This document shows, one piece after another, positions 1 through 64,000 of a DNA stretch of 64,000 bases. The translations under genes and the position numbers were made by a program. The stretch lies in contig JAHRYN010000005.1 of assembly GCA_020621405.1 (NCBI GenBank), forward strand, positions 186,001-250,000, in the 5' to 3' direction. The DNA comes from Betaproteobacteria bacterium. GTDB lineage: Bacteria > Pseudomonadota > Gammaproteobacteria > Burkholderiales > Rhodocyclaceae. The first letter of the stretch is position 1, and each line of letters starts with the position of its first letter. The notes below the pieces were generated by a model that did no database searches, had not been told where the DNA came from, and saw only the letters and a program-made list of their open reading frames with translations.

Positions 1-915
1 GACCTCGCCGGAGCGCGGTCAACACTGGGTGGTATGACCAGGGCGGCAGAATTCGATGCGGCGGCGCAATACAGGATTGCTCGCCTGCAGATGCAGGCCG
101 GCAATCCGTCAGGGGCGACCTACAGCCTAGAGAAGGCGTTGCAGGGCGATCCAGGTTTTCTGCCCGCGCGGTTGATGCAGGGCGACATGCTGCTTGCCGA
201 AGGCGCCATTGACAAGGCAGAGGTGCGGGCCCAGGAATTGATGAAACTGCCGACCGCTCCGGCAGATGCATTCCGGCTGGCAGGCGATGTCGCCGCTGCG
301 CGCAGCCAGTGGTCGGCGGCGGTTACTCATTACAAGACCGCGTTGTCGCACGGCGCCGGTGTCGACGTGGCCGGGCGGCTTTACGAGGCGTTGCTGCGGT
401 CGGGCAACAAGGCGCAGGCAAAATCCTCGATTGAGGCCTTGGTCAAGGAGCGTCCGCGCGATCTTTCCATGAAGTTGCTGCTGTCGCAGGTACAGACGGA
501 AGCCGGGCAGTTGCGGGAGGCAAAGGCGACTCTCGAGGCAGTGCTCAAGGTCAGAGAATCGGCCCCGGTGCTCAACAATCTTGCCAATGTCCAATGGCAG
601 CTCAAGGATCCTCAAGCGCAGCAGACGGCCGAACGCGCGTATGCGCTTGCACCGGACGACGCGCTCGTCCTCGATACGCTGGGCTGGATTCTGGCCCGCA
701 AGAATCAACTGGATGCCGGTTTGCGTCACCTCCGGGAGGCGCGTCTGCGAAATCCGGCAAATCCGGAACTCAGGTATCACCTTGCGTGGGCCTTGGCCAA
801 GACGGGCCGCAAGGCAGAGGCAAGAAAGGAACTTGATGCCGCCTTGCAGCCAGGGGTGTCGTTTCCGGAGATCGATGACGCGCGGGCGCTCAGTACCGAG
901 CTAAAGGGTGTGTGA
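1..915 (+). CDS. prsT: PrsT-type TPR-repeat protein (PEP-CTERM system), 5'-truncated by window edge
   Basis: The reading frame is open from base 1 through the ATG at 34, so this is the C-terminal ~304 residues of a longer protein. It consists of degenerate TPR-like helix pairs (A/G-rich repeats with LNNLA, LDTLGWIL, RYHLAWALAKTGR signatures). The closing run LDTLGWIL...RYHLA.ALAKTGRKAEARKEL is typical of the C terminus of the large TPR lipoprotein PrsT, which accompanies exosortase/PEP-CTERM gene clusters and is usually about 900 residues long. A PEP-CTERM protein gene follows 132 bp downstream, which supports the assignment. Its molecular role is not established; a role in export or assembly of PEP-CTERM proteins or exopolysaccharide is inferred from family context. 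The lipoprotein signal lies outside the window. Confidence 0.8.
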   Translation, partial: DLAGARSTLGGMTRAAEFDAAAQYRIARLQMQAGNPSGATYSLEKALQGDPGFLPARLMQGDMLLAEGAIDKAEVRAQELMKLPTAPADAFRLAGDVAAARSQWSAAVTHYKTALSHGAGVDVAGRLYEALLRSGNKAQAKSSIEALVKERPRDLSMKLLLSQVQTEAGQLREAKATLEAVLKVRESAPVLNNLANVQWQLKDPQAQQTAERAYALAPDDALVLDTLGWILARKNQLDAGLRHLREARLRNPANPELRYHLAWALAKTGRKAEARKELDAALQPGVSFPEIDDARALSTELKGV

Positions 916-984
916 GTGTCGGGTTTATTTACACCACACATTTTTACATACTTCAAGTATTTGTTTTTTATAAAGTTTTAATTC

Positions 985-1000
985 TGGCCCGTAATTTGCT
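985..1000 (+). promoter_or_regulatory. Sigma-54 (RpoN) -24/-12 type promoter
   Basis: TGGCCCG-TAAT-TTGCT matches the sigma-54 consensus TGGCACG-N4-TTGCW with one mismatch. The invariant GG (986-987) and GC (998-999) are separated by exactly 10 bp. It lies in a conspicuously AT-rich 130-bp intergenic region, 48 bp before the ATG of the PEP-CTERM gene. PEP-CTERM genes in several Proteobacteria are controlled by the PrsK/PrsR two-component system with RpoN, which fits. The upstream AT-rich sequence could hold the enhancer site. Confidence 0.75.
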
Positions 1001-1047
1001 AGTGTTGGCTATCACTCTAGTAAGTCCATGGACATCAAGGAATAGCG

Positions 1048-1821
1048 ATGAACAGAAAAGCCCTTCACATCCTGAGCGCCGCGCTGATTACTTGCTTTGC
1101 AGGCGCAGCCTCGGCTGCCAGCTACTCGTGGTCTTTCACCAGCACCGCAACGTCTTCGACAGCCGCGACCGGTTTCGCCAGTCAGGTTGCGGAATATTCG
1201 TCGATGACTTACACGAACGCGGCCAGCAAGTCCGTTACGCTCAACGGCTATGCCAATACTGCGTCGGGCTCGACCATAGAGACCGCGTACCTGACCTACC
1301 AGGGGTCCAGTGGTCTCGGCATGACCAGCCGGGACAGTAGTGCGAACGATGAAGTCAGCTCAGGTGCAGCCACTTATCCGCAGCATGCAATCGACAATCA
1401 GGGTGCGATCGAAGGCATCCTGTTTGACTTCGGCGCTTCGTTCAACCTGTCGCAGATCGACATCGGCTGGTTTAATACCGATTCGGACCTGAGCGTGTAT
1501 GCCTACACCAGTCCGACGGCCTTCTCCTCCGGTACGGTTGTGGGCCAGACGTATTCGACCTTGACTGGCTGGGCCAAGGTTGGTGACTTTGCAGGCAATT
1601 CCGACCCGCGTCTCACGACGAACACGACGTATTCCCGCTACTGGCTGGTTACTCCAGGGTCGACGGCGGACACCAAGGACTATGTGAAGATTGCTGGCGT
1701 AACCGGTTCGTACGGTACGCCGCCGCCGCCGCCGCCGAGCGTTCCGGAACCGGCTTCGCTGGCGTTGGTCGGTACGGCGCTGGCAGGCATGATGTTCGTG
1801 CGCCGCCGCAGGAAGGCCTGA
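1048..1821 (+). CDS. PEP-CTERM sorted surface protein, XDP1-like
   Basis: A 257-residue exported protein. It has an N-terminal signal peptide (basic MNRKA, hydrophobic core, AASA cleavage region near residue 25), a beta-rich Ser/Thr-rich body and a proline run (PPPPPP). The C-terminal sorting signal has three parts: VPEPAS, a transmembrane stretch, and the basic tail RRRRKA. The central part (DNQGAIEGILFDFG..., IGWFNTDSDLSVYAY) resembles the exosortase-dependent surface protein class called XDP1; that subclass call is from memory of the pattern. Exosortase would recognise the PEP motif and remove the tail, leaving the protein surface-associated or in the extracellular matrix. Start ATG follows AAGGAATAGCG. 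The gene has its own sigma-54 type promoter and ends at a strong terminator. Confidence 0.85.
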   Translation: MNRKALHILSAALITCFAGAASAASYSWSFTSTATSSTAATGFASQVAEYSSMTYTNAASKSVTLNGYANTASGSTIETAYLTYQGSSGLGMTSRDSSANDEVSSGAATYPQHAIDNQGAIEGILFDFGASFNLSQIDIGWFNTDSDLSVYAYTSPTAFSSGTVVGQTYSTLTGWAKVGDFAGNSDPRLTTNTTYSRYWLVTPGSTADTKDYVKIAGVTGSYGTPPPPPPSVPEPASLALVGTALAGMMFVRRRRKA

Positions 1822-1827
1822 TAATTT

Positions 1828-1875
1828 CAGGGCGAAAAAAAACCGCGCACTGCGCGGTTTTTTTTTTTCGCCCTG
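1828..1875. terminator. Bidirectional rho-independent terminator
   Basis: A long inverted repeat: CAGGGCGA-A8-CCGCGCA pairs with TGCGCGG-T12-CGCCCTG. The inner GC hairpin is followed by a long T run on the plus strand and on the minus strand (A8 read in reverse). It sits between two convergent genes, the PEP-CTERM gene and the ABC exporter, and can serve both. Confidence 0.9.
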
Positions 1876-1914
1876 CCGGACGGATATCGCGTGCATCCGG
1901 AGGCCGGTTCGGGG

Positions 1915-3750
1915 TTACGTGACCGGCTCTTCCTCCTGCGCCTGCAACGCCCACATCTGCGCATACGCGCCATCCAGCGCCAGCAGCTCGGCGTGCGAAC
2001 CGCGCTCGACGATGCGGCCACCGTCCATCACCAGAATCTGGTCGGCGTCCATGATGGTCGACAGCCGGTGCGCGATGATCAGCGTGGTGTGACCGCGGGC
2101 GACCTGTTCAAGCTGTGACTGGATCGCCTGCTCGGTCTTCGAATCCAGCGCCGAGGTGGCTTCGTCGAAGATCAGCACCGGCGGGTTCTTCAGCAGCGCG
2201 CGCGCGATGGCCACGCGCTGCTTTTCGCCGCCGGACAGTTTCAGTCCACGCTCGCCCACCTTGGTCGCATAGCCGTCGGGCAGGCGCGTCACGAAATCGT
2301 GCAGCTGCGCCGCGCGGCTCGCCGCCTCGACGTCCTCGGCCGATGCGGTCACCCGGCCGTACTGGATGTTGTAGTGGATGCTGTCGTTGAACAGCACCGT
2401 GTCCTGCGGCACGATGCCGATGGCGCCGCGCAGGCTGTCCTGCGTCAGCTTGCGGATGTCGGTGCCATTGATCGTGATGCGCCCGCTGCCCACGTCGTAG
2501 AAGCGGTAGAGCAGCCGGGCCAGCGTCGATTTGCCCGAGCCTGAGTGCCCGACCACGGCCACCCGTCCGCCGGCCGGTATCGTGAAATCCACGTCGAACA
2601 GGATCTGCCGCGACGGCTCGTAGCCGAAGTTCACCTGCTGGAAGCGCACTTCGCACGTCCCCGCGGCGAGCACGCGCGCGTCGGCGTCGTCAGCCACTTC
2701 CCGGTGCGTTTCCATCAGCGCGAACATGCGCTCGATGTCGGTCAGTGACTGGCGGATTTCGCGGTACAGCACGCCGAGGAAATTGAGCGGAATGTAGAGC
2801 TGGATCATGAAGGCGTTGACCAGCACGATGTCGCCCAGCGTCATCCGGCCTTCGGCCACGCCGACCGTCGCGCGCCACATCATCAGCGTCACGCCGATCG
2901 CGATGATGAAGGCCTGGCCGATGTTCAGGTAGGACAGCGACACCTGGCTGCGCTCCTGCGCGCGCTGCCAGCGCGCCATCTGCTCGTCGTAGCGGCGGGA
3001 TTCGAAGCCCTCGTTGTTGAAGTACTTCACCGTCTCGTAGTTCAGCAGGCTGTCGATCGCGCGCGTGTTGGCGGCCGAATCCAGCTCGTTGACCTCGCGC
3101 CGCAGCTTGGTGCGCCAGTTGGTGACGGTGACCGTGAACGTGATGTAGATCGCCAGCGTGACGAAGGTGATCAGCGCAAACGCGGCTTCGTACTGTACCG
3201 CGAGTATGCCCAGCACCAGCCCCATCTCGACCAGCGTCGGCAGGATGGAATACAGCGTGTAGCTGATCAGCGAGCCGATCGCGCGGGTACCGCGCTCGAT
3301 GTCGCGCGTCAGTCCGCCGGTCTGGCGCTCGAGGTGGAAGCGCAGCGACAGCGCGTGCAGGTGCTGGAATACCTGCAGCGAAATGCGCCTTACCGCCTGC
3401 TGGGTCACCCGCGAAAACACGATTTCGCGCAGTTCGGTCAGCAGCGAGGTGGAAAAGCGCAGCGCACCGTAGGCGGCGAGCAGGCCGAGCGGCACCAGCA
3501 GCGGAGCAGCCTCCAGCGCGCTCTGCCGCATTGCCGCCGCGGGTGTCAGCGCGTCGATCAGCCGCTTGAAGATCAGCGGGACGGCAACATTGGCGCCCTT
3601 GGCACCGATCAGGCAGGTCAGTGCGATCAGCACCCGCCACTTGTAGGCCCACAGATAGGGGAAGAGGTTGCGGATGGTGTCGAAGTCGCGGCGGCGGGTG
3701 CCGGGCGCCGCTTCGGGGGCGGGCAGGGGGGCGGTGGAGGATCGTCTCAT
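1915..3750 (-). CDS. Atm1/HMT1-type ABC exporter (fused permease and ATPase)
   Basis: 611 residues, the usual size of a half-size ABC exporter. The N-terminal ~340 residues form a six-helix transmembrane domain. The NBD holds Walker A GHSGSGKST (about residue 400), Q-loop PQDTVLF, signature LSGGEKQRVAIARALL, Walker B VLIFDEATSALD and the H-loop AHRLST. The TMD wording (NYETVKYFNNE, GLTRDIERGTRA) is typical of the Atm1/HMT1 group, which exports glutathione-linked sulfur compounds or metal-thiol conjugates as a homodimer in the inner membrane. The substrate cannot be read from sequence. It is convergent with the upstream PEP-CTERM gene and in the same direction as the DUF4010 protein gene, about 100 bp away. 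Confidence 0.88.
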   Translation of the reverse strand: MRRSSTAPLPAPEAAPGTRRRDFDTIRNLFPYLWAYKWRVLIALTCLIGAKGANVAVPLIFKRLIDALTPAAAMRQSALEAAPLLVPLGLLAAYGALRFSTSLLTELREIVFSRVTQQAVRRISLQVFQHLHALSLRFHLERQTGGLTRDIERGTRAIGSLISYTLYSILPTLVEMGLVLGILAVQYEAAFALITFVTLAIYITFTVTVTNWRTKLRREVNELDSAANTRAIDSLLNYETVKYFNNEGFESRRYDEQMARWQRAQERSQVSLSYLNIGQAFIIAIGVTLMMWRATVGVAEGRMTLGDIVLVNAFMIQLYIPLNFLGVLYREIRQSLTDIERMFALMETHREVADDADARVLAAGTCEVRFQQVNFGYEPSRQILFDVDFTIPAGGRVAVVGHSGSGKSTLARLLYRFYDVGSGRITINGTDIRKLTQDSLRGAIGIVPQDTVLFNDSIHYNIQYGRVTASAEDVEAASRAAQLHDFVTRLPDGYATKVGERGLKLSGGEKQRVAIARALLKNPPVLIFDEATSALDSKTEQAIQSQLEQVARGHTTLIIAHRLSTIMDADQILVMDGGRIVERGSHAELLALDGAYAQMWALQAQEEEPVT

Positions 3751-3856
3751 CCAGCGATTCTAGGGTCTGTTGACCTCAAATCGGCGTCCTTCGGGCTGGC
3801 AATTCTAGGACGACCGACACTGGAGTACCCGTGCTCCGCTGCGCGGTCCGCTTTGC

Positions 3857-5110
3857 CTACAGGCCGCCGCCGGCCAAGGCGCCTGCCCAGGCGGCTCCGA
3901 CCGACAGCACGATGCCCGGTGCGACCTGCCAGACGAAGGAACGGTCGCCGGCGATCGCGGCGGCGGCGATCTTGCTCGCCGCATTGGTCGTGAATCCGGT
4001 CAGTACCGGCAGCACCGCCTGTGCCGCCGTGATCTTGCCGGCGCTGTGCATCGAGGCGACTGCAGCGGCGGCGGAATGTGCGTCCGCCAACCCGGCCAGT
4101 CCGGCGGCCATGCCGAGGCCGACCTGGCCCAGCGCATCGGTCAGGACGGCGGACAGCAGCAGCATGCCGCCTATGGTCAGCGCAAAGAGGATGGCGACGC
4201 GCGGATTGAAGGCGCGTCCGCGTGGCACCGCGTGGTCGGTCAGCGTACTGGCGTTGCGCAGCGCGATCATCGTGCCGTATGCGGCGGCGGCGATGCCGGC
4301 TCCGAGCAGCGGCAGCGCCATCCGCTGCAGGACGTCGATGCTGGTCGCAGCCAGCAGCATGGTCAGATAGAGCACGGTCGCCAGCGACGACAGCACGGCG
4401 CCCGACACGGCACCGCCGCGCAGAGCAGGCGTGCGTTTCGCCTGCGCACCCATGGCCGCGATGGTTGCCGTGCTCGACACGAAACCCGAGGCGAATCCGG
4501 CAAACGGCAGGCCGAGCGCGGGACCGGCGGTACGCAGCGCGATGTAGCCGCAGCCGTTGATCGCCATCATCAGCACGGCCAGCGTCCACAGGTTGCGCGG
4601 ATTGATCGCCTGCCAGGGATCGACCGCCCGGTCCGGCGTCAGTGGCAGGATGACCAGCGCGGCGGCAGCCAGCAGCAAAGCGTCGTGCAGTTCCTGCGCC
4701 GACATGATGCGCACCACGAGACGGTGCAGCCGGTTGCGCGCCGCCAGCATGATGGCCACCAGCACGCCGATGCCGGTGGCCAGCCGGGCGTCGTGCAGCG
4801 CCAGCGCGCCCAGCATGAAGGTGAGCACCAGTGCGACTTCGGTGGTCAGGCCGGGATCGTCGTCCGTCGACCTGCGGTAGGACACCACCGCCAGTACGCC
4901 GATCACGCCGGCCAGCACGGCCAGCGTCATGCCGCCGCCGAGCAGCATGGCCAGTGCGCCGAGCAGCGAAGCCAGCGTGAAGGTGCGCAGGCCGGCGGCG
5001 CCGCGGGTCGGACCGGTGCCCTTGCGCCGCTCGCGCTCGATGCCGATCAGCAGGCCGATGCCCAGCGCGGCCGCGATGCCGATCAGGCGATGGTCGATGT
5101 CGGTCGGCAT
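3857..5110 (-). CDS. MgtC/SapB-family membrane protein with DUF4010
   Basis: 417 residues, almost entirely hydrophobic helices. The N-terminal part has the MgtC-like GIGLLIGIERERRKG and GLRTFTL motifs. The C-terminal half matches the DUF4010 pattern, with conserved polar patches GFVSSTATIAAMG, LADAHSAAAAVASM and TGFTTNAASK. MgtC-domain proteins are inner-membrane proteins linked to Mg2+ or acid stress; the long DUF4010 version has no firmly assigned function and may be a transporter. The start chosen gives MPTDIDHR just before the first helix; a longer frame upstream is out of phase. The gene is divergent from the small HMA-like gene, with 156 bp between them. Confidence 0.8.
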   Translation of the reverse strand: MPTDIDHRLIGIAAALGIGLLIGIERERRKGTGPTRGAAGLRTFTLASLLGALAMLLGGGMTLAVLAGVIGVLAVVSYRRSTDDDPGLTTEVALVLTFMLGALALHDARLATGIGVLVAIMLAARNRLHRLVVRIMSAQELHDALLLAAAALVILPLTPDRAVDPWQAINPRNLWTLAVLMMAINGCGYIALRTAGPALGLPFAGFASGFVSSTATIAAMGAQAKRTPALRGGAVSGAVLSSLATVLYLTMLLAATSIDVLQRMALPLLGAGIAAAAYGTMIALRNASTLTDHAVPRGRAFNPRVAILFALTIGGMLLLSAVLTDALGQVGLGMAAGLAGLADAHSAAAAVASMHSAGKITAAQAVLPVLTGFTTNAASKIAAAAIAGDRSFVWQVAPGIVLSVGAAWAGALAGGGL

Positions 5111-5266
5111 GCAGGTCGATGCGGGATGTCCATCGATTCATTTCACCACACCGGCGCCTTGCGTGCCTGCGAGTGCCCGCGTGCGTGCCCGAACGACAGC
5201 TATCTTGAGCACGCGCAACCGATTGATCGCCGCAGGCCCTAATATTCCCTCCTTACGGAGGTGAAC

Positions 5267-5473
5267 ATGCATACGACAGTCATTACAGTCGGCGATCTGG
5301 ATGGCGAACAGGCCATCGCCGAAATCACCAACGTGATCCACGAACTGCCCGGCATCGACACGGTCGAGGTCGCGCCGGAGACCGGTGTGGTCAGCGTCGA
5401 GCACAGCCCGCTGGTGTCGGAGGCGGACATCCGCTTCGCGCTCGAGGACGCGGGCTACGAAGTGATGTCCTGA
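5267..5473 (+). CDS. Small HMA-fold protein lacking the CXXC metal site
   Basis: 68 residues. The pattern is that of a heavy-metal-associated ferredoxin-like domain: hydrophobic strand TVITVGDL, helix AIAEITNVIHEL, then PGIDTVEVAPETGVVSVEH and IRFALEDAGYEV. The CXXC of copper chaperones is replaced by G-E-Q-A, so metal binding in the usual way is not expected. I chose ATG 5267 because the strong Shine-Dalgarno GGAG (5257-5260) then sits 6 nt away; the in-frame GTG at 5261 would overlap it. It is transcribed away from the MgtC/DUF4010 gene. Function unknown. Confidence 0.7.
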   Translation: MHTTVITVGDLDGEQAIAEITNVIHELPGIDTVEVAPETGVVSVEHSPLVSEADIRFALEDAGYEVMS

Positions 5474-5532
5474 CCGGTCCCGCCCTTCGTCCGCCCGGCA
5501 GCGCCTGCGGCCCGGAAGGCGACAGGGCCGGA

Positions 5533-5579
5533 TTGACAGCGTCTGAATCGGGGTTAGAATTCAAACGTTTGTTTGAATT
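5533..5579 (+). promoter_or_regulatory. Sigma-70 promoter overlapped by PsrA-type operator
   Basis: -35 TTGACA (5533-5538), 16-bp spacer, -10 TAGAAT (5555-5560). A palindrome with 9-bp arms, AATTCAAAC-gttt-GTTTGAATT (5558-5579), overlaps the -10 end. It matches the published PsrA box form C/GAAAC-N2-4-GTTTG/C. It lies 19 bp before the ATG of the TetR gene, so autorepression and control of the downstream fad genes is the simple reading. Confidence 0.75.
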
Positions 5580-5597
5580 GATGCCGGAGCGACTGGA

Positions 5598-6275
5598 ATG
5601 GATGCCCGCCGCACATCGCTGTCCGCCAACGAAACGCGTACCCGCATTCTCGATGTGGCGCAGGCGCTGTTCGCGGCGCATGGATTCGACGCGACGTCGA
5701 TGCGCATGATCACCGGCGACGCCGGGGTGAATCTGGCGGCGGTGAACTATCACTTCGGATCCAAGGACGCGCTGGTGCAGGAAGTGCTGAAGCGGCATCT
5801 GCGGCCGCTCAACGGCAGCCGCATCCAGGCGCTCGACGCGGCCGAAGCTGCGGCCGGCGGTGCGCCGGTCAAGCCGAGCGTGATCGTCGAGTCCTTCTTC
5901 AGCAGCCCGCTCGAACTGGCGGCAGGCAGCGATGCCGGCCGCGAATTCATGCGCCTGCTCGGGCGTACCTTCACCGAGCCGTCGCCGATGATCCGCGACT
6001 TCCTGGTGACCGAGTATGAGGAGGTGATCGGCCGATACCGGGAGGCGTTCTGCCGTGCGCTGCCGGCGGTGCCGGTCGAGGAAATACTGTGGCGCCTGCA
6101 TTTCATGCTGGGTGCCATGTCGCACGCCGTTGCCGGCGTCGATTCGCTGCAGGTGCTGACCGGCGTCAAGGTCGACGAACCGGATGCGATGCAGCGCATG
6201 GCACCGCGGCTGATGAGTTTCCTGCTGGGCGGGCTGCGGGCGCCGCTGCCGGGTCCTGACGGAAGAATCGAGTAG
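5598..6275 (+). CDS. psrA: TetR-family regulator, PsrA-like (fatty-acid responsive)
   Basis: 225 residues. N-terminal TetR helix-turn-helix (ETRTRILDVAQALFAAHGFDATS... through AGVNLAAVNYHFGSKDAL, residues ~10-60); the VNLAAVNYHFGSK wording is close to PsrA of Pseudomonas, which binds long-chain fatty acids or their CoA esters and represses beta-oxidation genes. The C-terminal ligand domain ends at residue ~215. The position directly upstream of fadE (36-bp gap) and the CAAAC-N4-GTTTG palindrome at its promoter support this role. The exact ligand and regulon are inferred. The symbol rests on similarity of the DNA-binding part and on context. Confidence 0.75.
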   Translation: MDARRTSLSANETRTRILDVAQALFAAHGFDATSMRMITGDAGVNLAAVNYHFGSKDALVQEVLKRHLRPLNGSRIQALDAAEAAAGGAPVKPSVIVESFFSSPLELAAGSDAGREFMRLLGRTFTEPSPMIRDFLVTEYEEVIGRYREAFCRALPAVPVEEILWRLHFMLGAMSHAVAGVDSLQVLTGVKVDEPDAMQRMAPRLMSFLLGGLRAPLPGPDGRIE

Positions 6276-6311
6276 GCGCAGACTGCAGCCGGACTGCCCG
6301 GGGAGAAAGAC

Positions 6312-8804
6312 ATGACGTGGATGCTGCTTCTGCTGTTGCCGCTGGCGATCGTGCTGCTCGCCTACCTGCGCGCGTCGCTGCTGTTGTGGACCGCAGTGCT
6401 GGCGGCCTGGCTGGCGGCTGTCAGCCTGCATGCCGGCTGGTCGATGACGGCGAACGTCGTGGCTGCGCTGCTGGCGGGCCTGCCGGCGCTGGTGCTGAAT
6501 GTGCCGGCGCTGCGCCGTGCCGTGCTGTCACGTCCGCTGCTGTCGACCTACCGCCGGATACTGCCGCCGATGTCGGACACCGAGCGCATCGCGCTCGAGG
6601 CGGGCACCGTGTGGTGGGAAGGCGAGCTGTTCCGCGGCCGGCCGGACTGGAAGGTGCTGCACGGCTATCCCGATCCGGTGCTGACCGACGAGGAACAGGC
6701 CTTCGTCGACAACGAGGTCGAGGAACTGTGCCGGATGTCCGACGACTGGCGCATTTCGCACGAACTGAAGGACCTGCCGCCCGGCGTCTGGCAGTACATC
6801 AAGGACAAGGGCTTCCTCGGCCTGATCATCCCGAAGAAGTATGGCGGCAGAGAGTTCTCCGCCTGGGCGCATTCGCAGGTCGTGACCAGGCTGTCGACCC
6901 GCTGTTCCGCTTCGGCGGTGACCGTCATGGTGCCGAATTCGCTCGGTCCGGCCGAACTGCTGCTGCACTACGGTACCGACGCACAGAAGGATCACTACCT
7001 GCCGCGTCTGGCCAGGGGCCTGGAGATTCCGTGCTTCGCGCTGACCAGCCCGCAGGCCGGTTCGGACGCGGCGTCGATTCCCGACTACGGCATCGTCTGC
7101 CGCGGCATGCACGAAGGCCGCGATGTGCTGGGCATGCGCGTGACCTGGGACAAGCGCTACATCACGCTCGGACCGGTCGCCACGCTGCTCGGCCTGGCGT
7201 TCCGGCTGTACGACCCGGATCGCCTGCTGGGCGACCGTGAAGATCTCGGCATCACCTGCGCGCTGATCCCGACCTCGCACGAAGGCGTGCACATCGGCCG
7301 CCGCCACTTCCCGCTGAACGCGGTGTTCCAGAACGGCCCGAACTGGGGACGCGACGTGTTCATGCCACTGGACTGGATCATCGGCGGACCGGAAATGGCA
7401 GGCCAGGGCTGGCGCATGCTGATGGAGTGCCTGGCTGCCGGCCGCTCGATCTCGCTGCCGGCGTCGAATACCGGCATGGCCAAGCTGACCGCGCGCGCAG
7501 TCGGCGGCTACGCCCGCGTGCGCAGCCAGTTCAAGACCGCGATCGGCCGCTTCGAAGGCATACAGGAACCGCTGGCGCGCATCGGCGGCCACCTGTACAT
7601 GATGGACGCGGCGCGGCGCATGACCGCCGGCGCGATCGACCTCGGCGAAAAGCCGTCGGTGGTGTCGGCCATTGTGAAGTACCACATCACCGAGCGCGCC
7701 CGTCAGGTGGTCAATGACGGCATGGACATCCTCGGCGGCAAGGGCATCTGCCTGGGGCCGTCCAACTTCCTCGGCCGTGCCTACCAGCAGATTCCGATCG
7801 GCATAACGGTCGAAGGCGCGAACATCCTGACGCGCAGCCTGATCATCTTCGGTCAGGGCGCGATCCGCTGCCATCCCTACGTGCTGCGCGAAATGCGCGC
7901 CGCGCTGGCCGACGACACGCCGGCCGCGCTGGCCGAATTCGACGACGCGCTGTTCTCGCACATCGGCTACACGGTGAGCAACGCGGTGCGCGCGCTGGTG
8001 CTCGGCCTGACCGGTTCGCACTGGGTCGGCGTGGATGTCGGCGCTCCGGCCGGCGTGGCGCCGGAAACCCGGCGCTACTACCAGCAACTGACGCGTTTCT
8101 CGACCGCCTTCGCCTTCCTGGCCGACGTCGCGATGCTGATCATGGGCGGCGACCTGAAACGCAAGGAAAAGCTGTCGGCGCGGCTGGGCGACATCCTGTC
8201 GCTGATGTACCTGTGCTCGGCCACGCTGAAGCGCTACGAGTCGGAAGGGCGCCAGTCCGCCGATGCGCCGCTGATGCACTGGGCGATCTGGGACGCGATG
8301 TTCCATGCGCAGACCGCGTTCGAAGGTGTGATTTCCAACTTCCCGAACCGCCCGATGGCGGTGCTGCTGCGCCGGCTGATCTTTCCGCTGGGTCGGCCCT
8401 ACGTCGTGCCGTCCGACCGGCTCGGCACCGAGGTGGCGAAGCTGCTGATCACGCCGTCGGCCACGCGTGACCGGCTGACCGCCGGCATGTATGTGCCGGA
8501 CGACGAGCATGATCCGGTCGGCGTCATCGAACACGCGCTGGTCGCCACCATCGCTGCCGAGGCGATCGAGGCACGCGTGCGTGCGGCGCAGAAGAAGGGT
8601 ACGTTCACGGCGCGCGGACCCGGCCTGATGCGGGCTGCGTTCGATGCCGGCCTGATCGACGCCGGCGAACTGGCCCTGATCACCCGGCGCGACCAGCTGC
8701 GCGACCGCGTGGTCAAGGTCGATGACTTCCCGCAGGATTTCGGTGCCGACGCAGTGCCGGCGACGGCGCCCGAAGCGCGCAATGTCGCCGCGCTCGTTGT
8801 CTAG
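6312..8804 (+). CDS. fadE: Acyl-CoA dehydrogenase FadE
   Basis: 830 residues, close to the 814 of E. coli FadE. Two N-terminal transmembrane helices (residues 1-65) are followed by the acyl-CoA dehydrogenase domains: DKGFLGLIIPKKYGG, CFALTSPQAGSDAASIPD, the middle beta domain with WDKRYITLGPVATLLGLAFRL, and the helical domain with GMDILGGKGICLGPSNFLGRAYQ and EGANILTRSLIIFGQGA. It carries the extra C-terminal region specific to FadE (DUF1974). It oxidises acyl-CoA to trans-2-enoyl-CoA with FAD at the inner membrane. ATG follows GGGGAGAAAGAC. It opens a run of tightly spaced genes with the thiolase, FadJ-like enzyme and thioesterase, probably controlled by the upstream TetR regulator. Confidence 0.95.
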   Translation: MTWMLLLLLPLAIVLLAYLRASLLLWTAVLAAWLAAVSLHAGWSMTANVVAALLAGLPALVLNVPALRRAVLSRPLLSTYRRILPPMSDTERIALEAGTVWWEGELFRGRPDWKVLHGYPDPVLTDEEQAFVDNEVEELCRMSDDWRISHELKDLPPGVWQYIKDKGFLGLIIPKKYGGREFSAWAHSQVVTRLSTRCSASAVTVMVPNSLGPAELLLHYGTDAQKDHYLPRLARGLEIPCFALTSPQAGSDAASIPDYGIVCRGMHEGRDVLGMRVTWDKRYITLGPVATLLGLAFRLYDPDRLLGDREDLGITCALIPTSHEGVHIGRRHFPLNAVFQNGPNWGRDVFMPLDWIIGGPEMAGQGWRMLMECLAAGRSISLPASNTGMAKLTARAVGGYARVRSQFKTAIGRFEGIQEPLARIGGHLYMMDAARRMTAGAIDLGEKPSVVSAIVKYHITERARQVVNDGMDILGGKGICLGPSNFLGRAYQQIPIGITVEGANILTRSLIIFGQGAIRCHPYVLREMRAALADDTPAALAEFDDALFSHIGYTVSNAVRALVLGLTGSHWVGVDVGAPAGVAPETRRYYQQLTRFSTAFAFLADVAMLIMGGDLKRKEKLSARLGDILSLMYLCSATLKRYESEGRQSADAPLMHWAIWDAMFHAQTAFEGVISNFPNRPMAVLLRRLIFPLGRPYVVPSDRLGTEVAKLLITPSATRDRLTAGMYVPDDEHDPVGVIEHALVATIAAEAIEARVRAAQKKGTFTARGPGLMRAAFDAGLIDAGELALITRRDQLRDRVVKVDDFPQDFGADAVPATAPEARNVAALVV

Positions 8805-8813
8805 GGAACGACG

Positions 8814-10109
8814 ATGACTTCAGCCCAGAAATTGCCCGATGTTTTCGTCGTCGATGGTGCGCGCACGCCCTTCCTGAAGTCGCGCAACGCACCCGGACCG
8901 TTCGCCGCCGCCGACCTCGCCGTGGCGGCCGGCAACGCGCTGCTGGCGCGTCAGCCGTTCCGGCCGGACCAGCTGGACGAGGTCATCCTCGGCTGTGCCG
9001 CGCCGTCGGCCGACGAAGCCAATATCGGCCGTATCGCCGCGCTGCGCATGGGCTGCGGCAACCGCGTGCCGGGCTGGACCGTGATGCGCAACTGCGCCAG
9101 CGGCATGCAGGCGATCGATTCCGGGCTGGCCGACATCCGGCTCGGCCGCGCCGATCTGGTGCTGGCCGGCGGCGTCGATGCGCTGTCACGCGCACACCTG
9201 CTGTTTTCCGATGCCATGGTGCGCTGGCTGGCGCAGTGGTATGCGGCGAAAAGCTTCGGCGAGCGGGCGCGTCTGGTGACGAAGTTCCGCCCCGGCATGC
9301 TGGTGCCGGTCATCGGCCTGCTGCGCGGACTGACCGATCCAGTGATCGGCATCAACATGGGGCAGACCGCGGAAAACCTGGCCGCGCGCTTCGGCATCAG
9401 TCGCACGCAGATGGACTTCCACTCGATGCGTTCGCACCAGCGCACTGCTGCGGCCGTCGATGCCGGCCTGTTCGGCGAAATCGTGCCGATCGCCGATGGC
9501 GATGGACGGCTGTATTGCACGGACGACGGCGTGCGGCTCGATTCGTCGGTGCCGCGGTTGGCGAAGCTGCGGCCGGTATTCGACCGCCGGCACGGCAACA
9601 TCACCGCCGGCAACAGCTCGCAGGTGAGCGATGGCGCGAGCTGGCTGCTGCTGGCTTCGCAGGCTGCGCTTGATCGGCACGGCCTGACGCCGCTCGGCCG
9701 CATCGTCGATACGCAGTGGGCCGGTCTCGATCCGGCGCAGATGGGGCTGGGGCCGGTGCATGCCGCCACACCCATCCTGCAGCGCCACGGCCTGGGCCTG
9801 AACGACGTCGATGCCTGGGAAATCAACGAGGCCTTCGCCGCCCAGGTCATCGGCTGCATCGAAGCGTGGAAGGACGACGATTACTGCCGCCGCGAGCTGG
9901 GTCTGCCCGGCGCGCTCGGCGTACTCGACGAACGCAGGCTGAACATCGATGGCGGCGCCATCGCCATCGGCCATCCGGTCGGTGCCAGCGGCGCACGCAT
10001 CGTGCTGCATCTGCTGCACGTACTGCGTCGCCGGGGTGGCGGCCGCGGCATTGCGTCGATCTGCATCGGCGGCGGACAGGGGGGCGCGATGCTGGTGGAA
10101 ACGACATGA
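8814..10109 (+). CDS. fadI: Acetyl-CoA C-acyltransferase (FadI-like thiolase)
   Basis: 431 residues, the longer size typical of the FadI subfamily. Thiolase signatures are complete: nucleophilic Cys in MRNCASGMQAID (about residue 94), NEAF, GHPVGASGAR with the catalytic His, and the second Cys in CIGGGQGGAML. It cleaves 3-ketoacyl-CoA to acetyl-CoA plus a shortened acyl-CoA. It lies 9 bp after fadE, and its stop overlaps the start of the FadJ-like gene (ATGA), which suggests translational coupling and an alpha/beta enzyme complex. The FadI rather than FadA name rests on length and the adjoining FadJ-like partner. Confidence 0.9.
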   Translation: MTSAQKLPDVFVVDGARTPFLKSRNAPGPFAAADLAVAAGNALLARQPFRPDQLDEVILGCAAPSADEANIGRIAALRMGCGNRVPGWTVMRNCASGMQAIDSGLADIRLGRADLVLAGGVDALSRAHLLFSDAMVRWLAQWYAAKSFGERARLVTKFRPGMLVPVIGLLRGLTDPVIGINMGQTAENLAARFGISRTQMDFHSMRSHQRTAAAVDAGLFGEIVPIADGDGRLYCTDDGVRLDSSVPRLAKLRPVFDRRHGNITAGNSSQVSDGASWLLLASQAALDRHGLTPLGRIVDTQWAGLDPAQMGLGPVHAATPILQRHGLGLNDVDAWEINEAFAAQVIGCIEAWKDDDYCRRELGLPGALGVLDERRLNIDGGAIAIGHPVGASGARIVLHLLHVLRRRGGGRGIASICIGGGQGGAMLVETT

Positions 10110-12073
10110 GCGGACAACTGAACTACTGGCGTCTCGCGCGCGATGGCGAAGACATCGCCTGGCTGACCTTCGACCGCGCCGGCGAGAGCGTGAACACGCT
10201 GTCGTCCGCGGCCATGCGCGAACTGGGTGAGGTGCTCGATATGCTTGATGCCGCGCCGCCGCGCGGGCTGGTCATACAGTCCGGCAAGGCGAGCGGTTTC
10301 ATTGCCGGCGCCGACATCGCCGAATTCGGCCAGGTCAGCGACGTGGCCGGCGCCCGTGCGCTGGTCGAGCGCGGCTGGGCGCTGTTCAACCGTCTGGCCG
10401 GCGTCGCCTATCCGACCTGCGCGCTGGTGCGCGGTTTCTGCGTCGGCGGCGGCACCGAACTGGCGCTCGCCTGCCGCAGCATCGTCGCGGTGGACGAGCC
10501 CGGCACCCGTTTTTCGCTGCCCGAGGTGATGCTGGGCATCGTGCCCGGTTGGGGCGGCATGCTGCGCCTGCCGCAGCGCATCGGCCTGCCGGCCGCCTTC
10601 GACATGATGCTGACCGGCCGTGCGCTTGACGCGAAGCGGGCCCGCAAGCTCGGTCTGGTCGATGACGTCGCACCGGCGCGCCTGATGCGCGAGCACGCGC
10701 GCGCCTGCCTGCTGTCCGGGCGGCCGCGCCGTGCGCTGCCGCTGCTGCAGCGCCTGCTGTCAGGCCCGCTGCGTGGCGTCGTCGCGCGGAAGGCGGCTGA
10801 GGGCGTGGCCAGGCGGGTCAGCCGCATGCACTATCCGGCGCCGTACGCGATCATCGAAATCGTCCGCGACTTCGGCGGCAACGCGCAGGCGCTGCCGGAC
10901 GCGCATCCGGCGTCGATGGCCTCGCTGGTGTCGCATCCGACCACCGCCAACCTGCAGCGTGTCTATCACCTGCGCGAACGTCTGCGCGCGATCGGCAAGG
11001 ATGTCGACACAGGCGGCGGCACACTGCCGCCGGTGCGCCGCGTGCATGTGATCGGCGCCGGCGTCATGGGCGGCGACATTGCCGCCTGGTGTGCGCTGCG
11101 CGGCCTGACCGTGACGCTGCAGGATCAGGGCATCGAGCGCATCGCGCCGGCCATGCAGCGGGTGGCCAAGGCCTTCGCCCGCAAGTTCCGGCAGGACCGC
11201 AAGGCCGTTCGCGCCGCGCTGGACCGGCTGATCCCCGACCCGACCGGGGCCGGCGTCGCCGGCGCCGACCTCGTGATCGAGGCGATCTACGAAAATCTCG
11301 ACGCCAAGCAGTCGCTGCTGCGCGATGTCGAGTTGCGCGCGAAACCCGACGCCTTGTTTGCCACCAACACCTCCAGCCTGCGCGTCGAGGACATTGCGGC
11401 CGGCCTGCAGCGTCCGGAACGGCTGGTCGGCATTCACTTCTTCAATCCGGTCGACCGGATGATGCTGGTCGAGGTGGTGCGCGGCGCCGCCAGCGCCGAC
11501 GATGCGGTTCGCCGGGCGGCGGCTTTCGTGGCGGCGCTCGACAAGCTGCCGCTGCCGGTTGCCAGCAGTCCCGGTTTCCTGGTCAATGCGGCGCTCGGCC
11601 CCTACATGCTGGAGGCGATGAAGTGCGTCGACGAGGGCGTGCCGTCCGAGGTGGTCGATCGCGCGGCGTTGGATTTCGGCATGGTGATGGGCCCGATCGA
11701 ACTGGTCGACACGGTCGGGCTGGACATCGCGATCGCGGCCGGCGCGCGGCTCACCGCCGGTGCTGCGGCCCCGGCCTGCCTGCTGCGCCATGCCGCGGCC
11801 GGACAGCTCGGGCGCAAGACCGGGCGAGGATTCTATGAATGGAAGGACGGCCGGCCGGTGCGCGCACCGCTGTCGGCGGTGCCCGAAGGCCTGGGCCGGC
11901 GCCTGGTCGAACCGCTGGTCGCGGTCACGCGCCGCTGCGTCGAACTGGGTGTGGTGGCCGATGCCGATCTGGCCGACGCCGGGCTGATATTCGGCGCGGG
12001 CTTCGCGCCCTGTACCGGCGGGCCGCTGCATTACGACTCTTGCAACACAGCTACAGATGGGAAAACAACATGA
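10106..12073 (+). CDS. fadJ: Bifunctional enoyl-CoA hydratase / 3-hydroxyacyl-CoA dehydrogenase (FadJ-like)
   Basis: 655 residues, somewhat shorter than E. coli FadJ (714). The N-terminal crotonase domain (1-190) has FIAGADIAEF and GFCVGGGTELALACR plus LPEVMLGIVPGWGG with its glutamate. The dehydrogenase begins near residue 310 with VHVIGAGVMGGDIA (NAD-binding GxGxxG), then ATNTSSLR, HFFNPVDRMMLVEVV and two C-terminal dehydrogenase domains (SPGFLVNAAL...). The ATG at 10106 is chosen because it overlaps the thiolase stop; the frame is open further upstream only as a shadow of the thiolase. It performs hydration and NAD-dependent oxidation in beta-oxidation, probably complexed with the preceding thiolase. 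Confidence 0.92.
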   Translation: MSGQLNYWRLARDGEDIAWLTFDRAGESVNTLSSAAMRELGEVLDMLDAAPPRGLVIQSGKASGFIAGADIAEFGQVSDVAGARALVERGWALFNRLAGVAYPTCALVRGFCVGGGTELALACRSIVAVDEPGTRFSLPEVMLGIVPGWGGMLRLPQRIGLPAAFDMMLTGRALDAKRARKLGLVDDVAPARLMREHARACLLSGRPRRALPLLQRLLSGPLRGVVARKAAEGVARRVSRMHYPAPYAIIEIVRDFGGNAQALPDAHPASMASLVSHPTTANLQRVYHLRERLRAIGKDVDTGGGTLPPVRRVHVIGAGVMGGDIAAWCALRGLTVTLQDQGIERIAPAMQRVAKAFARKFRQDRKAVRAALDRLIPDPTGAGVAGADLVIEAIYENLDAKQSLLRDVELRAKPDALFATNTSSLRVEDIAAGLQRPERLVGIHFFNPVDRMMLVEVVRGAASADDAVRRAAAFVAALDKLPLPVASSPGFLVNAALGPYMLEAMKCVDEGVPSEVVDRAALDFGMVMGPIELVDTVGLDIAIAAGARLTAGAAAPACLLRHAAAGQLGRKTGRGFYEWKDGRPVRAPLSAVPEGLGRRLVEPLVAVTRRCVELGVVADADLADAGLIFGAGFAPCTGGPLHYDSCNTATDGKTT

Positions 12074-12486
12074 CTACTGCTGATCAACTCGTCCGCCTGC
12101 CCGACGAACAGCCTGCACTGCGACTGCTGCCGATGCCGCGCGACCTTAATTCGGCCGGCGACATCTTCGGCGGCTGGATCATGTCGCAGGTCGACGTCGC
12201 CGGCGCGATTCCCGCGATGCGCCGCGCACGTGGCCGCGTGGTCACCGTCGCGGTCAATTCCTTCGTGTTCCTGCAGCCGATTTCCTCGAGCTGCCTGGTG
12301 TCCTTCTACGCGCGCGTGGTGAAGGTCGGAAACACGTCGATCACGGTTGATGTCGAGGTGTATGCCGAGACCGGATATGAGTACGTGAGCGTGATCAAGG
12401 TGACCGAGGCGACGCTGACCTATGTTGCGATGGGCGAGGATGGCAAGAAGAAGCGGGTCGCTCCGCTGCCGCCGGGCTCAAGTTGA
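12070..12486 (+). CDS. Acyl-CoA thioesterase, YciA-type hotdog protein
   Basis: 138 residues. Hotdog-fold thioesterase signatures are present: RDLNSAGDIFGGWIMSQVDVAGAI (the N..GDIFGGW active-site region), VTVAVNSFVFLQPI and YEYVSVIKVTEATLTYVA. It hydrolyses acyl-CoA to free acid and CoA in the cytoplasm and may release CoA during heavy fatty-acid degradation. ATG 12070 overlaps the stop of the FadJ-like gene (ATGA), so it is the last gene of the tightly coupled group. The reading frame is open upstream, but that stretch overlaps the dehydrogenase and has no thioesterase similarity. Confidence 0.88.
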   Translation: MTTADQLVRLPDEQPALRLLPMPRDLNSAGDIFGGWIMSQVDVAGAIPAMRRARGRVVTVAVNSFVFLQPISSSCLVSFYARVVKVGNTSITVDVEVYAETGYEYVSVIKVTEATLTYVAMGEDGKKKRVAPLPPGSS

Positions 12487-12561
12487 GGTCGGCAGGTGAC
12501 GTATTGAACCGGATGCGGGCCGGACCGACGGCCCGATGACTATCGAACGAGGAGAGGTTTC

Positions 12562-13914
12562 ATGAACAAACAATCTTTCGAGCATCCGCGCGCTGCGGTG
12601 CTCAAGTCGCTGGCTGTGGCGATCGGCGTCATCGGTGCGGGCGCCGCCCACGCTGCCGCATTCCAGCTGATGGAGGGCAACGCCAGCGGCCTGGGCAATG
12701 CCTATGCCGGCAGCGCCGCGGTGGCCGAGAACGCAAGCACGGTTTTCTACAACCCGGCAGGCATGTCGCTGCTGCCCGGGCGCAACGTCGCCTTCTCGGT
12801 CGATGCGGTCAGGCCGAGCGCCGAGTTCAGCAACCGTGGATCGACCGCCGCGGCGCTCAGCCCGCTCGGCGGCAACGGGGGCGATGCCGGCGAATGGGCG
12901 GCCGTGCCGGCCGGCTATTTCACGATGCAGATCACCGACGCGCTGACCTTCGGTCTCGGCGTCGGTGCGCCGTTCGGCCTGAAGACCGAATATTCGCCCA
13001 GCTGGGTCGGCCGCTTCCACGCGGTCAAGAGCGAGATCAAGACGATCAACATCAACCCGTCGCTGTCGTTCAAGGTGAATGACAAGCTGGCGATCGGCGG
13101 TGGCATCAGCTATCAGAACATCGATGCCGACCTGACCAGCATGGTGAATTACAGCGCCGTGATCGCCCAGGCATCGAGCAATACGCTGCTCATTCCGGGC
13201 GTCAGCGGCCGGGCGAAGATCGAGGGCGACGACAACGCATGGGGCTGGAACGTGGGCCTGATCTACCAGCTGACACCGACCATGCGCCTCGGTCTGGCCT
13301 ATCGCTCGACCATGGACTACACGCTGAAGGGTTCCGCGAAGTTCGATGCGCCGGATTCCGGAAGTGTCGGCGGCAACGCCATCATCACCGGCTTCAACGG
13401 CAGCCGTGCCGGTCGTGTCAGGGCTGACGTCGAACTGCCCGACTCCGCGACGATGAGTGTGGTCGAGAAGATTACCGACCGCTGGACCATGATGGGCGAT
13501 GTCAGCTGGACCGGCTGGTCCACGCTGCAGTCGCTCAAGGTGACCAACGTCAACGGCACCACCGTGAGCAACGAGGAACTGCGCTGGCGCGACACCTGGC
13601 GCGTCGCCTTCGGTGGCACCTATGCCTACACCGACGCCATTGCGCTGAAGTTCGGCCTGGCCTGGGACCAGACGCCGGTGCGCGATTCCACGCGCCTGCC
13701 GCGCGTGCCGGACGAGAACCGCGTCTGGCTGTCATTCGGCGCCCAGTGGAAGCCGACGCCGGGATCTGCGATCGATCTGGGCTATGCCCATCTGTTCGTC
13801 AAGGACGCGAAGGTGAACAACAACGGCGGCAGCGCTGCCGGCAAGGGACTGCTGGCCGGCGAGTACGACAATTCGGTCGACATCATCGGCATCCAGTACT
13901 CGGCCCGCTTCTGA
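12562..13914 (+). CDS. fadL: Outer-membrane long-chain fatty acid transporter FadL
   Basis: 450 residues with a signal peptide (basic start, hydrophobic core, cleavage near AAHA-AAF around residue 32). The mature start AFQLMEGNASGLGNAYAGSAAVAENASTVFYNPAGMSLL is the FadL/TodX N-terminal plug with the NPAGM motif. The rest has alternating beta-strand patterns, GLGVGAPFGLKTEY, and a C-terminal aromatic residue (YSARF) for barrel insertion. It brings long-chain fatty acids or other hydrophobic compounds through the outer membrane. ATG follows GAGGAGAGGTTTC, a strong ribosome site. A GC hairpin sits just after the stop. Confidence 0.92.
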   Translation: MNKQSFEHPRAAVLKSLAVAIGVIGAGAAHAAAFQLMEGNASGLGNAYAGSAAVAENASTVFYNPAGMSLLPGRNVAFSVDAVRPSAEFSNRGSTAAALSPLGGNGGDAGEWAAVPAGYFTMQITDALTFGLGVGAPFGLKTEYSPSWVGRFHAVKSEIKTININPSLSFKVNDKLAIGGGISYQNIDADLTSMVNYSAVIAQASSNTLLIPGVSGRAKIEGDDNAWGWNVGLIYQLTPTMRLGLAYRSTMDYTLKGSAKFDAPDSGSVGGNAIITGFNGSRAGRVRADVELPDSATMSVVEKITDRWTMMGDVSWTGWSTLQSLKVTNVNGTTVSNEELRWRDTWRVAFGGTYAYTDAIALKFGLAWDQTPVRDSTRLPRVPDENRVWLSFGAQWKPTPGSAIDLGYAHLFVKDAKVNNNGGSAAGKGLLAGEYDNSVDIIGIQYSARF

Positions 13915-13923
13915 TCTCCACCC

Positions 13924-13950
13924 GGGCCGTCCGCAGCGAGCGGACGGCCC
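13924..13950 (+). terminator. GC hairpin after fadL (possible terminator/attenuator)
   Basis: Perfect 11-bp arms GGGCCGTCCGC / GCGGACGGCCC with loop AGCGA, followed by CTTTCATTCT. The T tract is weak. It is 9 bp past the fadL stop and 22 bp before the next start, so it may reduce read-through or protect the fadL mRNA 3' end. Confidence 0.5.
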
Positions 13951-13972
13951 CTTTCATTCTGGAATCCGCATC

Positions 13973-16363
13973 GTGACATCTTCGAAATTCCGCGTCCGCC
14001 GTGTCGCCGTGCTGGGCGCCGGCGTGATGGGCGCGCAGATCGCGGCGCACTGCGCCAACGCCAACGTGCCGGTCGTGCTGTTCGACCTGGCGGCGAAGGA
14101 AGGCGATCCGGACGGCATCGTCAAGAAGGCGCTCGACGGCCTGAAGAAGCTCGAGCCGGCGCCGCTGGCCAGCACCGAGCGGCTGGCCCACATCGAGATC
14201 GCCAACTACGATCGAGACCTCGCGCGTCTCGGCGACTGCGATCTGGTGATCGAGGCGATCGCCGAGCGCATGGACTGGAAGCAGGCGCTGTACGCAAAGG
14301 TGGCGCCGCATCTGCGCGCCGGCGCGATCTTCGCCAGCAACACCTCGGGCCTGTCGATCAACGCTCTGGCCGACGGCTGTCCGGACAGCCTGCGCAGCCA
14401 CTTCTGCGGCGTGCACTTCTTCAATCCGCCGCGCTACATGTCGCTGGTCGAGCTGATTCCGTCGCGCTCGACCGACGGCGCGCTGCTCGACCGGCTGGAA
14501 ACCTTCCTTGTCACCACGCTGGGCAAGAGCGTGGTGCGCGCGCTCGACACGCCGAATTTCGTGGCCAACCGGGTCGGCGTGTTTTCGATGCTGGCCGCGA
14601 TGCATCACACCGAGCGCCTCGGTCTGGGTTTCGACGAGGTCGATGCGCTGACCGGGCCGGCGATCGGCCGGCCGAAGTCGGCCACCTACCGCACCGCCGA
14701 CGTGGTCGGTCTGGACACGCTGCTGCATGTGGTCGCGACGATGACCGACCACCTGCCGGACGACCCCTGGCACCGCTATTACAAGGCTCCGGCCTGGCTG
14801 GCGGCGCTGGTCGAACGCGGCGTGCTTGGCCAGAAGACGCGCGCCGGCGTGTTCCGCAAGGACGGCAAGCAGATCAAGGTGCTCGATCTGGCGACGCAGG
14901 ACTACCGCGACGCCGACGCGGTCATCGCGCCGGAGGTCGCCGCGCTGCTGGCGGAACGCGATCCGGCGATACAGCTGGCCGCGCTGCGCGCCTCGGCGCA
15001 TCCGCAGGCGCAGTTCCTGTGGTCCATCTACCGCGACGTATTCCATTACGTGGCCGTGCATCTGGCCGATGTCGCGCACAGTGCGCGCGACATCGACTTC
15101 GCGATGCGCTGGGGTTTCGGCTGGAAGGTCGGTCCGTTCGAAACCTGGCAGGGCGCCGGCTGGCAGCAGGTCGCCGGCTGGCTGAACGAGGACATCGCGG
15201 CCGGGCGCACCATGAGCGACGTGCCGCTGCCGGCCTGGGTGTTCGAACGCGCCGGCGTGCATGAGGCTGCCGGTTCCTGGTCGGCATCATCCGGCACGCT
15301 CGAAGCGCGTTCCGCGCTGCCGGTGCACGGACGCCAGCTGTTTCCGGAACTCGTGCTGGGCGAGAGCGCGCGCGCCAGCCACACGATCTGGGAAAACGAC
15401 GAGGTACGGCTGTGGACGCTCGACGACGCCGACGGCGAACGCGCGCCGGTGCTGTCGTTCAAGAGCCGCATGTCGGCCATCGGACCGAAGGTGCTCGACG
15501 GTACGCGCGAGGCGATCGCGCGCGCCGAGCGCGACTTCGATGCGCTGGTGATCTGGCAGCCGCAGGGACCGTTCTCGGTCGGCGCCAACCTCAAGCAGAT
15601 CGGCAAGGTGCTCGAAGCCGGGGACTTCAAGGCGCTGGACCGGGTCATCGACGACTTCCAGCAGACCTCGATGGCGATCAAGTATGCGCAGGTACCGGTG
15701 ATCGCCGCGGTGCAGAACATGGCGCTGGGCGGCGGCTGCGAATTCGTCATGCATTCGCCGCGCGCCGTGGCCGCGCTCGAAAGCTACATCGGACTGGTCG
15801 AGGCCGGCGTCGGCCTGATTCCGGCCGGCGGCGGCTGCAAGGAATTCGCCATCCGCTGCGCCCGCGCAGCCGAGGCGTCGGCCACGAAGGACGTCATGAA
15901 TTTCCTGCAGCCGGTGTTCCAGACCATCGCGATGGCGACCGTGTCGCGCAGCGCGCGCCATGCGCAGGAACTGGGACTGCTCAAGGCTGACGACGTGGTG
16001 GTGATGCACGCCGGCGAACTGCTGCACGTCGCGCGCTGCAACGCGCTGGCGATGGCGGACAGCGCCTGGCGGCCGGCGCTGCGGGCGACCGGCATTCCGG
16101 TGGCCGGCCGCAACGGCATCGCGACGCTGGAAATGATGCTGGTGAACATGCGCGAAGGCGGCCAGATCTCGGCGCACGACTATCGCGTGGCGCGCGCCGC
16201 CGCGGTGGCGCTGTGCGGCGGCGAGATCGAGACCGGTGCGAAGGTCAGCGAGCAGTGGCTGCTCGAAGTCGAGCGCGCGCAGTTCATCGAACTGCTGAAG
16301 ACGCCTGAAACGCAGGCGCGCATCGCGCACATGATGGAAACCGGCAAGCCGCTGCGCAACTGA
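13973..16363 (+). CDS. 3-hydroxyacyl-CoA dehydrogenase / enoyl-CoA hydratase, FadN-type
   Basis: 796 residues with the domain order reversed relative to FadJ. The NAD-binding dehydrogenase comes first (VAVLGAGVMGAQIAAH from residue 11; SNTSGLSIN; HFFNPPRYMSLVELIP), then a middle dehydrogenase domain (RNLIKED-like RWGFGWKVGPFE region). A C-terminal crotonase domain (residues ~480-700) has GPFSVGANL, NMALGGGCEFVMH and SYIGLVEAGVGLIPAGGG. This architecture and length match the Bacillus FadN-like group common in Beta- and Gammaproteobacteria. It acts in beta-oxidation, probably of longer chains. The start is GTG 13973 with no clear Shine-Dalgarno. It pairs with the thiolase 34 bp downstream. Confidence 0.9.
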   Translation: MTSSKFRVRRVAVLGAGVMGAQIAAHCANANVPVVLFDLAAKEGDPDGIVKKALDGLKKLEPAPLASTERLAHIEIANYDRDLARLGDCDLVIEAIAERMDWKQALYAKVAPHLRAGAIFASNTSGLSINALADGCPDSLRSHFCGVHFFNPPRYMSLVELIPSRSTDGALLDRLETFLVTTLGKSVVRALDTPNFVANRVGVFSMLAAMHHTERLGLGFDEVDALTGPAIGRPKSATYRTADVVGLDTLLHVVATMTDHLPDDPWHRYYKAPAWLAALVERGVLGQKTRAGVFRKDGKQIKVLDLATQDYRDADAVIAPEVAALLAERDPAIQLAALRASAHPQAQFLWSIYRDVFHYVAVHLADVAHSARDIDFAMRWGFGWKVGPFETWQGAGWQQVAGWLNEDIAAGRTMSDVPLPAWVFERAGVHEAAGSWSASSGTLEARSALPVHGRQLFPELVLGESARASHTIWENDEVRLWTLDDADGERAPVLSFKSRMSAIGPKVLDGTREAIARAERDFDALVIWQPQGPFSVGANLKQIGKVLEAGDFKALDRVIDDFQQTSMAIKYAQVPVIAAVQNMALGGGCEFVMHSPRAVAALESYIGLVEAGVGLIPAGGGCKEFAIRCARAAEASATKDVMNFLQPVFQTIAMATVSRSARHAQELGLLKADDVVVMHAGELLHVARCNALAMADSAWRPALRATGIPVAGRNGIATLEMMLVNMREGGQISAHDYRVARAAAVALCGGEIETGAKVSEQWLLEVERAQFIELLKTPETQARIAHMMETGKPLRN

Positions 16364-16397
16364 GCGCGCGGCACCACCAAGTCAGGGGAACTGCGAC

Positions 16398-17597
16398 ATG
16401 AACCGTCAGATTCAGGATGCCTACGTCGTCGCCGCGAAACGTACCGCGGTGGCGCGCAAGGGCGGGGCGTTCCGCCATGTGCGGCCGGACGACATGCTGG
16501 CGCACGTGCTGCGCGGCGTGGTCGAGGCGGTCCCGGCCTTCGACCGGAACGAGATCGGCGACGTGGTCGTCGGCTGTGCGATGCCTGAGGCCGAACAGGG
16601 CATGAACGTCGCGCGCATCGGGCTGCTGCTGGCCGGCCTGCCGGTCAGCGTGCCGGGCGTGACCGTGAACCGCTTCTGCGCCAGCGGCCTGAACGCGATC
16701 GCCGATGCCGCGATCAAGGTCATGACCGGCCAGTGCCATGTGGCGATCGGCGCGGGTACGGAATCGATGACCGCGATGCCCACGATGATGGGCAACAAGT
16801 TATCGATCAACCCGCGCGCCTTCGAATCGGCCGAGCATGTCGCCATCGCCTACGGCATGGGGCTGACCGCCGAGAAGGTGGCGCAGCAGTACAAGGTGTC
16901 GCGCGAGGACCAGGACGCGTTCGCGCTCGCCTCTCACCACAAGGCGCTGGCGGCGATCGCTGCCGGCCGCTTCCGCGACGAGGTGCTGCCCTACACGGTG
17001 CGCACGCATCTGCCCGACCTCGACAGCAACACCGTGCGCATCGCCGAGCGCGTGTTCGACACCGACGAGGGACCGCGCCGCGACAGCAGCCCGGAGGCGA
17101 TGGCGAAGCTGCGGCCGGTGTTCGCCGCACGCGGCTCGGTCACCGCCGGCAACAGTTCGCAGATGTCCGACGGGGCGGCCGCCGTGCTGCTGATGTCGGA
17201 AGACGCGGTCAAGCGCACCGGCGCCGTACCGATCGCGCGCTTCCGCAGCTTCGCCGTGGCCGGCGTGCCGCCGGAAATCATGGGCATCGGCCCGGTCGAG
17301 GCGATTCCGCGCGCGCTGAAGCTGGCCGGCATGCAGCAGGCCGACATCGACTGGGTGGAACTGAACGAGGCCTTCGCCGCACAGGCGCTGGCGGTCATCC
17401 GCACGCTGGGCCTGGACCCGGCGAAGGTCAATCCGCTGGGCGGCGCGATCGCGCTCGGTCACCCGCTGGGTGCGACCGGCGCCATCCGCGCCGCCACCAT
17501 CATCGCCGCCATGCAGCGCGGCGAGGCGCGTACCGGCATGGTGACCATGTGCATCGGCACCGGCATGGGCGCGGCCGGCATTTTCGAGCGTGTCTGA
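16398..17597 (+). CDS. fadA: Acetyl-CoA C-acyltransferase (FadA-like thiolase)
   Basis: 399 residues, standard thiolase length. It has the nucleophilic Cys in NRFCASGLNAIADA (about residue 93), NEAFAAQAL, the catalytic His in GHPLGATGAIR, and the second Cys in CIGTGMGAA. It carries out the thiolytic step for the preceding FadN-type enzyme. ATG follows AGGGGAACTGCGAC. Its stop overlaps or abuts the start of the next crotonase gene, so the three genes from 13973 to 18390 form one unit, a second beta-oxidation set after the fadE-fadI-fadJ set. Confidence 0.92.
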   Translation: MNRQIQDAYVVAAKRTAVARKGGAFRHVRPDDMLAHVLRGVVEAVPAFDRNEIGDVVVGCAMPEAEQGMNVARIGLLLAGLPVSVPGVTVNRFCASGLNAIADAAIKVMTGQCHVAIGAGTESMTAMPTMMGNKLSINPRAFESAEHVAIAYGMGLTAEKVAQQYKVSREDQDAFALASHHKALAAIAAGRFRDEVLPYTVRTHLPDLDSNTVRIAERVFDTDEGPRRDSSPEAMAKLRPVFAARGSVTAGNSSQMSDGAAAVLLMSEDAVKRTGAVPIARFRSFAVAGVPPEIMGIGPVEAIPRALKLAGMQQADIDWVELNEAFAAQALAVIRTLGLDPAKVNPLGGAIALGHPLGATGAIRAATIIAAMQRGEARTGMVTMCIGTGMGAAGIFERV

Positions 17598-18390
17598 CGT
17601 GAGCGAAGGACGCATCACCTCGACCCTGAGCGACGGCATCGCGGTCATCCGCTTCGACAACGTCGCGCGGCGCAATGCCTTCACCATCGCGATGCTGCAG
17701 TCGCTGCGCGGCGAGGTGGAGTCGCGTCTGGCCGATCCGGCGTGCCGGGTGCTGGTGCTGCGCGGCGAAGGCGGCTTCTTCAGCGCCGGCGGCGACATCA
17801 GCGACTTCCGGCAGACGCTGCAGCTCGATGCGCCGGCGCGCTTCGACACCTTCCGTGCGCTGATCGAGAACTGGGTCAATCCCACCATCCTCGCGCTGCG
17901 TGCCGCACACCAGCCGGTGGTGTCGGTCGTGCAGGGCGCCTGCGCCGGTTACGGCATGTCGCTGGCGCTGGCGTCGGACCTGATCGTCGCCGCCGAGGAC
18001 GCGGTGTTCAGCACCGCCTACACCGGCATCGCGCTGCCGTGCGACGGCGGGCAGTCGGCCTTCCTGGTGCGTGCGCTCGGCGAACGCCGGGCACGCGAAC
18101 TGATGTGGTCGGCACGGCGGGTCGATGCAGCCGAAGCACGGTCGTTCGGACTGGTCGAGCAGGTGGTGCCTGTCGCCGGTCTGGACGCCGCGGTACAGGC
18201 GACCGTCGCGCGGCTGGCCAACGGCCCGTGCCACGCGCTGGCCGAAATCAAGCGCCTGCTCGATCCGTCGCTGGCGCCGCAGCTCGCGGCCGAGGCGCTG
18301 GCCTTCGCCCGGTGCGCGGCGACCATGGATTTCGTCGAGGGGATCAATGCGTTCGCCGAACGGCGCGCGCCGGTGTTCCGCGGGGGCTGA
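17590..18390 (+). CDS. Enoyl-CoA hydratase/isomerase family protein with altered active site
   Basis: 266 residues, single crotonase domain. It shows GGDISDF (acyl-CoA oxyanion-hole region) and GACAGYGMSLALASDLIVA. Where classical hydratases have F-x-x-P-E with the first catalytic glutamate, this protein reads FSTAYTGIALPCDGG, so that Glu seems to be missing. The second acidic position (RARELMW) is kept. That pattern is closer to an isomerase or another crotonase activity than to a standard hydratase; this is an inference from motif alignment by eye. Two GTG starts are possible, 17590 (overlapping the thiolase stop by 8 bp) and 17599. It is the last gene of the fatty-acid block. Confidence 0.8.
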   Translation: MSDVSEGRITSTLSDGIAVIRFDNVARRNAFTIAMLQSLRGEVESRLADPACRVLVLRGEGGFFSAGGDISDFRQTLQLDAPARFDTFRALIENWVNPTILALRAAHQPVVSVVQGACAGYGMSLALASDLIVAAEDAVFSTAYTGIALPCDGGQSAFLVRALGERRARELMWSARRVDAAEARSFGLVEQVVPVAGLDAAVQATVARLANGPCHALAEIKRLLDPSLAPQLAAEALAFARCAATMDFVEGINAFAERRAPVFRGG

Positions 18391-18946
18391 GGGTTGGTAG
18401 TTGGCAGCGCTGCCGAGTCTGATCGACGCCGGCGGCAGCGGCGGAGAAGACCGACAGCCTGAGCCGCTGGACCTGGTTGATGGTCGACGGCGCTGCTCGA
18501 CCGAGGCGACGCATGCAGGTCGTCTGCCTCAGCGGGCGCATCGGAATCTCATTGTTCGCATCGGCTGCAGATCGATTCACCGGTTTGACCCCACCACCGC
18601 GTGACGGCTTGCAGGGATGGCAAAGGGTTGGACCCGAGTGGGCAGTGACCGATCAACTCAAGGGGATGAGCGTCGTTGCCGACCTACGATCGGGTCGCAC
18701 ACGCGCGTCTTTCATCCGGGTCCGCAGCCCATCAGTGCTGCATCAATGAGTATCTGCAATTTCCCCAGTCCGCATTTGTCATGCAGCCCGAACGGTCCGT
18801 AATGCAGGAAGGAGCGTTTGAAGAGAAAGGCAGAAAATGATTCGCGCTGCGAATCATCAGGGAGCGGTTTGACTTGATTTCCGGGGAAGCCATTGTAAGA
18901 GTTGAGCGGCTTCTCGCGCAGGGCCGCTCGAACGCATGGTTGGGCA
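18391..18946. other. Intergenic region, no gene recognised
   Basis: About 556 bp between the crotonase gene and the AT-rich island. The short open frames here show no recognisable domain or good ribosome site. A small hairpin, TGATTCG-cgctg-CGAATCA, lies near 18838-18857. Composition falls from GC-rich on the left to mixed on the right, as at an insertion junction. Confidence 0.5.
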
Positions 18947-19444
18947 TCAGCGGCGGATAAATAGCTGAATTTTTCCTTCAGTCATTTTCGATGCATATGG
19001 TACTCCGTCTGCGAGAAATCCATGCTGATTAAGCAAGGCATGCATCCGCTGGTTGTTCGTTCTTGATGTTGCATACACCGGACGCCGATTAAGCGAGCTA
19101 ATTAAATCGTTGATGAGCTTGCTAGCTATGCGTTTCTCACGAAAGATTGGTCGAACGTAGAACCAACCAAGCTCGAATTCAAATTGTGTAGGATCCCAAT
19201 ATGATCTTGCCTTGGAGAATATCTTGTCACGGTAGTCGTTGTGCGGTCGTTTGATAGCACCAATACCAGCGAGAATTCCATTTTCATGAGCATAGGCGAG
19301 AGCTAGTGCATTCGGCACGAGGTCGTCAAGGGTACTAGTCGTAACCTCACCTCCTTCGATCGCTAGTTCTTTGAATGCTGTAAGTTCCGGCCATGTGCAA
19401 GACTCAGGGGACATTACGGAAGTAACGATCTTGTTTGTATCCAT
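18947..19444 (-). CDS. GNAT-family N-acetyltransferase (AT-rich island)
   Basis: About 165 residues from the ATG at 19444; the frame is open to a GTG at 19600 but that would overlap the neighbouring gene. The C-terminal half has the GNAT core: FELGWFYVRPIFREKRIASKLINDLISSL (beta4 and the acetyl-CoA loop, an imperfect R/Q-x-x-G/A-x-A form) and VYATSRTNNQRMHALLNQHGFLADG (beta5-alpha4 region). The substrate is unknown. Base composition and codon use (many AAT, TTT, ATA-type codons) differ strongly from the GC-rich flanks, suggesting horizontal transfer. It lies just 3' of an unknown membrane-anchored protein gene on the same strand; the two are probably cotranscribed. Confidence 0.7.
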   Translation of the reverse strand: MDTNKIVTSVMSPESCTWPELTAFKELAIEGGEVTTSTLDDLVPNALALAYAHENGILAGIGAIKRPHNDYRDKIFSKARSYWDPTQFEFELGWFYVRPIFREKRIASKLINDLISSLNRRPVYATSRTNNQRMHALLNQHGFLADGVPYASKMTEGKIQLFIRR

Positions 19445-19523
19445 AAATAATATGCCGCTAGCGTGATGTGGCGCGGTGCTGAGATGAAGTGTTCGTCTCA
19501 GTTGCCGGGAAGTGGAGGTTTGC

Positions 19524-20399
19524 TCAATTAGTTTTAGATTCGGTAGCGCGATTTTGATTTGCGGACAGTTGATGCATTGCATCTGTGAACTGGGCTTCAC
19601 AAGCTGAAAAACTCCATTCGTGCAGAGAAACGACTTCGTCTGAAGCGCGGTTCATTAAATTACTATACCAGTTGTCCCCCTCAATCTCTGAGAGTTGTTG
19701 GTGTTTGCTTTTTTCAGCCTCTTCAAACAAACGTTCCTCGTTTGTTCTGACCCAGTTGTAATAATCTCGAAGACTGAATGAATACCGGTAATCAATAAGG
19801 TACCAATTGCCAGATACCGATTCACGAACAAAGTCAGGAAGCCAGTCTACATTTATCAGACGATGGATCCATTCAGAGGCGAGGCTGGTAAGCTGTGGTT
19901 CAACGTAACGAATTGCAACGGAAACTAAAAGCGGGCGTCCATCGGCATCAATGTAGTCTGTCAAATATGACTCTTTTAGCGCAGCAAAGGTCATCACAAA
20001 AAACGATCCCTTTCGTTCCAGTTTTATGAGTTGCATACGTGACTCTGGAGGGGAAAATGTTGCATGAACTGGCGAGAGCAACCAATGCCAAGGAGGGATG
20101 CGTTTCGTCTCGTAAAGCTCCGATTGCAAAATGTCTCGAAAAGAGGTGATTGGGAATTTTTGTAGCCTGTCGATCATTGCTTCGTCGGCACGCTGAACCA
20201 GCTGCTCAATATCGCCATTAACGATGTAGTGTGAAAGCAGTTTCGCCCGTTGAATCGCATGCTCCTGCGTTTTTCTAAGGCTATTTGTTGGATGTGTGTA
20301 GATCATCTTCACGACAACCAGCATGCTCAGCCCAATCATGGCGCTCAAGAGCATGTGGGATCGAGCCCAGGCAATAATCAGCAAAAGACGTGAAGTCAT
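19524..20399 (-). CDS. Unknown membrane-anchored protein (AT-rich island)
   Basis: About 291 residues from ATG 20399 (a longer frame starts at 20453). One clear transmembrane segment lies near the N terminus (MTSRLLLIIAWARSHMLLSAMIGLSMLVVVKMIY). The rest is soluble and rich in charged and aromatic residues; motifs include WHWLLSPVHATFSPPE, WLPDFVRESVSGNWYLIDYRYSFSLRDYYNWV and EEAEKSKHQQLSEIEGDNWYSNLMNRA. I do not recognise the family. The topology suggests one anchor with a large periplasmic or cytoplasmic domain. AT-rich composition sets it apart from the chromosome. It is followed on the same strand by the GNAT gene and flanked by a transposase remnant, so it is part of an acquired island. 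Confidence 0.6.
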   Translation of the reverse strand: MTSRLLLIIAWARSHMLLSAMIGLSMLVVVKMIYTHPTNSLRKTQEHAIQRAKLLSHYIVNGDIEQLVQRADEAMIDRLQKFPITSFRDILQSELYETKRIPPWHWLLSPVHATFSPPESRMQLIKLERKGSFFVMTFAALKESYLTDYIDADGRPLLVSVAIRYVEPQLTSLASEWIHRLINVDWLPDFVRESVSGNWYLIDYRYSFSLRDYYNWVRTNEERLFEEAEKSKHQQLSEIEGDNWYSNLMNRASDEVVSLHEWSFSACEAQFTDAMHQLSANQNRATESKTN

Positions 20400-20451
20400 A
20401 TTGAAGACCAATGACGCTGTAGAAAAACCCCATCTGGGGGCAAGAGATTGC

Positions 20452-20469
20452 ATCCGGTCTTCACCGGAT
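20452..20469. repeat. Short perfect inverted repeat at island edge
   Basis: ATCCGGT-CTTC-ACCGGAT, 7-bp arms around a 4-bp loop, just upstream (minus strand) of the unknown membrane-protein gene and at the switch back to GC-rich sequence. It could be an operator, an RNA hairpin or part of a mobile-element end. Confidence 0.4.
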
Positions 20470-20586
20470 TGAATTCAGCCTTCATTGCATCAACCCCGTC
20501 GCAGTGGCTTCATCGTCATGTTTCCCGGCGCGTTCGTCGCGGTGTTCATCACCCGGTACTGGCGCCCGACAGCTTACCTAATTCGC

Positions 20587-20910
20587 CTATCCGTGGTGCC
20601 CCAGCTTCTCGATGTTGTGCGCCATGCAGTACAGCTTCCACCGTCCGTCGACCTTCTGGCGTCGGCGCAGCGTGAACCGGGCGAGCCGCTTGTTGTGCCG
20701 CAGGTTGCCGAACGCCGGTTCGACGGTGGCAAAGCGTGTGGCGATCATCCGTTCGGTGTGTGGCCCGCGTCCGTTGCGCTTGCCGCGGAAGCGGGCAACC
20801 TGCCGCACCTTCGTGGTGTCCGGCATGCGCAGGCACCGCTGGCGTTGCGCATACGGCAGGCAGTCACGCTCGCGGTCGGCCCGGCGACGCTGCAGGCGAA
20901 TATCCTCATG
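20587..20910 (-). pseudogene. IS1182-type transposase, C-terminal remnant
   Basis: The minus-strand frame is open from 20910 (directly after an in-frame TGA at 20911-20913) to the stop at 20587. It reads DCLPYAQRQRCLRMPDTTKVRQVARF, then ERMIATRFATVEPAFGNLRHNKRLARFTLRRRQKVDGRWKLYCMAHNIEKLGH in shorter pieces. The C-x-x-x-x-x-x-x-C zinc-like segment and the ATVEP.FGN.R.NK...F.LR...KV...WKLYC..HNI.KL ending are characteristic of the C terminus of IS1182-family DDE transposases (about 450-500 residues when intact). The N-terminal two thirds, including most of the DDE core, are absent. No terminal inverted repeats could be identified with confidence. Confidence 0.8.
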
Positions 20911-21290
20911 TCAAAGCCGAGGCACCTGCCGTGATCTTGTCTATCGCGCAGCGCGTGCCCGGAATGTCACGCTAACCGGACTTAAGAGGTCAGGACTTGG
21001 GTCGATAAAGCTTCCATTGCCTGAACGACTGTGTGCTTCTGCCGATGCGAGCGGTACGTCCGATTTCTGCGTGTGTGCCCCCGCCGACACGGCCGAAGCC
21101 GTTGCGTGGTTCGGTGCAGCCGCTTGTCGGTCATTGCCATACGGCGTTCCAGGCTGCATGAAATGACTCGGCTGCCACAAAAAGTATCGGCATCCGCGTG
21201 CCCTACAATTCGCTTCGCCCGCTCCGGTTCAGTCCATGGCCGGTGCAGGGCGGGTTTTTCCGATGATGTTGCCGGCAGTGGTTCAGGAAG
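20911..21290. other. Intergenic region, no gene recognised
   Basis: About 380 bp between the transposase remnant and the PilZ gene. The open frames present have no recognisable domains. It probably contains decayed insertion-element sequence and the promoter of the PilZ gene, but no clear -35/-10 pair stood out. Confidence 0.5.
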
Positions 21291-22010
21291 ATGGACAACA
21301 CAGACATGAGTTCGTTAGAGGCAGTTGTGCAGGACGGTGGAGAACCGCCGGCAGTGAAGGATGTCCTGTTCAAGGACATCGGCCTCAAGGTGGGTGACCG
21401 CCTGATCATCGAACCGCCGCCGAAGCTGGGCGACCAGATTGGCGTGGTCCGGCTGATCGGTTACGTCAATGACCTGAGCGTGCTGGTCACGATGCCCGAC
21501 ACCCGCCCCTGGGCCGGTCCGCCGATCGAGGGCGACGAAATCACGGTGCGCACGTTTTCCGGCCGGCACGCCTTCGGCTTCACGACGGCGGTCGGCAAGC
21601 GCGCGGTCAATCCCTTCGAATACCTGCATCTGCAGTTCCCGCGCCGCATTTCGATGCGCCAGATCCGCAACGCCGAGCGGATCGCCACCACGATCAATGC
21701 GCGCGTGCTCGATGTGGAGGATGCCATCCCGACCGTCGTGACCAACCTGAGCGCCACCGGTGCCGAAGTCCGGGTGTGGGAGCCGGGCAGGGTCGTGGGC
21801 GACAGCGTGTCGCTGGAACTGATACTGGACATCCACAAGGTGCGCACGCGCATCGTGGTCACCGGTGTCATCCGCAACATCCACGAGGTCGGCGACACGG
21901 GTGAAAGTGCCTACGGCATCGAGTTCGCCGATGTCAGCACGCAGACCAACATCTTCATCAAGAGCTTCGTGTACCAGAGCCTGGTCGAGCAGCCGCACCG
22001 GCGTCTCTGA
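21291..22010 (+). CDS. YcgR-like PilZ-domain flagellar brake protein
   Basis: 239 residues. The N-terminal YcgR/PilZN-type domain (residues ~25-115, LKVGDRLIIEPPPKLGDQ..VRLIGYVNDLSVLVT) is followed by a PilZ domain (residues ~118-230). Key c-di-GMP contacts are recognisable: the arginine-rich segment FPRRISMRQIRNAERI and the D/N-x-S-x-x-G motif as NLSATG. Such proteins bind c-di-GMP and slow the flagellar motor or act on surface behaviour. ATG follows TCAGGAAG. No flagellar genes are in the window, so the motor role is by family analogy. Confidence 0.82.
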   Translation: MDNTDMSSLEAVVQDGGEPPAVKDVLFKDIGLKVGDRLIIEPPPKLGDQIGVVRLIGYVNDLSVLVTMPDTRPWAGPPIEGDEITVRTFSGRHAFGFTTAVGKRAVNPFEYLHLQFPRRISMRQIRNAERIATTINARVLDVEDAIPTVVTNLSATGAEVRVWEPGRVVGDSVSLELILDIHKVRTRIVVTGVIRNIHEVGDTGESAYGIEFADVSTQTNIFIKSFVYQSLVEQPHRRL

Positions 22011-22092
22011 GGCACCGGTCCGGCCACCCCGGCCGAACCGATTCGCGCCGGCGCGGTCTGGGTCATATCCTTCATCGTCATCAGGTTTCCGG

Positions 22093-22413
22093 ATGGACAG
22101 ATCGCCGTTCCGCCCCCGCATCACACGCATTCAACCGCAGTCTTCCGGCTTCTTCGGCCGCCTCGTCGCAGTGGTCGTCGGCGCCGGCCTGCTGGTGCTG
22201 GGCCTGATGTTCTCGGTGGTGCTGATCGTCGCCGCCGCGATCGCCGGTCTGGTCATCTGGGGCTGGTTCTGGTGGAAGACGCGCGCGCTGCGCCGCCAGA
22301 TGCGCGAACGCATGGACATGCCGTTCGGCAACGTGGAGCCGGTGCAGCCGGAGGGCCGCATCATCGAGGGCGAAGTGATCCGCGATCCGGATGAGGTTCC
22401 GCCGCTGCGCTGA
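22093..22413 (+). CDS. Small two-helix membrane protein, conserved hypothetical
   Basis: 106 residues. One long hydrophobic stretch (LVAVVVGAGLLVLGLMFSVVLIVAAAIAGLVIWGWFWW), probably two close transmembrane helices, is followed by a basic segment KTRALRRQMRERM and an acidic, proline-rich cytoplasmic tail ending DPDEVPPLR. No function is recognised. The start ATG 22093 is preceded by GGTTTCCGG, a weak ribosome site. It sits 82 bp after the PilZ gene and just before the FNR/NsrR-controlled nnrS promoter. Confidence 0.6.
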   Translation: MDRSPFRPRITRIQPQSSGFFGRLVAVVVGAGLLVLGLMFSVVLIVAAAIAGLVIWGWFWWKTRALRRQMRERMDMPFGNVEPVQPEGRIIEGEVIRDPDEVPPLR

Positions 22414-22451
22414 CGTCACGCAGGTCGAACGCCGCCAGACCTCTGACGCGC

Positions 22452-22465
22452 TTGATGGGAATCAA
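22452..22465 (+). promoter_or_regulatory. FNR/DNR box (perfect consensus)
   Basis: TTGAT-GGGA-ATCAA matches the FNR consensus TTGAT-N4-ATCAA at every conserved base. Its centre (22458.5) lies 41.5 bp upstream of 22500, with a -10-like TATGTT at 22488-22493, the geometry of a class II FNR-activated promoter driving nnrS (ATG 22523). Confidence 0.85.
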
Positions 22466-22470
22466 GGTTT

Positions 22471-22493
22471 AAGATACATATAAAATGTATGTT
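22471..22493 (+). promoter_or_regulatory. NsrR operator
   Basis: AAGATACAT-atAaa-ATGTATGTT fits the NsrR site form AAGATGCAT-N5-ATGCATCTT (here AAGAT/CAT and ATG/AT/TT half-sites). It is nested in a longer near-palindrome, AGGTTTAA...TTAAACCT (22465-22500). It covers the predicted -10 region and lies directly next to the FNR box. nsrR itself is the second gene of the operon. Confidence 0.82.
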
Positions 22494-22522
22494 TAAACCT
22501 CGCTCACGTACGGATTCCCGCC

Positions 22523-23758
22523 ATGGCCACCCTGCTGACTATTGAAGAGCCCGCGCCGCCGGCCAGACCGGCGCCCGCGCTCGATGCCTTCCTCGAGATG
22601 GGATTCCGTCCGATCTACCTGGCCGGCGCCCTGTGGGCGCTGGTGGCGGTAGCGATCTGGATCTTCGCGCCGCACTGGCTGACCGGACCGCTTGCCGGCA
22701 TTCCGTGGCATGCGCACGAAATGCTGTGGGGCTTCGTGGCCACGATAGCCGTCGGCTTCCTGATGACCGCCGGTGCCGCCTGGACCGGCATCAATCCGGT
22801 GCAGGACCGGGCGCTCGGCGTGCTGTGCGTGCTGTGGATCGTGGCGCGCTGCGGCTATCTGATTCCCAGCCAGACCGCCTTCCTGATCGCCGGGATCGCG
22901 GAATTCAGCTTTTTCGCACTGGCCGCTGCGGCGCTGCTGCGCGCGGTGATCAAGTCGCGCAATGTGCGCAACTACGCGGTGCCGGGCATGCTGCTGGCGC
23001 TGGGCGTGACCGACGTGCTGTTCCTGCTGTCGGCGCATGCCGGCGACTACGCGACGCTGATGCGCCACTTCAACGCCGGCATGCTGTGCATGAGCCTGGT
23101 CACGCTGCTGGTGGCGCGACGCGTGATTCCCTTCTTCGCGATGCGCGCGGTACCCGGTCTGCAGGTGCCGATGCAGCTGCGCAGCGGTCACGTGCAGCTG
23201 GTGGCGACTGCGCTGGCCGTGCTCAGCCTGCTGGCCGATCTGCGCACCGTGCAGGCCGGCGCGCTCGCGCTGGCCGGTGGCATCGCACTGGTGCAGTGGA
23301 TCAGCTGGAAGCCGTGGGCGGTGCTGCGCAAGCCGATACTGTGGATCCTGTACGCCGGCTACGGCGCGCTGGCTGCCGGCCTGCTGCTGGCGGCGGCCGA
23401 AGCGGCCGGCATCGGCGCGCGCGCCGCGCTGCATGTGCATGTGATCGCGATGGGCGGCTTCTCGGTGCTCATCATCGGCATGATCACCCGCACCGCGCTC
23501 GGCCATCTCGGCCGGCCGCTGGAAACCGACCGCAGCATGGTCACCGCGTATGTGCTGGTGATCGTCGCGACCGTGCTGCGCCTGTGCGCGCTGCATCCGT
23601 CGGCCGCGTCGCCCCATCTGCTGCACCTGGCCGCGACCTTGTGGGTGGCCGCGTTCGCGCTGTATCTGTGGCGCTTCCTGCCGATGATGATCCGCCCGCG
23701 CGCCGATCGCACGGCACCGCCGGCGACGCCGGTCAGCATCACCCGCCGCGGGAAGTGA
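22523..23758 (+). CDS. nnrS: NnrS family haem-copper membrane protein
   Basis: 411 residues with about 12 transmembrane helices. NnrS signatures include FLEMGFRPIYLAGALWALV, WHAHEMLWGFVATIAVGFLMTAGAAWTG, HFNAGMLCMSLVTLLVARRVIPFF, HVHVIAMGGFSVLIIGMITRTALGHLGRPL, with several conserved histidines that can bind haem. NnrS is linked to denitrification and protects against NO and metabolic iron-dinitrosyl stress. It starts an operon with nsrR, and its promoter has an FNR box and an NsrR operator, so expression would need low oxygen plus NO. The ribosome site before ATG 22523 is weak. Confidence 0.92.
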   Translation: MATLLTIEEPAPPARPAPALDAFLEMGFRPIYLAGALWALVAVAIWIFAPHWLTGPLAGIPWHAHEMLWGFVATIAVGFLMTAGAAWTGINPVQDRALGVLCVLWIVARCGYLIPSQTAFLIAGIAEFSFFALAAAALLRAVIKSRNVRNYAVPGMLLALGVTDVLFLLSAHAGDYATLMRHFNAGMLCMSLVTLLVARRVIPFFAMRAVPGLQVPMQLRSGHVQLVATALAVLSLLADLRTVQAGALALAGGIALVQWISWKPWAVLRKPILWILYAGYGALAAGLLLAAAEAAGIGARAALHVHVIAMGGFSVLIIGMITRTALGHLGRPLETDRSMVTAYVLVIVATVLRLCALHPSAASPHLLHLAATLWVAAFALYLWRFLPMMIRPRADRTAPPATPVSITRRGK

Positions 23759-23759
23759 C

Positions 23760-24194
23760 ATGCGCCTGACCACGATGACCGACTACGCGATGCGCCTGCT
23801 GATGCATGTCGGGCGCAATTCCGGGCGGCTTTGCACGATCGCCGAGATCGCGCAGGCCTACGCCATATCCGAGGCGCACCTGATGAAGGTGACGCACCAG
23901 CTGGCGCTGGCCGGGTGGATAGACACGGTGCGCGGCAAGGGCGGCGGCATGCGGCTGGCGCATGCGCCCGAGGCGATCGGTCTGGGCCAGGTGGTGCGCA
24001 GCATCGAACCCGACTTCCGTCTGGTCGAATGCCAGGGCGGCGGCAGCGAATGCCAGCTCGATGGCCGCTGCCGGCTGACCGGCATACTCGACGGCGCCCT
24101 GCGGGCCTTTCTTGCACATCTCGACCGCCATACGCTGGCGGACATCCTGCCGTCGCCCGGGCAGGCGGACGCGGTGATGAGGAGAGTGTCTTGA
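23760..24194 (+). CDS. nsrR: NsrR, NO-sensing Rrf2-family repressor
   Basis: 144 residues. The Rrf2 winged helix (MRLTTMTDYAMRLLMHVG...; residues 1-65 with VRGKGGGMRLA wing) is followed by three cysteines at 91, 98 and 104 (VEC...SEC...GRC), the spacing used by NsrR to hold an Fe-S cluster that reacts with NO. Asp8 is also in the usual position. It represses NO-detoxification genes. It starts 1 bp after nnrS, and a matching operator lies in front of nnrS, so negative autoregulation is expected. Its stop overlaps the next start by 1 bp (TGATG). Confidence 0.93.
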   Translation: MRLTTMTDYAMRLLMHVGRNSGRLCTIAEIAQAYAISEAHLMKVTHQLALAGWIDTVRGKGGGMRLAHAPEAIGLGQVVRSIEPDFRLVECQGGGSECQLDGRCRLTGILDGALRAFLAHLDRHTLADILPSPGQADAVMRRVS

Positions 24195-24493
24195 TGCCGA
24201 CCGAGGAACAGCTGCGCGCCGCGCTGCACACGGTGCCGGATCCGGAACTGGTCGAAAGCATCGTCGATCTCGGTCTGGTCAAGTCGATCAGGATTGCCGA
24301 AGGGCGGGTCGACGTGGTGCTGATTCCGACCAGCGCCACCTGTCCGATGGGCGAGCTGCTGATCGAGGATTCCACGGCCGCCCTGCGCGCGGTGTGTCCG
24401 CCGGGCTGCGAGGTCCGCGTCGAATTCGACTGGGACACCGAATGGCATCCGGGGCGCATGAGCCCCGAACTGCAGCTGCGTTTCGGCTGGTGA
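24194..24493 (+). CDS. MIP18/DUF59-family protein (metal-sulfur cluster assembly type)
   Basis: 99 residues, a single DUF59 domain: TVPDPELVESIVDLGLVKSIRI, VDVVLIPTSATCPMGELLIEDSTAAL, and a C-terminal CEVRVEFDWDTEWHPGRMSPELQ. The conserved Cys in TSATCPMG is present. Family members (PaaD, SufT, MIP18) take part in Fe-S cluster assembly or transfer. Placed between nsrR and an NnrS-like gene, it may help repair or load Fe-S proteins damaged by NO; this is inference. Start ATG 24194 overlaps the nsrR stop. Confidence 0.85.
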   Translation: MPTEEQLRAALHTVPDPELVESIVDLGLVKSIRIAEGRVDVVLIPTSATCPMGELLIEDSTAALRAVCPPGCEVRVEFDWDTEWHPGRMSPELQLRFGW

Positions 24494-24500
24494 GCGCGGC

Positions 24501-25601
24501 ATGAGCGTGCGGCGATCAGCCCTGTGGCGTGCTGCCGTCATCGCGGCGGCCGTGCTCGCCGCGGTCAACCTGCTGGCCGGCATCAGCGGCGGGCTGGCGC
24601 GGCTGGGACTGCCGCTGCCCGCGGCGCCGCTGGCGCTGCACGGTGCAGTGATGGCGTGCGCCTTCTTCGGCTCGGTGATCGCGCTCGAACGCGCCGTCGC
24701 GCTGCAGCGTCTGCCCGGCCTGCTGGTGCCGCTCGCCGCCGGTGCGGGCGGCGTGTTCGCCTGGGGCCTGCAGTCGCCAATCGCGGCGCAGGTGGCGTGG
24801 CTGCTGGCTGCCGGTGGCCTGGTTGCGCTCTACATTTACGCCGGACGCAGCCGCGCCTGGTCGCTGCATCTGAAGGTCGAAATGTCGGGCGCGCTGTGCT
24901 GGTTCGCCGGCACGGCGGTCTGGGCGGCCGGCGATCTGGCGGCCGGGGTAAGTGGCTGGGTGGCCTTCCTCGTGCTCACGATTGCTGGCGAGCGGCGGGA
25001 ACTGATGCAGCTGATCCGTCTGCCGGCGGCTGCGCGCACGCTGTTCGTGCTCGTGGTGGCTGCGTTGCTGGCGGCGGTGGCGCTGTGGCCGTGGCGTGCG
25101 GTCGTGGCGGCGCCATTGTTCTGGCTTTGCTGTGCCGTGCTGGCGCTCTGGCTGCTGCGCTGGGACTTTGCGCCGCGCAAGTGGGCGGCTGCCGGCTGGC
25201 CGGGCCACACTGCGCAATGCCTGACGCTGGGCTATGTGTGGCTGCTGGTCGGCGCCCTGCTCGGACTGTATGGATCGGTGTCGCCGGGTGCGCTCGCCGC
25301 GACCGGATTGCACGCGGTGCTGCTCGGCTTCGTGTTCGCGATGGTGTTCGGCCACGCGCCGGTCATCCTGCCGGCGCTGCTGCACCTGCGGCCGGTGTAT
25401 TCCGGCTGGGCACGCGCGCCGCTGTGGCTGCTGGCGGCCAGTCTGGTGCTGCGCATCGCAGCCGGTGCCACTGGCGAAGGCCGCTGGCTGGCGCTTGCCG
25501 GTGCCGGCCATGCGATCGCCATCGCAGGCTTCGCTGCCGCGATGGCGACGGCCATCGTGCGCGGACGGCCGCTGTCGCCGACCGGCGTCGCCGGACGATG
25601 A
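24501..25601 (+). CDS. Polytopic membrane protein, NnrS-like
   Basis: 366 residues with about 11-12 hydrophobic helices. HGAVMACAFFGSVIALERAVAL and LHAVLLGFVFAMVFGHAPVILPALLHLRP resemble NnrS-type membrane segments, with histidines at helix positions that could bind haem or metal. It is a separate gene from nnrS and lacks the full NnrS signature set, so I call it NnrS-like only. It lies 7 bp after the MIP18-like gene. Function unknown; the operon suggests a role in NO or anaerobic stress. Confidence 0.65.
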   Translation: MSVRRSALWRAAVIAAAVLAAVNLLAGISGGLARLGLPLPAAPLALHGAVMACAFFGSVIALERAVALQRLPGLLVPLAAGAGGVFAWGLQSPIAAQVAWLLAAGGLVALYIYAGRSRAWSLHLKVEMSGALCWFAGTAVWAAGDLAAGVSGWVAFLVLTIAGERRELMQLIRLPAAARTLFVLVVAALLAAVALWPWRAVVAAPLFWLCCAVLALWLLRWDFAPRKWAAAGWPGHTAQCLTLGYVWLLVGALLGLYGSVSPGALAATGLHAVLLGFVFAMVFGHAPVILPALLHLRPVYSGWARAPLWLLAASLVLRIAAGATGEGRWLALAGAGHAIAIAGFAAAMATAIVRGRPLSPTGVAGR

Positions 25602-25739
25602 ACCGGCCGGAAACCGCTGTTTGCGTCGCGCGTCGGTGGGCCGCGGCACAAACTGTCATGATGCCGGCCGGACCCCCGGACCGGACGGAGGCGCAAGCGC
25701 CGTACGGTCGTTGAACGACAAACCTTGTGGAGAGATGTC

Positions 25740-26144
25740 TTGCAGATAGCGACTTTCGATGGCCTGCTCGAGGCCATGCGCCAGCAACCGGAACCGCAGC
25801 GGATGCTGCTGGTGTTTACCGTGGCCGAACTGCCCGACGGCGCCACGCAGGCGGAACGCGAACGCTTCGAGGCGGGGCAGGGCGGTGCGCTGGTGCCTTA
25901 TGTCTGTGCCGACAAGACGGCGGACGAACTGGCCGGCTTCGCCGCACTGGTCGAAGAAAGCCGGATGTTCGATCAGGAATGGGCCATCGTGTTCGCCGCG
26001 GCGCTGTCGGGCCGTGACGGCAAGGCGCCGAGCAGTGCCGACGCCGACCAGCCGCTCGAACGCATGGTGGCGGCAATCCGCGCCGGTCGGCTGGACGGAC
26101 TGGTCGCCTTTGACCGCAGCGGTGAGGCGGTCAATGTCGGCTGA
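25740..26144 (+). CDS. Conserved hypothetical protein of the NnrS/denitrification neighbourhood
   Basis: 134 residues from a TTG at 25740, chosen because GGAGAG (25729-25734) lies 5 nt upstream. The sequence (IATFDGLLEAMRQQPEPQRMLLVFTVAELP, FEAGQGGALVPYVCADKTADELAGFAALVEES, WAIVFAAALSGRDG) belongs to a small conserved family seen near denitrification genes. Homologues are sometimes labelled ribonucleotide reductase subunit alpha, but no reductase domain is visible at this size and I regard that name as unreliable. Probably soluble and cytoplasmic. Function unknown. Confidence 0.6.
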   Translation: MQIATFDGLLEAMRQQPEPQRMLLVFTVAELPDGATQAERERFEAGQGGALVPYVCADKTADELAGFAALVEESRMFDQEWAIVFAAALSGRDGKAPSSADADQPLERMVAAIRAGRLDGLVAFDRSGEAVNVG

Positions 26145-26174
26145 GTGCTGCCGCGGCCGGTACGGAGTTGCCTG

Positions 26175-26591
26175 ATGCCGGATCTGGCCGCGCTCTATCC
26201 GCACACCCGCCATGCCCACATCGGGCTGGTCGTGGCCAGCGGTACGCTGTTCATGCTGCGCGGCATCGGCGTGCTGTGCGGTGCGCGCTGGAGCATGCAG
26301 CGCTCGGTGCGCGTGCTGAGCCAGATCATCGACATCGCGCTGCTGGCAGCCGCACTGCTGCTGCTGGCCACGCTGCAGCTCAATCCGTTCGCAGTGCCCT
26401 GGCTGGCCACCAAGCTCGTGCTGCTGGTCGTCTACATCGTGCTCGGCAGCCTGGCGCTGAAGCGGGCGCCCACCCGGTCGGCGCGGGCCGGCTGCCTGGT
26501 CGCGGCGCTGGCGGTCTTTGCATACATTGTGAGTGTGGCTCTGGCGCACCATCCGCTCGGTGTGCTGAAACTGATGAATCCACAGATGTGA
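26175..26591 (+). CDS. SirB family membrane protein
   Basis: 138 residues, four hydrophobic helices: HIGLVVASGTLFMLRGIGVL, IIDIALLAAALLLLATLQL, WLATKLVLLVVYIVLGSLALK and CLVAALAVFAYIVSVALAHHP. This is the SirB/YchQ-like pattern (invasion gene expression up-regulator family), whose biochemical role is unclear. Start ATG 26175 is preceded by GGAG with 7-nt spacing; the frame is open to 26145 but has no ribosome site there. It follows the preceding hypothetical gene by 30 bp in the same direction. Confidence 0.75.
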   Translation: MPDLAALYPHTRHAHIGLVVASGTLFMLRGIGVLCGARWSMQRSVRVLSQIIDIALLAAALLLLATLQLNPFAVPWLATKLVLLVVYIVLGSLALKRAPTRSARAGCLVAALAVFAYIVSVALAHHPLGVLKLMNPQM

Positions 26592-26615
26592 CACCGGTCA
26601 GGGAGCGATAGCGCG

Positions 26616-27272
26616 ATGCAATCGATATTCGAGGTGAAGCAGTGGCGTCGGACCGAGCGGCAAAGGCTGCTCGCGCTGCGCGAGGCGGTGCCGGATGCGC
26701 TGCGGCTGGAACGCAACGCCGCGGTCACGGCCCTGCTGGAGCACGGCTTTCCGCTGCTGCGGCAGATGACGGTCGGCTTCTGCTGGCCGTACAAGGGCGA
26801 GTTCGACGCCCGCTTCCTGATCCACGCGCTGCGGCCCCACGGTGCGCGCGCCGCACTGCCCGAAGTGGTGGCGCGCGACACACCGCTGGTGTTCCGCGAG
26901 TGGTGGCCGGGCGTGGCGATGACGCCACGCGTGTTCGATCTGCCGGTGCCCGACGACACCTCGGTCGTGCTGCCGCACGCGCTGCTGATTCCGCCGGTCG
27001 GTTTCGATTCGCGCGGCTACCGGCTGGGCTATGGCGGCGGCTACTTCGACCGCACGCTGGCCGCGCGTCCGGTACAACCGCTGAAGATCGGCGTCGCCTT
27101 CGAGATTTCCCGCATCCCGACCATCCGCCCGCAGCCGCACGACGTGCCGATGGATTTCATCGTGACCGAGGCAGGCATTCTTGCGGTCGACCGCAAGGGG
27201 CTGCTGCCGGTCGATGCCGATGAATGTGCGCAGCGTGCGCAGGCCATCGTCACCGAACGCCTCGTGCGCTGA
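26616..27272 (+). CDS. 5-formyltetrahydrofolate cyclo-ligase
   Basis: 218 residues. It matches the family pattern with basic N-terminal helix (WRRTERQRLLALREAVP), VGFCWPYKGEFDAR, a substrate loop, LLIPPVGFDSRGYRLGYGGGYFDRTLA (phosphate/ATP-binding GYGGGYYDR-type motif) and PHDVPMDFIVTEAG. The enzyme uses ATP to convert 5-formyl-THF to 5,10-methenyl-THF in the cytoplasm. ATG follows AGGGAGCGATAGCGCG. It is 18 bp before ravA; no metabolic link to ravA is apparent. Confidence 0.92.
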   Translation: MQSIFEVKQWRRTERQRLLALREAVPDALRLERNAAVTALLEHGFPLLRQMTVGFCWPYKGEFDARFLIHALRPHGARAALPEVVARDTPLVFREWWPGVAMTPRVFDLPVPDDTSVVLPHALLIPPVGFDSRGYRLGYGGGYFDRTLAARPVQPLKIGVAFEISRIPTIRPQPHDVPMDFIVTEAGILAVDRKGLLPVDADECAQRAQAIVTERLVR

Positions 27273-27290
27273 CCCGTTTAGAAAATCGCC

Positions 27291-28721
27291 ATGAATGCCG
27301 CTTCCGTCTCCTTGCCCATCCGCCTGCGCACCCTGCTCGACGCTCTCGAGCATGGTCTGGTCGAGCGGACCAACGTGGTCCGGCTCTGCCTGCTGACCGC
27401 GCTGGCCGGCGAGCACACCCTGCTGATCGGCCCGCCCGGCACTGCCAAGAGCGAGCTGGCGCGGCGTCTGCGCTCGGTGTTCCGCGACGCGCGCTACTTC
27501 GAGCGCCTGCTGACCCGCTTTTCGGTGCCGGAAGAGCTGTTCGGCCCGCTGTCGATACAGGCGCTGGAACAGGACCGCTACGAACGCCACACCGCCGGCT
27601 TCCTGCCGGACGCCGAGATCGCCTTCATCGACGAGGTGTTCAAGGCCAACAGCGCCATCCTGAACGCGCTGCTGACCCTGCTGAACGAGCGCGAATTCGA
27701 CAACGGCTCCGGGCGCCAGCACTGTCCGCTGATCAGCGTGATCGGCGCGACCAACGAGGTGCCGGAGGACGAGGTGGCGGAAGCCTTCTTCGACCGCTTC
27801 CTCGTGCGTGTGCCGGTCGGGCCGGTCAGCGCGGCCGGCTTTGCCGCTCTGCTCGACGCCGGTTGCGGCGACGCCTGGCGGGCACCGGAACATGCGCTGA
27901 CGCTGGATCACGAAGATCTCGCTGCGCTGGCTGCCACCGCCGGACAGGTCGGCCTGCCGGCGCGCATCGCCGGCGTGCTGGCCGCGCTGCGTGAGCACCT
28001 TGCCGGCGAGGGGCTGTATGTGTCGGACCGGCGCTGGGTGAAATCGCTGTGGCTGCTGCGCGTGGCGGCGGCCAGCGAGCAGCGGACGTCGGTCGGGCTG
28101 TGGGACCTGCTGCTGCTGCCGGCCTGCGCGGCGCCGGATGCGGTACGCCAGGGCGCGGTGGCCGACTGGCTGCATGCACAGCTCGGCGTGAACGAGGCGC
28201 TGTCGCCGGCGCGGCTGACCCGCGTGGTGCAGGCCTTCGAAATGCAGCTGGAAGCCGAGCAGAAGGCGAACGATCTCGACTACGACGAATCCGGGCGGCT
28301 GCGCTTTTCGCAGGCCGAAATCGCTGCCAATCTGGCGGATCAGATCGGCGACGCCAAGGGCGGCGCCGGTACGCTGCGCATGAGCTACAGCCGGCGCCGG
28401 CGCTACGGGCCGGTGCACATCGGCGCGCGCACCGGACAGATCGACGCGCTGCTGGCCCGCATTGCCGAGTACGCCGTCGAACTGGCCGACGAACGCGCCA
28501 GTCTGGCCGAATGCCGCCGCACCACGCTGTGGCTGGACGACGCGCTGCTGGCACGTGTCGACGCCAATCTGGCTGCCACCGCCGGGGCGATCGCCAGCCT
28601 CGCGGCGCGCGCACGCGAGGCGCGCACCGGCTTCGAGAGCCTGCCGCGCCTGCAGCAGGATGACGAGGCGAACCTCGAAGCCGGGCCGCCGGAACCGGTC
28701 GAGCACGAGCCGCTGGCGTGA
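27291..28721 (+). CDS. ravA: MoxR-family AAA+ ATPase RavA
   Basis: 476 residues. Walker A GPPGTAKS at 47-54, the MoxR segment RFSVPEELFGPLSI, Walker B AFIDEVFKANSAILNALL, sensor 1 GATNEVP, and AFFDRFLVRV (arginine finger) are all clear. A C-terminal extension with a helical and probable LARA-like part follows (DLDYDESGRLRFSQAEI). RavA with ViaA forms a chaperone-like system in E. coli that acts on anaerobic respiratory complexes and alters aminoglycoside sensitivity. Its stop overlaps the GTG start of the VWA gene, consistent with a ravA-viaA pair. Confidence 0.9.
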   Translation: MNAASVSLPIRLRTLLDALEHGLVERTNVVRLCLLTALAGEHTLLIGPPGTAKSELARRLRSVFRDARYFERLLTRFSVPEELFGPLSIQALEQDRYERHTAGFLPDAEIAFIDEVFKANSAILNALLTLLNEREFDNGSGRQHCPLISVIGATNEVPEDEVAEAFFDRFLVRVPVGPVSAAGFAALLDAGCGDAWRAPEHALTLDHEDLAALAATAGQVGLPARIAGVLAALREHLAGEGLYVSDRRWVKSLWLLRVAAASEQRTSVGLWDLLLLPACAAPDAVRQGAVADWLHAQLGVNEALSPARLTRVVQAFEMQLEAEQKANDLDYDESGRLRFSQAEIAANLADQIGDAKGGAGTLRMSYSRRRRYGPVHIGARTGQIDALLARIAEYAVELADERASLAECRRTTLWLDDALLARVDANLAATAGAIASLAARAREARTGFESLPRLQQDDEANLEAGPPEPVEHEPLA

Positions 28722-30352
28722 ACAGCCCGACGCCGCTGCTGTTCGACGCGCACGAGGCGCGGCTGGCGGCGCTCGACGTGCTGCCGCGCACGCTGTGGCT
28801 GGGTGGTCTGACCAACGCGCAGGGCAGTCTCGAACCGCGCTTGCGCTGTCTGGTCGCGCTGCGTGTGGCGCTGGTCGAAGGCTGTGTGCCGCTGCCTGCC
28901 GACTGGTCGTGGCCGTCGCCGGACATCGCTGGCGCCTTGTGCGAAACGCTGGCCGAACTGGATCTGGCGGCCTATTGCACCGACCGCCAGGAGCTTGCCG
29001 ACACGGTCGTGCAGAGCGTGCTGTTTCATCTGGATTTCATCGTCGATTACCAGGACCGCGGTGCCGGGCGGGCACGCGCGGTCCGCATGGCGCTCGACGC
29101 CTTCGCCGCCGACTGGCAGACGCGGCGCGGCCAGATGGACGAGCTGATCGACGTCTTCGGCAAGCTGCCCGACGACGGCAAGAACGCGCGCTGGGACCTG
29201 ATTCCCGGCTTGCTGCAGTCGGAAGGCTGGCGCGAGGTGGTGCGCATCCGCCGTCTGCTGGAGCGGCTGCCCGAACTGGCGCAGTGCATCCGCCGGCTGG
29301 GCCGTGCGCATCGCGCGGACGAGCGTGACGACGCGAGCCAGGACAGCGTCACCGTGATGGAAGCGGCCGTCGCCCGCCATCCGGAAAGCCGCGCCGTACG
29401 GGTGCCGGACATGCCGGGCGAGACGCGCGGCATCCATCGCGCCGACCGCATCGCGCGCATGCTGCCGGCCGAAGCGGTGCTGCTCGGCCATCCGCGACTG
29501 CGTCTGGTCTGGCACGCCCGGCGCGCCGAGCGCACGCTGCTGTGCTACGAGGACGACGACCGCATGCAGGAGGTGCGTCACGTCGAGGCGCCGGTGCTGC
29601 AGCCCAGGCCGGATCCGTTGCCTGACCGGCGGCTCGAGATGGGACCGCTGCTGGTCTGCGTCGACACCTCGGGCTCGATGCAGGGTGGTGCCGGCATGGT
29701 CGCCAAGGCCGTGGTGCTGGAAGCGGTGCGCACCGCGCACGAGCAGGGCCGTGCCTGCCATGTGTTCGCCTTCGGCGGGCCGGACGAGGTGGTCGATCTG
29801 GAAATCGGCGTCGACGCCGACGGCATCCAGGCGCTGACCCGTTTTCTCGGGCAGGCCTTCCGCGGCGGTACCGACATCTGCGGACCGCTGGAAAAGGCGA
29901 TCGCCCGGCTCGAGGATGACCGCTGGCAGCTGGCTGACCTGCTGATCGCGTCGGATGGCGAATTCGGCGCCACGCCCGATCTGGTGGCCCGGCTCGATGC
30001 CGCGAAATCCGGGCTCGGCCTGCGCGTGCAGGGCGTGCTGATCGGCGACCGCGAAACCATAGGCTTTCTCGAACTGGCCGACCACATCCACCCGGTGCGC
30101 GACTGGCGCCGCTACGGCGACGAACGCAGCGCGACCGGCGACTCGCCGGTGCACAGCCACCGGCTGACCGCGATGTATTTCCCGGGTGCGTTGCGCACGC
30201 CGGAAAACCGCGACGCCACGGTCAGCGGCGAGCGGGCTTCGCTGGCGGTGCGCGCCGGCCTGCATCGCGGCGAGCCGCTGCCGCAGACGTTGCAGCAGTT
30301 GCCGCAGAATTCGCCCGATTCCACCCTTGATCCCGCGAAGGGGACGTCATGA
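28718..30352 (+). CDS. viaA: VWA-domain protein, ViaA-like partner of RavA
   Basis: 544 residues. The N-terminal helical part (~1-300) is followed by a von Willebrand A domain with the MIDAS motif DTSGSM (LLVCVDTSGSMQGG, about residue 310) and GGTDICGPLEKAI plus SDGEFG for the other metal-ligand positions. Starts with GTG 28718, overlapping ravA by 4 bp. It is expected to bind the RavA hexamer and present client proteins. It has an extended C-terminal tail (~residues 460-544) of low complexity. Its stop overlaps the next start (ATGA at 30349), so all three genes are coupled. Confidence 0.82.
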   Translation: MNSPTPLLFDAHEARLAALDVLPRTLWLGGLTNAQGSLEPRLRCLVALRVALVEGCVPLPADWSWPSPDIAGALCETLAELDLAAYCTDRQELADTVVQSVLFHLDFIVDYQDRGAGRARAVRMALDAFAADWQTRRGQMDELIDVFGKLPDDGKNARWDLIPGLLQSEGWREVVRIRRLLERLPELAQCIRRLGRAHRADERDDASQDSVTVMEAAVARHPESRAVRVPDMPGETRGIHRADRIARMLPAEAVLLGHPRLRLVWHARRAERTLLCYEDDDRMQEVRHVEAPVLQPRPDPLPDRRLEMGPLLVCVDTSGSMQGGAGMVAKAVVLEAVRTAHEQGRACHVFAFGGPDEVVDLEIGVDADGIQALTRFLGQAFRGGTDICGPLEKAIARLEDDRWQLADLLIASDGEFGATPDLVARLDAAKSGLGLRVQGVLIGDRETIGFLELADHIHPVRDWRRYGDERSATGDSPVHSHRLTAMYFPGALRTPENRDATVSGERASLAVRAGLHRGEPLPQTLQQLPQNSPDSTLDPAKGTS

Positions 30353-31200
30353 GTTTTGCCGCCGAATATATCGCCCAGCTGGAAGCTTTCGCCGCGCGCG
30401 CGCCACTGCCGCGCGTGCGCGCACTGCACCTGCCGCCGGAACGCCCGGCCGACGACGGCCGTCACGGACACAGTGGCCACCCGCGTGGCGAGTTCTGCGC
30501 GCTCGAACTGGAAGACGGTTCGATCGGCCTGTCCTACGTGCTGCTCGACGACACGCTGGCCCGTCTGCGCGCCGACAACGGGCTGGCCGCCGTCGATGCG
30601 CTGACGCTGGCCCGACGCTACGTCGAGGGTCAGGGCATCGACCGCACGCTCGGCTTCGTCTGCGCCAATGCCATCACGCGCTGCCTGTTCGACCGTGCCG
30701 GCTTCCGGCCGCCGAACAGCGGCGATTCGATCGGCGGGATGGATCCGCAGCCGGGCGAGCGCATCGGCATGATCGGGCTGTTCGGTCGACTGGTGCCGCG
30801 CATCGTCGATGCCGGCGCGCAGCTCACCGTGGTCGAGCTCGATGAATCCCTGGCCGGCGAGCGGGAGGGCTGGCGCGTCACCACCGACGCCGCCGAACTG
30901 GAAACTTGCAGCAAGGTGCTGTCGACCAGCACGCTGCTGCTCAATGACACGCTGGACCGCATGCTCGGCCACTGCCGCAACGCCGGCTGGTTCGTCATGG
31001 TCGGTCCGAGCGCGGGTTGCCTGCCCGATGCACTGTTCGCGCGTGGCGTGACATTGCTCGGCGGCAGCTGGGTACATGAGCGCGCCGCCTTCCTCGATGC
31101 GCTGGAACGCGGCGACAAGGGCGGCGACACGGCAAGCAAGTTCGTGCTGACGCCGGACAGCTACCCCGGTTTCGACACACTTCTTTTGCGTCTGGCATGA
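30349..31200 (+). CDS. DUF4213/DUF364 Rossmann-like protein (putative heavy-metal chelation)
   Basis: 283 residues. The N-terminal DUF4213-like part (residues ~30-125: ALELEDGSIGLSYVLLDD, GFVCANAITRCLF) is followed by the DUF364 Rossmann-like domain (IGMIGLFGRLVPRIVDAGAQLTVVEL, STSTLLLNDTLDRML, FVMVGPSAGCLPDALFARGVTLLGGSWV). The family was named for a proposed heavy-metal chelation role and its real substrate is unknown. It is translationally coupled to the ViaA-like gene. That makes a three-gene ravA-viaA-DUF364 unit and suggests work in metal-cofactor handling, which is inference. Confidence 0.75.
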   Translation: MSFAAEYIAQLEAFAARAPLPRVRALHLPPERPADDGRHGHSGHPRGEFCALELEDGSIGLSYVLLDDTLARLRADNGLAAVDALTLARRYVEGQGIDRTLGFVCANAITRCLFDRAGFRPPNSGDSIGGMDPQPGERIGMIGLFGRLVPRIVDAGAQLTVVELDESLAGEREGWRVTTDAAELETCSKVLSTSTLLLNDTLDRMLGHCRNAGWFVMVGPSAGCLPDALFARGVTLLGGSWVHERAAFLDALERGDKGGDTASKFVLTPDSYPGFDTLLLRLA

Positions 31201-31299
31201 AAGTTTTCCGGCGCATCTGCCGATAGCGATCGGGACCTGAAATTTCGCCCTGCGGCCGCCCGAGTCGCCGCAGGCAGAGCATGAAGAGGACGCCACCCG

Positions 31300-32178
31300 A
31301 TGTCGAACCACGATGTGAATGATCCCGAAACCTATGCGCTGACGCACGAGCAGCTGGAAAAGGTGCTGTCCACCATCGACATTCCGGTGTGCCCGGAATT
31401 CGTCGTGCAGGCAATGACCGAAGCGCAGAAGGACGAGCCGGACATTGCCCGGCTGGCAGCGCTGATCGCGGCCGATCCCGGCATGACGGCGGCCGCGCTG
31501 AAGCTGGCGAATTCCGCGATGTACCGGGCCGGCAATCCTGTCGTCAGCGTGCGCCACGCGGTCGAGCGGCTGGGCATCAGCATCGTCGTCTGCGTTCTGG
31601 TTGCGGCCGCGCTGCGTTCTTCGGTGACCGGCCTGCCGGCGGCGTGGATGGACGAATTCTGGCGGCGCACGACGCAACAGGCGGTCGTCTCGGCGCTGAT
31701 CGCCCGGCGCCAGTTCGGCATTTCGCCCGATGCCGCCTATACCTATGCGCTGTTCCACGATGCCGCTATTCCGATGATGATGAAGCGCTTCAAGGAGTAC
31801 GGGCAGGTGATGCAGGACGCGCGCTCGAACGGGCAGAGGAGGGTGGATGCCGAAGGCAGCTACTTCCCGTGCACGCACCCGGTGATCGGATCTCTGATGG
31901 TCAGGAACTGGGGCCTGCCGCCCATCCTCGGGCTGGCGATCCGCTTCCACCACGAACCGGACATCTACGAACTGCCGGACGCGACGCTGCCCGGTGGCGC
32001 GCTGTCCTTCATCGCGATCACCCAGATCGCCGAACATCTGTCGGCCGACGTGCTGGGTGAGGCCGACATCGACGTCGGTCCCGGCCTGTTCGAAAAGGCG
32101 CTGGCCTTCCTGGGCATTTCGGACGGCGAACTGGACGATCTGCGCCAGCGCGTGGTCCTGGCGCTGAACGAGGTCTGA
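31300..32178 (+). CDS. HDOD-domain signalling protein
   Basis: 292 residues. HDOD domain from residue ~25 to 220: LEKVLSTIDIPVCPEFVVQAM, LAALIAADPGMTAAALKLANSAMY, VSVRHAVERLGISIV, and YALFHDAAIPMMMKRF. The HD metal-binding residues are not arranged as in an active HD phosphodiesterase, as usual for HDOD proteins, which act in regulatory or stress circuits. ATG follows GAAGAGGACGCCACCCG. It is 99 bp after the DUF364 gene, in the same direction, with no output or sensor domain attached. Confidence 0.85.
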   Translation: MSNHDVNDPETYALTHEQLEKVLSTIDIPVCPEFVVQAMTEAQKDEPDIARLAALIAADPGMTAAALKLANSAMYRAGNPVVSVRHAVERLGISIVVCVLVAAALRSSVTGLPAAWMDEFWRRTTQQAVVSALIARRQFGISPDAAYTYALFHDAAIPMMMKRFKEYGQVMQDARSNGQRRVDAEGSYFPCTHPVIGSLMVRNWGLPPILGLAIRFHHEPDIYELPDATLPGGALSFIAITQIAEHLSADVLGEADIDVGPGLFEKALAFLGISDGELDDLRQRVVLALNEV

Positions 32179-32494
32179 ACCCTGCGGCGCCGGTGCCTCC
32201 GCATCCGTTCGGGCCTGCCCGGGTCGCCCCGTTTTCCCGCCAGCCGGGCCGGGGTCCGTCGCCCCGCTGATTTCCCGTCTTCGATCGGGCTGCGTCCAGC
32301 GGCCCGCTGCGTGGCGTCTTCCTTGTGCAGGCGGTGCGCTTCTCCCCGGGGCTGCCGGGAGGTCTCGCGATTTCCTGCCGCCTGTAGATGTCGCATCGAA
32401 CATCGCACAGGGTGACCACGGTCAAGGTGTCGCCTGATGGCGGCGCTAGGCTGGAAAAGCCGGTACGCTGCCCGCGTCGGTTTGTCTTCGGGGG
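32179..32494. other. Intergenic region with weak FNR-like site
   Basis: About 316 bp between the HDOD and ferric-reductase-like genes, with no recognisable gene. At 32412-32425, GTGAC-CACG-GTCAA resembles a degenerate FNR box (first base off, C/G inner variants). Its centre is about 76 bp before the start at 32495. Confidence 0.4.
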
Positions 32495-33832
32495 ATGCAT
32501 GACATGAAGAACATCAGGCTGGCCTATCTGCTCGTGTTCGCCTTGCTGGCTGCGCTCTGGCTCGCAGCCGACCCGCTGCTGTCCGCCGGCTACGAGTTCT
32601 TCGCGCTGCGGGCTTCGCTGGTCAACCTGACCGGCATCCTCGCGATCGGCGCCATGAGCGTTGCGATGCTGCTGGCGACCCGGTCGGTCACCATCGAGTC
32701 ACTGCTCGGCGGGCTGGACAAGTCCTATCGCCTGCACAAGTGGCTGGGCGTGACCGCGCTGGTGCTGTCGGTCGTGCACTGGCTGTGGGCGAAGGCGCCG
32801 AAATGGATGGTCGGCTGGGGCTGGCTCGAACGGCCGGCGCGCAAGCCCCCGGTCGAGCAGACCGATGCGGTGCTGCGCTTCTTCCAGAGCCAGCGCGGGC
32901 TGGCGGAGGACATCGGCGAATGGGCGTTCTACGCGGCCGTCGTGCTGATCGCGCTGGCGCTGGTGAAACGCTTTCCCTACCGGCATTTTTTCAGGACGCA
33001 CCGGCTGCTGGCCGTGGTCTACCTGTTCCTGGCCTTTCATTCGCTGGTGCTGATGAAGTTCGGCTACTGGGGAGCCGCGGTCGGTCCGGTGATGGCGGTG
33101 CTGATCGCCGGTGGCGTCGTTGCCGCTGTCGTTTCGCTGTTGCGCAAGGTCGGTCATGGCCGCCGCGCGGTCGGGGTGATCGACGAACTGTTCCATCACG
33201 AGGACAACCGCGTGCTCAAGGTCGCCGTCACGCTGAAGAGCCGCTGGCCGGGCCACGAGGCAGGGCAGTTCGCCTTCGTCACCTTCGACCGCGACGAAGG
33301 TCCGCACCCGTTCACCATTTCGTCGGCCTGGCAGGGCGATGGCCGGATGTTCTTCCTGATCAAGGGCATCGGCGACTACACGGCCACGTTGCCGGCGACG
33401 CTGAAGGTCGGGGATCTGGTCGGCATCGAAGGTCCATATGGCCGATTCGCGTTCGGCGGCGATGAGAAGCGCCAGATCTGGGTGGCCGGCGGCATCGGTG
33501 TCACGCCCTTCATCGCCCGCATGCAGGCACTGGAAAGCCAGCCGGACGGCCGGAGCATCGACCTGTTCTACAGCACCAGCGCGCCGGATGAGGAATTCAT
33601 CCGGCGGGTGACGCTGCTTGCAGGGAGAGCCGGTGTCCGGCTGCATGTGCGGGTGGCCGACCGGGACGGCCGGCTGACTGCGGCGCAGATACAGGCAGAG
33701 GTCGCAGGGTGGGACGCCTCCAGCGTCTGGTTCTGCGGTCCGGCCGGCTTCGGCGAAACCCTGCGCCGTGATTTCACGGCCAGCGGACTGTCGCCGGACG
33801 ACTTCCACCAGGAGCTGTTCGACATGCGGTAA
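32495..33832 (+). CDS. Ferric-reductase-like transmembrane flavocytochrome
   Basis: 445 residues. The N-terminal half has about six transmembrane helices with histidines (HKWLGVTALVLSVVHWLWA; HRLLAVVYLFLAFHSLVL) for b-type haem, as in the NOX/ferric-reductase family. The C-terminal FAD/NAD(P)H module has HPFTISSAW (FAD binding), GPYGRF, GGIGVTPFIARM (nucleotide binding) and FCGPAGF. It would pass electrons from NAD(P)H through FAD and haem to an acceptor across the membrane, such as Fe(III) or O2; the acceptor is unknown. Two ATG starts are close (32495 and 32504). The upstream gap has only a weak FNR-like site. Confidence 0.85.
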   Translation: MHDMKNIRLAYLLVFALLAALWLAADPLLSAGYEFFALRASLVNLTGILAIGAMSVAMLLATRSVTIESLLGGLDKSYRLHKWLGVTALVLSVVHWLWAKAPKWMVGWGWLERPARKPPVEQTDAVLRFFQSQRGLAEDIGEWAFYAAVVLIALALVKRFPYRHFFRTHRLLAVVYLFLAFHSLVLMKFGYWGAAVGPVMAVLIAGGVVAAVVSLLRKVGHGRRAVGVIDELFHHEDNRVLKVAVTLKSRWPGHEAGQFAFVTFDRDEGPHPFTISSAWQGDGRMFFLIKGIGDYTATLPATLKVGDLVGIEGPYGRFAFGGDEKRQIWVAGGIGVTPFIARMQALESQPDGRSIDLFYSTSAPDEEFIRRVTLLAGRAGVRLHVRVADRDGRLTAAQIQAEVAGWDASSVWFCGPAGFGETLRRDFTASGLSPDDFHQELFDMR

Positions 33833-34118
33833 GGCCCGGATTTCCGTGATCGCCGTCAGCGGCTCATCCCGGATCCTGCACATGCCCCCGCCCCGCCCCG
33901 GCCCGCCCCCGCCTCGCCGCCGGTACGGCCTTCTTGCTGCGTCAGGTTGTTCCGGTGCTGACTCCGCGGGCCGGAGCCTGCGATCTGCGCAATGCCGGTC
34001 TGGAGGAATGCCGGTATTTGTCTGGTCAAGTCGCGGACCATGGCGTAAAACGACAAATTCATGCCCGCAGCGTCTCCCCCCGCAGGCATCAACGATCCAG
34101 ACCTCGGAAAAAAAAGCC

Positions 34119-36647
34119 ATGTTCAAGACTCGTGCCTTGCGCAGTGTTCCGGTCCGGGGGGCGATCCGTCGGCGGGCGCATCCACTGCCCGCACTGTTGT
34201 TTCTTGCCTTCGCCGGCAGTCCGGCCGGCGCCGCCGAGCTCTGGCTGTCGCCCGATACCGGCCAGCTGGCCTTCGCTGGCAACGGTGTGTCTGCCGTGAG
34301 CTTTGTCGACCAGCTGTCATTCAATGGCTCGACCATCCGGGCCGGTGATCTGGTCGCGGGGGTCCGCGAATACTTCGTGGCCGGCAACTTCGACGTGCTG
34401 GCGACGGATGTCGTGCGCCTGGCACCCGGAGCGTCAACTTCCGGTGTGCGCTTCGTCGTCGGCAACAACGCCAACATCCTCGGTCGTGTCGATGTGTCGG
34501 GCCGCAGCACCGGCGAGAAGTCCGGCGGCGGCGGCAGCGGCGGAGCAGGGGGCCAGAGTCAGTACAGCGAGGTTCTGAACAACAATGCCGGTAAGGGTGG
34601 CAGCGGTGGCCAGAACGGAATTTTTACCGGCCTGTTCGGCAACCCGACTCCCGTCGGCGGAGCGGTCGGAATGGGTACCGACGCCTTCTTCGTGGCGGCG
34701 GATGTCGGGGCGACATGGATAAACGTCAATGATCCCGGCATCACAGGCGTTGGCAAGGGCGGTTCTGGTCTGGCCGGCGTCGCTGGCGGGGCCGGCAATC
34801 CGGGTCGTAGCGGAGTTTCCGGCCAGGCCGGCGGCGCGGGTAGCCGGGGGCTGAATGACACCAGCTCCCGCGCCGCGTCGGGTGGTCAGGGTGGTTCGGG
34901 TGCATCCGGGAATCCGATTGTCGGCCTTGGCGGCGCCGGCGGGACCGGAGGCGCCGGCGGCAGCGGCGCTGCCCTGAGTTTCGACACCTTCCTCAGCGAT
35001 GCCTCCAAACCGGGGTTCCGTACCAGCACTGCGGCAACGGATGGCGCCCGAGGGGCAGACGGCGGTAACGGTACGGCTGGCGCGAAAGGACTCACCGGCC
35101 AGAAAGGCCTCAACGGTAATGCCGCGCCTGCCGTCCGCCGGGTCGGAGATGGATTGACGGTGACGCCGGAGCAGGCAGTATTGGTCGGTGGATGGGGCGG
35201 CGGCGGCGGTGGCGCCGGCGGACAGGGATCCCAGGGATCGGGTGGCGGGGGCGGTGGCGGCGGCGGCGGCGGCGGTGGTGGCGGGGGCGGACAGAAATGC
35301 CCGAGCGCCATCGTCATCATGTGCGGAATTCCGGGTGCCATTGTCGGAACGGTGCTGGCACTGGGCGAGCAATCTACCTATCTGCCGGGGACCGACCCCG
35401 GACCGACGGTCGGCGGGCCTGGCGGCGCAGGCGGTGCGGGCGGTGGTTCCGCTGCGGGTGCGATCGGCGGCATGGGAGGTGCGGGCGCGCCCGGAACGAA
35501 TGGCGGTGGCGGTGGTGGGGTTGTCGAGATCAATGCACGCGGACGCGTGCTGGTCGGCGGTGTCGTGTCGGCCGAGGGCGGCTCGGGGAGCGCGGCATTG
35601 GTGCCCGGGCAGCCGGGTTCGGGCGGTGGCGCCTCCAGCGTGGGTGGTCAGGGTGGCGCAACACTGCGCGGTGCTCTGGGCGGTGCCGGCGGTGGTGGCA
35701 GTGGTGGAAGCGGTGGCCTGTCCGGTCTGGGCGGTGCCGGTGGCGATGGCGGTGCAGCCGGCATCGGTGCCGGCGGCGGTGGCGGTACGGTGAAGCTGAT
35801 CGGCACCCAGGTGCTGTTTTCCGGTAGCGGCGAGGTCACCGTCCAGGGCGGCGGCGGCGGCTCAAGGGGGGGGCTGGGTGACATCTATGTCGGCAGCAAC
35901 GATCAGGGCCTCACGGATGTCGCCGGCGGCGGGCGGCGCATCGTTGACCCGGCGGGCGCCAACACCGGTGCCCGCTCGGAGAACATGTACAGATACGACA
36001 ACAACAAGGCCCGGACTGCCTACATCCCGGATGTGCTGGGGGAGTACGAGGGCTCGTCGATCGGTCTTGCCGGCGGCGCCGAGGTGTTCGGCCTGCTCGA
36101 AGGGCGCGGCCCCGAGGGTCAGAGTCTGATGTCGAATCTTGTGCGCCAGGCCGGTGCCAATGCACCCGCAGGAGCGGTCGCGGCGCTCTGGCGCATCGAC
36201 AGCGTGGATCTCGGCATTTTTCAGACCATGACCTTCGCGTCGAGCGATCTGGTCTTTTTCGTCAATCTCGGCAATACAGCGCTGAAAAACCCGGCCTTCG
36301 TCAGTCGTGCCGGGGATCAGGTACAGCCGGTCGGCTTCATGATGCAGCTGTCGCAGCGTGGATGGGCCCGTTCCTACCTGTTCGGCAGTGGCGAGGACAG
36401 CCTGATCGAATCGCTCGCGCCGGGACAGGTCTGGGTGACCACCGTCGAGAAGGGGAGTGCCAGGCGCTTCGACTTCGAAGCCGACGGGCTTGCCAGTTAT
36501 GACAATCTGCTCGGACAGAACCAGCGTGCCTTCCTGATCGCCGCGGCTCCGGTGCCCGAAGTCGGCACAGCGGCAATGTGGCTGTCCGGTCTGTCGTTGC
36601 TGCTGATGCTGGGCCGTCGTCGTAACGGGGCGCGGGCCTCGGCCTGA
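34119..36647 (+). CDS. Very glycine-rich PEP-CTERM-type surface protein
   Basis: 842 residues from ATG 34119; the frame is open to 33768 but that part is arginine/proline-rich shadow, while MFKTRALRS... starts a good signal peptide (LLFLAFAGSPAGAA, cleavage near residue 42). Residues ~125-590 are made of irregular GGxGGxG/GAGG repeats, including a run of 17 glycines. A short hydrophobic part with two cysteines (KCPS...IMCGIPG) interrupts the Gly-rich body. The C terminus has VPEVGTAAMWLSGLSLLLMLGRRR, a PEP-CTERM variant (PEV instead of PEP). Likely an extracellular matrix or surface protein cut by exosortase. Confidence 0.78.
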   Translation: MFKTRALRSVPVRGAIRRRAHPLPALLFLAFAGSPAGAAELWLSPDTGQLAFAGNGVSAVSFVDQLSFNGSTIRAGDLVAGVREYFVAGNFDVLATDVVRLAPGASTSGVRFVVGNNANILGRVDVSGRSTGEKSGGGGSGGAGGQSQYSEVLNNNAGKGGSGGQNGIFTGLFGNPTPVGGAVGMGTDAFFVAADVGATWINVNDPGITGVGKGGSGLAGVAGGAGNPGRSGVSGQAGGAGSRGLNDTSSRAASGGQGGSGASGNPIVGLGGAGGTGGAGGSGAALSFDTFLSDASKPGFRTSTAATDGARGADGGNGTAGAKGLTGQKGLNGNAAPAVRRVGDGLTVTPEQAVLVGGWGGGGGGAGGQGSQGSGGGGGGGGGGGGGGGGGQKCPSAIVIMCGIPGAIVGTVLALGEQSTYLPGTDPGPTVGGPGGAGGAGGGSAAGAIGGMGGAGAPGTNGGGGGGVVEINARGRVLVGGVVSAEGGSGSAALVPGQPGSGGGASSVGGQGGATLRGALGGAGGGGSGGSGGLSGLGGAGGDGGAAGIGAGGGGGTVKLIGTQVLFSGSGEVTVQGGGGGSRGGLGDIYVGSNDQGLTDVAGGGRRIVDPAGANTGARSENMYRYDNNKARTAYIPDVLGEYEGSSIGLAGGAEVFGLLEGRGPEGQSLMSNLVRQAGANAPAGAVAALWRIDSVDLGIFQTMTFASSDLVFFVNLGNTALKNPAFVSRAGDQVQPVGFMMQLSQRGWARSYLFGSGEDSLIESLAPGQVWVTTVEKGSARRFDFEADGLASYDNLLGQNQRAFLIAAAPVPEVGTAAMWLSGLSLLLMLGRRRNGARASA
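35241..35291 (+). repeat. Run of 17 consecutive glycine codons
   Basis: Seventeen GGN codons in a row (GGT, GGC, GGG, GGA mixed) inside the Gly-rich PEP-CTERM gene. Because codons are mixed it is less prone to slippage than a pure tract, but G-rich strand structure and assembly error are possible here. Confidence 0.85.
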
Positions 36648-36662
36648 CGGCTGTTCCGACCG

Positions 36663-36685
36663 GTTCGGGAAATCGCTTCCCGAAC
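36663..36685. terminator. Hairpin between convergent genes
   Basis: GTTCGGGAA-atcgc-TTCCCGAAC, perfect 9-bp arms with a 5-nt loop. It lies between the Gly-rich PEP-CTERM gene and the convergent DksA-like gene. There is no T run, so terminator function is only suggested. Confidence 0.45.
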
Positions 36686-36746
36686 GGGAACCCCGCCGCG
36701 GCGGGCAACTCCGTCGCGGAAAGACACCCGCCAGTGTCAGGAATTC

Positions 36747-37136
36747 CTAGAGGCTGGCTGCGCGCGGGCGTCCGCGTTCCCGTTCCGTCTCGCAACCCAC
36801 GCAGCGCAGTGTCTGGGGTTCGAGTTGCAGCCGTGCCAGCGGAATGCCGGTACCGCAGTCGTCACAGATGCCGTAGCTGCCTTCGGCCAGCCGCTGCAAT
36901 GCGCCTTCGATGGCGGCCCGTTCCACTACCTCGTGGTCGGTGGTCGCCAGATCTATTTCCCGATCCGCGTCGCGCTGCGGCGCGTCGTCTCCGTCCTGCA
37001 GCAGGACTTCGCGTGCGTGTTCGGCACGTGTCGCGCCGGCGAACAGCACCTGCCGGCGTGCATCGAGTGCGTCGCGGCGTTCGTACAAGCGTCTTTCAAG
37101 CTGTTCCCGTTCTGCATGGGTGAGCGGTGTGGTCAT
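36747..37136 (-). CDS. DksA/TraR-family C4 zinc-finger protein
   Basis: 129 residues. A coiled-coil-like acidic/basic helix region (residues ~6-90) is followed by a C4 zinc finger: Cys91 and Cys94 (CDDC) and Cys112 and Cys115 (CVGC), with YGICDDCGTGIPLARL typical of the DksA/TraR family. It is shorter than DksA (151 residues) and may act on RNA polymerase as a DksA paralogue. ATG 37136 is chosen because AGGAGGAAAGATC lies just before it. A perfect FNR box 51-64 bp upstream suggests anaerobic control. Confidence 0.82.
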   Translation of the reverse strand: MTTPLTHAEREQLERRLYERRDALDARRQVLFAGATRAEHAREVLLQDGDDAPQRDADREIDLATTDHEVVERAAIEGALQRLAEGSYGICDDCGTGIPLARLQLEPQTLRCVGCETERERGRPRAASL

Positions 37137-37186
37137 GATCTTTCCTCCTGTTGCCTTCATGCTTGCACCGGCCCGCCGGACCGGCG

Positions 37187-37200
37187 TTGATCGAGATCAA
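37187..37200 (-). promoter_or_regulatory. FNR/DNR box (perfect consensus) upstream of DksA-like gene
   Basis: TTGAT-CGAG-ATCAA fits the FNR consensus exactly. Its centre is 57 bp from the minus-strand ATG at 37136; an activator at -41.5 would put the transcript start near 37152, about 16 nt before the ATG. It is symmetric and could also act on the plus-strand gene at 37366, about 170 bp away. Confidence 0.75.
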
Positions 37201-37365
37201 CGGCGACGGAACGCGGACCCGGCGGTGCGGATGCGATCATGACGTCATGGGGCAAGACCTTGTCGCCGGATGTGGAATCCGGGCGCAAGGCTGGGCGATA
37301 ATCGCCGCCCCGACATGCCTGCCGTTCTTCCGACGTGCAGGCCACCAATCCGGACGAGACAAGAC

Positions 37366-37758
37366 ATGAGTGACAATCAGGATCAGGGCGTCAAGGTGCG
37401 CCGCGAAGTGATGGGCGACGCTTTCGTCGACCGTGCGCTGGGCAATGCGACCGACTTCACGCAGCCGCTGCAGGACTTCATCAACGAGCACGCGTGGGGT
37501 GGGGTGTGGACGCGCGACGGACTGGATCGCCGGACGCGCAGCCTGATCACGCTGTCGGCGCTGACCGCGTTGAAGTGTCCGAACGAACTGAAAGGGCATG
37601 TGCGCGGTGCGCTGAACAACGGCTGCACCGTCGGGGAAATACGCGAAACGCTGCTGCACTGCGCGGTCTATGCCGGTGTGCCGGCGTCGGTCGAAGCGTT
37701 CCGTGCGGCGCAGGAAGTGATCGACGCCCATCAGGCGGCCGCTTCCGCCGCCGGATGA
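37366..37758 (+). CDS. Carboxymuconolactone decarboxylase family protein
   Basis: 130 residues from ATG 37366 (frame open to 37270 but without a ribosome site). CMD domain: DFINEHAWGGVWTRDGLDRRTRSLITLSALTALK, ELKGHVRGALNNGCTVGEIRETLLHCAVYAGVPASVEAFR. This is close to 4-carboxymuconolactone decarboxylase (PcaC), which acts in protocatechuate degradation. No other protocatechuate gene is nearby, so the substrate is not secure and an AhpD-like role is possible. It is convergent with the quinol-monooxygenase-like gene. Confidence 0.8.
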   Translation: MSDNQDQGVKVRREVMGDAFVDRALGNATDFTQPLQDFINEHAWGGVWTRDGLDRRTRSLITLSALTALKCPNELKGHVRGALNNGCTVGEIRETLLHCAVYAGVPASVEAFRAAQEVIDAHQAAASAAG

Positions 37759-37819
37759 GGGAAGAACCGCCGGCCGCCGCTTCCGCCGAAGGTGCGGGAG
37801 CGGGGCGGCCGGTGCGGGT

Positions 37820-38185
37820 TCAGCGGCGGAAGCCGCCTTCTTCCAGCACGAAATACTCCGGCCGCAGCCCGGCCAGCGGTACGCGCAGCTTTTCGATTTC
37901 GGCGGCCGGCGCATGGACTTCCAGCCGGATGATGTAAGCGATGGCCAGCGCTTCCTTCAGCACTTCGCCGACGTTGTCGAGGTGGGCCAGCAGCGCTTCG
38001 GCACTGTCATAGCCTTCGCGGCAGTGCACCTGGTTCTTGTTGACCGAGAACGCGTAATGCACGCAGCCCGGTTCCTTGCGGGTGAGCTCGACGAATCTCG
38101 GGCCCAGTGCCTTGAATTCCTCCAGCTTGTCGGTCGGTACGTCGAAATACGGTACCAGGGTACATACGGCATCTGCACTGCTCAT
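37820..38185 (-). CDS. Putative quinol monooxygenase (ABM-fold protein)
   Basis: 121 residues from ATG 38185, preceded by GAGGAGATCACC. Ferredoxin-like ABM domain with CTLVPYFDVPTDKLEEFKALGPRFVELTRKEPGCVHYAFSVNK and CREGYDSAEALLAHLDNVGEVL, as in YgiN-type quinol monooxygenases, which oxidise quinols without cofactor. The family also includes unrelated dioxygenase-like proteins, so the activity is tentative. It is convergent with the CMD-family gene and upstream of no obvious partner. Confidence 0.75.
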   Translation of the reverse strand: MSSADAVCTLVPYFDVPTDKLEEFKALGPRFVELTRKEPGCVHYAFSVNKNQVHCREGYDSAEALLAHLDNVGEVLKEALAIAYIIRLEVHAPAAEIEKLRVPLAGLRPEYFVLEEGGFRR

Positions 38186-38400
38186 GGTGATCTCCTCTCT
38201 TGGTTGGAATACGCGCGGCGTGTATCGCGCGACCGGCTGCGTCACGCGGATCGCGCCATCGGTCGGGGTGAGCAGTATGCCTCAGCGGCACCGGCGCGCG
38301 CAGTCCATGGCGCAGTACGCGCGTGACCGACGCACCGACCGGAAAACCCCGGCAGCAGCAGGGGTTCGTGTTCGCTTCCGTGCGAGTGTGCTGCGGTGGG

Positions 38401-38778
38401 TCAGCGGCGCGGAAACTGGCGGTGCCGGAAACTTGCCGGTGCGTGCGACACGATGGACGAGGCGACCAGCAGCAGCCAGAACAGCAATGCCGTGCGTTCC
38501 GGCGCGATCAGCATGGCGGCCACGCCGACCAGCTTGAGCGGGATGAACAGGCCGGCCACTTCGCGCAGGTGCTTCGGATTGCTCCACAGCTCGATGCCGT
38601 ACATGCCGATGCCGGTCAGCAGCATCAGCGCTGCGCCCGGACTGCGGTACGCGCCGCTGCCGAACAGCGCGGCACCGACCAGCACCACGCCGACCAGATG
38701 AAGCGAGCGCAGCGTGACGCTGATCCAGCGTCGTCCGGGGAAATCGCGGCGGTGGGCGCTCGGGCGTTGGGTGGACAT
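38401..38778 (-). CDS. Small four-helix membrane protein, conserved hypothetical
   Basis: 125 residues from ATG 38778 (MSTQRPSAH...); a longer open frame to 38871 has no better start. Four hydrophobic helices are visible (SLHLVGVVLVGAALFG, AALMLLTGIGMYGIEL, LFIPLKLVGVAAMLIA, ALLFWLLLVASSIVS). Histidines in helix 1 (SLHLVG) and at the C terminus are noted. No family was recognised with confidence. It lies 89 bp downstream of the carbonic anhydrase gene on the same strand and may be the last gene of the ubiUVT-can group. Confidence 0.55.
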   Translation of the reverse strand: MSTQRPSAHRRDFPGRRWISVTLRSLHLVGVVLVGAALFGSGAYRSPGAALMLLTGIGMYGIELWSNPKHLREVAGLFIPLKLVGVAAMLIAPERTALLFWLLLVASSIVSHAPASFRHRQFPRR

Positions 38779-38867
38779 GGCAGCGTGCGGAGAGTGAGGT
38801 GTCAGGGTAGCGGGTGCAGCCGGCCCGATGGATGGACTTATACCCGAAGCCCTGGCAGCGGCGGGAC

Positions 38868-39563
38868 TCACCAGGCGTCTACCGGGTTCAGGCCGTCGCC
38901 GCTGGGCTGGAGGTACGGGCCGGTGCCGCTGTGCGACGAACTGGACGCCGGCACGAAGGCGCCGCTGTGCACGTCGAACACATGGACCTCGCCCTCTTCG
39001 ATCACGTAATGCCAGCCGTGCAGCGCGATGCGGTTGGCGTCGACCTGACGGCGCACCATGGGGTAATCCATCAGCCGCTCGAGCTGCAGCACGACTGCGC
39101 GCTGCTCGGTGCGGCGCAGTGCTTCCGGCGTGAGCTGGACCGGCAGCACGGCTTCGCGTCCGAGGTCGAGCCAGGCGTTCAGATTGGGCGCATCGGCGCC
39201 GACGCCCTCGTACAGCGCGCGTATGCCGCCGCAGTGGCTATGTCCGCACACGACGATGTGTTCGACCTTGAGATTCAGCACAGCATATTCGATGGCGGCC
39301 GACGTGCCGTGGTAGCCGGCCAGCTGGCCGTTGCCGGCGCTGCTGTCGTAGGGCGGCACGAAGGCGCCGACGTTGCGCACGATGAACAGTTCGCCCGGTC
39401 CGGTGCCGGTCAGCAGATAGGGCACGAGGCGCGAATCGGAACAGCCGATGAACAGGATGGTCGGGTGCTGGCCATCGCGCACCAGATCCTGGAACTGGTC
39501 CTGCACGCCGGGGAAGGTGTGCTCGTGGAAACGGCGCAGCCGCTGCAGCAGTTCGTCGGGCAT
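38868..39563 (-). CDS. can: Beta-carbonic anhydrase
   Basis: 231 residues. Zinc ligands and active site are complete: CSDSR (Cys ~41, Asp ~43, Arg ~45), HSHCGG with His and Cys ~105-109, plus GELFIVRNVGAFVPP and YAVLNLKVEHIVVCGHSHCGGI. It converts CO2 and bicarbonate. The C-terminal ~25 residues are Ser/Gly-rich and not part of the fold. It lies 20 bp after ubiT on the same strand, so it may be transcribed with the ubiquinone genes. Confidence 0.92.
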   Translation of the reverse strand: MPDELLQRLRRFHEHTFPGVQDQFQDLVRDGQHPTILFIGCSDSRLVPYLLTGTGPGELFIVRNVGAFVPPYDSSAGNGQLAGYHGTSAAIEYAVLNLKVEHIVVCGHSHCGGIRALYEGVGADAPNLNAWLDLGREAVLPVQLTPEALRRTEQRAVVLQLERLMDYPMVRRQVDANRIALHGWHYVIEEGEVHVFDVHSGAFVPASSSSHSGTGPYLQPSGDGLNPVDAW

Positions 39564-39583
39564 GGAGCGTCTCCGTCGCGGGT

Positions 39584-40030
39584 TCAGGAACGGAGTATCG
39601 GCCAGCGCAGCAGCGGCCCGATGGCGTCAAGCGTGTTTTTCAGCATCAGTCCGTATTCGGTGTCGCCTTCCATCACCAGCGCGCGCTCGAAGAACAGGCG
39701 GTCGGCGTCGTCCTCGCCGCGCAGCAGGCGCAGATAGCTGGCGGTGTCGGCGGCGATGCGCAGCGTGACCGGGCCCTGGTCCGGCGCGCTGTGGAAGCGT
39801 CCGTCACGCAGGATGAGCCGGCAGCGTACGCCCAGGTCGCGTACTTCGATGTCGACGGCGTGGCCGGCCAGTTCGGCGGCGGCGTCGGCGGGCAGCTGCG
39901 GCAGCAGGATGCGGTTGAGCGCGGCTGCGAGCAGCGCTGACGGCGGCCGGATCGGCAGCCGGGCGATGAAGCCGCGTACTGCGGCGGGCAGCGGCGGCAG
40001 GGCCGGGAAGGGCGAAGAAGCAGTCGTCAT
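39584..40030 (-). CDS. ubiT: UbiT, SCP2-domain accessory protein of O2-independent ubiquinone synthesis
   Basis: 148 residues with an SCP2 sterol-carrier-like domain (residues ~35-130: LPADAAAELAGHAVDIEVRDLGVRCRLILRDGRF, VTLRIAADTASYLRLLRG, DADRLFFERALVMEGDTEYGLMLKNTLD). In E. coli UbiT helps bind quinone intermediates for the O2-independent pathway. The identification is strengthened by a 4-bp overlap with ubiV (ATGA), and by ubiU directly upstream of ubiV. All three sit downstream of the nitrate reductase operon. Confidence 0.9.
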   Translation of the reverse strand: MTTASSPFPALPPLPAAVRGFIARLPIRPPSALLAAALNRILLPQLPADAAAELAGHAVDIEVRDLGVRCRLILRDGRFHSAPDQGPVTLRIAADTASYLRLLRGEDDADRLFFERALVMEGDTEYGLMLKNTLDAIGPLLRWPILRS

Positions 40031-40956
40031 GCAGGCATCCTTTCAAGTCCGGCGCGCCGGTGGGCGAATCCATTGACCAGTCCGCCGGGCAGGCTCAGCG
40101 CATGGAGCGAGGCGGCGGCGGTGCGGGCGTCGGCGTCGCCGTTGAACACGCGTTCGAACAGATCGATCACGTCGCCGAAATGCTGCGACACCGGTGACAG
40201 GCGCGCCCGGCTGATACCGGCCGCACGCAGCGCCGGCGCGTCGCCGATCAGGCAGTGCTGGGCCGCCGACTGCGTCTGGATGCCGTTCAGCGCGAGAAAG
40301 GGCTCGCCCTCGCCGGTATCGAGGCGCAGGCCATCCGGGTGCTCGATGCAGCGGAAGGCGCATTCGTCCTTGTTCAGGTGGAAGTGCCGTGCGGTGAAGC
40401 AGCGCGCCGAGAAAGCCAGCGGCAGGCGGCCGAAGGCGAACACCTCGGTGGCGACCGGCGTGGTGCCCTGCGGTCCGCCGGCGACACGGGCGTCCGGCGG
40501 GTTGATCAGCGCCAGCGCGTCCAGCCCGAGCTCGACCGGCGCCACCCAGCGCACGGCGCCGAGGCGGGCGTGTTCCTGCAGCGCCGGCTGGCTGTAGACA
40601 TTGATGTGCGGCCCGAGCACGAACGGCCGTCCGGCCAGTGCGCGTAGCGCCGACGCATCGCCCGCCTCGACCATGAATTCGTCCTGCTGGGCCAGGCGGC
40701 GCATGCCGCGCAGGTCCGACTCCGATTCCAGCAGCGCCTGGCTGGCCAGTACCACTTCCTTGCCGCAGGCGGCCAGGTCGCGCGCGAGCGCCAGCCAGTC
40801 GTCGGGTCTCATTTCGTGGCGGCGCGAGCACACTACTTCGCCGAGCACCACGGTGTCGGCCGCCGATTCGGCGACCGCCGCGTAGAAATCGAGCAGGGCG
40901 CGGCGCGGCCAGTAGTAGAGCACCGGGCCGACGGTCAGTGCGATGCGTTCCTTCAT
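40027..40956 (-). CDS. ubiV: UbiV, U32-family protein for O2-independent ubiquinone hydroxylation
   Basis: 309 residues from ATG 40956; the open frame reaches 41532 but the upstream part is a shadow of ubiU. The U32 peptidase-like fold starts MKERIALTVGPVLYYWPRRALLDFYA. Four cysteines expected to hold a 4Fe-4S cluster are present: Cys43 (EVVCSRRHEMR), and CFTARHFHLNKDECAFRC with spacing 13 and 4, which agrees with E. coli UbiV as I remember it. With UbiU it hydroxylates ubiquinone precursors without oxygen, using prephenate. It overlaps ubiT by 4 bp. Confidence 0.92.
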   Translation of the reverse strand: MKERIALTVGPVLYYWPRRALLDFYAAVAESAADTVVLGEVVCSRRHEMRPDDWLALARDLAACGKEVVLASQALLESESDLRGMRRLAQQDEFMVEAGDASALRALAGRPFVLGPHINVYSQPALQEHARLGAVRWVAPVELGLDALALINPPDARVAGGPQGTTPVATEVFAFGRLPLAFSARCFTARHFHLNKDECAFRCIEHPDGLRLDTGEGEPFLALNGIQTQSAAQHCLIGDAPALRAAGISRARLSPVSQHFGDVIDLFERVFNGDADARTAAASLHALSLPGGLVNGFAHRRAGLERMPA

Positions 40957-40991
40957 GCTGTTCCGATCCGGTGGGATGAGCGTTGCGTGGT

Positions 40992-42035
40992 TCAGCGCCA
41001 CGGCCGGTTGTAGGCGCCCAGCGTGTGCTGCTGGCCTTCGGCCCAGCGGCCGAGCGCGGCCACCCACTGCGGCTGCACGCCGAAGCGGGCGGGCTGGGCG
41101 GCACAGCTGTCGATGGCGGCGCGCCATACACGGGTCACCTGTTCGACATAGGCCGGGCTGCGCTGGCGACCTTCGATCTTGATTGCCGAGATGCCCATTT
41201 CCATCAGCTGCGGCAGCACCGACAGCGTGTTCAGGCTGGTCGGTTCCTCGAGCGCGTAGTCGCGACTGCCGTCGATATCGAAGCGGCCCTTGCACAGCGT
41301 CGGATAGCCGCGTGGCTCGTCCGGCGCGTAGCTGTCGATCAGCACGCCGTTGAGCCGCGCCTGCACGCCGGCGGCACTGTCTTCCCAGCGCACTGCCGAC
41401 GGCGGCGAGCACACGCCGGCCGTGTTCGGCGACTGACCGGTCGCGTAGGACGACAGCGCGCAGCGGCCCTCGACCATGACGCACAGGCTGCCGAAGCCGA
41501 ATACCTCGATCTCGGCGCCGCTGTGGCGACACACCTGATCGACCTGCGGCAGCGTCAGCACGCGTGGCAGCACGGCGCGCCGGATGCCGTAACGTTCGCG
41601 GTAGAACTCGATGGCTTCCCAGGTCGTCGCGGACGCCTGTACCGACAGGTGCAGGCGCAGCTGCGGCTGGTGGTCGCGCGCGTAGGCGAGCACGGCGGTG
41701 TCGGCGCAGATCAGTGCGTCGACGCCGAGTTCGGCCGCCGCATCGACCGCGCGGTACCAGCGTGCCGGATCGCGCGCGTCGGCGAAGGTGTTGAGCGCCA
41801 TCAGCGCGTGCCGGCCGCGGGCGTGGGCGTAGGCGATGCCGTCGCGCGCCTGCGCGAGGTCGAAGTTCAGACCGGCGAAATTGCGGGCGTTGGTGGCGTC
41901 CTTCAGCCCCATGTAGACCGCATCGGCGCCGGCGTCGATGGCGAGCGTCAGCGCGCGCAGCGAACCGGCGGGGCAGACGAGCTGCGGCTTGCGCAGCGGT
42001 GGGGGTGTTGCAGTGGCCTGGCTGGATGCGGGCAT
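40992..42035 (-). CDS. ubiU: UbiU, U32-family protein for O2-independent ubiquinone hydroxylation
   Basis: 347 residues from ATG 42035 (longer frame to 42155 not supported). U32 core: QLVCPAGSLRALTLAIDAGADAVYMGLKDATNARNFAGLNF. Cluster cysteines are LCVMVEGRC, then NTAGVCSPP and PTLCKG; the spacings 7, 17 and 39 equal those of the E. coli UbiU cysteines 169, 176, 193 and 232. With UbiV it provides the O2-independent hydroxylations of ubiquinone biosynthesis. It lies 185 bp downstream of the nar-operon parvulin gene; an FNR-like sequence is in that gap. Confidence 0.93.
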   Translation of the reverse strand: MPASSQATATPPPLRKPQLVCPAGSLRALTLAIDAGADAVYMGLKDATNARNFAGLNFDLAQARDGIAYAHARGRHALMALNTFADARDPARWYRAVDAAAELGVDALICADTAVLAYARDHQPQLRLHLSVQASATTWEAIEFYRERYGIRRAVLPRVLTLPQVDQVCRHSGAEIEVFGFGSLCVMVEGRCALSSYATGQSPNTAGVCSPPSAVRWEDSAAGVQARLNGVLIDSYAPDEPRGYPTLCKGRFDIDGSRDYALEEPTSLNTLSVLPQLMEMGISAIKIEGRQRSPAYVEQVTRVWRAAIDSCAAQPARFGVQPQWVAALGRWAEGQQHTLGAYNRPWR

Positions 42036-42172
42036 TTCATGAACGGAGCAGGAAATTCGGGACGGGCACTGCGGCCGCCGTCGACCGGTCGGCCGGGTAT
42101 GGCGGCAAAGCCGGCGTGCCCGCGTCGATCCAGTGTCGCAGCGCAGGATAGTCATCGGGCACGGCGGGAAGG

Positions 42173-42186
42173 TTGACGCGGGTCAT
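42173..42186 (-). promoter_or_regulatory. FNR-like box upstream of ubiU
   Basis: TTGAC-GCGG-GTCAT (plus-strand reading) matches TTGAT-N4-ATCAA except for the paired C/G change at the inner base and the last base. It lies 138 bp before ubiU in the gap after the parvulin gene. Sequence alone cannot show whether it is used. Confidence 0.45.
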
Positions 42187-42220
42187 TGATGGCCCGCGTC
42201 GCCCCGGACCTCGAATATCC

Positions 42221-43003
42221 CTACTGAACCAGCGGCGAGTCGGCGCGGTCGAGGTCGATGCCGCTGATGGCAGCCTGTCCGCTGAGCAGGCTCAGGTACT
42301 GGCGCAGCGCGGTGACGAAGCTCTGCTGGCGCAGCGTGCCGGCGACAGCTCCGCGCACCGCGTCGAAGCTCTGGGTGACGCCGGCTTCCCGTTCCAGCAC
42401 TTCGACCACGTGCAGGCCGAAGCGGCTGTGCACCAGACGGGGCAGCACGCCGACCTCGGCGTGGCCGAACACTTCGCGCGCGAATTCCGGGGCGCAGTCG
42501 TCGCTTGTGAGCCAGCCGAGGTCACCGCCCTGCGCACCGCTCGGGCAGTTGGAATACTGACCTGCGGCATCGGAGAAGGCATCCTGCGCCGCGTCGTCGT
42601 GGCAGCGTACGTCCAGCAGTACGCCTTCGGCGCGCTTGCGCAGCGCCACCACGTCTACGCCCTGCGTGACCGCGAACAGGATGTGGCGCACGCGCACGCG
42701 CTCGCCGGTGCGCCAGATGGCCTCGTTTGCCGCGTAGTGGCGCCGGCATGCTTCGTCCGACGGTTCCGGTACCTGCACCGACTGTTCGATCAGCGTGTCG
42801 ATCGCGGCTGCGGCCGCCTCGCTGATGACGCCGTCGGTGGCCGGTTTGTCGTCGGCCGCCAGCAGTCCGGCCGCCTGGGCCGTCTGCCGCAGCAGTTCCG
42901 TGTAGGCGCGCTGCTGCAGCTCGTCCGGCGCGATGTCCTCGTCGCCGGTGTTGATCGCGACGCCGTTGATCCGTGCGATGCGGGTCAGTGTTTCGATGGT
43001 CAT
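42221..43003 (-). CDS. Parvulin-type peptidyl-prolyl isomerase of the nar operon
   Basis: 260 residues. The N-terminal helical part (1-100) is followed by the parvulin PPIase domain (VRVRHILFAVTQGVDVVALRKRAE, AGQYSNCPSGAQGGDLGWLTSDDCAPEFAREVFGHAEVGVLPRLVHSRFGLHVVEVLERE, residues ~105-215). No signal peptide is seen, so it is probably cytoplasmic, like NifM. It lies 10 bp after narI, and parvulins often follow narGHJI in beta- and gammaproteobacteria. It is likely to assist folding of NarG or NarH, which is inference. Confidence 0.88.
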   Translation of the reverse strand: MTIETLTRIARINGVAINTGDEDIAPDELQQRAYTELLRQTAQAAGLLAADDKPATDGVISEAAAAAIDTLIEQSVQVPEPSDEACRRHYAANEAIWRTGERVRVRHILFAVTQGVDVVALRKRAEGVLLDVRCHDDAAQDAFSDAAGQYSNCPSGAQGGDLGWLTSDDCAPEFAREVFGHAEVGVLPRLVHSRFGLHVVEVLEREAGVTQSFDAVRGAVAGTLRQQSFVTALRQYLSLLSGQAAISGIDLDRADSPLVQ

Positions 43004-43013
43004 GGTCGGGTCC

Positions 43014-43751
43014 TCAGACGCTGGCGTCGGGCTGACGCGGCTGGTTGTGGCCGGCCGGCAGGTTGAGCCGGCGTGCGCGCACCACCTGATAGGGGCGCAC
43101 GAGGTAGGCGACCGAGGCGAAGCCGCTCCAGACGTGGACCATGCGGGTGAAGGGGAACACCAGGAAGATGCTCATGCCGAGGAACATGTGGGTCTTGAAC
43201 ACCCAGCCTGCTTCGGCCAGCAGTTCCGGTGCGCCGGCACGGAAGGTGACGATGCGCTGCGCCCATTCGGCCAGCAGCATCATCATGCTGCCGTCGAGGT
43301 GCTGGGCCGACATCGGGATCGTGGCCAGACCGAGCAGCAGCTGCAGCCACAGCAGCACAGCGATCAGGATGTCGCTCGCCTTCGAGGTGGCGCGGATGCG
43401 CGGCTCGGTCAGACGGCGATGCAGCAGGATGGTCAGGCCGAGGAAGCCAAGCAGGCCGGCGGTGCCGCCCGACACCATGGCCATGACCTGCTTGGTACCG
43501 GCACTGATGAAGTGCTCATAGACGAAGTGCGGCGTCAGCATGCCGAAGAAATGGCCGAAGAACAGGAACAGCACGCCGATGTGGAACAGGTTGCTGCCCA
43601 GACGCAGCTGGCCGCGGCGCAGCAGCTGTGACGAGTCGCTTTTCCAGGTGTACTGGTCGCGGTCGAAGCGCAGCAGGCTGCCGATGAAGAACACCGCGAG
43701 GCAGATGTAGGGGTAGTAGCCGAACAGCAGATTGTCGAGCCAGTTGCTCAT
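43014..43751 (-). CDS. narI: Respiratory nitrate reductase gamma subunit NarI
   Basis: 245 residues, five transmembrane helices starting LLFGYYPYICLAVFFIGSLLRF. It carries haem-ligand histidines in FHIGVLFLFFGHFFG and in VFPFTRMVHVWSG, giving the diheme cytochrome b that takes electrons from quinol and passes them to NarH. It overlaps narJ by 4 bp (ATGA) and is followed by the parvulin gene. It anchors NarGH on the cytoplasmic face. Confidence 0.95.
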   Translation of the reverse strand: MSNWLDNLLFGYYPYICLAVFFIGSLLRFDRDQYTWKSDSSQLLRRGQLRLGSNLFHIGVLFLFFGHFFGMLTPHFVYEHFISAGTKQVMAMVSGGTAGLLGFLGLTILLHRRLTEPRIRATSKASDILIAVLLWLQLLLGLATIPMSAQHLDGSMMMLLAEWAQRIVTFRAGAPELLAEAGWVFKTHMFLGMSIFLVFPFTRMVHVWSGFASVAYLVRPYQVVRARRLNLPAGHNQPRQPDASV

Positions 43752-44449
43752 GGTTGCACTCCTTCAGTGGCGGAGGACTTGCGGACGAGATGTATCGGTT
43801 GCGGGGTGTCGGGTCTGGCCTGACCGCTGGTCGAGCAGCCGTCGAAGGCCAGCGGCTCGTCCCAGCTTGCGTCGAGCGGTTCGTCGGGCGCAATGGTCAC
43901 GGCCTGGGCCTTTTCGCCGGCCAGTTCGATCAGTGCCCCGAGCACGCTGGCATAGTGGCTTTCCCGCTGCAGCAGCGCCGAGAAGATGGCGTTGAAGATG
44001 TGCGCCATTTCGCCGAGCAGCGCACGGGCTTCCTTCGGCGGTTGCGTGGAGGCGAATTCCAGCACCGCCGGCAGGTAGTCAGGCAGTTCGTCCGGCGACA
44101 GGTACAGACCGGCCTTCTCATAGGTCTGTGCCAGATCGATCATGGCCGGACCACGGTCGCGCGAGTCGCCATGCACATGCTCGAACAGATGCAGCGAGGT
44201 GCGCCGGCCGCGGTCGAACAGCTCGACGTAGGCCGCTTCGGTATCGAGCGCGTCCCCGCCGGCGAGCGAGCCGATCAGCGCGTCAAGCTCGCTCAGGCGC
44301 GACGACGACAGCGCGTTTTCGGCGTGCAGCGCCGCGCGCAGTTCGGGCAGGTGCTGGCGCAGCGTGTCGTCCGGGTAGGACAGCAGGTGCGCGGCCACGC
44401 GCAGCGTGTGTGCGATGCGGGCGGTGGAGGTGTTGTTGAGAAAGCCCAT
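43748..44449 (-). CDS. narJ: Nitrate reductase assembly chaperone NarJ
   Basis: 233 residues from ATG 44449 (MGFLNNTST); the frame is open to 44554 but would overlap narH. All-helical chaperone pattern: LRVAAHLLSYPDDTLRQHLPELRAAL, YVELFDRGRRTSLHLFEHVHGDSRDRGPAMIDLAQTYEKAGL. The LFDRGR...HLFEHVHGDSRDRG segment is the NarJ/TorD signature. It helps insert molybdenum cofactor into NarG and dock NarGH to NarI. Confidence 0.95.
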   Translation of the reverse strand: MGFLNNTSTARIAHTLRVAAHLLSYPDDTLRQHLPELRAALHAENALSSSRLSELDALIGSLAGGDALDTEAAYVELFDRGRRTSLHLFEHVHGDSRDRGPAMIDLAQTYEKAGLYLSPDELPDYLPAVLEFASTQPPKEARALLGEMAHIFNAIFSALLQRESHYASVLGALIELAGEKAQAVTIAPDEPLDASWDEPLAFDGCSTSGQARPDTPQPIHLVRKSSATEGVQP

Positions 44450-44451
44450 GA

Positions 44452-45975
44452 TCAGACCACCGCCTTGATCGGAATGGTGCGACGTTTCGAACCGCCGAAC
44501 AGGCTGGTGTCGGAACTGCCTTCGGAACAGCCGTTGCCGAACGAGAAGCCGCAACCGCCGCGCACGTCGAACGCGTTTTCGGCGTATTCGCGGTGGGCGG
44601 TCGGAATGACGAAGCGGTCCTCGTAGTTGGCGATCGCCATCACGTGGTACATGTCCTCGACCTCGGCCTGGCTCAGGCCGACCTGCTTCAGCGCCGCCAG
44701 ATTGGTCTGGCCATCCACGTGCTTGCCGCGCTGGAAGGCGCGCATGGCCAGCATGCGCTCGAGCGCACGCACCACCGGCTGGGTGTCGCCGGCGGTCAGC
44801 AGGTTGGCGAGGTACTTGACCGGGATGCGCAGCTGGTTCACGTCCGGAATCTCACCGTTGATGCCGACCTGGCCGGCGTTGGCGGCGGCGGTGATCGGCG
44901 ACAGCGGCGGCACGTACCAGACCATCGGCAGCGTGCGGTATTCCGGATGCAGCGGCAGCGCCACCTTCCATTCGACTGCCATCTTGTACACCGGGCTGCG
45001 GCGCGCCGATTCCATCCAGGCATCCGGTATGCCGTCGGCCCGCGCCTGTTCGATCACCTTGGGATCGTTCGGGTCGAGGAAGATGTCGAGCTGCGCCTGA
45101 TACAGGTCGCGGTCGTGTTCAACCGACGCGGCTTCCTTGATGCGGTCGGCGTCATACAGCAGCACGCCGAGGTAGCGGATGCGGCCGACGCAGGTTTCCG
45201 AACACACGGTCGGCTGGCCGGCTTCGATGCGCGGGTAGCAGAAGATGCACTTCTCGGCCTTGCCGCTCTTCCAGTTGTAGTAGATCTTCTTGTACGGGCA
45301 GCCGCTGACGCACATGCGCCAGCCGCGGCACTTGTCCTGGTCGATCAGCACGATGCCGTCCTCTTCGCGCTTGTAGATCGAACCGGACGGGCAGGAGGCG
45401 ACGCAGGCCGGATTCAGGCAGTGCTCGCACAGCCGCGGCAGGTACATCATGAAGGTGTTCTCGAACTGGCCGTAGATGTCCTTCTGCACCTCGTCGAAGT
45501 TCTTGTCCTTCGAACGCTTGCTGAATTCACCGCCGAGAATTTCTTCCCAGTTCGGGCCCCACTCGATCTTTTCCATCCGCTTGCCGGTGATCAGGCTGCG
45601 CGGCCGTGCCGTCGGCGCAGCCTTCATTTCCGGTGCCGACTGCAGGTGGTCGTAGTCGAAGGTGAAGGGTTCGTAGTAGTCGTCGATCTCCGGCAGATGC
45701 GGGTTGGCGAAGATCTTCATCAAAAGCTGCCACTTGCCGCCCTGGCGCGGCGCGATCGAGCCGTCGGACTTGCGGACCCAGCCGCCCTGCCACTTGTCCT
45801 GGTTTTCCCATTCCTTCGGGTAGCCGATGCCGGGCTTGGTTTCGACGTTGTTGAACCACGCGTATTCCATGCCGGGGCGGCTGGTCCACACGTTCTTGCA
45901 GGTGACCGAACAGGTGTGGCAACCGATGCACTTGTCGAGGTTGAGCACCATGCCGATCTGAGCGCGTATTTTCAT
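44452..45975 (-). CDS. narH: Respiratory nitrate reductase beta subunit NarH
   Basis: 507 residues. Four Fe-S cluster motifs are clear: CIGCHTCSVTCKNVW (from residue ~16), CEHCLNPACVASCPSG, CRGWRMCVSGCPYKK with Trp replacing a cysteine as in the 3Fe-4S cluster, and CIFCYPRIEAGQPTVCSETC. It relays electrons from NarI to NarG. The C-terminal part carries another Cys-rich tail (VRGGCGFSFGNGCSEGSSD), which varies between species. The start is 11 bp after narG and the stop 2 bp before narJ. Confidence 0.96.
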   Translation of the reverse strand: MKIRAQIGMVLNLDKCIGCHTCSVTCKNVWTSRPGMEYAWFNNVETKPGIGYPKEWENQDKWQGGWVRKSDGSIAPRQGGKWQLLMKIFANPHLPEIDDYYEPFTFDYDHLQSAPEMKAAPTARPRSLITGKRMEKIEWGPNWEEILGGEFSKRSKDKNFDEVQKDIYGQFENTFMMYLPRLCEHCLNPACVASCPSGSIYKREEDGIVLIDQDKCRGWRMCVSGCPYKKIYYNWKSGKAEKCIFCYPRIEAGQPTVCSETCVGRIRYLGVLLYDADRIKEAASVEHDRDLYQAQLDIFLDPNDPKVIEQARADGIPDAWMESARRSPVYKMAVEWKVALPLHPEYRTLPMVWYVPPLSPITAAANAGQVGINGEIPDVNQLRIPVKYLANLLTAGDTQPVVRALERMLAMRAFQRGKHVDGQTNLAALKQVGLSQAEVEDMYHVMAIANYEDRFVIPTAHREYAENAFDVRGGCGFSFGNGCSEGSSDTSLFGGSKRRTIPIKAVV

Positions 45976-45986
45976 GATCAGTATCC

Positions 45987-48900
45987 TCAGGCGTGTGTCG
46001 TGTCAGCGGTCGCGGCTTCGTTGTCGAGCCAGTCGATGCGCTTCATCTTGCGCACCACCACGAATTCGTCGCGGTTGGTGCCGATGGTTCCGTAGTAGTT
46101 GAAGCCGTAGCTGAACTGCGCATAGCCGCCGATCATGTGCGTGGGCTTGAGCACGATGCGGGTGACCGAGTTGTGGATGCCGCCGCGTGCGCCGGTGATT
46201 TCCGACCCCGGCGTATTCACGATCTTTTCCTGCGCGTGGTACATCAGCACCATGCCCGGATTGACCCGCTGGCTGACCACGGCACGTGCCGCGATCGCGC
46301 CATTGACGTTGAACAGTTCGATCCAGTCGTTATCGACGATGCCGGCGCGCTTCGCGTCGTCCTCGCTCATCCACACGCAGGGGCCGCCGCGACTCAGCGT
46401 GAGCATCAGCAGGTTGTCGGTGTAGGTCGAGTGGATGCCCCACTTCTGGTGCGGCGTGATGAAGTTGAGCGCGATCTCCGGATTGCCGTTCGGCTTGATG
46501 TTGTGGATGCCGGCGGTGGTCTTGAGGTCGACCGGCGGACGGTAGCTGGTGAAGCCTTCGCCGAAGGCGATCATCCACGGGTGGTCCATGTAGAACTGCT
46601 GGCGGCCGGTCAGCGTGCGCCACGGGATGTACTCGTGCACATTGGTGTAGCCGGCGTTGTACGACACGGTCTCGGATTCGATGCCGCTCCAGGTCGGGCT
46701 GGAAATGATCTTGCGCGGCTGTGCCTGGATGTCGCGGAAGCGGATCTTCTCGTCCTCGCGGTACAGCGCCAGATGCTCGTGCTCGCGGCCGGTCTGCTTG
46801 CCCAGCGCCTGCCAGGCCTTTACCGCGACGTGGCCGTTGGTTTCCGGTGCGAGCTGCAGCACGACTTCGGCTGCGTCGATGTCCGTTTCGATCTTCGGCA
46901 TGCCGCAGGTCACGCCTTCGGCGGTCACCAGACCGTTGAGTTCGCCCAGCTGCTTCACTTCGGTCTGCGTGTTCCAGGCGATGCCCTTGCCACCATTGCC
47001 GACCTTGTTCATCAGCGGACCGAGCGCGGTGAAACGCTTGTAGACGTTCGGGTAGTCGCGTTCGACCACCGCCATGCTCGGCGCGGTCTTGCCGGGAATC
47101 AGATCGCACTCGCCGCGCTGCCAGTCCTGCACGTCGAAGGGCTGCGCCAGTTCCGACGGGCTGTCGTGCATCAGCGGCGACAGCACCAGTTCGCGCTCGA
47201 CGCCGAGATGGCCGACGCAGACCTCGCTGAACTTGCGCGCGAAGCCCTTGTAGATTTCCCAGTCGCTGCGCGCCTGCCAGGCCGGGTCCACCGCGGTCGA
47301 CAGCGGGTGGATGAAGGGATGCATGTCGCTGGTGTTGAGGTCGTTCTTCTCGTACCAGGTCGCGGTCGGCAGCACGATGTCGGAATACAGGCAGGTGGTG
47401 CTCATGCGGAAGTCGAGCGTGACCAGCAGGTCGAGCTTGCCTTCGGGCGCCTTGTCATGCCAGACGACTTCGGTCGGCTTGGCCTCTTCGGCACCCAGAT
47501 CCTTGCCCTGCACGCCGTTGCTGGTGCCCAGCAGATGCTTGAGGAAGTACTCGTGACCCTTGCCCGACGAACCGAGGATGTTGGAGCGCCAGACGAACAT
47601 GTTGCGCGGCCAGTTGTCCGGGTGATCGGGGTCGGTGCAGCTCATCTTCAGCGTGCCGTCCTTCAGGCCCCTGACAGCATAGTCCTTGGGTTCGACACCG
47701 GCCGCCGTGGCGTCGCGCACCACCTGCAGCGGGTTCGTCTGCAGTTGCGGCGCGGACGGCAGCCAGCCCATGCGTTCGGCGCGCACGTTGTAGTCGATCA
47801 TGCTGCCGCCGTACATCGTCTTGTCGGCCAGCGGCGAGATCACCTCTTCCATGCCCAGCTTCTCGTAGCGCCACTGGTCGGTGTGCGCGTAGAAGAAACT
47901 GGTGCTGTTCATCTGCCGCGGCGGACGGATCCAGTCCAGCGCGAAGGCGAGCGCGGTCCAGCCGGTCTGCGGACGCAGCTTTTCCTGGCCCACGTAGTGC
48001 GCCCAGCCGCCGCCGCTCTGACCGATGCAGCCGCACATCATCAGCACGTTGATGACGCCGCGGTAGTTCATGTCGCAGTGGTACCAGTGATTCATCGCGG
48101 CGCCGATGATGACCATCGACTTGCCGTGGGTCTTGTGCGCGTTCTCGGCGAACTGGCGGGCCACCGTGATCAGCTGCGTGCGCGGTGTGCCGGTGATGCT
48201 TTCCTGCCAGGCCGGCGTATAGGGCGTGTCGTCGTCGAAATCCTTTGCCGCCAGTTCGCCGGGCAGGCCGCGCGCCACGCCGTAGTTGGCGACCTGCAGG
48301 TCGAATACCGTGGCGACCAGCGCGTCGCGTTTCTCGCCGGCCTTGCCGAGCGAAATGCGCTGGACCGGAACGGTACGCACCAGCACATCGGTCTGCTTGT
48401 TGTTCGGGAAATGCTCGCTGTCGATGCCGCCAAAGTAGGGGAAGCCTACCCTGGCGGTTTCGCTGCTCGGTGCTTCGCCCTCGAGTACCGACAGCTTCAG
48501 TTTCACGTCGGTGCCATGGCGGGCTTCCTTGGCGTCGAGGTTCCACTGGCCTTCGTCGGCGCGTCCGTCCGGGCCCCAGCGGAAACCGATGGCGCCGTTC
48601 GGCAGCACGACCTTGCCGGTGCTGTCGAAGGCGACCGTCTTCCACTCGGGGTTGTTGGCCTGACCGAGCTTGCCGTTGAAGTCCGATGCACGCACGTAGC
48701 GGTCCGGCACCATCACGACTTCACCGCTCGGCAGCGTGTGCTCCTTGAGCATCACCAGCATCGGCATGTCGGTGTAACGGCGCACGTAGTCGTCGAAGTA
48801 GGCGCTGCGTTCGCCGCTGTCCGGGAAGTAGAACTCCTTCAGGATGACGTGGCCCATGGCCATGGCCACCGCGGCGTCCGTTCCCTGCTTGGGCTTCATC

Positions 48901-49781
48901 CAGATGTCGGCCAGCTTGGCGACTTCGGAATAGTCAGGCGTGACAGCCACCGTCTTCGCGCCCTTGTAGCGCACCTCGGTGAAGAAGTGCGCGTCAGGCG
49001 TGCGCGTCTGCGGCACGTTCGAGCCCCAGGCGATGATGTAGGTCGAGTTGTACCAGTCGGCCGATTCCGGCACGTCGGTCTGCTCGCCCCAGATCTGCGG
49101 GCTGGACGGCGGCAGGTCGCAGTACCAGTCATAGAAGCTCATGCAGACGCCGCCGATCAGGCTCAGGTAGCGGCTGCCCGCGGCGTAGCTGATCATCGAC
49201 ATCGCCGGGATGGGCGAGAAGCCGATGATGCGGTCCGGTCCGTGCTTCTTGATGGTGTAAACGTTGGCCGCGGCAACCAGCTCGTTCACCTCGTCCCAAC
49301 TCGAGCGGACGAAGCCGCCGAGGCCGCGCACCTGCTGGTAATCGCGCCGCTTGGCGTCGTTCTCGACGATCGACGCCCAGGCTTCCACCGGGCTGTGCGT
49401 GAGACGCGCCTCGCGCCAGCTCTTGAGCAGGCGGCCACGCACCATCGGGTATTTCACGCGGTTGGCGCTGTACAGGTACCAGCTGTAGCTGGCGCCGCGG
49501 GCGCAGCCGCGCGGCTCGTGGTTGGGCATGTCCCAGCGCGTGCGCGGGTAGTCGGTCTGCTGGGTTTCCCAGGTGACGATGCCGCCCTTGACGTAGATCT
49601 TCCAGGAACAGGAACCGGTGCAGTTCACACCGTGCGTCGAGCGCACGATCTTGTCGTGCGCCCAGCGGTCGCGGTAGGCGTCTTCCCAGCTGCGATCCTC
49701 GCCGGTGGCGACGCCGTGGTCACCGGCGAAGTTTTCCTTCGGGTTCGAGAAATGGCTCAGTCGGTCGAGAAAATGGCTCAT
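45987..49781 (-). CDS. narG: Respiratory nitrate reductase alpha subunit NarG
   Basis: 1264 residues, standard length. The N-terminal region has the FS0 cluster site HGVNCTGSCSWKIYV with a His ligand, then RGCARGASYSWYLYSANRVKYP. The molybdenum region PPSSPQIWGEQTDVPESADWYNSTYIIAWGSN carries the expected Asp ligand. The C-terminal region has the MoCo-binding motifs (RGGPCVWMSEDDAKRAGI, DWIELFNVNGAIAARAVVSQRVNPGMV). It reduces nitrate to nitrite on the cytoplasmic side using bis-MGD. ATG follows GGAGAACGCAC. First of narGHJI, 36 bp after narK2. Confidence 0.97.
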   Translation of the reverse strand: MSHFLDRLSHFSNPKENFAGDHGVATGEDRSWEDAYRDRWAHDKIVRSTHGVNCTGSCSWKIYVKGGIVTWETQQTDYPRTRWDMPNHEPRGCARGASYSWYLYSANRVKYPMVRGRLLKSWREARLTHSPVEAWASIVENDAKRRDYQQVRGLGGFVRSSWDEVNELVAAANVYTIKKHGPDRIIGFSPIPAMSMISYAAGSRYLSLIGGVCMSFYDWYCDLPPSSPQIWGEQTDVPESADWYNSTYIIAWGSNVPQTRTPDAHFFTEVRYKGAKTVAVTPDYSEVAKLADIWMKPKQGTDAAVAMAMGHVILKEFYFPDSGERSAYFDDYVRRYTDMPMLVMLKEHTLPSGEVVMVPDRYVRASDFNGKLGQANNPEWKTVAFDSTGKVVLPNGAIGFRWGPDGRADEGQWNLDAKEARHGTDVKLKLSVLEGEAPSSETARVGFPYFGGIDSEHFPNNKQTDVLVRTVPVQRISLGKAGEKRDALVATVFDLQVANYGVARGLPGELAAKDFDDDTPYTPAWQESITGTPRTQLITVARQFAENAHKTHGKSMVIIGAAMNHWYHCDMNYRGVINVLMMCGCIGQSGGGWAHYVGQEKLRPQTGWTALAFALDWIRPPRQMNSTSFFYAHTDQWRYEKLGMEEVISPLADKTMYGGSMIDYNVRAERMGWLPSAPQLQTNPLQVVRDATAAGVEPKDYAVRGLKDGTLKMSCTDPDHPDNWPRNMFVWRSNILGSSGKGHEYFLKHLLGTSNGVQGKDLGAEEAKPTEVVWHDKAPEGKLDLLVTLDFRMSTTCLYSDIVLPTATWYEKNDLNTSDMHPFIHPLSTAVDPAWQARSDWEIYKGFARKFSEVCVGHLGVERELVLSPLMHDSPSELAQPFDVQDWQRGECDLIPGKTAPSMAVVERDYPNVYKRFTALGPLMNKVGNGGKGIAWNTQTEVKQLGELNGLVTAEGVTCGMPKIETDIDAAEVVLQLAPETNGHVAVKAWQALGKQTGREHEHLALYREDEKIRFRDIQAQPRKIISSPTWSGIESETVSYNAGYTNVHEYIPWRTLTGRQQFYMDHPWMIAFGEGFTSYRPPVDLKTTAGIHNIKPNGNPEIALNFITPHQKWGIHSTYTDNLLMLTLSRGGPCVWMSEDDAKRAGIVDNDWIELFNVNGAIAARAVVSQRVNPGMVLMYHAQEKIVNTPGSEITGARGGIHNSVTRIVLKPTHMIGGYAQFSYGFNYYGTIGTNRDEFVVVRKMKRIDWLDNEAATADTTHA

Positions 49782-49817
49782 GTGCGTTCTCCGTGAAGCG
49801 TTCGGATGAGGTGCTGA

Positions 49818-51473
49818 TCAGGGGTTCTTCACGTACGCGTTGGCGCGCAGGTAGAACCACCAGTTGAGTACGAGGCAGACCGCGTAGAACACGGCGAAGC
49901 CGTACATCGCGATCTGCGGTGTGCCGGCCTTGATCTGTTCGCCGATCACCACCGGAGCGATGAAGGCGCCGTAGGCGGCGATGGCGGAGGTCCAGCCCAG
50001 TACCGGGCCGGCCTGCTGACGGTCGAAGATGACGCCGATGGTGCGGAAGGTGGAGCCGTTGCCGATGCCGCTCGCGGCGAACAGCACGACGAACAGGCTG
50101 AGGAAGGCCGGGAAATACTGCTCGGGGGTTGCCGAAGCGTAGGCCTGCATCATTACGTAGCCCACGGCGACCGAGGCGACCACCATCACCGCCGAAATGA
50201 TCTGGGTGACGATGGAGCCGCCCACCTTGTCGGAGATCCAGCCACCGATCGGGCGCACTGCGGCGCCGACGAAGGGGCCGATCCAGGCATAGGCGAGGAT
50301 GGTTGGTGCGTTCGGGTTGTTCAGCGTGTGCTGCATGACACCGGCCGCATCGGGCACGTGGCTGACGCCGAAGATGACCTTCATCGACAGCGGCAGCGCC
50401 ATCGAGAAGCCGATGAAGGAACCGAAGGTCACGATGTACAGCGCGGTCATCGACCAGGTGTGCTTGTTGCCGAAGATGGCGAACTGCTTGGCCACGTTCT
50501 CCTTCATCGAACCGAATGCCGCGATCCGCATCATCAGCAGTGCGCTGATGATGTCGAGCGGAATGGCGACCCACATGTTGAGGATGCCCAGACCGGTCGG
50601 GGCCGGCAGGTACAGGTAGAGCATGAAGATCGCCGGCAGGAAGGCGAGCGTATACAGATAGGTGATCTTGGCGAACGCGGCGATCGGCGAGCCGGCGTCA
50701 GGCGACACCGTCTTCAGGTTGTTCATGCCGAACCAGCACAGGATGGACAGCGGTACCAGAGACAGCACCCAGGCGAAACCGGCGTTCTGGATCCAGGTCG
50801 GCGTGCCGGCCGCGATCTTGCCGAAGATCCATCCGCTGTCCTTCACCAGCGTCATCGGTTCGCCACCGACAGCGCCGAACAGGCCCACCGTCATCACCAG
50901 CGGAATGACGACCTGCATCGTCGTCACGCCGAAGTTGCCGAGTCCGGCGTTCAGGCCGAGCGCCGTGCCCTGCAGTCGCTTGGGAAAGAAGGTGCTGATG
51001 TTGGACATCGAGCTGGCGAAGTTGCCGCCGCCCACGCCCGACCACAGCGCCATCAGCTGAAAGGCCCACAGCGGCCACTCCTTGTGCTGCAGGGCAATGC
51101 CGGTGCCGATGGCGGGGGCCAGCAGCATCGCGGTGGTCAGGAAGATGGTGTTGCGTCCGCCGGCCAGGCGGATCAGGAACGATGCCGGGATGCGCATCGT
51201 CGCGCCGGCGATGCCCGCGATGGCCGTCAGCGTGAACAGCTGGGGCTGGGTGAACGGGAAGCCCAGATTGAGCATCTGCACGGTGATGATGCCCCACATG
51301 CCCCACACGGCGAAGCCGCACAGCAGGGCGGGCACCGAGATCCACAGATTGCGGTAGGCGATCTTGCTGCCGGTGGACGCCCAGAACTGTTCGTCCTCGG
51401 GCCGCCAGTCGGCGACGTCGGCGCCGCTGCTGGCGGCGGCCGGCTTGTTGTCGGCCTGGGTACTTGCGCTCAT
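49818..51473 (-). CDS. narK2: NarK2-type nitrate/nitrite transporter
   Basis: 551 residues, MFS fold with 12 or more helices and a long extension relative to NarK1. NarK/NarU-type substrate arginines are visible in ATMRIPASFLIRL (helix 2) and GPFVGAAVRPIGGWISDK (helix 8), with glycine-rich nitrate-signature stretches GVGGGNFASSMSNISTFFPKRLQGTALGLNAGLGNFGV and ASGIGNGSTFRTIGVIF. It is likely the nitrate/nitrite antiporter of the NarK1-NarK2 pair. ATG follows AGAGGATCATC. The gene lies 27 bp after narK1 and 36 bp before narG. Confidence 0.92.
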   Translation of the reverse strand: MSASTQADNKPAAASSGADVADWRPEDEQFWASTGSKIAYRNLWISVPALLCGFAVWGMWGIITVQMLNLGFPFTQPQLFTLTAIAGIAGATMRIPASFLIRLAGGRNTIFLTTAMLLAPAIGTGIALQHKEWPLWAFQLMALWSGVGGGNFASSMSNISTFFPKRLQGTALGLNAGLGNFGVTTMQVVIPLVMTVGLFGAVGGEPMTLVKDSGWIFGKIAAGTPTWIQNAGFAWVLSLVPLSILCWFGMNNLKTVSPDAGSPIAAFAKITYLYTLAFLPAIFMLYLYLPAPTGLGILNMWVAIPLDIISALLMMRIAAFGSMKENVAKQFAIFGNKHTWSMTALYIVTFGSFIGFSMALPLSMKVIFGVSHVPDAAGVMQHTLNNPNAPTILAYAWIGPFVGAAVRPIGGWISDKVGGSIVTQIISAVMVVASVAVGYVMMQAYASATPEQYFPAFLSLFVVLFAASGIGNGSTFRTIGVIFDRQQAGPVLGWTSAIAAYGAFIAPVVIGEQIKAGTPQIAMYGFAVFYAVCLVLNWWFYLRANAYVKNP

Positions 51474-51500
51474 GATGATCCTCTCGTCTGAAATGGGGTA

Positions 51501-52751
51501 TCAGCTGTGGGCGGCCTGTGCGGCCTTGCCCATGAACTGGGCGCTGCGGACTTCGGTGAAGTACATCCAGATCAGCGACACCCACACCACGCCGTACATC
51601 AGCATGAAGGCGCTGGAGCGGATGCCTGTTACGTCGAGCAGGGCGCCGAACAGGATGGGCAGCACGAAGCCGCCGAGGCCGCCGGCGAGGCCGACGATGC
51701 CGCTGATCGCACCGATGTTGGTCGGGTAGTCGTTGCTGATGTACTTGAACACGCTGGCCTTGCCGAAGGCCCAGCTGATGCCGAGCACGAACATCAGGGC
51801 GGTGAAGCCGTACACGTTCAGGCCGATGTGGAAGGTCCGGGCGCCTTCTATGGTCACCACGGTGAATTCGGTCTGCGGGTAGCTGAGCAGGAACAGGCAG
51901 ATCCAGCTCACCCAGAGCACCCACCAGGTGACGGCGTGTGCGCCGAACTTGTCGCTGAGCCAGCCGCCGACCGCACGCAGCACGCCGCCCGGCAGCGAGA
52001 AGCAGGCCGCCAGCAGCGCCGCGGCGCGGATGTCCAGCCCGTACTCGCCGACGTAGTACTGCACCATCCACAGGCTGAGTGCGACGTAGCCGCCGAACAC
52101 GATGCTGTAGTACTGGCAGTACTTGAGCACGCGCGGATCCTTGAGTGCCTTGAGCTGGTCGCGGAAGCTCACCGTGCTCGGTACCAGATGCGCCGGATCG
52201 CTGTGGCTGAACAGCCAGAACACGATCACTGTTCCAAGCATAATTGCCGCATAGACGTGCGGAACCATGGTCCAGCCGAAGGCCACGAGCAGCGCTGGGG
52301 CAACGAACTTGTTGACCGCCGCACCCGAGTTGCCGGCGCCATAGACGCCCATCGCGAAACCCTGCTGGTTCTTGGGGAACCAGCGTGCGACATAGGGTGT
52401 GCCGACCGAGAACGAACCGCCGGCCAGGCCGACGAACAGGCCGATCACCAGAAAATGCCAGTACTGCGTGGCATAACCCATCATCCAGATCGCCGGCACC
52501 GTGGCCGCCATCAGCAGCGTCATCACGATGCGGCCGCCGTAGCGGTCGGTCCAGATGCCCAGCGGCACCCGCACCAGCGAGCCGGTAAGCACCGGCGTCG
52601 CGGTGAGCAGCCCGAACTGCGTGGCATTCAGATCCAGTGCCTTCTTGATCGGTATGCCGATCACCCCGAACATCATCCACACCATGAAACACACGGTGAA
52701 TGCCAGGGTGCTTACGATCAGCACCGACAGTGCCTGCCCCTTCCTGGTCAT
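51501..52751 (-). CDS. narK1: NarK1-type nitrate transporter
   Basis: 416 residues, 12 transmembrane helices. Signatures are LTGSLVRVPLGIWTDRYGGR (helix 2 Arg), GLAGGSFSVGTPYVARWFPKNQQGFAMGVYGAGNSGAAVNKF and GGVLRAVGGWLSDKFGAH (helix 8 Arg), as in the NarK1 type thought to be a nitrate/proton symporter. ATG follows AAGGGGAGGATTGCGTC. It is the first gene of the nar structural operon; an FNR-like box and a hairpin lie upstream. Confidence 0.92.
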   Translation of the reverse strand: MTRKGQALSVLIVSTLAFTVCFMVWMMFGVIGIPIKKALDLNATQFGLLTATPVLTGSLVRVPLGIWTDRYGGRIVMTLLMAATVPAIWMMGYATQYWHFLVIGLFVGLAGGSFSVGTPYVARWFPKNQQGFAMGVYGAGNSGAAVNKFVAPALLVAFGWTMVPHVYAAIMLGTVIVFWLFSHSDPAHLVPSTVSFRDQLKALKDPRVLKYCQYYSIVFGGYVALSLWMVQYYVGEYGLDIRAAALLAACFSLPGGVLRAVGGWLSDKFGAHAVTWWVLWVSWICLFLLSYPQTEFTVVTIEGARTFHIGLNVYGFTALMFVLGISWAFGKASVFKYISNDYPTNIGAISGIVGLAGGLGGFVLPILFGALLDVTGIRSSAFMLMYGVVWVSLIWMYFTEVRSAQFMGKAAQAAHS

Positions 52752-52841
52752 GACGCAATCCTCCCCTTATGGTTGCGGCGATCTTAGGGAGACGTGGCGG
52801 GGGACAACATCCTTCGGTAGGAGCGCGGGCGTACGGCAGAA

Positions 52842-52870
52842 GAACGATGGCCGCGGGGCGGTCATCGTTC
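52842..52870. promoter_or_regulatory. Imperfect inverted repeat in narK1 leader
   Basis: Arms GAACGATGGCCGC and GCGGTCATCGTTC around GGG, one mismatch in 13 bp. If the FNR-like box at 52905-52918 acts at -41.5, the narK1 transcript would start near 52870, so the RNA would begin with this hairpin. It could be an operator, a stabilising 5' hairpin, or a weak terminator after narL. Confidence 0.5.
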
Positions 52871-52904
52871 CAAAGAACTACTGCCGGGGAAAATTCAGTG
52901 GAAC

Positions 52905-52918
52905 TTGAGCAGGGTCAA
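52905..52918 (-). promoter_or_regulatory. FNR-like box upstream of narK1
   Basis: TTGAG-CAGG-GTCAA, within the wider ACTTGA-N6-TCAAGT palindrome. It keeps the TTGA/TCAA cores of the FNR/DNR motif; the inner T/A bases are changed. It lies 154-167 bp before the narK1 ATG, in the gap between narL and narK1. Confidence 0.6.
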
Positions 52919-52975
52919 GTCGGGTTGGGTGGTCTGTCGTGGGAATCGCCGCTGCGCACGCCGGTCAGACGTGTT

Positions 52976-53674
52976 TCAGACCAGTCCGCGCTCGACCGCG
53001 ATCACGGCCACCTGCACGCGGGAGCTGACGCCGAGCTTGCGCAGGATGTGCTGCACGTGAATCTTCACCGTGGTTTCGGCGATGCCCAGATCGCGCGCGA
53101 TCAGCTTGTTGCTGTCTCCGCGCGCGATACCGCGCAGGATGTCGTGCTCGCGTGGCGACAGTACTCCGGTGCCGTTGCCGGCAGCCTCATCCGGTTCGGC
53201 CGGTGGCGAGGGCGTGGCGGCTGCCTGACGGTAGACGGCCACCAGCTTGCCTGTCATCTCGTCGGCCACCACACTCTCGCCGCGCATCGCCCGGTGAATG
53301 GCGCGCGCCAGTGCGTCGCCCTCCATCGTCTTCAGCAGATAGCCGCAGGCGCCGGCACGCAGGGCGGCTGCCAGATCGGCTTCGTCCTCGCTGATGGTGA
53401 GCATCAGCACGCGGGCGCCGGGCGCTGCCTCGCGCAGGCCGGGCAATGCATCGACACCATTGACGCCGGGAAGGTGGTTGTCGAGCAGGATCACGTCCGG
53501 CTGCAGCACCTCGGCGCGGCGCAGCGCCTCACCGGCGTCCGCCGCATCGCCCACCACCTGCAGCAGCGGGTCGCGCGACAGCAGGGCACTGAGTCCGCGG
53601 CGGAACAGGGTGTGGTCATCCACGAGCAGGATGCGGACCTGCGCTTCTTCAATCGTCGAGGCCTGGCTGGTCAT
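52976..53674 (-). CDS. narL: Nitrate/nitrite response regulator NarL
   Basis: 232 residues. Receiver domain (1-125) with VRILLVDDHTLFRRGLSALL, phosphoacceptor Asp near residue 61 in VILLDNHLPG, and LLKTMEGDALARAI. A linker leads to a C-terminal LuxR/FixJ-type helix-turn-helix (LSPREHDILRGIARGDSNKLIARDLGIAETTVKIHVQHILRKLG). Stop of narX and start of narL overlap by 4 bp (ATGA). It is expected to control nar genes in response to nitrate. Confidence 0.94.
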   Translation of the reverse strand: MTSQASTIEEAQVRILLVDDHTLFRRGLSALLSRDPLLQVVGDAADAGEALRRAEVLQPDVILLDNHLPGVNGVDALPGLREAAPGARVLMLTISEDEADLAAALRAGACGYLLKTMEGDALARAIHRAMRGESVVADEMTGKLVAVYRQAAATPSPPAEPDEAAGNGTGVLSPREHDILRGIARGDSNKLIARDLGIAETTVKIHVQHILRKLGVSSRVQVAVIAVERGLV

Positions 53675-55581
53675 GAGGAGAGTGTGTCCGGAGAAGGGAT
53701 TTCGCCGATGGATGCATTGGCCGGCGGCAGCATCAGAACGACCGATGTGCCGCGTCGCGGCGTGGAAAATACCTCGACCACGGCACCGATGCGTGCGGCA
53801 CGTTCGGACATGATGCGCAGGCCGACATGGGTTTCGTCGGCCGGACCGGCGCCAGCAGGGAAGCCGCAGCCGTCGTCGCGTACTTCGAAGCGCCAGACCG
53901 GCTGCTGCTGAACGTCGAGCCAGACGTGGCCGGCCCGCGCATGCTTGCGCACGTTGGACAGCGCCTCCTGCACGATGTGCAGAACCTGTATCTGTATGTC
54001 GGGCGGCAGCGGCATGCCGTGTTCGTGCATGGTCAGCGTGGTATGTATGCCGCTCTGGTGCTCGAATTTGCGCAGGGTCGCGAGCAGCGCCGGCTCGATG
54101 TCTTCGCCGTTGGTGCGGGTGCGGAAGTGCATCAGCAGTTCGCGTACGTCGCCATAGCTTTCGCGCACCCCGGCGTCGAGTTCACCCAGGATTTTCTGTG
54201 CTTCGGCATCGTTCCCGTCGGCCAGGGCATCGCGCATCAGCTGCACCTGCATCTTCATGAAGGCGAGCGACTGGGCGATTGAATCGTGCAGTTCGCTGGC
54301 GAGGAAGCTGCGTTCCTGCGACACCGCCGCTTCCTTCTCCAGTGCGTTCAGGCGCAGGTTTTCCATGCCGCTCGCCAGATGGGTGGCCAGCGCCTCCAGC
54401 AGCGAGCGTACGGGCGGGGACAACTCGATGCTGGCATGGAAGAACAGGTCGACCTCGCCCATCAGTCGTTCCTTCAGCTGCACCGGCACCGACACCATGG
54501 TTTCGAAACCGGCTTCGGCGCAGTACTGCAGACCGGACGGCGCCATCGCGCGGATCGGGATGACGCGCGCGCCGACCTCGAGGTCGGGCGTGCCGCAATG
54601 GCATTCTTCGGCCTTCAGGCAGCGTTCTCCGTCGGTCATGTAGGACGGCAGGCCTTCGGAGGCGAGCATCAGGAAGCGCGCATTCGATTCGTCCGACCAG
54701 CGCAGGGCGACGCCGTCGGCGTGGATGACGTGCGCGACGTGGCGCACGAAGCCGCGGGCCAGATCGTCCAGTGAGCCGGCGGTCGATATCAGCGATGTGA
54801 CTTCGTACAGCGATTCGAGGCGTTCGCGCTTTTCCTGCAGCTCCACGGTCTTCTCTGCCACCCGCGCCTCGAGGTTGCGGTACATCGCCTGTATCTGTTC
54901 CGCCATGTTGTTGAAGCCGTCGGCCAGCGTGCCGAATTCGTCGCTGGTCAGACGCTCGACGCGGGCGCCCAGGTCGCCCTGCTGGATGCGTTCGATGGCG
55001 TGCTTGATGTGGCCGACCGGTTCCAGCACGAACAGGTAACCGATGAACAGCAGCACGCCTGCGCCGAGTACGGCAAGCGCCATGGTGGCGAGCTGCAGCA
55101 GGTGCAGCAGTGCCGTCCAGTGGGACATGTGCGCTTCGATGCCGGTGACCAGCGCGTCGATGCGTGTCGTGAAGGCAGCCGTGTCTTCGTTCAGCCCCTG
55201 CAGGCTGCCGGGTGTCCGGTCCAGCCAGCGCCGGCTGTAATCGATCCAGGCGGTCTGCACCTGCGTGAACCGGTCGCGGATGGTGTCGTCCCAGGGTATG
55301 AACAGCGGTCGTTCGGGGTCACCGGTGCGCAGCAGCGCTAGACTGGCATCGAATTCCCGGCGTGCTGCCGACAACGCCGCCTGCTGGCCGGTACTGACAT
55401 CGAGTGACATGCGATAGGCCTGCATGCGCATGCGGCCGGTTTCATTCACCGCAGCTGCGCCACCGTCGAGCTGCCATGACACCCACAGCGTCAACATGAT
55501 CGACAGAAGTGCCAGCAGCGCGAATGGCGCACCCGATAAAGCGAGCTTGGCGCCCAGTCCCCAGTGTTCACGTTGTGTCAT
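53671..55581 (-). CDS. narX: Nitrate/nitrite sensor histidine kinase NarX
   Basis: 636 residues. Transmembrane helices near 15-33 and 165-190 flank a periplasmic sensor with the P-box form VNETGRMRMQAYRMSL. Then come HAMP (VGHIKHAIERIQQGDLGARVERL), a GAF-like region containing several cysteines (CLKAEECHCGTPDLEVG), the HisKA_3 site LASELHDSIAQSLAFMKMQ (His ~430) and a HATPase with VGLRIMSERAARIGA. The kinase signals nitrate to NarL. It overlaps narL by 4 bp. Confidence 0.93.
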   Translation of the reverse strand: MTQREHWGLGAKLALSGAPFALLALLSIMLTLWVSWQLDGGAAAVNETGRMRMQAYRMSLDVSTGQQAALSAARREFDASLALLRTGDPERPLFIPWDDTIRDRFTQVQTAWIDYSRRWLDRTPGSLQGLNEDTAAFTTRIDALVTGIEAHMSHWTALLHLLQLATMALAVLGAGVLLFIGYLFVLEPVGHIKHAIERIQQGDLGARVERLTSDEFGTLADGFNNMAEQIQAMYRNLEARVAEKTVELQEKRERLESLYEVTSLISTAGSLDDLARGFVRHVAHVIHADGVALRWSDESNARFLMLASEGLPSYMTDGERCLKAEECHCGTPDLEVGARVIPIRAMAPSGLQYCAEAGFETMVSVPVQLKERLMGEVDLFFHASIELSPPVRSLLEALATHLASGMENLRLNALEKEAAVSQERSFLASELHDSIAQSLAFMKMQVQLMRDALADGNDAEAQKILGELDAGVRESYGDVRELLMHFRTRTNGEDIEPALLATLRKFEHQSGIHTTLTMHEHGMPLPPDIQIQVLHIVQEALSNVRKHARAGHVWLDVQQQPVWRFEVRDDGCGFPAGAGPADETHVGLRIMSERAARIGAVVEVFSTPRRGTSVVLMLPPANASIGEIPSPDTLSS

Positions 55582-55827
55582 CTGCCGAGTTTAGCGAATG
55601 CACGCGGTGGATGCCGCCCGAAGTCGTCCTGGACCTGCGGCTTTATCTGATGACGGCGCTATGATCAGAGTGCGTGGCCGGTTTCGCATGCTTTGATGGA
55701 ACGGCCGCCGCTGCCGCCGTAACCGTGCGGCCGTGCGGTATTGTCCCGAATCGGTTTTTCGGTGTTCCGCCGCAGAGGGCCGTCATCCCTCTGCACGATC
55801 GTCGATTTGATGGACTGAAGGGAGCGG

Positions 55828-58473
55828 ATGCCCGTGCCGGAGCGTCGATCCTCGCGTCGGAACGCAGTGCGTCGCATGCAACCGGTGGTCATCCGGAGCA
55901 TTGCGTGCTGTCTGTTCGCGGTCTGGCTGCCGGGTGTCTTTCTCCTGGGCTTGGAGGCGTGGCCTGCGCAGGCTGCCTGGACGCTTTGGTGTGCTGCGTG
56001 TGCCACGGCCCTCGTCTGGCGGTTGCGCGGTGACGCCGAACCCCGAGCCAGCGCGCCGGACCCGGTGCGCGACATCGCGGAAGGCATTCCCTTGGCCATC
56101 TGCATCTGCGCCCTGCCGGATGGCGAAATCCTGTTCGCCAACGATGCCATGTCCGATCTGACCGGGGTGCTGCGGGCCAGCCTGTCCGGTCGTTCGCTGG
56201 GCGAGTTCTGTGCCGAGGCGCAGGACCGTGTGCGGCTGGAGCAGGCACTCCGCGACGGCCGCGCTTTCGACGCGGTCGAACTGCCGGCACGCCGCGACGA
56301 TGGCGCAGTGCGCTGGGTGTCGGTGTCGGGGCGTCCGGACCTGTTCGGTGCGCGCCCGGCGCTGTTTGTGGTCTGCCATGACGTCACCGGCCAGAAGCAG
56401 GCGCAGCGTTCACTGGTCGCCAGCGAGCAGCGCTTCCGTGTATTGCTCGGTGCTTTGTCCGAAGCCGTGGTGCTGTACGACGCCGAAGCGCGGATGTTGA
56501 CGTCCAACCGTGCCGCCGAGTCCTGTTCCTGGCTGGAGGCGGCGCACGCCGGTCTGCCCGGCGCACGCATGGACCGGAAGCTGTGCGACGAACAGGGGCG
56601 CCCGCTGCCGCATTCTCGGCATCCGGTCATGTTGTCGCTGTCCTGTGGCCAGCCGGCACACGATGTCGTGATGGGTGCGGAAGATGCGGGCGGCCAGATC
56701 CGCTGGCTGAACGTGAACACGCAGCCGCTGTTTCATGCCGGAGCCAGCCGGCCGTATGCGGTGGTCGCCTCGTACTGGGATCTGACGGCACGTATCCGGG
56801 CCGAACGAGCGTTGCGCGCGAGTGAGCAACGTTACGCGCTGGCGCTGCGCGGAATGAACGAAGGACTGATCGAATGGGTTGCCGGCGGCGATGCGCTGTA
56901 TGCATCGCCGCGCCTGCTGCAGATCATGGGTCATGACGCCGGTGGCCGGCGCATCCGGGTCAAGGATTTCATCGCAGGCATCCATCCGGACGACAAGCCG
57001 GCCTGGTCGGCGGTGCTGTTCGATCTGATGCGTGGCCGCAGCGAGCATTTTCAGCAGGAGCTGCGCATGCGCCACGCCGATGGCAGCCATCACTGGTTCA
57101 TGCTGCGCGGCGCCATGCAGCGCGATGCGCGTGGACGTGCACGCCGGGTGGTCGCGACCGTGGCTGACATTTCGGTGCGCAGGCGCCTGGAGCAGGCGGA
57201 TGTCGCGGAGCGCGAACTGCTGTCGCTGGTCGCTGGCGGTGTTCCGTTGCGGCAGGTGATGGCGCGTCTGGCCATGTTGATCGAAGGATTGCTGGACACG
57301 GAAGCCCGTGTTGCCGTGCTTGTTTTCGATGGCGCACGCGACAAGGTCGTGGACGTGTCGGGCCCCGGTCTGTCGGAATCCTTCCGCGCCGGCATGGGCG
57401 AGCTGGCTGGCGACATGGTTGCGGAGTTCGTCAGGGACGGTGCCGGTCCGGTGATGTACGACGATGTGGCAAGCGTCGAGGCGCTAAAGCCCTGTCGGGC
57501 CCTGCTGTCGTCCGAGGGCGTGCGCGCGCTGTGGATGCTGCCGCTGGCCGGACGTGGCGGTGCGGCGCTGGGCTACCTGGCGGTGTATCACCGGCAGCCG
57601 TGGCGCCCGGGACGGTCCGATGAGGATGTGGTCGAACGGCTGGCCGACATCGCCCATCTGGCGCTCGAACGCGAGCGCGGTGCGCGCGAGGTCAGGGAAC
57701 TGCACGAATCGCTGGAACGCCGCGTGGCCGAACGTACCGCAATGCTGGAACAGGCGAACCGGGAGCTCGAGGCCTTCTCCTATTCGGTATCGCACGATCT
57801 GCGCAGCCCGCTGCGCGCGATCAACGGCTTCGCCCATCTGCTGGCCGAGCACGCCGAGGCATCGCTGGACGAGGAGGGCAGGGACATGCTGGGGCGCATC
57901 GAGCGGGGGGCGACGCGCATGGGGCAGCTGATCGACGACATCCTGCATTTCTCGCGCGTCTCGCGTGTCGACATGGCGCATGCCGAAATCGACCTCGATG
58001 CCCTGGCCGCCACGGTGGCGGCCGACCTGCTCGAACAGTATCCCGGGACGCAGCTCGACATCGCGCCGATCGGCGTCACACAGGGCGATCAGGCCATGCT
58101 GCGGCAGGTTTTCGCCAACCTGATCGGCAACGCGATCAAATTCTCGTCGCGGGCGGCACAGCCAAGGGTGGAAATCTACGTCGCGGTCTTCGATGGCAGT
58201 CCGGCCATCTGCGTGCGCGACAATGGCGTGGGCTTCGACATGGCACACGCGGACCGGCTGTTCGGCGTGTTCCAGCGCATGCACGGCGTCGACGAGTTTC
58301 CCGGCACCGGGGTCGGCCTGGCCATCGTCAAACGCATCGTCGAGCGCCACGGCGGACGCATCTGGGTCGATGCGTCGCCCGGCAATGGCGCGACCTTCTG
58401 CTTCACGCTGGCCGATTTCACGCCCGCCGATGCGCTGCCCGGATCACCTGGCATCGCACGGACGGGTACCTGA
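55828..58473 (+). CDS. Orphan multi-PAS sensor histidine kinase
   Basis: 881 residues. A short N-terminal membrane segment (two helices, residues ~20-70) is followed by PAS-like domains (~80-190, ~195-325, ~330-450; IPLAICICALPDGEILFANDAMSDLTG; RFRVLLGALSEAVVLYD; RYALALRGMNEGLIEWVAGGDALYASPRLLQIMG). A GAF-like domain (~455-615) precedes HisKA with SYSVSHDLRSPLRAINGF (His ~656) and HATPase (NLIGNAIKFS, DNGVGFDM, GTGVGLAIVKRIVERHGG). This is close to bacteriophytochrome-type kinases at the C terminus, but no chromophore domain is seen. No response regulator gene is adjacent. ATG follows AAGGGAGCGG. Confidence 0.85.
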   Translation: MPVPERRSSRRNAVRRMQPVVIRSIACCLFAVWLPGVFLLGLEAWPAQAAWTLWCAACATALVWRLRGDAEPRASAPDPVRDIAEGIPLAICICALPDGEILFANDAMSDLTGVLRASLSGRSLGEFCAEAQDRVRLEQALRDGRAFDAVELPARRDDGAVRWVSVSGRPDLFGARPALFVVCHDVTGQKQAQRSLVASEQRFRVLLGALSEAVVLYDAEARMLTSNRAAESCSWLEAAHAGLPGARMDRKLCDEQGRPLPHSRHPVMLSLSCGQPAHDVVMGAEDAGGQIRWLNVNTQPLFHAGASRPYAVVASYWDLTARIRAERALRASEQRYALALRGMNEGLIEWVAGGDALYASPRLLQIMGHDAGGRRIRVKDFIAGIHPDDKPAWSAVLFDLMRGRSEHFQQELRMRHADGSHHWFMLRGAMQRDARGRARRVVATVADISVRRRLEQADVAERELLSLVAGGVPLRQVMARLAMLIEGLLDTEARVAVLVFDGARDKVVDVSGPGLSESFRAGMGELAGDMVAEFVRDGAGPVMYDDVASVEALKPCRALLSSEGVRALWMLPLAGRGGAALGYLAVYHRQPWRPGRSDEDVVERLADIAHLALERERGAREVRELHESLERRVAERTAMLEQANRELEAFSYSVSHDLRSPLRAINGFAHLLAEHAEASLDEEGRDMLGRIERGATRMGQLIDDILHFSRVSRVDMAHAEIDLDALAATVAADLLEQYPGTQLDIAPIGVTQGDQAMLRQVFANLIGNAIKFSSRAAQPRVEIYVAVFDGSPAICVRDNGVGFDMAHADRLFGVFQRMHGVDEFPGTGVGLAIVKRIVERHGGRIWVDASPGNGATFCFTLADFTPADALPGSPGIARTGT

Positions 58474-59364
58474 TCAGCCGGTCAGGCGCTGCAGTGCTTC
58501 GCGATACTTGTCGCCGGTGCGGGCGACGATGTCGGCCGGCAGGCGGGGGCCCGGCGCGGTCTTGTTCCAGTCCAGCGTTTCCAGATAGTCGCGCACGAAC
58601 TGCTTGTCGAAGGACGGCGGGTTGACGCCCTCCTGATACTGGTCGGCCGGCCAGAAGCGTGACGAATCCGGGGTCAGTGCCTCGTCGATCAGGATCAGCT
58701 GACCGTCGCGGTCCAGTCCGAATTCGAACTTGGTGTCGGCGATGATGATGCCGCGGCTGCGAGCATAGTCCGACGCGGCGGTGTACAGCGCGATCGCCGT
58801 GTCTCGTACCTGCGCCGCCAGCTTTTCGCCGATCAGCACCTCGGTCTGCGCATAGCTGATGTTCTCGTCGTGGTCGCCGACCGCCGCCTTGGTGGCCGGC
58901 GTAAAGATCGGTGCCGGCAGCTTCGAGGCCATGCGCAGGCCGTGCGGCAGCTCCACGCCGCACACCGTGCCGGTGCGCGAATAGTCGGACCAGCCAGAAC
59001 CGATCAGGTAGCCGCGCACCACGGCCTCGATCGGTAGCGGTTTGAGCCGGCGCACCACGATGGCCCGGCCTTCGACCTGATCGCGCTCGTCGGCCGCCAC
59101 CACCGATTCCGGCGCGATGCCGGTCAGGTGGTTGACCGACACCGACGCCAGCCGGTCGAACCAGAAGTTCGACACCGCCGTCAGCACCTTGCCCTTGCCC
59201 GGAATCGGGTCGGGCAGGATGACGTCGAAGGCCGAGAGCCGGTCGGTCGTGACGATGAGCATCGTGTCGTGATCGATGGCGTAGATGTCGCGGACCTTGC
59301 CGCGCGCTATCAACGGCAGGCTCTTGATGCTTGATTCGAACAGTGCGTCGGCCATGTCTGTCAT
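58474..59364 (-). CDS. purC: Phosphoribosylaminoimidazole-succinocarboxamide synthase PurC
   Basis: 296 residues from ATG 59364, which overlaps the stop of fba (ATGA); ATG 59355 is an alternative. SAICAR synthase motifs: [77 protein letters not shown] and [14 protein letters not shown]. It joins CAIR and aspartate with ATP in purine synthesis. The frame is open to 59520 but that part is a shadow of fba. Confidence 0.95.
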
Positions 59365-60428
59365 CACTTCACGAGCTGGGCGAGCTTTCCGCTGGCGTAG
59401 TCCTGGGCGATCTGCGCAAGCGGAATGGCCTTGATCTTGCCGGCCTGGCCTTCGCAGCCAAATTCGAGGTAGCGCTGCTTGCAGATGGCCTTGGCGGCTT
59501 CGCGCGCCGGCTTCAGCCACTCGCGGGCGTCGAACTTGTCCGGGTTTTCGGCCAGGAACTTGCGCACCGCACCGGTCATCGCTAGGCGGATGTCGGTGTC
59601 GATGTTGATCTTGCGCACGCCGTACTTGATCGCTTCCTGGATTTCCTCGACCGGCACGCCGTAGGTTTCCTTCATCTTGCCGCCGTACTGGTTGATGATC
59701 GCCAGCAACTCTTGCGGCACCGACGACGAACCGTGCATCACCAGGTGGGTGTTGGGAATGCGCGCGTGGATTTCCTTCACACGCGAGATCGCCAGGATGT
59801 CACCCGTGGGCTTGCGCGAGAACTTGTAGGCGCCATGGCTGGTGCCGATGGCAATGGCCAACGCGTCCAGCTGGGTGGCCTTCACGAACACGGCGGCCTC
59901 TTCCGGATCGGTCAGCATCTGGCTGTGGTCCAGCTTGCCTTCGGCGCCAATGCCGTCTTCCTCGCCGGCTTCACCGGTTTCCAGGTTGCCCAGGCAGCCC
60001 AGCTCGCCTTCCACGGTCACGCCCACCTTGTGGGCCATCTCGACCACCTTGCGGGTCACGTCGACGTTGTAGTCGAACGAGGCCGGGGTCTTGCCGTCTT
60101 CCATCAGCGAGCCGTCCATCATCACCGACCCAAAGCCCAGATCGATGGCGCCTTGGCAGATCTTGGGCGAAGTGCCATGGTCCTGGTGCATCACCAGGGG
60201 GATGTGCGGATACGCTTCCACCGCCGCCTGAATCAGGTGCTTGATGAAGGACTCTCCGGCGTACTTGCGCGCACCGGCCGACGCCTGCAGGATCACCGGG
60301 GCACCGACCTCATCCGCCGCTGCCATCACGGCCTGAACCTGCTCCAGGTTGTTGACGTTGAACGCCGGAATGCCGTAGTTGTTTTCAGCAGCGTGATCCA
60401 GCAGCTGACGCATCGAGACGAGTGCCAT
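59364..60428 (-). CDS. fba: Class II fructose-bisphosphate aldolase
   Basis: 354 residues, class II zinc aldolase of the CbbA/Fba type. It has [28 protein letters not shown] (zinc and active-site region), [36 protein letters not shown] and [14 protein letters not shown]. It cleaves fructose-1,6-bisphosphate or forms it in gluconeogenesis or the Calvin cycle. It follows pyk on the same strand, separated by a hairpin terminator, and its stop overlaps purC. Confidence 0.95.
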
Positions 60429-60460
60429 GAGTTCCCCAATAGCGGTGTGAGCAAAACAGA

Positions 60461-60480
60461 AGACGCGCGCACGCGCGTCT
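60461..60480 (-). terminator. Rho-independent terminator after pyk
   Basis: Near-perfect palindrome with 9-bp arms AGACGCGCG / CGCGCGTCT around CA. On the minus strand it is followed by TCTGTTTTGC, a T-rich tail. It lies 80 bp after the pyk stop and 32 bp before the fba start, so fba probably has its own promoter or depends on partial read-through. Confidence 0.7.
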
Positions 60481-60559
60481 CAAACTGTGCGAGATTCTAC
60501 CGAGAGCCGCGCTCCACCCCAAGCCCCCGAAGCGAACGCCGACGCATTTGCCGGGCTTC

Positions 60560-61996
60560 TCAGTGCACGGCGCAGACTTTGAGCATGTTGGTGCCCCCTG
60601 GCGTGCCCATCGGCTCCCCGCAGGTGATGGCGTAGGTATCGCCCGGGCGCAGCAGCCCGCGCTCCACCAGGAAGGTCTCGGCCTGGCGCAAGGCCTCGTC
60701 CCGATCCGCATAACTGGGCACCAACAGCGGGTGCACATTGCGGAACAAGGCCATCTTGCGCTGCGCAATGTCCCGCGCCGTCAGCGCAAAAATCGGCACA
60801 TGGATGCGATGGCGGCTCATCCACAAGGCGGTCGAGCCTGACTCGGTCAACGCGATGATGGCCTTGCAGCCCAGGTGATAGGCCGTGAACAGCGCACCCA
60901 TCGCGATCGACTGATCGATGCGACCAAAGGTCTTGTTGGTGAAATCCGCGTCCAGCGACACTTCCTCGGCGTGCTCGGCCTCCTGCACGATGTTGGCCAT
61001 CTGCGCCACCGTCTCGACGGGATACTTGCCCGCAGCGGTCTCGGCACTCAGCATCACGGCATCGGTGCCGTCCAGCACCGCATTGGCCACGTCCGATACC
61101 TCCGCGCGCGTCGGCACGGGGTTGACGATCATCGACTCCATCATCTGCGTCGCGGTGATCACCACCTTGTCCATCTCACGCGCCATCTTGATCATGCGCT
61201 TTTGCAGGGCGGGCACCGTCGCATTGCCCACCTCGACAGCCAGGTCCCCACGCGCCACCATGATCCCATCCGACGCCTTCAGAATGCTTTCCAGATTCGG
61301 AATGGCCTCGCTGCGCTCGATCTTCGCAATCAGGGCCGGGCGGTGCTTCCAGGGCTCCCCCGCCACATTGCACAACTGGCGCGCCATCTCCATGTCCGTC
61401 GCACTCTTCGGAAACGACACGGCGATGTAATCGCACTGAAAGCTTGCCGCCGTCTTGATGTCGTCCATGTCCTTGGCCGTCAAGGCCGGCGCCGTCAACC
61501 CGCCCCCCTGCTTGTTGATGCCCTTGTTGTTGGACAGCTCACCGCCGAGCTTCACCACCGTGTGCACCGCCTCACCCTTGACCGCCTCGACGGTCAGCAC
61601 AATCAGCCCGTCGTTGAGCAAAAGCGTGTCGCCCGGTTTCACATCTCGCGGCAACTCCTTGTAATCAAGCCCCACCCCTTGCAGATCCCCCAATTCGGTG
61701 CGACTGGCATCCAGAACGAAAGGCTGCCCCGGCTCCAGCATCACCTTGCCCTCAGCGAACTTCCCCACGCGAATCTTGGGCCCCTGCAGGTCTGCCATGA
61801 TGGCAACCACCTTGCCCACGCGCAGCGCCGCCTCCCGCACCAGTTGCGCACGATCAATGTGATCCTGCGCCTTGCCATGCGAAAAGTTCAACCGGACCAC
61901 ATCGACACCGGCACGCAGCATTTGCTCCAGCACTTCTGGCGTCGAAGAGGCAGGACCCAGGGTGGCGACGATCTTGGTGGCACGCGGCATGTTCAA
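60560..61996 (-). CDS. pyk: Pyruvate kinase
   Basis: 478 residues. N-terminal RATKIVATLGPASSTPEVLEQML, DLQGPKIRVGKF, the active-site region DGIMVARGDLAVEVG, and the metal/phosphate motif KIERSEAIPNLESIL are present. The signature QKRMIKMAREMDKVVITATQMMESM is complete, with a C-terminal domain (TESGSTALWMSRHR) typical of type II bacterial enzymes. It converts PEP and ADP to pyruvate and ATP. Codon choice differs from upstream genes (more CCC, CTC, ACC). Confidence 0.95.
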   Translation of the reverse strand: MNMPRATKIVATLGPASSTPEVLEQMLRAGVDVVRLNFSHGKAQDHIDRAQLVREAALRVGKVVAIMADLQGPKIRVGKFAEGKVMLEPGQPFVLDASRTELGDLQGVGLDYKELPRDVKPGDTLLLNDGLIVLTVEAVKGEAVHTVVKLGGELSNNKGINKQGGGLTAPALTAKDMDDIKTAASFQCDYIAVSFPKSATDMEMARQLCNVAGEPWKHRPALIAKIERSEAIPNLESILKASDGIMVARGDLAVEVGNATVPALQKRMIKMAREMDKVVITATQMMESMIVNPVPTRAEVSDVANAVLDGTDAVMLSAETAAGKYPVETVAQMANIVQEAEHAEEVSLDADFTNKTFGRIDQSIAMGALFTAYHLGCKAIIALTESGSTALWMSRHRIHVPIFALTARDIAQRKMALFRNVHPLLVPSYADRDEALRQAETFLVERGLLRPGDTYAITCGEPMGTPGGTNMLKVCAVH

Positions 61997-62110
61997 AGCT
62001 CAAGAGTGGTTGGTTCTCCCTCAGTGTCACACCAAACGCTTGGCCTGAAAATATCGCTTGCCCCCGCACGACATCACGCCCCCGTCGTGACGCCCGAACG
62101 CAACAACACC

Positions 62111-62941
62111 ATGTCCCCGCCCGCTCTCCATCGCACCATCGTCTTTTCGCACGCCAACAGCTTCCCGGCGCGCACCTACCAGGCGCTCTTCGAGCGTTGG
62201 CAAGACCAGGGCTACACCGTCCACGCCATCGAGCAATACGGGCACGACCCTCGCTACCCGGTCACGCCCAACTGGCCACACCTCGTCACCCAGTTGCGCG
62301 ACTTCATGACTCAAGAGGTCGGCCACCCCGCCTACCTCGTCGGACACTCACTGGGGGGTTACCTCAGCCTGATGCTGGCCAGTCAACACCCTCAATGGGC
62401 GCAAGGCGTGGTGGTGATGGACTCGCCCATCTTGCAAGGCTGGCGCAGCGCGGCCGTAGGCCTGGCCAAACGCATCCACCTCATCGACCGCGTCATGCCG
62501 ACGCGCGTGGCCGCCCAGCGCACCCACGAGTGGCCCACTTTGCACGCAGCCCAGCAACACTTCGGCCTCAAACCCAAGTTTGCGGCCTTCCATCCCCGGG
62601 TCCTCCAGGACTACCTCTCACATGGGCTGGAAGCCCTGCCGGCGCATCCCACTTACCGCCTGCGCTACCAGCGTGACGTGGAAGCCGCCATTTACAGCAC
62701 CATGCCGCACCGCCTGCTGGCCGCGTTTCAACAGCACCCGCACCAGTGCCCTCTGGCCTTCATCGCAGGCACCCATTCTCGCGAACTGCGCCGCGGCGGC
62801 CTGCACGGGGCTCGCCAGTTGGTCGGCGAGCACCTCAGCTGGGTCACAGGCAGCCACCTCTACCCCTTCGAGCGTCCCGAACACACCAGCGAAGAAGTCC
62901 TGCGCTGGCTCGCCCATTTCGAAGCGCTGCGTGCACCCTGA
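62111..62941 (+). CDS. Alpha/beta-fold hydrolase
   Basis: 276 residues from ATG 62111 (frame open far upstream only as an antisense shadow of pyk). Nucleophile elbow GHSLGG (Ser near residue 79), an N-terminal strand with HANSFPARTYQALF, and a C-terminal His (GSHLYPFERPEHTSEEVL) form a likely catalytic triad. The substrate cannot be inferred; it may be a carboxylesterase or lipase-like enzyme. It lies divergently from pyk and converges with pgk, separated by a hairpin. Confidence 0.82.
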   Translation: MSPPALHRTIVFSHANSFPARTYQALFERWQDQGYTVHAIEQYGHDPRYPVTPNWPHLVTQLRDFMTQEVGHPAYLVGHSLGGYLSLMLASQHPQWAQGVVVMDSPILQGWRSAAVGLAKRIHLIDRVMPTRVAAQRTHEWPTLHAAQQHFGLKPKFAAFHPRVLQDYLSHGLEALPAHPTYRLRYQRDVEAAIYSTMPHRLLAAFQQHPHQCPLAFIAGTHSRELRRGGLHGARQLVGEHLSWVTGSHLYPFERPEHTSEEVLRWLAHFEALRAP

Positions 62942-63070
62942 ACGCCCACCGCCCCTCGGCATCGAAGAACTCATGCAGTTGCCCTTCGTTCGCAGTGACC
63001 AAACTAAGCTGGGACTGGCGGCACGTCACGGGCACCTGCAGGAGTTCGCCGATGCTGGGCGCACAAACAA

Positions 63071-63100
63071 ACAGCCCCGACCTGTTGAGATCGGGGCTGT
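63071..63100 (-). terminator. Rho-independent terminator after pgk
   Basis: Perfect 10-bp arms ACAGCCCCGA / TCGGGGCTGT with a 10-nt loop. On the minus strand it is followed by TTGTTTGTGC. It is 32 bp after the pgk stop and also lies beyond the stop of the convergent hydrolase gene. Confidence 0.8.
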
Positions 63101-63131
63101 CAGGTTCAGCACATGGAGCGTGTACTGAAAA

Positions 63132-64000
63132 TCAGCCCGCAGCGCGCTTGCTCAGGATCTCGAACGCCGGCAAGGTCTTGCCTTCCAGGATTTCCAGGAA
63201 CGCGCCGCCACCCGTCGAGATGTAATTCACGTCCTTCTCGATGCCGTACTTCGCGATGGCCGCCAGCGTATCCCCACCGCCAGCAATGCTGAAAGCGGGG
63301 GACGCGGCAATGGCACGCGCGATCGTCTCGGTGCCATGCGAGAAGGCTTCAAACTCAAACACCCCCACCGGACCGTTCCAGACGATGGTGCCGGCGGACA
63401 TCAACTGCTCAGCCAACTTGGCCGCCGTCTTCGGACCGATGTCCAGGATCATGTCATCGTCCGCGACCTCGTTGGCCGCCTTCACTGTCGCAGGCGCATC
63501 CGCCGCAAAAGTCTTGGCCACGACGACATCCTCAGGGATGGGCACCGCGGCACCGCGAGCCTTCATCGCCTCGATCACCGCCGTCGCCTCGCCCAACAGG
63601 TCCGGCTCAGCCAGCGATTTGCCGATCTTCAAACCGGCCGCCAACATGAAGGTGTTGGCAATCCCGCCGCCCACGATCAGACCGTCCACATTCTTGGCCA
63701 ACGCCTGCAAAATGGTCAACTTGGTCGACACCTTCGAGCCCGCCACAATCGCCACCAGCGGACGCTTGGGCGCCTCCAGAGCCGTGTTGATCGCGTCGAT
63801 CTCAGCGGCCAGCAAAGGCCCGGCGCAAGCCACCTTGGCAAACTGGGCGATCCCATAGGTCGTCCCCTCTGCACGGTGAGCCGTCCCGAACGCATCGTGC
63901 ACAAAAATGTCGCACAAGGCCGCCAGCTTGCGAGCCAGCTCTTCGCTGTTCTTCTTTTCACCCTTGTTCAGGCGGCAGTTCTCCAGCAACACCACCTCAC
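63132..64000 (-). CDS. pgk: Phosphoglycerate kinase, N-terminus beyond window
   Basis: About 289 C-terminal residues; the frame runs through the end of the window (preceding codon GAG), so the start is outside. PGK features: [103 protein letters not shown], and [15 protein letters not shown]. It transfers phosphate between 1,3-bisphosphoglycerate and ADP. The order pgk, pyk, fba, purC on one strand is common in Burkholderiales. Confidence 0.95.

Follow-up and report, generated by a model that had tools for sequence, protein, structure and literature searches.

The window, by which we mean the whole 64-kb stretch of DNA analysed, comes from a Methyloversatilis-like betaproteobacterium with a genome of 3.8 Mb, which we designate G000 in a set of 13 genomes of the genus. 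Of 80 public loci ranked by nsrR, the seven nearest belong to Methyloversatilis; their match values equal those of seven congener genomes, and loci L050–L056 were therefore taken to be the same as those of G005, G007, G009, G011, G004, G008 and G003, while four further loci (L001, L002, L018 and L020) are duplicates representing the window's own place. The search for seed operators used nnrS matches starting before query residue 70, and 30 nnrS matches were taken as loci. The source genome encodes FNR, a DNR-type regulator, a cytochrome cd1 gene (nirS-like) and a candidate norC, and the organism looks like a denitrifier.

The region of interest is a 109-bp intergenic region (22414–22522) upstream of nnrS, which contains an FNR-type box and an NsrR-type operator separated by 5 bp. 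The box ends 57 bp and the operator 29 bp upstream of the nnrS ATG at 22523. The features of the locus are as follows.

22452–22465, no strand: FNR/DNR-type box TTGATGGGAATCAA, both half-sites and their spacing read directly; extended form CTTGAT-N4-ATCAAG
22466–22498, no strand: imperfect inverted repeat around the operator, arms GGTTTAA (22466–22472) and TTAAACC (22492–22498)
22471–22493, no strand: predicted NsrR-type operator AAGATACATATAAAATGTATGTT, palindrome with a weight matrix score of 37.8
22488–22493, plus strand: probable -10 element TATGTT, inside the operator, ending 7 nt before the presumed start at 22500
22523–23758, plus strand: nnrS, 411 aa (Pfam PF05940, E 1.9e-90)
23760–24194, plus strand: nsrR-like Rrf2 regulator, 144 aa (PF02082; Asp8, Cys91/98/104)
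24194–24493, plus strand: small Fe-S assembly protein (FeS_assembly_P, PF01883, E 6.7e-17; the search began at 24197, the codon after the ATG)
24501–25601, plus strand: membrane-protein-like gene, probably the fourth of the operon; related genes occur downstream in congeners

The genes are tightly packed: nsrR starts 1 nt behind nnrS, and the ATG of the Fe-S assembly gene overlaps the nsrR stop by one base. A relative of the Fe-S assembly gene lies behind nsrR in all 11 congener loci L021–L031. The membrane-protein-like gene had no match in Pfam or NCBIfam at E 0.001 and none in PHROGs, and a relative lies downstream in each of the seven public congener loci L050–L056 (only a piece in L053). 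Within the genus nnrS is present in 12 of 13 genomes, with nsrR directly behind it in every one of the 12; the remaining genome (G002) gave no nnrS match and its Rrf2 gene is only 55% identical. The locus thus has the gene order of a self-repressing operon, with the operator before nnrS and nsrR directly behind nnrS. A second nsrR-like gene (48% identical) is found in G004, where it is divergent from ytfE (L202; NCBIfam YtfE over cut-off).

The regulator carries the cysteine pattern Cys91-X6-Cys98-X5-Cys104 together with Asp8, the residues expected of NsrR. Its best match among solved structures is NsrR of Streptomyces coelicolor (5n07, E 5.8e-18), with Asp8 and the three cysteines aligned; in the latter, the [4Fe-4S] cluster is coordinated by three cysteines together with Asp8 contributed by the partner subunit (PMC5411485). 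The next solved matches are an unnamed regulator (7zpn, 2.1e-10) and IscR (4.7e-08). The protein scores 108.7 bits against the NCBIfam NsrR equivalog cut-off of 182, slightly less than its RirA score (117.1 against a cut-off of 193), and falls below the IscR cut-off as well; the NsrR model is one that we take to be enterobacterial in type. As these cut-offs are missed, the name NsrR-like rests on the residues, the nearest structure and the linkage. An earlier note on this DNA had placed nsrR second in the operon, and the residues, the 1-nt gap behind nnrS and the gene order in relatives all bear this out.

Two sites upstream of nnrS and their fate within the genus

The box contains both TTGAT-N4-ATCAA half-sites at the spacing of an FNR-type site, so that the perfect FNR site described in the earlier note is confirmed in position and letters, and it stands far above chance expectation. 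Five places in the window match with at most one mismatch (two of them perfect), compared to 0.45 expected, and none of 100 shuffles reaches five. Genome-wide there are five perfect places compared to 0.28 expected from the window base composition, with none for a backwards control pattern, and for the 109-bp intergenic region the expectation, computed from the base composition of that region, is 8.7e-5 perfect boxes. The second perfect box of the window (TTGATCGAGATCAA, 37187–37200) lies between a DksA-like gene (36747–37160, minus strand) and a PcaC-like gene (37270–37758, plus strand), both family matches being below curated cut-offs. Elsewhere in the genome, a perfect box (L130, 1501–1514) is found between divergent nirS-like and uroporphyrinogen-III methyltransferase genes, approximately 7 kb from the DNR-type gene.

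A perfect box precedes nnrS in eight of the 12 nnrS-bearing genomes (G000, G003, G006, G007, G008, G009, G011, G012). The other four (G001, G004, G005, G010) have a degenerate box, TTGTC-N4-RTCAA, at the same spacing as in the window; all four encode FNR, which counts against the reading proposed below. In seven of the eight genomes with a perfect box, all but that of the window, the box includes the TGA that closes an open frame upstream (L021, L022, L024–L028, 73–109 bp before nnrS). This TGA fixes three bases of the box, so part of its conservation in these seven congeners has another possible cause. The end of the upstream frame differs in sequence from the gene upstream in the window, and the operon therefore occurs in at least two contexts.

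The operator is identical to its own reverse complement at 18 of 23 positions. Its score of 37.8, from a weight matrix of seven operators from other genera, compares to 6.9 for the next best place in the 64-kb window, and 2000 shuffles of the intergenic region that preserve dinucleotides reach at most 16.4. The seed operators were picked out with an E. coli-like consensus, so the matrix owes nothing to this genus but is not free of prior knowledge. By hand count, 11 of the 14 positions of gATGyAT-N5-ATrCATc are kept. A chance origin is excluded for both the box and the operator. The right operator half, ATGTT, is present in all 12 nnrS-bearing genomes; the left half has decayed in several congeners, being degenerate in G006, G004 and G010, which again counts against the proposed reading.

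The claim that an NsrR palindrome covers the predicted -10 element also holds, since TATGTT lies wholly within it. This hexamer is found in 11 of the 12 nnrS-bearing genomes (CATGTT in G003), and the conservation of the right operator half across the genus would fit a -10 element there. Transcription is predicted to start near 22500 because TATGTT is taken as the -10 element; the box centre, 22458.5, lies 41.5 bp upstream of that position. A simple sigma-70 scan of 22300–22600 failed to detect a promoter possessing both hexamers; this is consistent with dependence on an activator but is not in itself evidence for it.

With the right operator half serving as the anchor of the comparison, the distance between box and operator centres comes to 23.5 bp for the window as well as for the four genomes with a degenerate box, 28.5 bp in G006 and G009, 40.5 bp in G007, G008 and G011, and 41.5 bp in G003 and G012. 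If the -10 element sits in the operator throughout, FNR would be centred at approximately -41.5, -46.5, -58.5 or -59.5 in different members of the genus. Among these only -41.5 is a textbook class II position. Since the operators are AT-rich, alternative -10 elements are available in them and the starts may differ. The spacings do not all fit a single FNR position, and the variation counts against the main reading. Among related genomes, the nnrS-nsrR order, the perfect box and the right operator half are largely or fully kept (12/12, 8/12 and 12/12, respectively), and the box-operator spacing is not. The earlier note's placement of FNR at -41.5 is correct in arithmetic and coordinates and is a plausible geometry for the window; it depends on the assumed start and is not conserved across the genus.

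The inverted repeat extending beyond the operator folds with z = -3.05 in the window promoter. Longer arms are present in G003, G007, G008, G011 and G012, giving, with the window, six of 12 promoters with fold z of -3.0 to -5.6; in the remaining six the repeat is weak or absent (z -0.2 to -1.8). A mobile-element origin of the longer repeat was considered and set aside: away from nnrS promoters it matches only in pieces of 13–32 nt (E 0.7 or worse), and it is therefore a single-copy feature, not a repeated element. In five close relatives two pairs have changed on both sides, which 247 of 500 shuffles reach, and 90% of cells pair, which 21 of 500 shuffles reach. The covariation is weak and gives no support to a role of the repeat in RNA, and its left arm would be untranscribed if the start is near 22500.

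A predicted two-input promoter and its alternatives

We consider it likely that this is a two-input promoter for the response to nitric oxide (NO), combining activation by an FNR-family protein at low oxygen with NsrR repression that is relieved by NO, in an operon that represses itself. At low oxygen the FNR-family activator, most likely FNR, would bind 22452–22465 and recruit RNA polymerase to the TATGTT promoter. When NO is absent, Fe-S-loaded NsrR would occupy 22471–22493 over the -10 element and block initiation; NO would damage the cluster, NsrR would leave, and nnrS, nsrR and the two downstream genes would be expressed. With nsrR second in the operon, NsrR would repress its own synthesis. 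This self-repression would keep resting NsrR low and refill it on induction, so that repression returns after NO.

The identity of the activator is the point on which the most substantial alternative turns. It is possible, although we regard it with some doubt, that in the source species the main reader of the box is DNR, an FNR-family activator responsive to NO; both inputs would then sense NO, and nnrS would be tied to denitrification rather than to oxygen itself. The source genome does encode a DNR-type protein (P0001, named by eye and by its place approximately 7 kb from nir genes), one of its perfect boxes lies between the cytochrome cd1 gene and the uroporphyrinogen-III methyltransferase gene, and the window box conforms to the DNR consensus of betaproteobacteria, CTTGATnnnnATCAAG (PMC1274295). 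The methyltransferase gene, whose name is borne out by its family model, is followed by a cytochrome c gene read as norC by eye, its profile match being to cytochrome c only. However, no NCBIfam model is over cut-off for P0001 (best FtrB, 103.9 of 211 bits), and a strong DNR-type match occurs in only two of the 13 genomes, G000 and G009 (in the latter at 46% identity, in two pieces), which are also the two with cytochrome cd1 family matches at E <1e-100. All 13 genomes match the DNR-type query at E 0.001, but the best matches among the other 11 are 24–25% identical, the level shown by another Crp-family protein of G000. FNR, in comparison, is present in all 13: that of the source genome (L135, 1009–1743) has the cluster cysteines and scores 251.9 bits against the NCBIfam Fnr cut-off of 228, and the 12 others have relatives of 91–94% identity. 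Six of the eight genomes with a perfect box lack a strong DNR-type match, so FNR best explains the conservation and is most likely the better conserved reader of the box; DNR may also act in the source species. The earlier note's choice of FNR as activator is therefore favoured by conservation in the genus and qualified by the DNR-type regulator encoded alongside it, as published DNR sites share the same core.

The remaining alternatives concern the operator. With only 5 bp between the sites in the window, binding of FNR and NsrR might be mutually exclusive, NsrR blocking FNR as much as polymerase. We think this unlikely, because the distance between the two centres ranges from 28.5 to 64.5 bp in relatives, where the pairing is thus kept without such closeness. 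It is less probable still that the palindrome is the operator of a RirA- or IscR-like Rrf2 regulator and that the operon is geared to iron or Fe-S damage and not directly to NO. The operon does include an Fe-S assembly gene and the regulator scores higher with the RirA model than with the NsrR model (117.1 compared to 108.7 bits, both below cut-off), but the second Rrf2 gene of G004 shows the same order (135.5 compared to 118.7) beside ytfE, so the order of scores does not separate RirA from NsrR here; the constant linkage to nnrS in the genus, the NsrR-type motif (11/14) and the best solved match to NsrR also argue against this reading. Finally, the palindromes could be non-regulatory, such as a hairpin at the 3' end of the preceding gene, given that the inverted repeat extends past the operator and folds in half of the promoters (z -3.0 to -5.6). 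The site statistics and conservation, together with a terminator scan of 22300–22600 that found nothing, make this very improbable.

Other targets and distribution outside the genus

A narrow operator pattern allowing two mismatches gave 20 rows in the source genome compared to 15 for a backwards control, and is therefore not specific at that level; its only perfect match is the nnrS site. The two remaining places with one mismatch, immediately 3' of a membrane-hydroxylase-like frame (L003) and at a flgB-like/flgC-like junction (L004), both frames named by eye, were set aside as chance. A second pattern, searched with at most one mismatch in the 13 genomes, recovered the nnrS site in 11 of the 12 nnrS-bearing genomes, missing the degenerate operator of G006, and its control gave one match. 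It found five places away from nnrS (two in G012, one each in G007, G008 and G002, none in G000); being shaped on nnrS operators, it would miss weaker or different sites. Within the limits of the pattern used, NsrR in the source genome apparently has a single target, compared to more than 60 genes for E. coli NsrR according to a review (PMC4601167). In G008 a second NsrR-type palindrome (L212, 1501–1523) overlaps codons 2–10 of nosZ (NosZ, TIGR04244).

The 80 public loci with the nearest nsrR include 40 in which nnrS immediately precedes it in the same orientation and 61 with a strong operator upstream of nsrR. A box with at most one mismatch lies within 90 bp of the operator in 15 of these 61, compared to 0.94 expected for randomly chosen positions in these loci; the other 46 have no such box near the operator. 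The pairing is thus much more frequent than chance predicts, without being general. Outside the genus, box-bearing loci number 10 of 55 (L113 was left out as a short-slice artefact), and these are partly non-independent, the sites of L062, L063, L064 and L070 being very similar. The distance between box and operator is 53.5–55.5 bp in eight of the 10, from Hydrogenophaga, Caenimonas, Variovorax, Delftia and further relatives, and the other two are Polaromonas (48.5 bp) and Ottowia (64.5 bp). In four box-bearing loci the operator is directly followed by a gene of 134–146 aa resembling truncated globin (L059, 4349–4750; L064, 4300–4731; L069, 4307–4744; L081, 5476–5913). Pfam Bac_globin is just over cut-off in L059 and L081 and gives no match in L064 and L069, and nnrS comes after the globin-like gene in L059, L064 and L069.

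The spacing classes, 23.5, 28.5 and 40.5–41.5 bp in the genus and 53.5–55.5 bp outside it, suggest a more general reading, which we put forward tentatively: selection may keep the pairing of FNR box and NsrR operator on nnrS-nsrR operons while leaving their geometry free, with FNR switching between modes of polymerase contact under an unchanged logic, and with NsrR serving its own operon alone in this genus. If so, the spacing outside the genus would put FNR at -71.5 to -73.5, provided that the -10 element stays in the operator.

Comparison with known systems

We found no published work on this nnrS promoter in our searches of open-licence literature. The type of switch is already known, both as joint control by FNR and NsrR and as nnrS-nsrR operons; apparently new are this member, a self-repressing NsrR with what seems a single target, the variation in spacing and the longer inverted repeat around the operator. 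Specialists may be surprised by how freely the spacing varies inside a single genus and by an NsrR that has apparently come down to a single target. The locus would offer a compact example of a promoter at which signals for oxygen and NO converge and whose repressor is encoded in the operon it controls. Its relatives provide a native spacing series, with FNR proteins of 91% or higher identity to the one in the source genome, which could show how strictly activator and repressor positions need to be tuned. In Neisseria nsrR is located away from aniA, and in enterobacteria it lies elsewhere than hcp-hcr, where the FNR-NsrR spacing is also wider.

One of the closest published parallels is the NsrR regulon predicted by Rodionov et al. 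(2005), which, like the window, has a palindrome before nnrS and, in some genomes, nsrR in a possible operon with nnrS (PMC1274295). Position 4 of the motif given there and its partner are G and C, whereas the window has A and T; for the Neisseria motif they are given as T and A (PMC1274295). The window also differs from that regulon in that its operator is the sole one in the genome by the pattern used and has an FNR box 5 bp away. For the Methylophaga nnrS-nsrR-dnrN cluster, 2.4- to 16-fold higher transcript levels are reported when cultures are anoxic and contain nitrate (PMC11526790).

Two other promoters resemble this one in their sites. Before enterobacterial hcp-hcr an FNR-type site followed downstream by an NsrR palindrome is predicted, as in the window, although the target genes are different (PMC1274295). 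In Neisseria, one promoter of a nitrogen-oxide gene, aniA, combines a need for FNR with an NsrR motif: FNR is essential for its activation, and mutation of nsrR raises expression 5-fold from the meningococcal promoter and slightly from the gonococcal one; unlike nnrS, however, aniA encodes a nitrite reductase and responds to NarP as well (PMC10187123).
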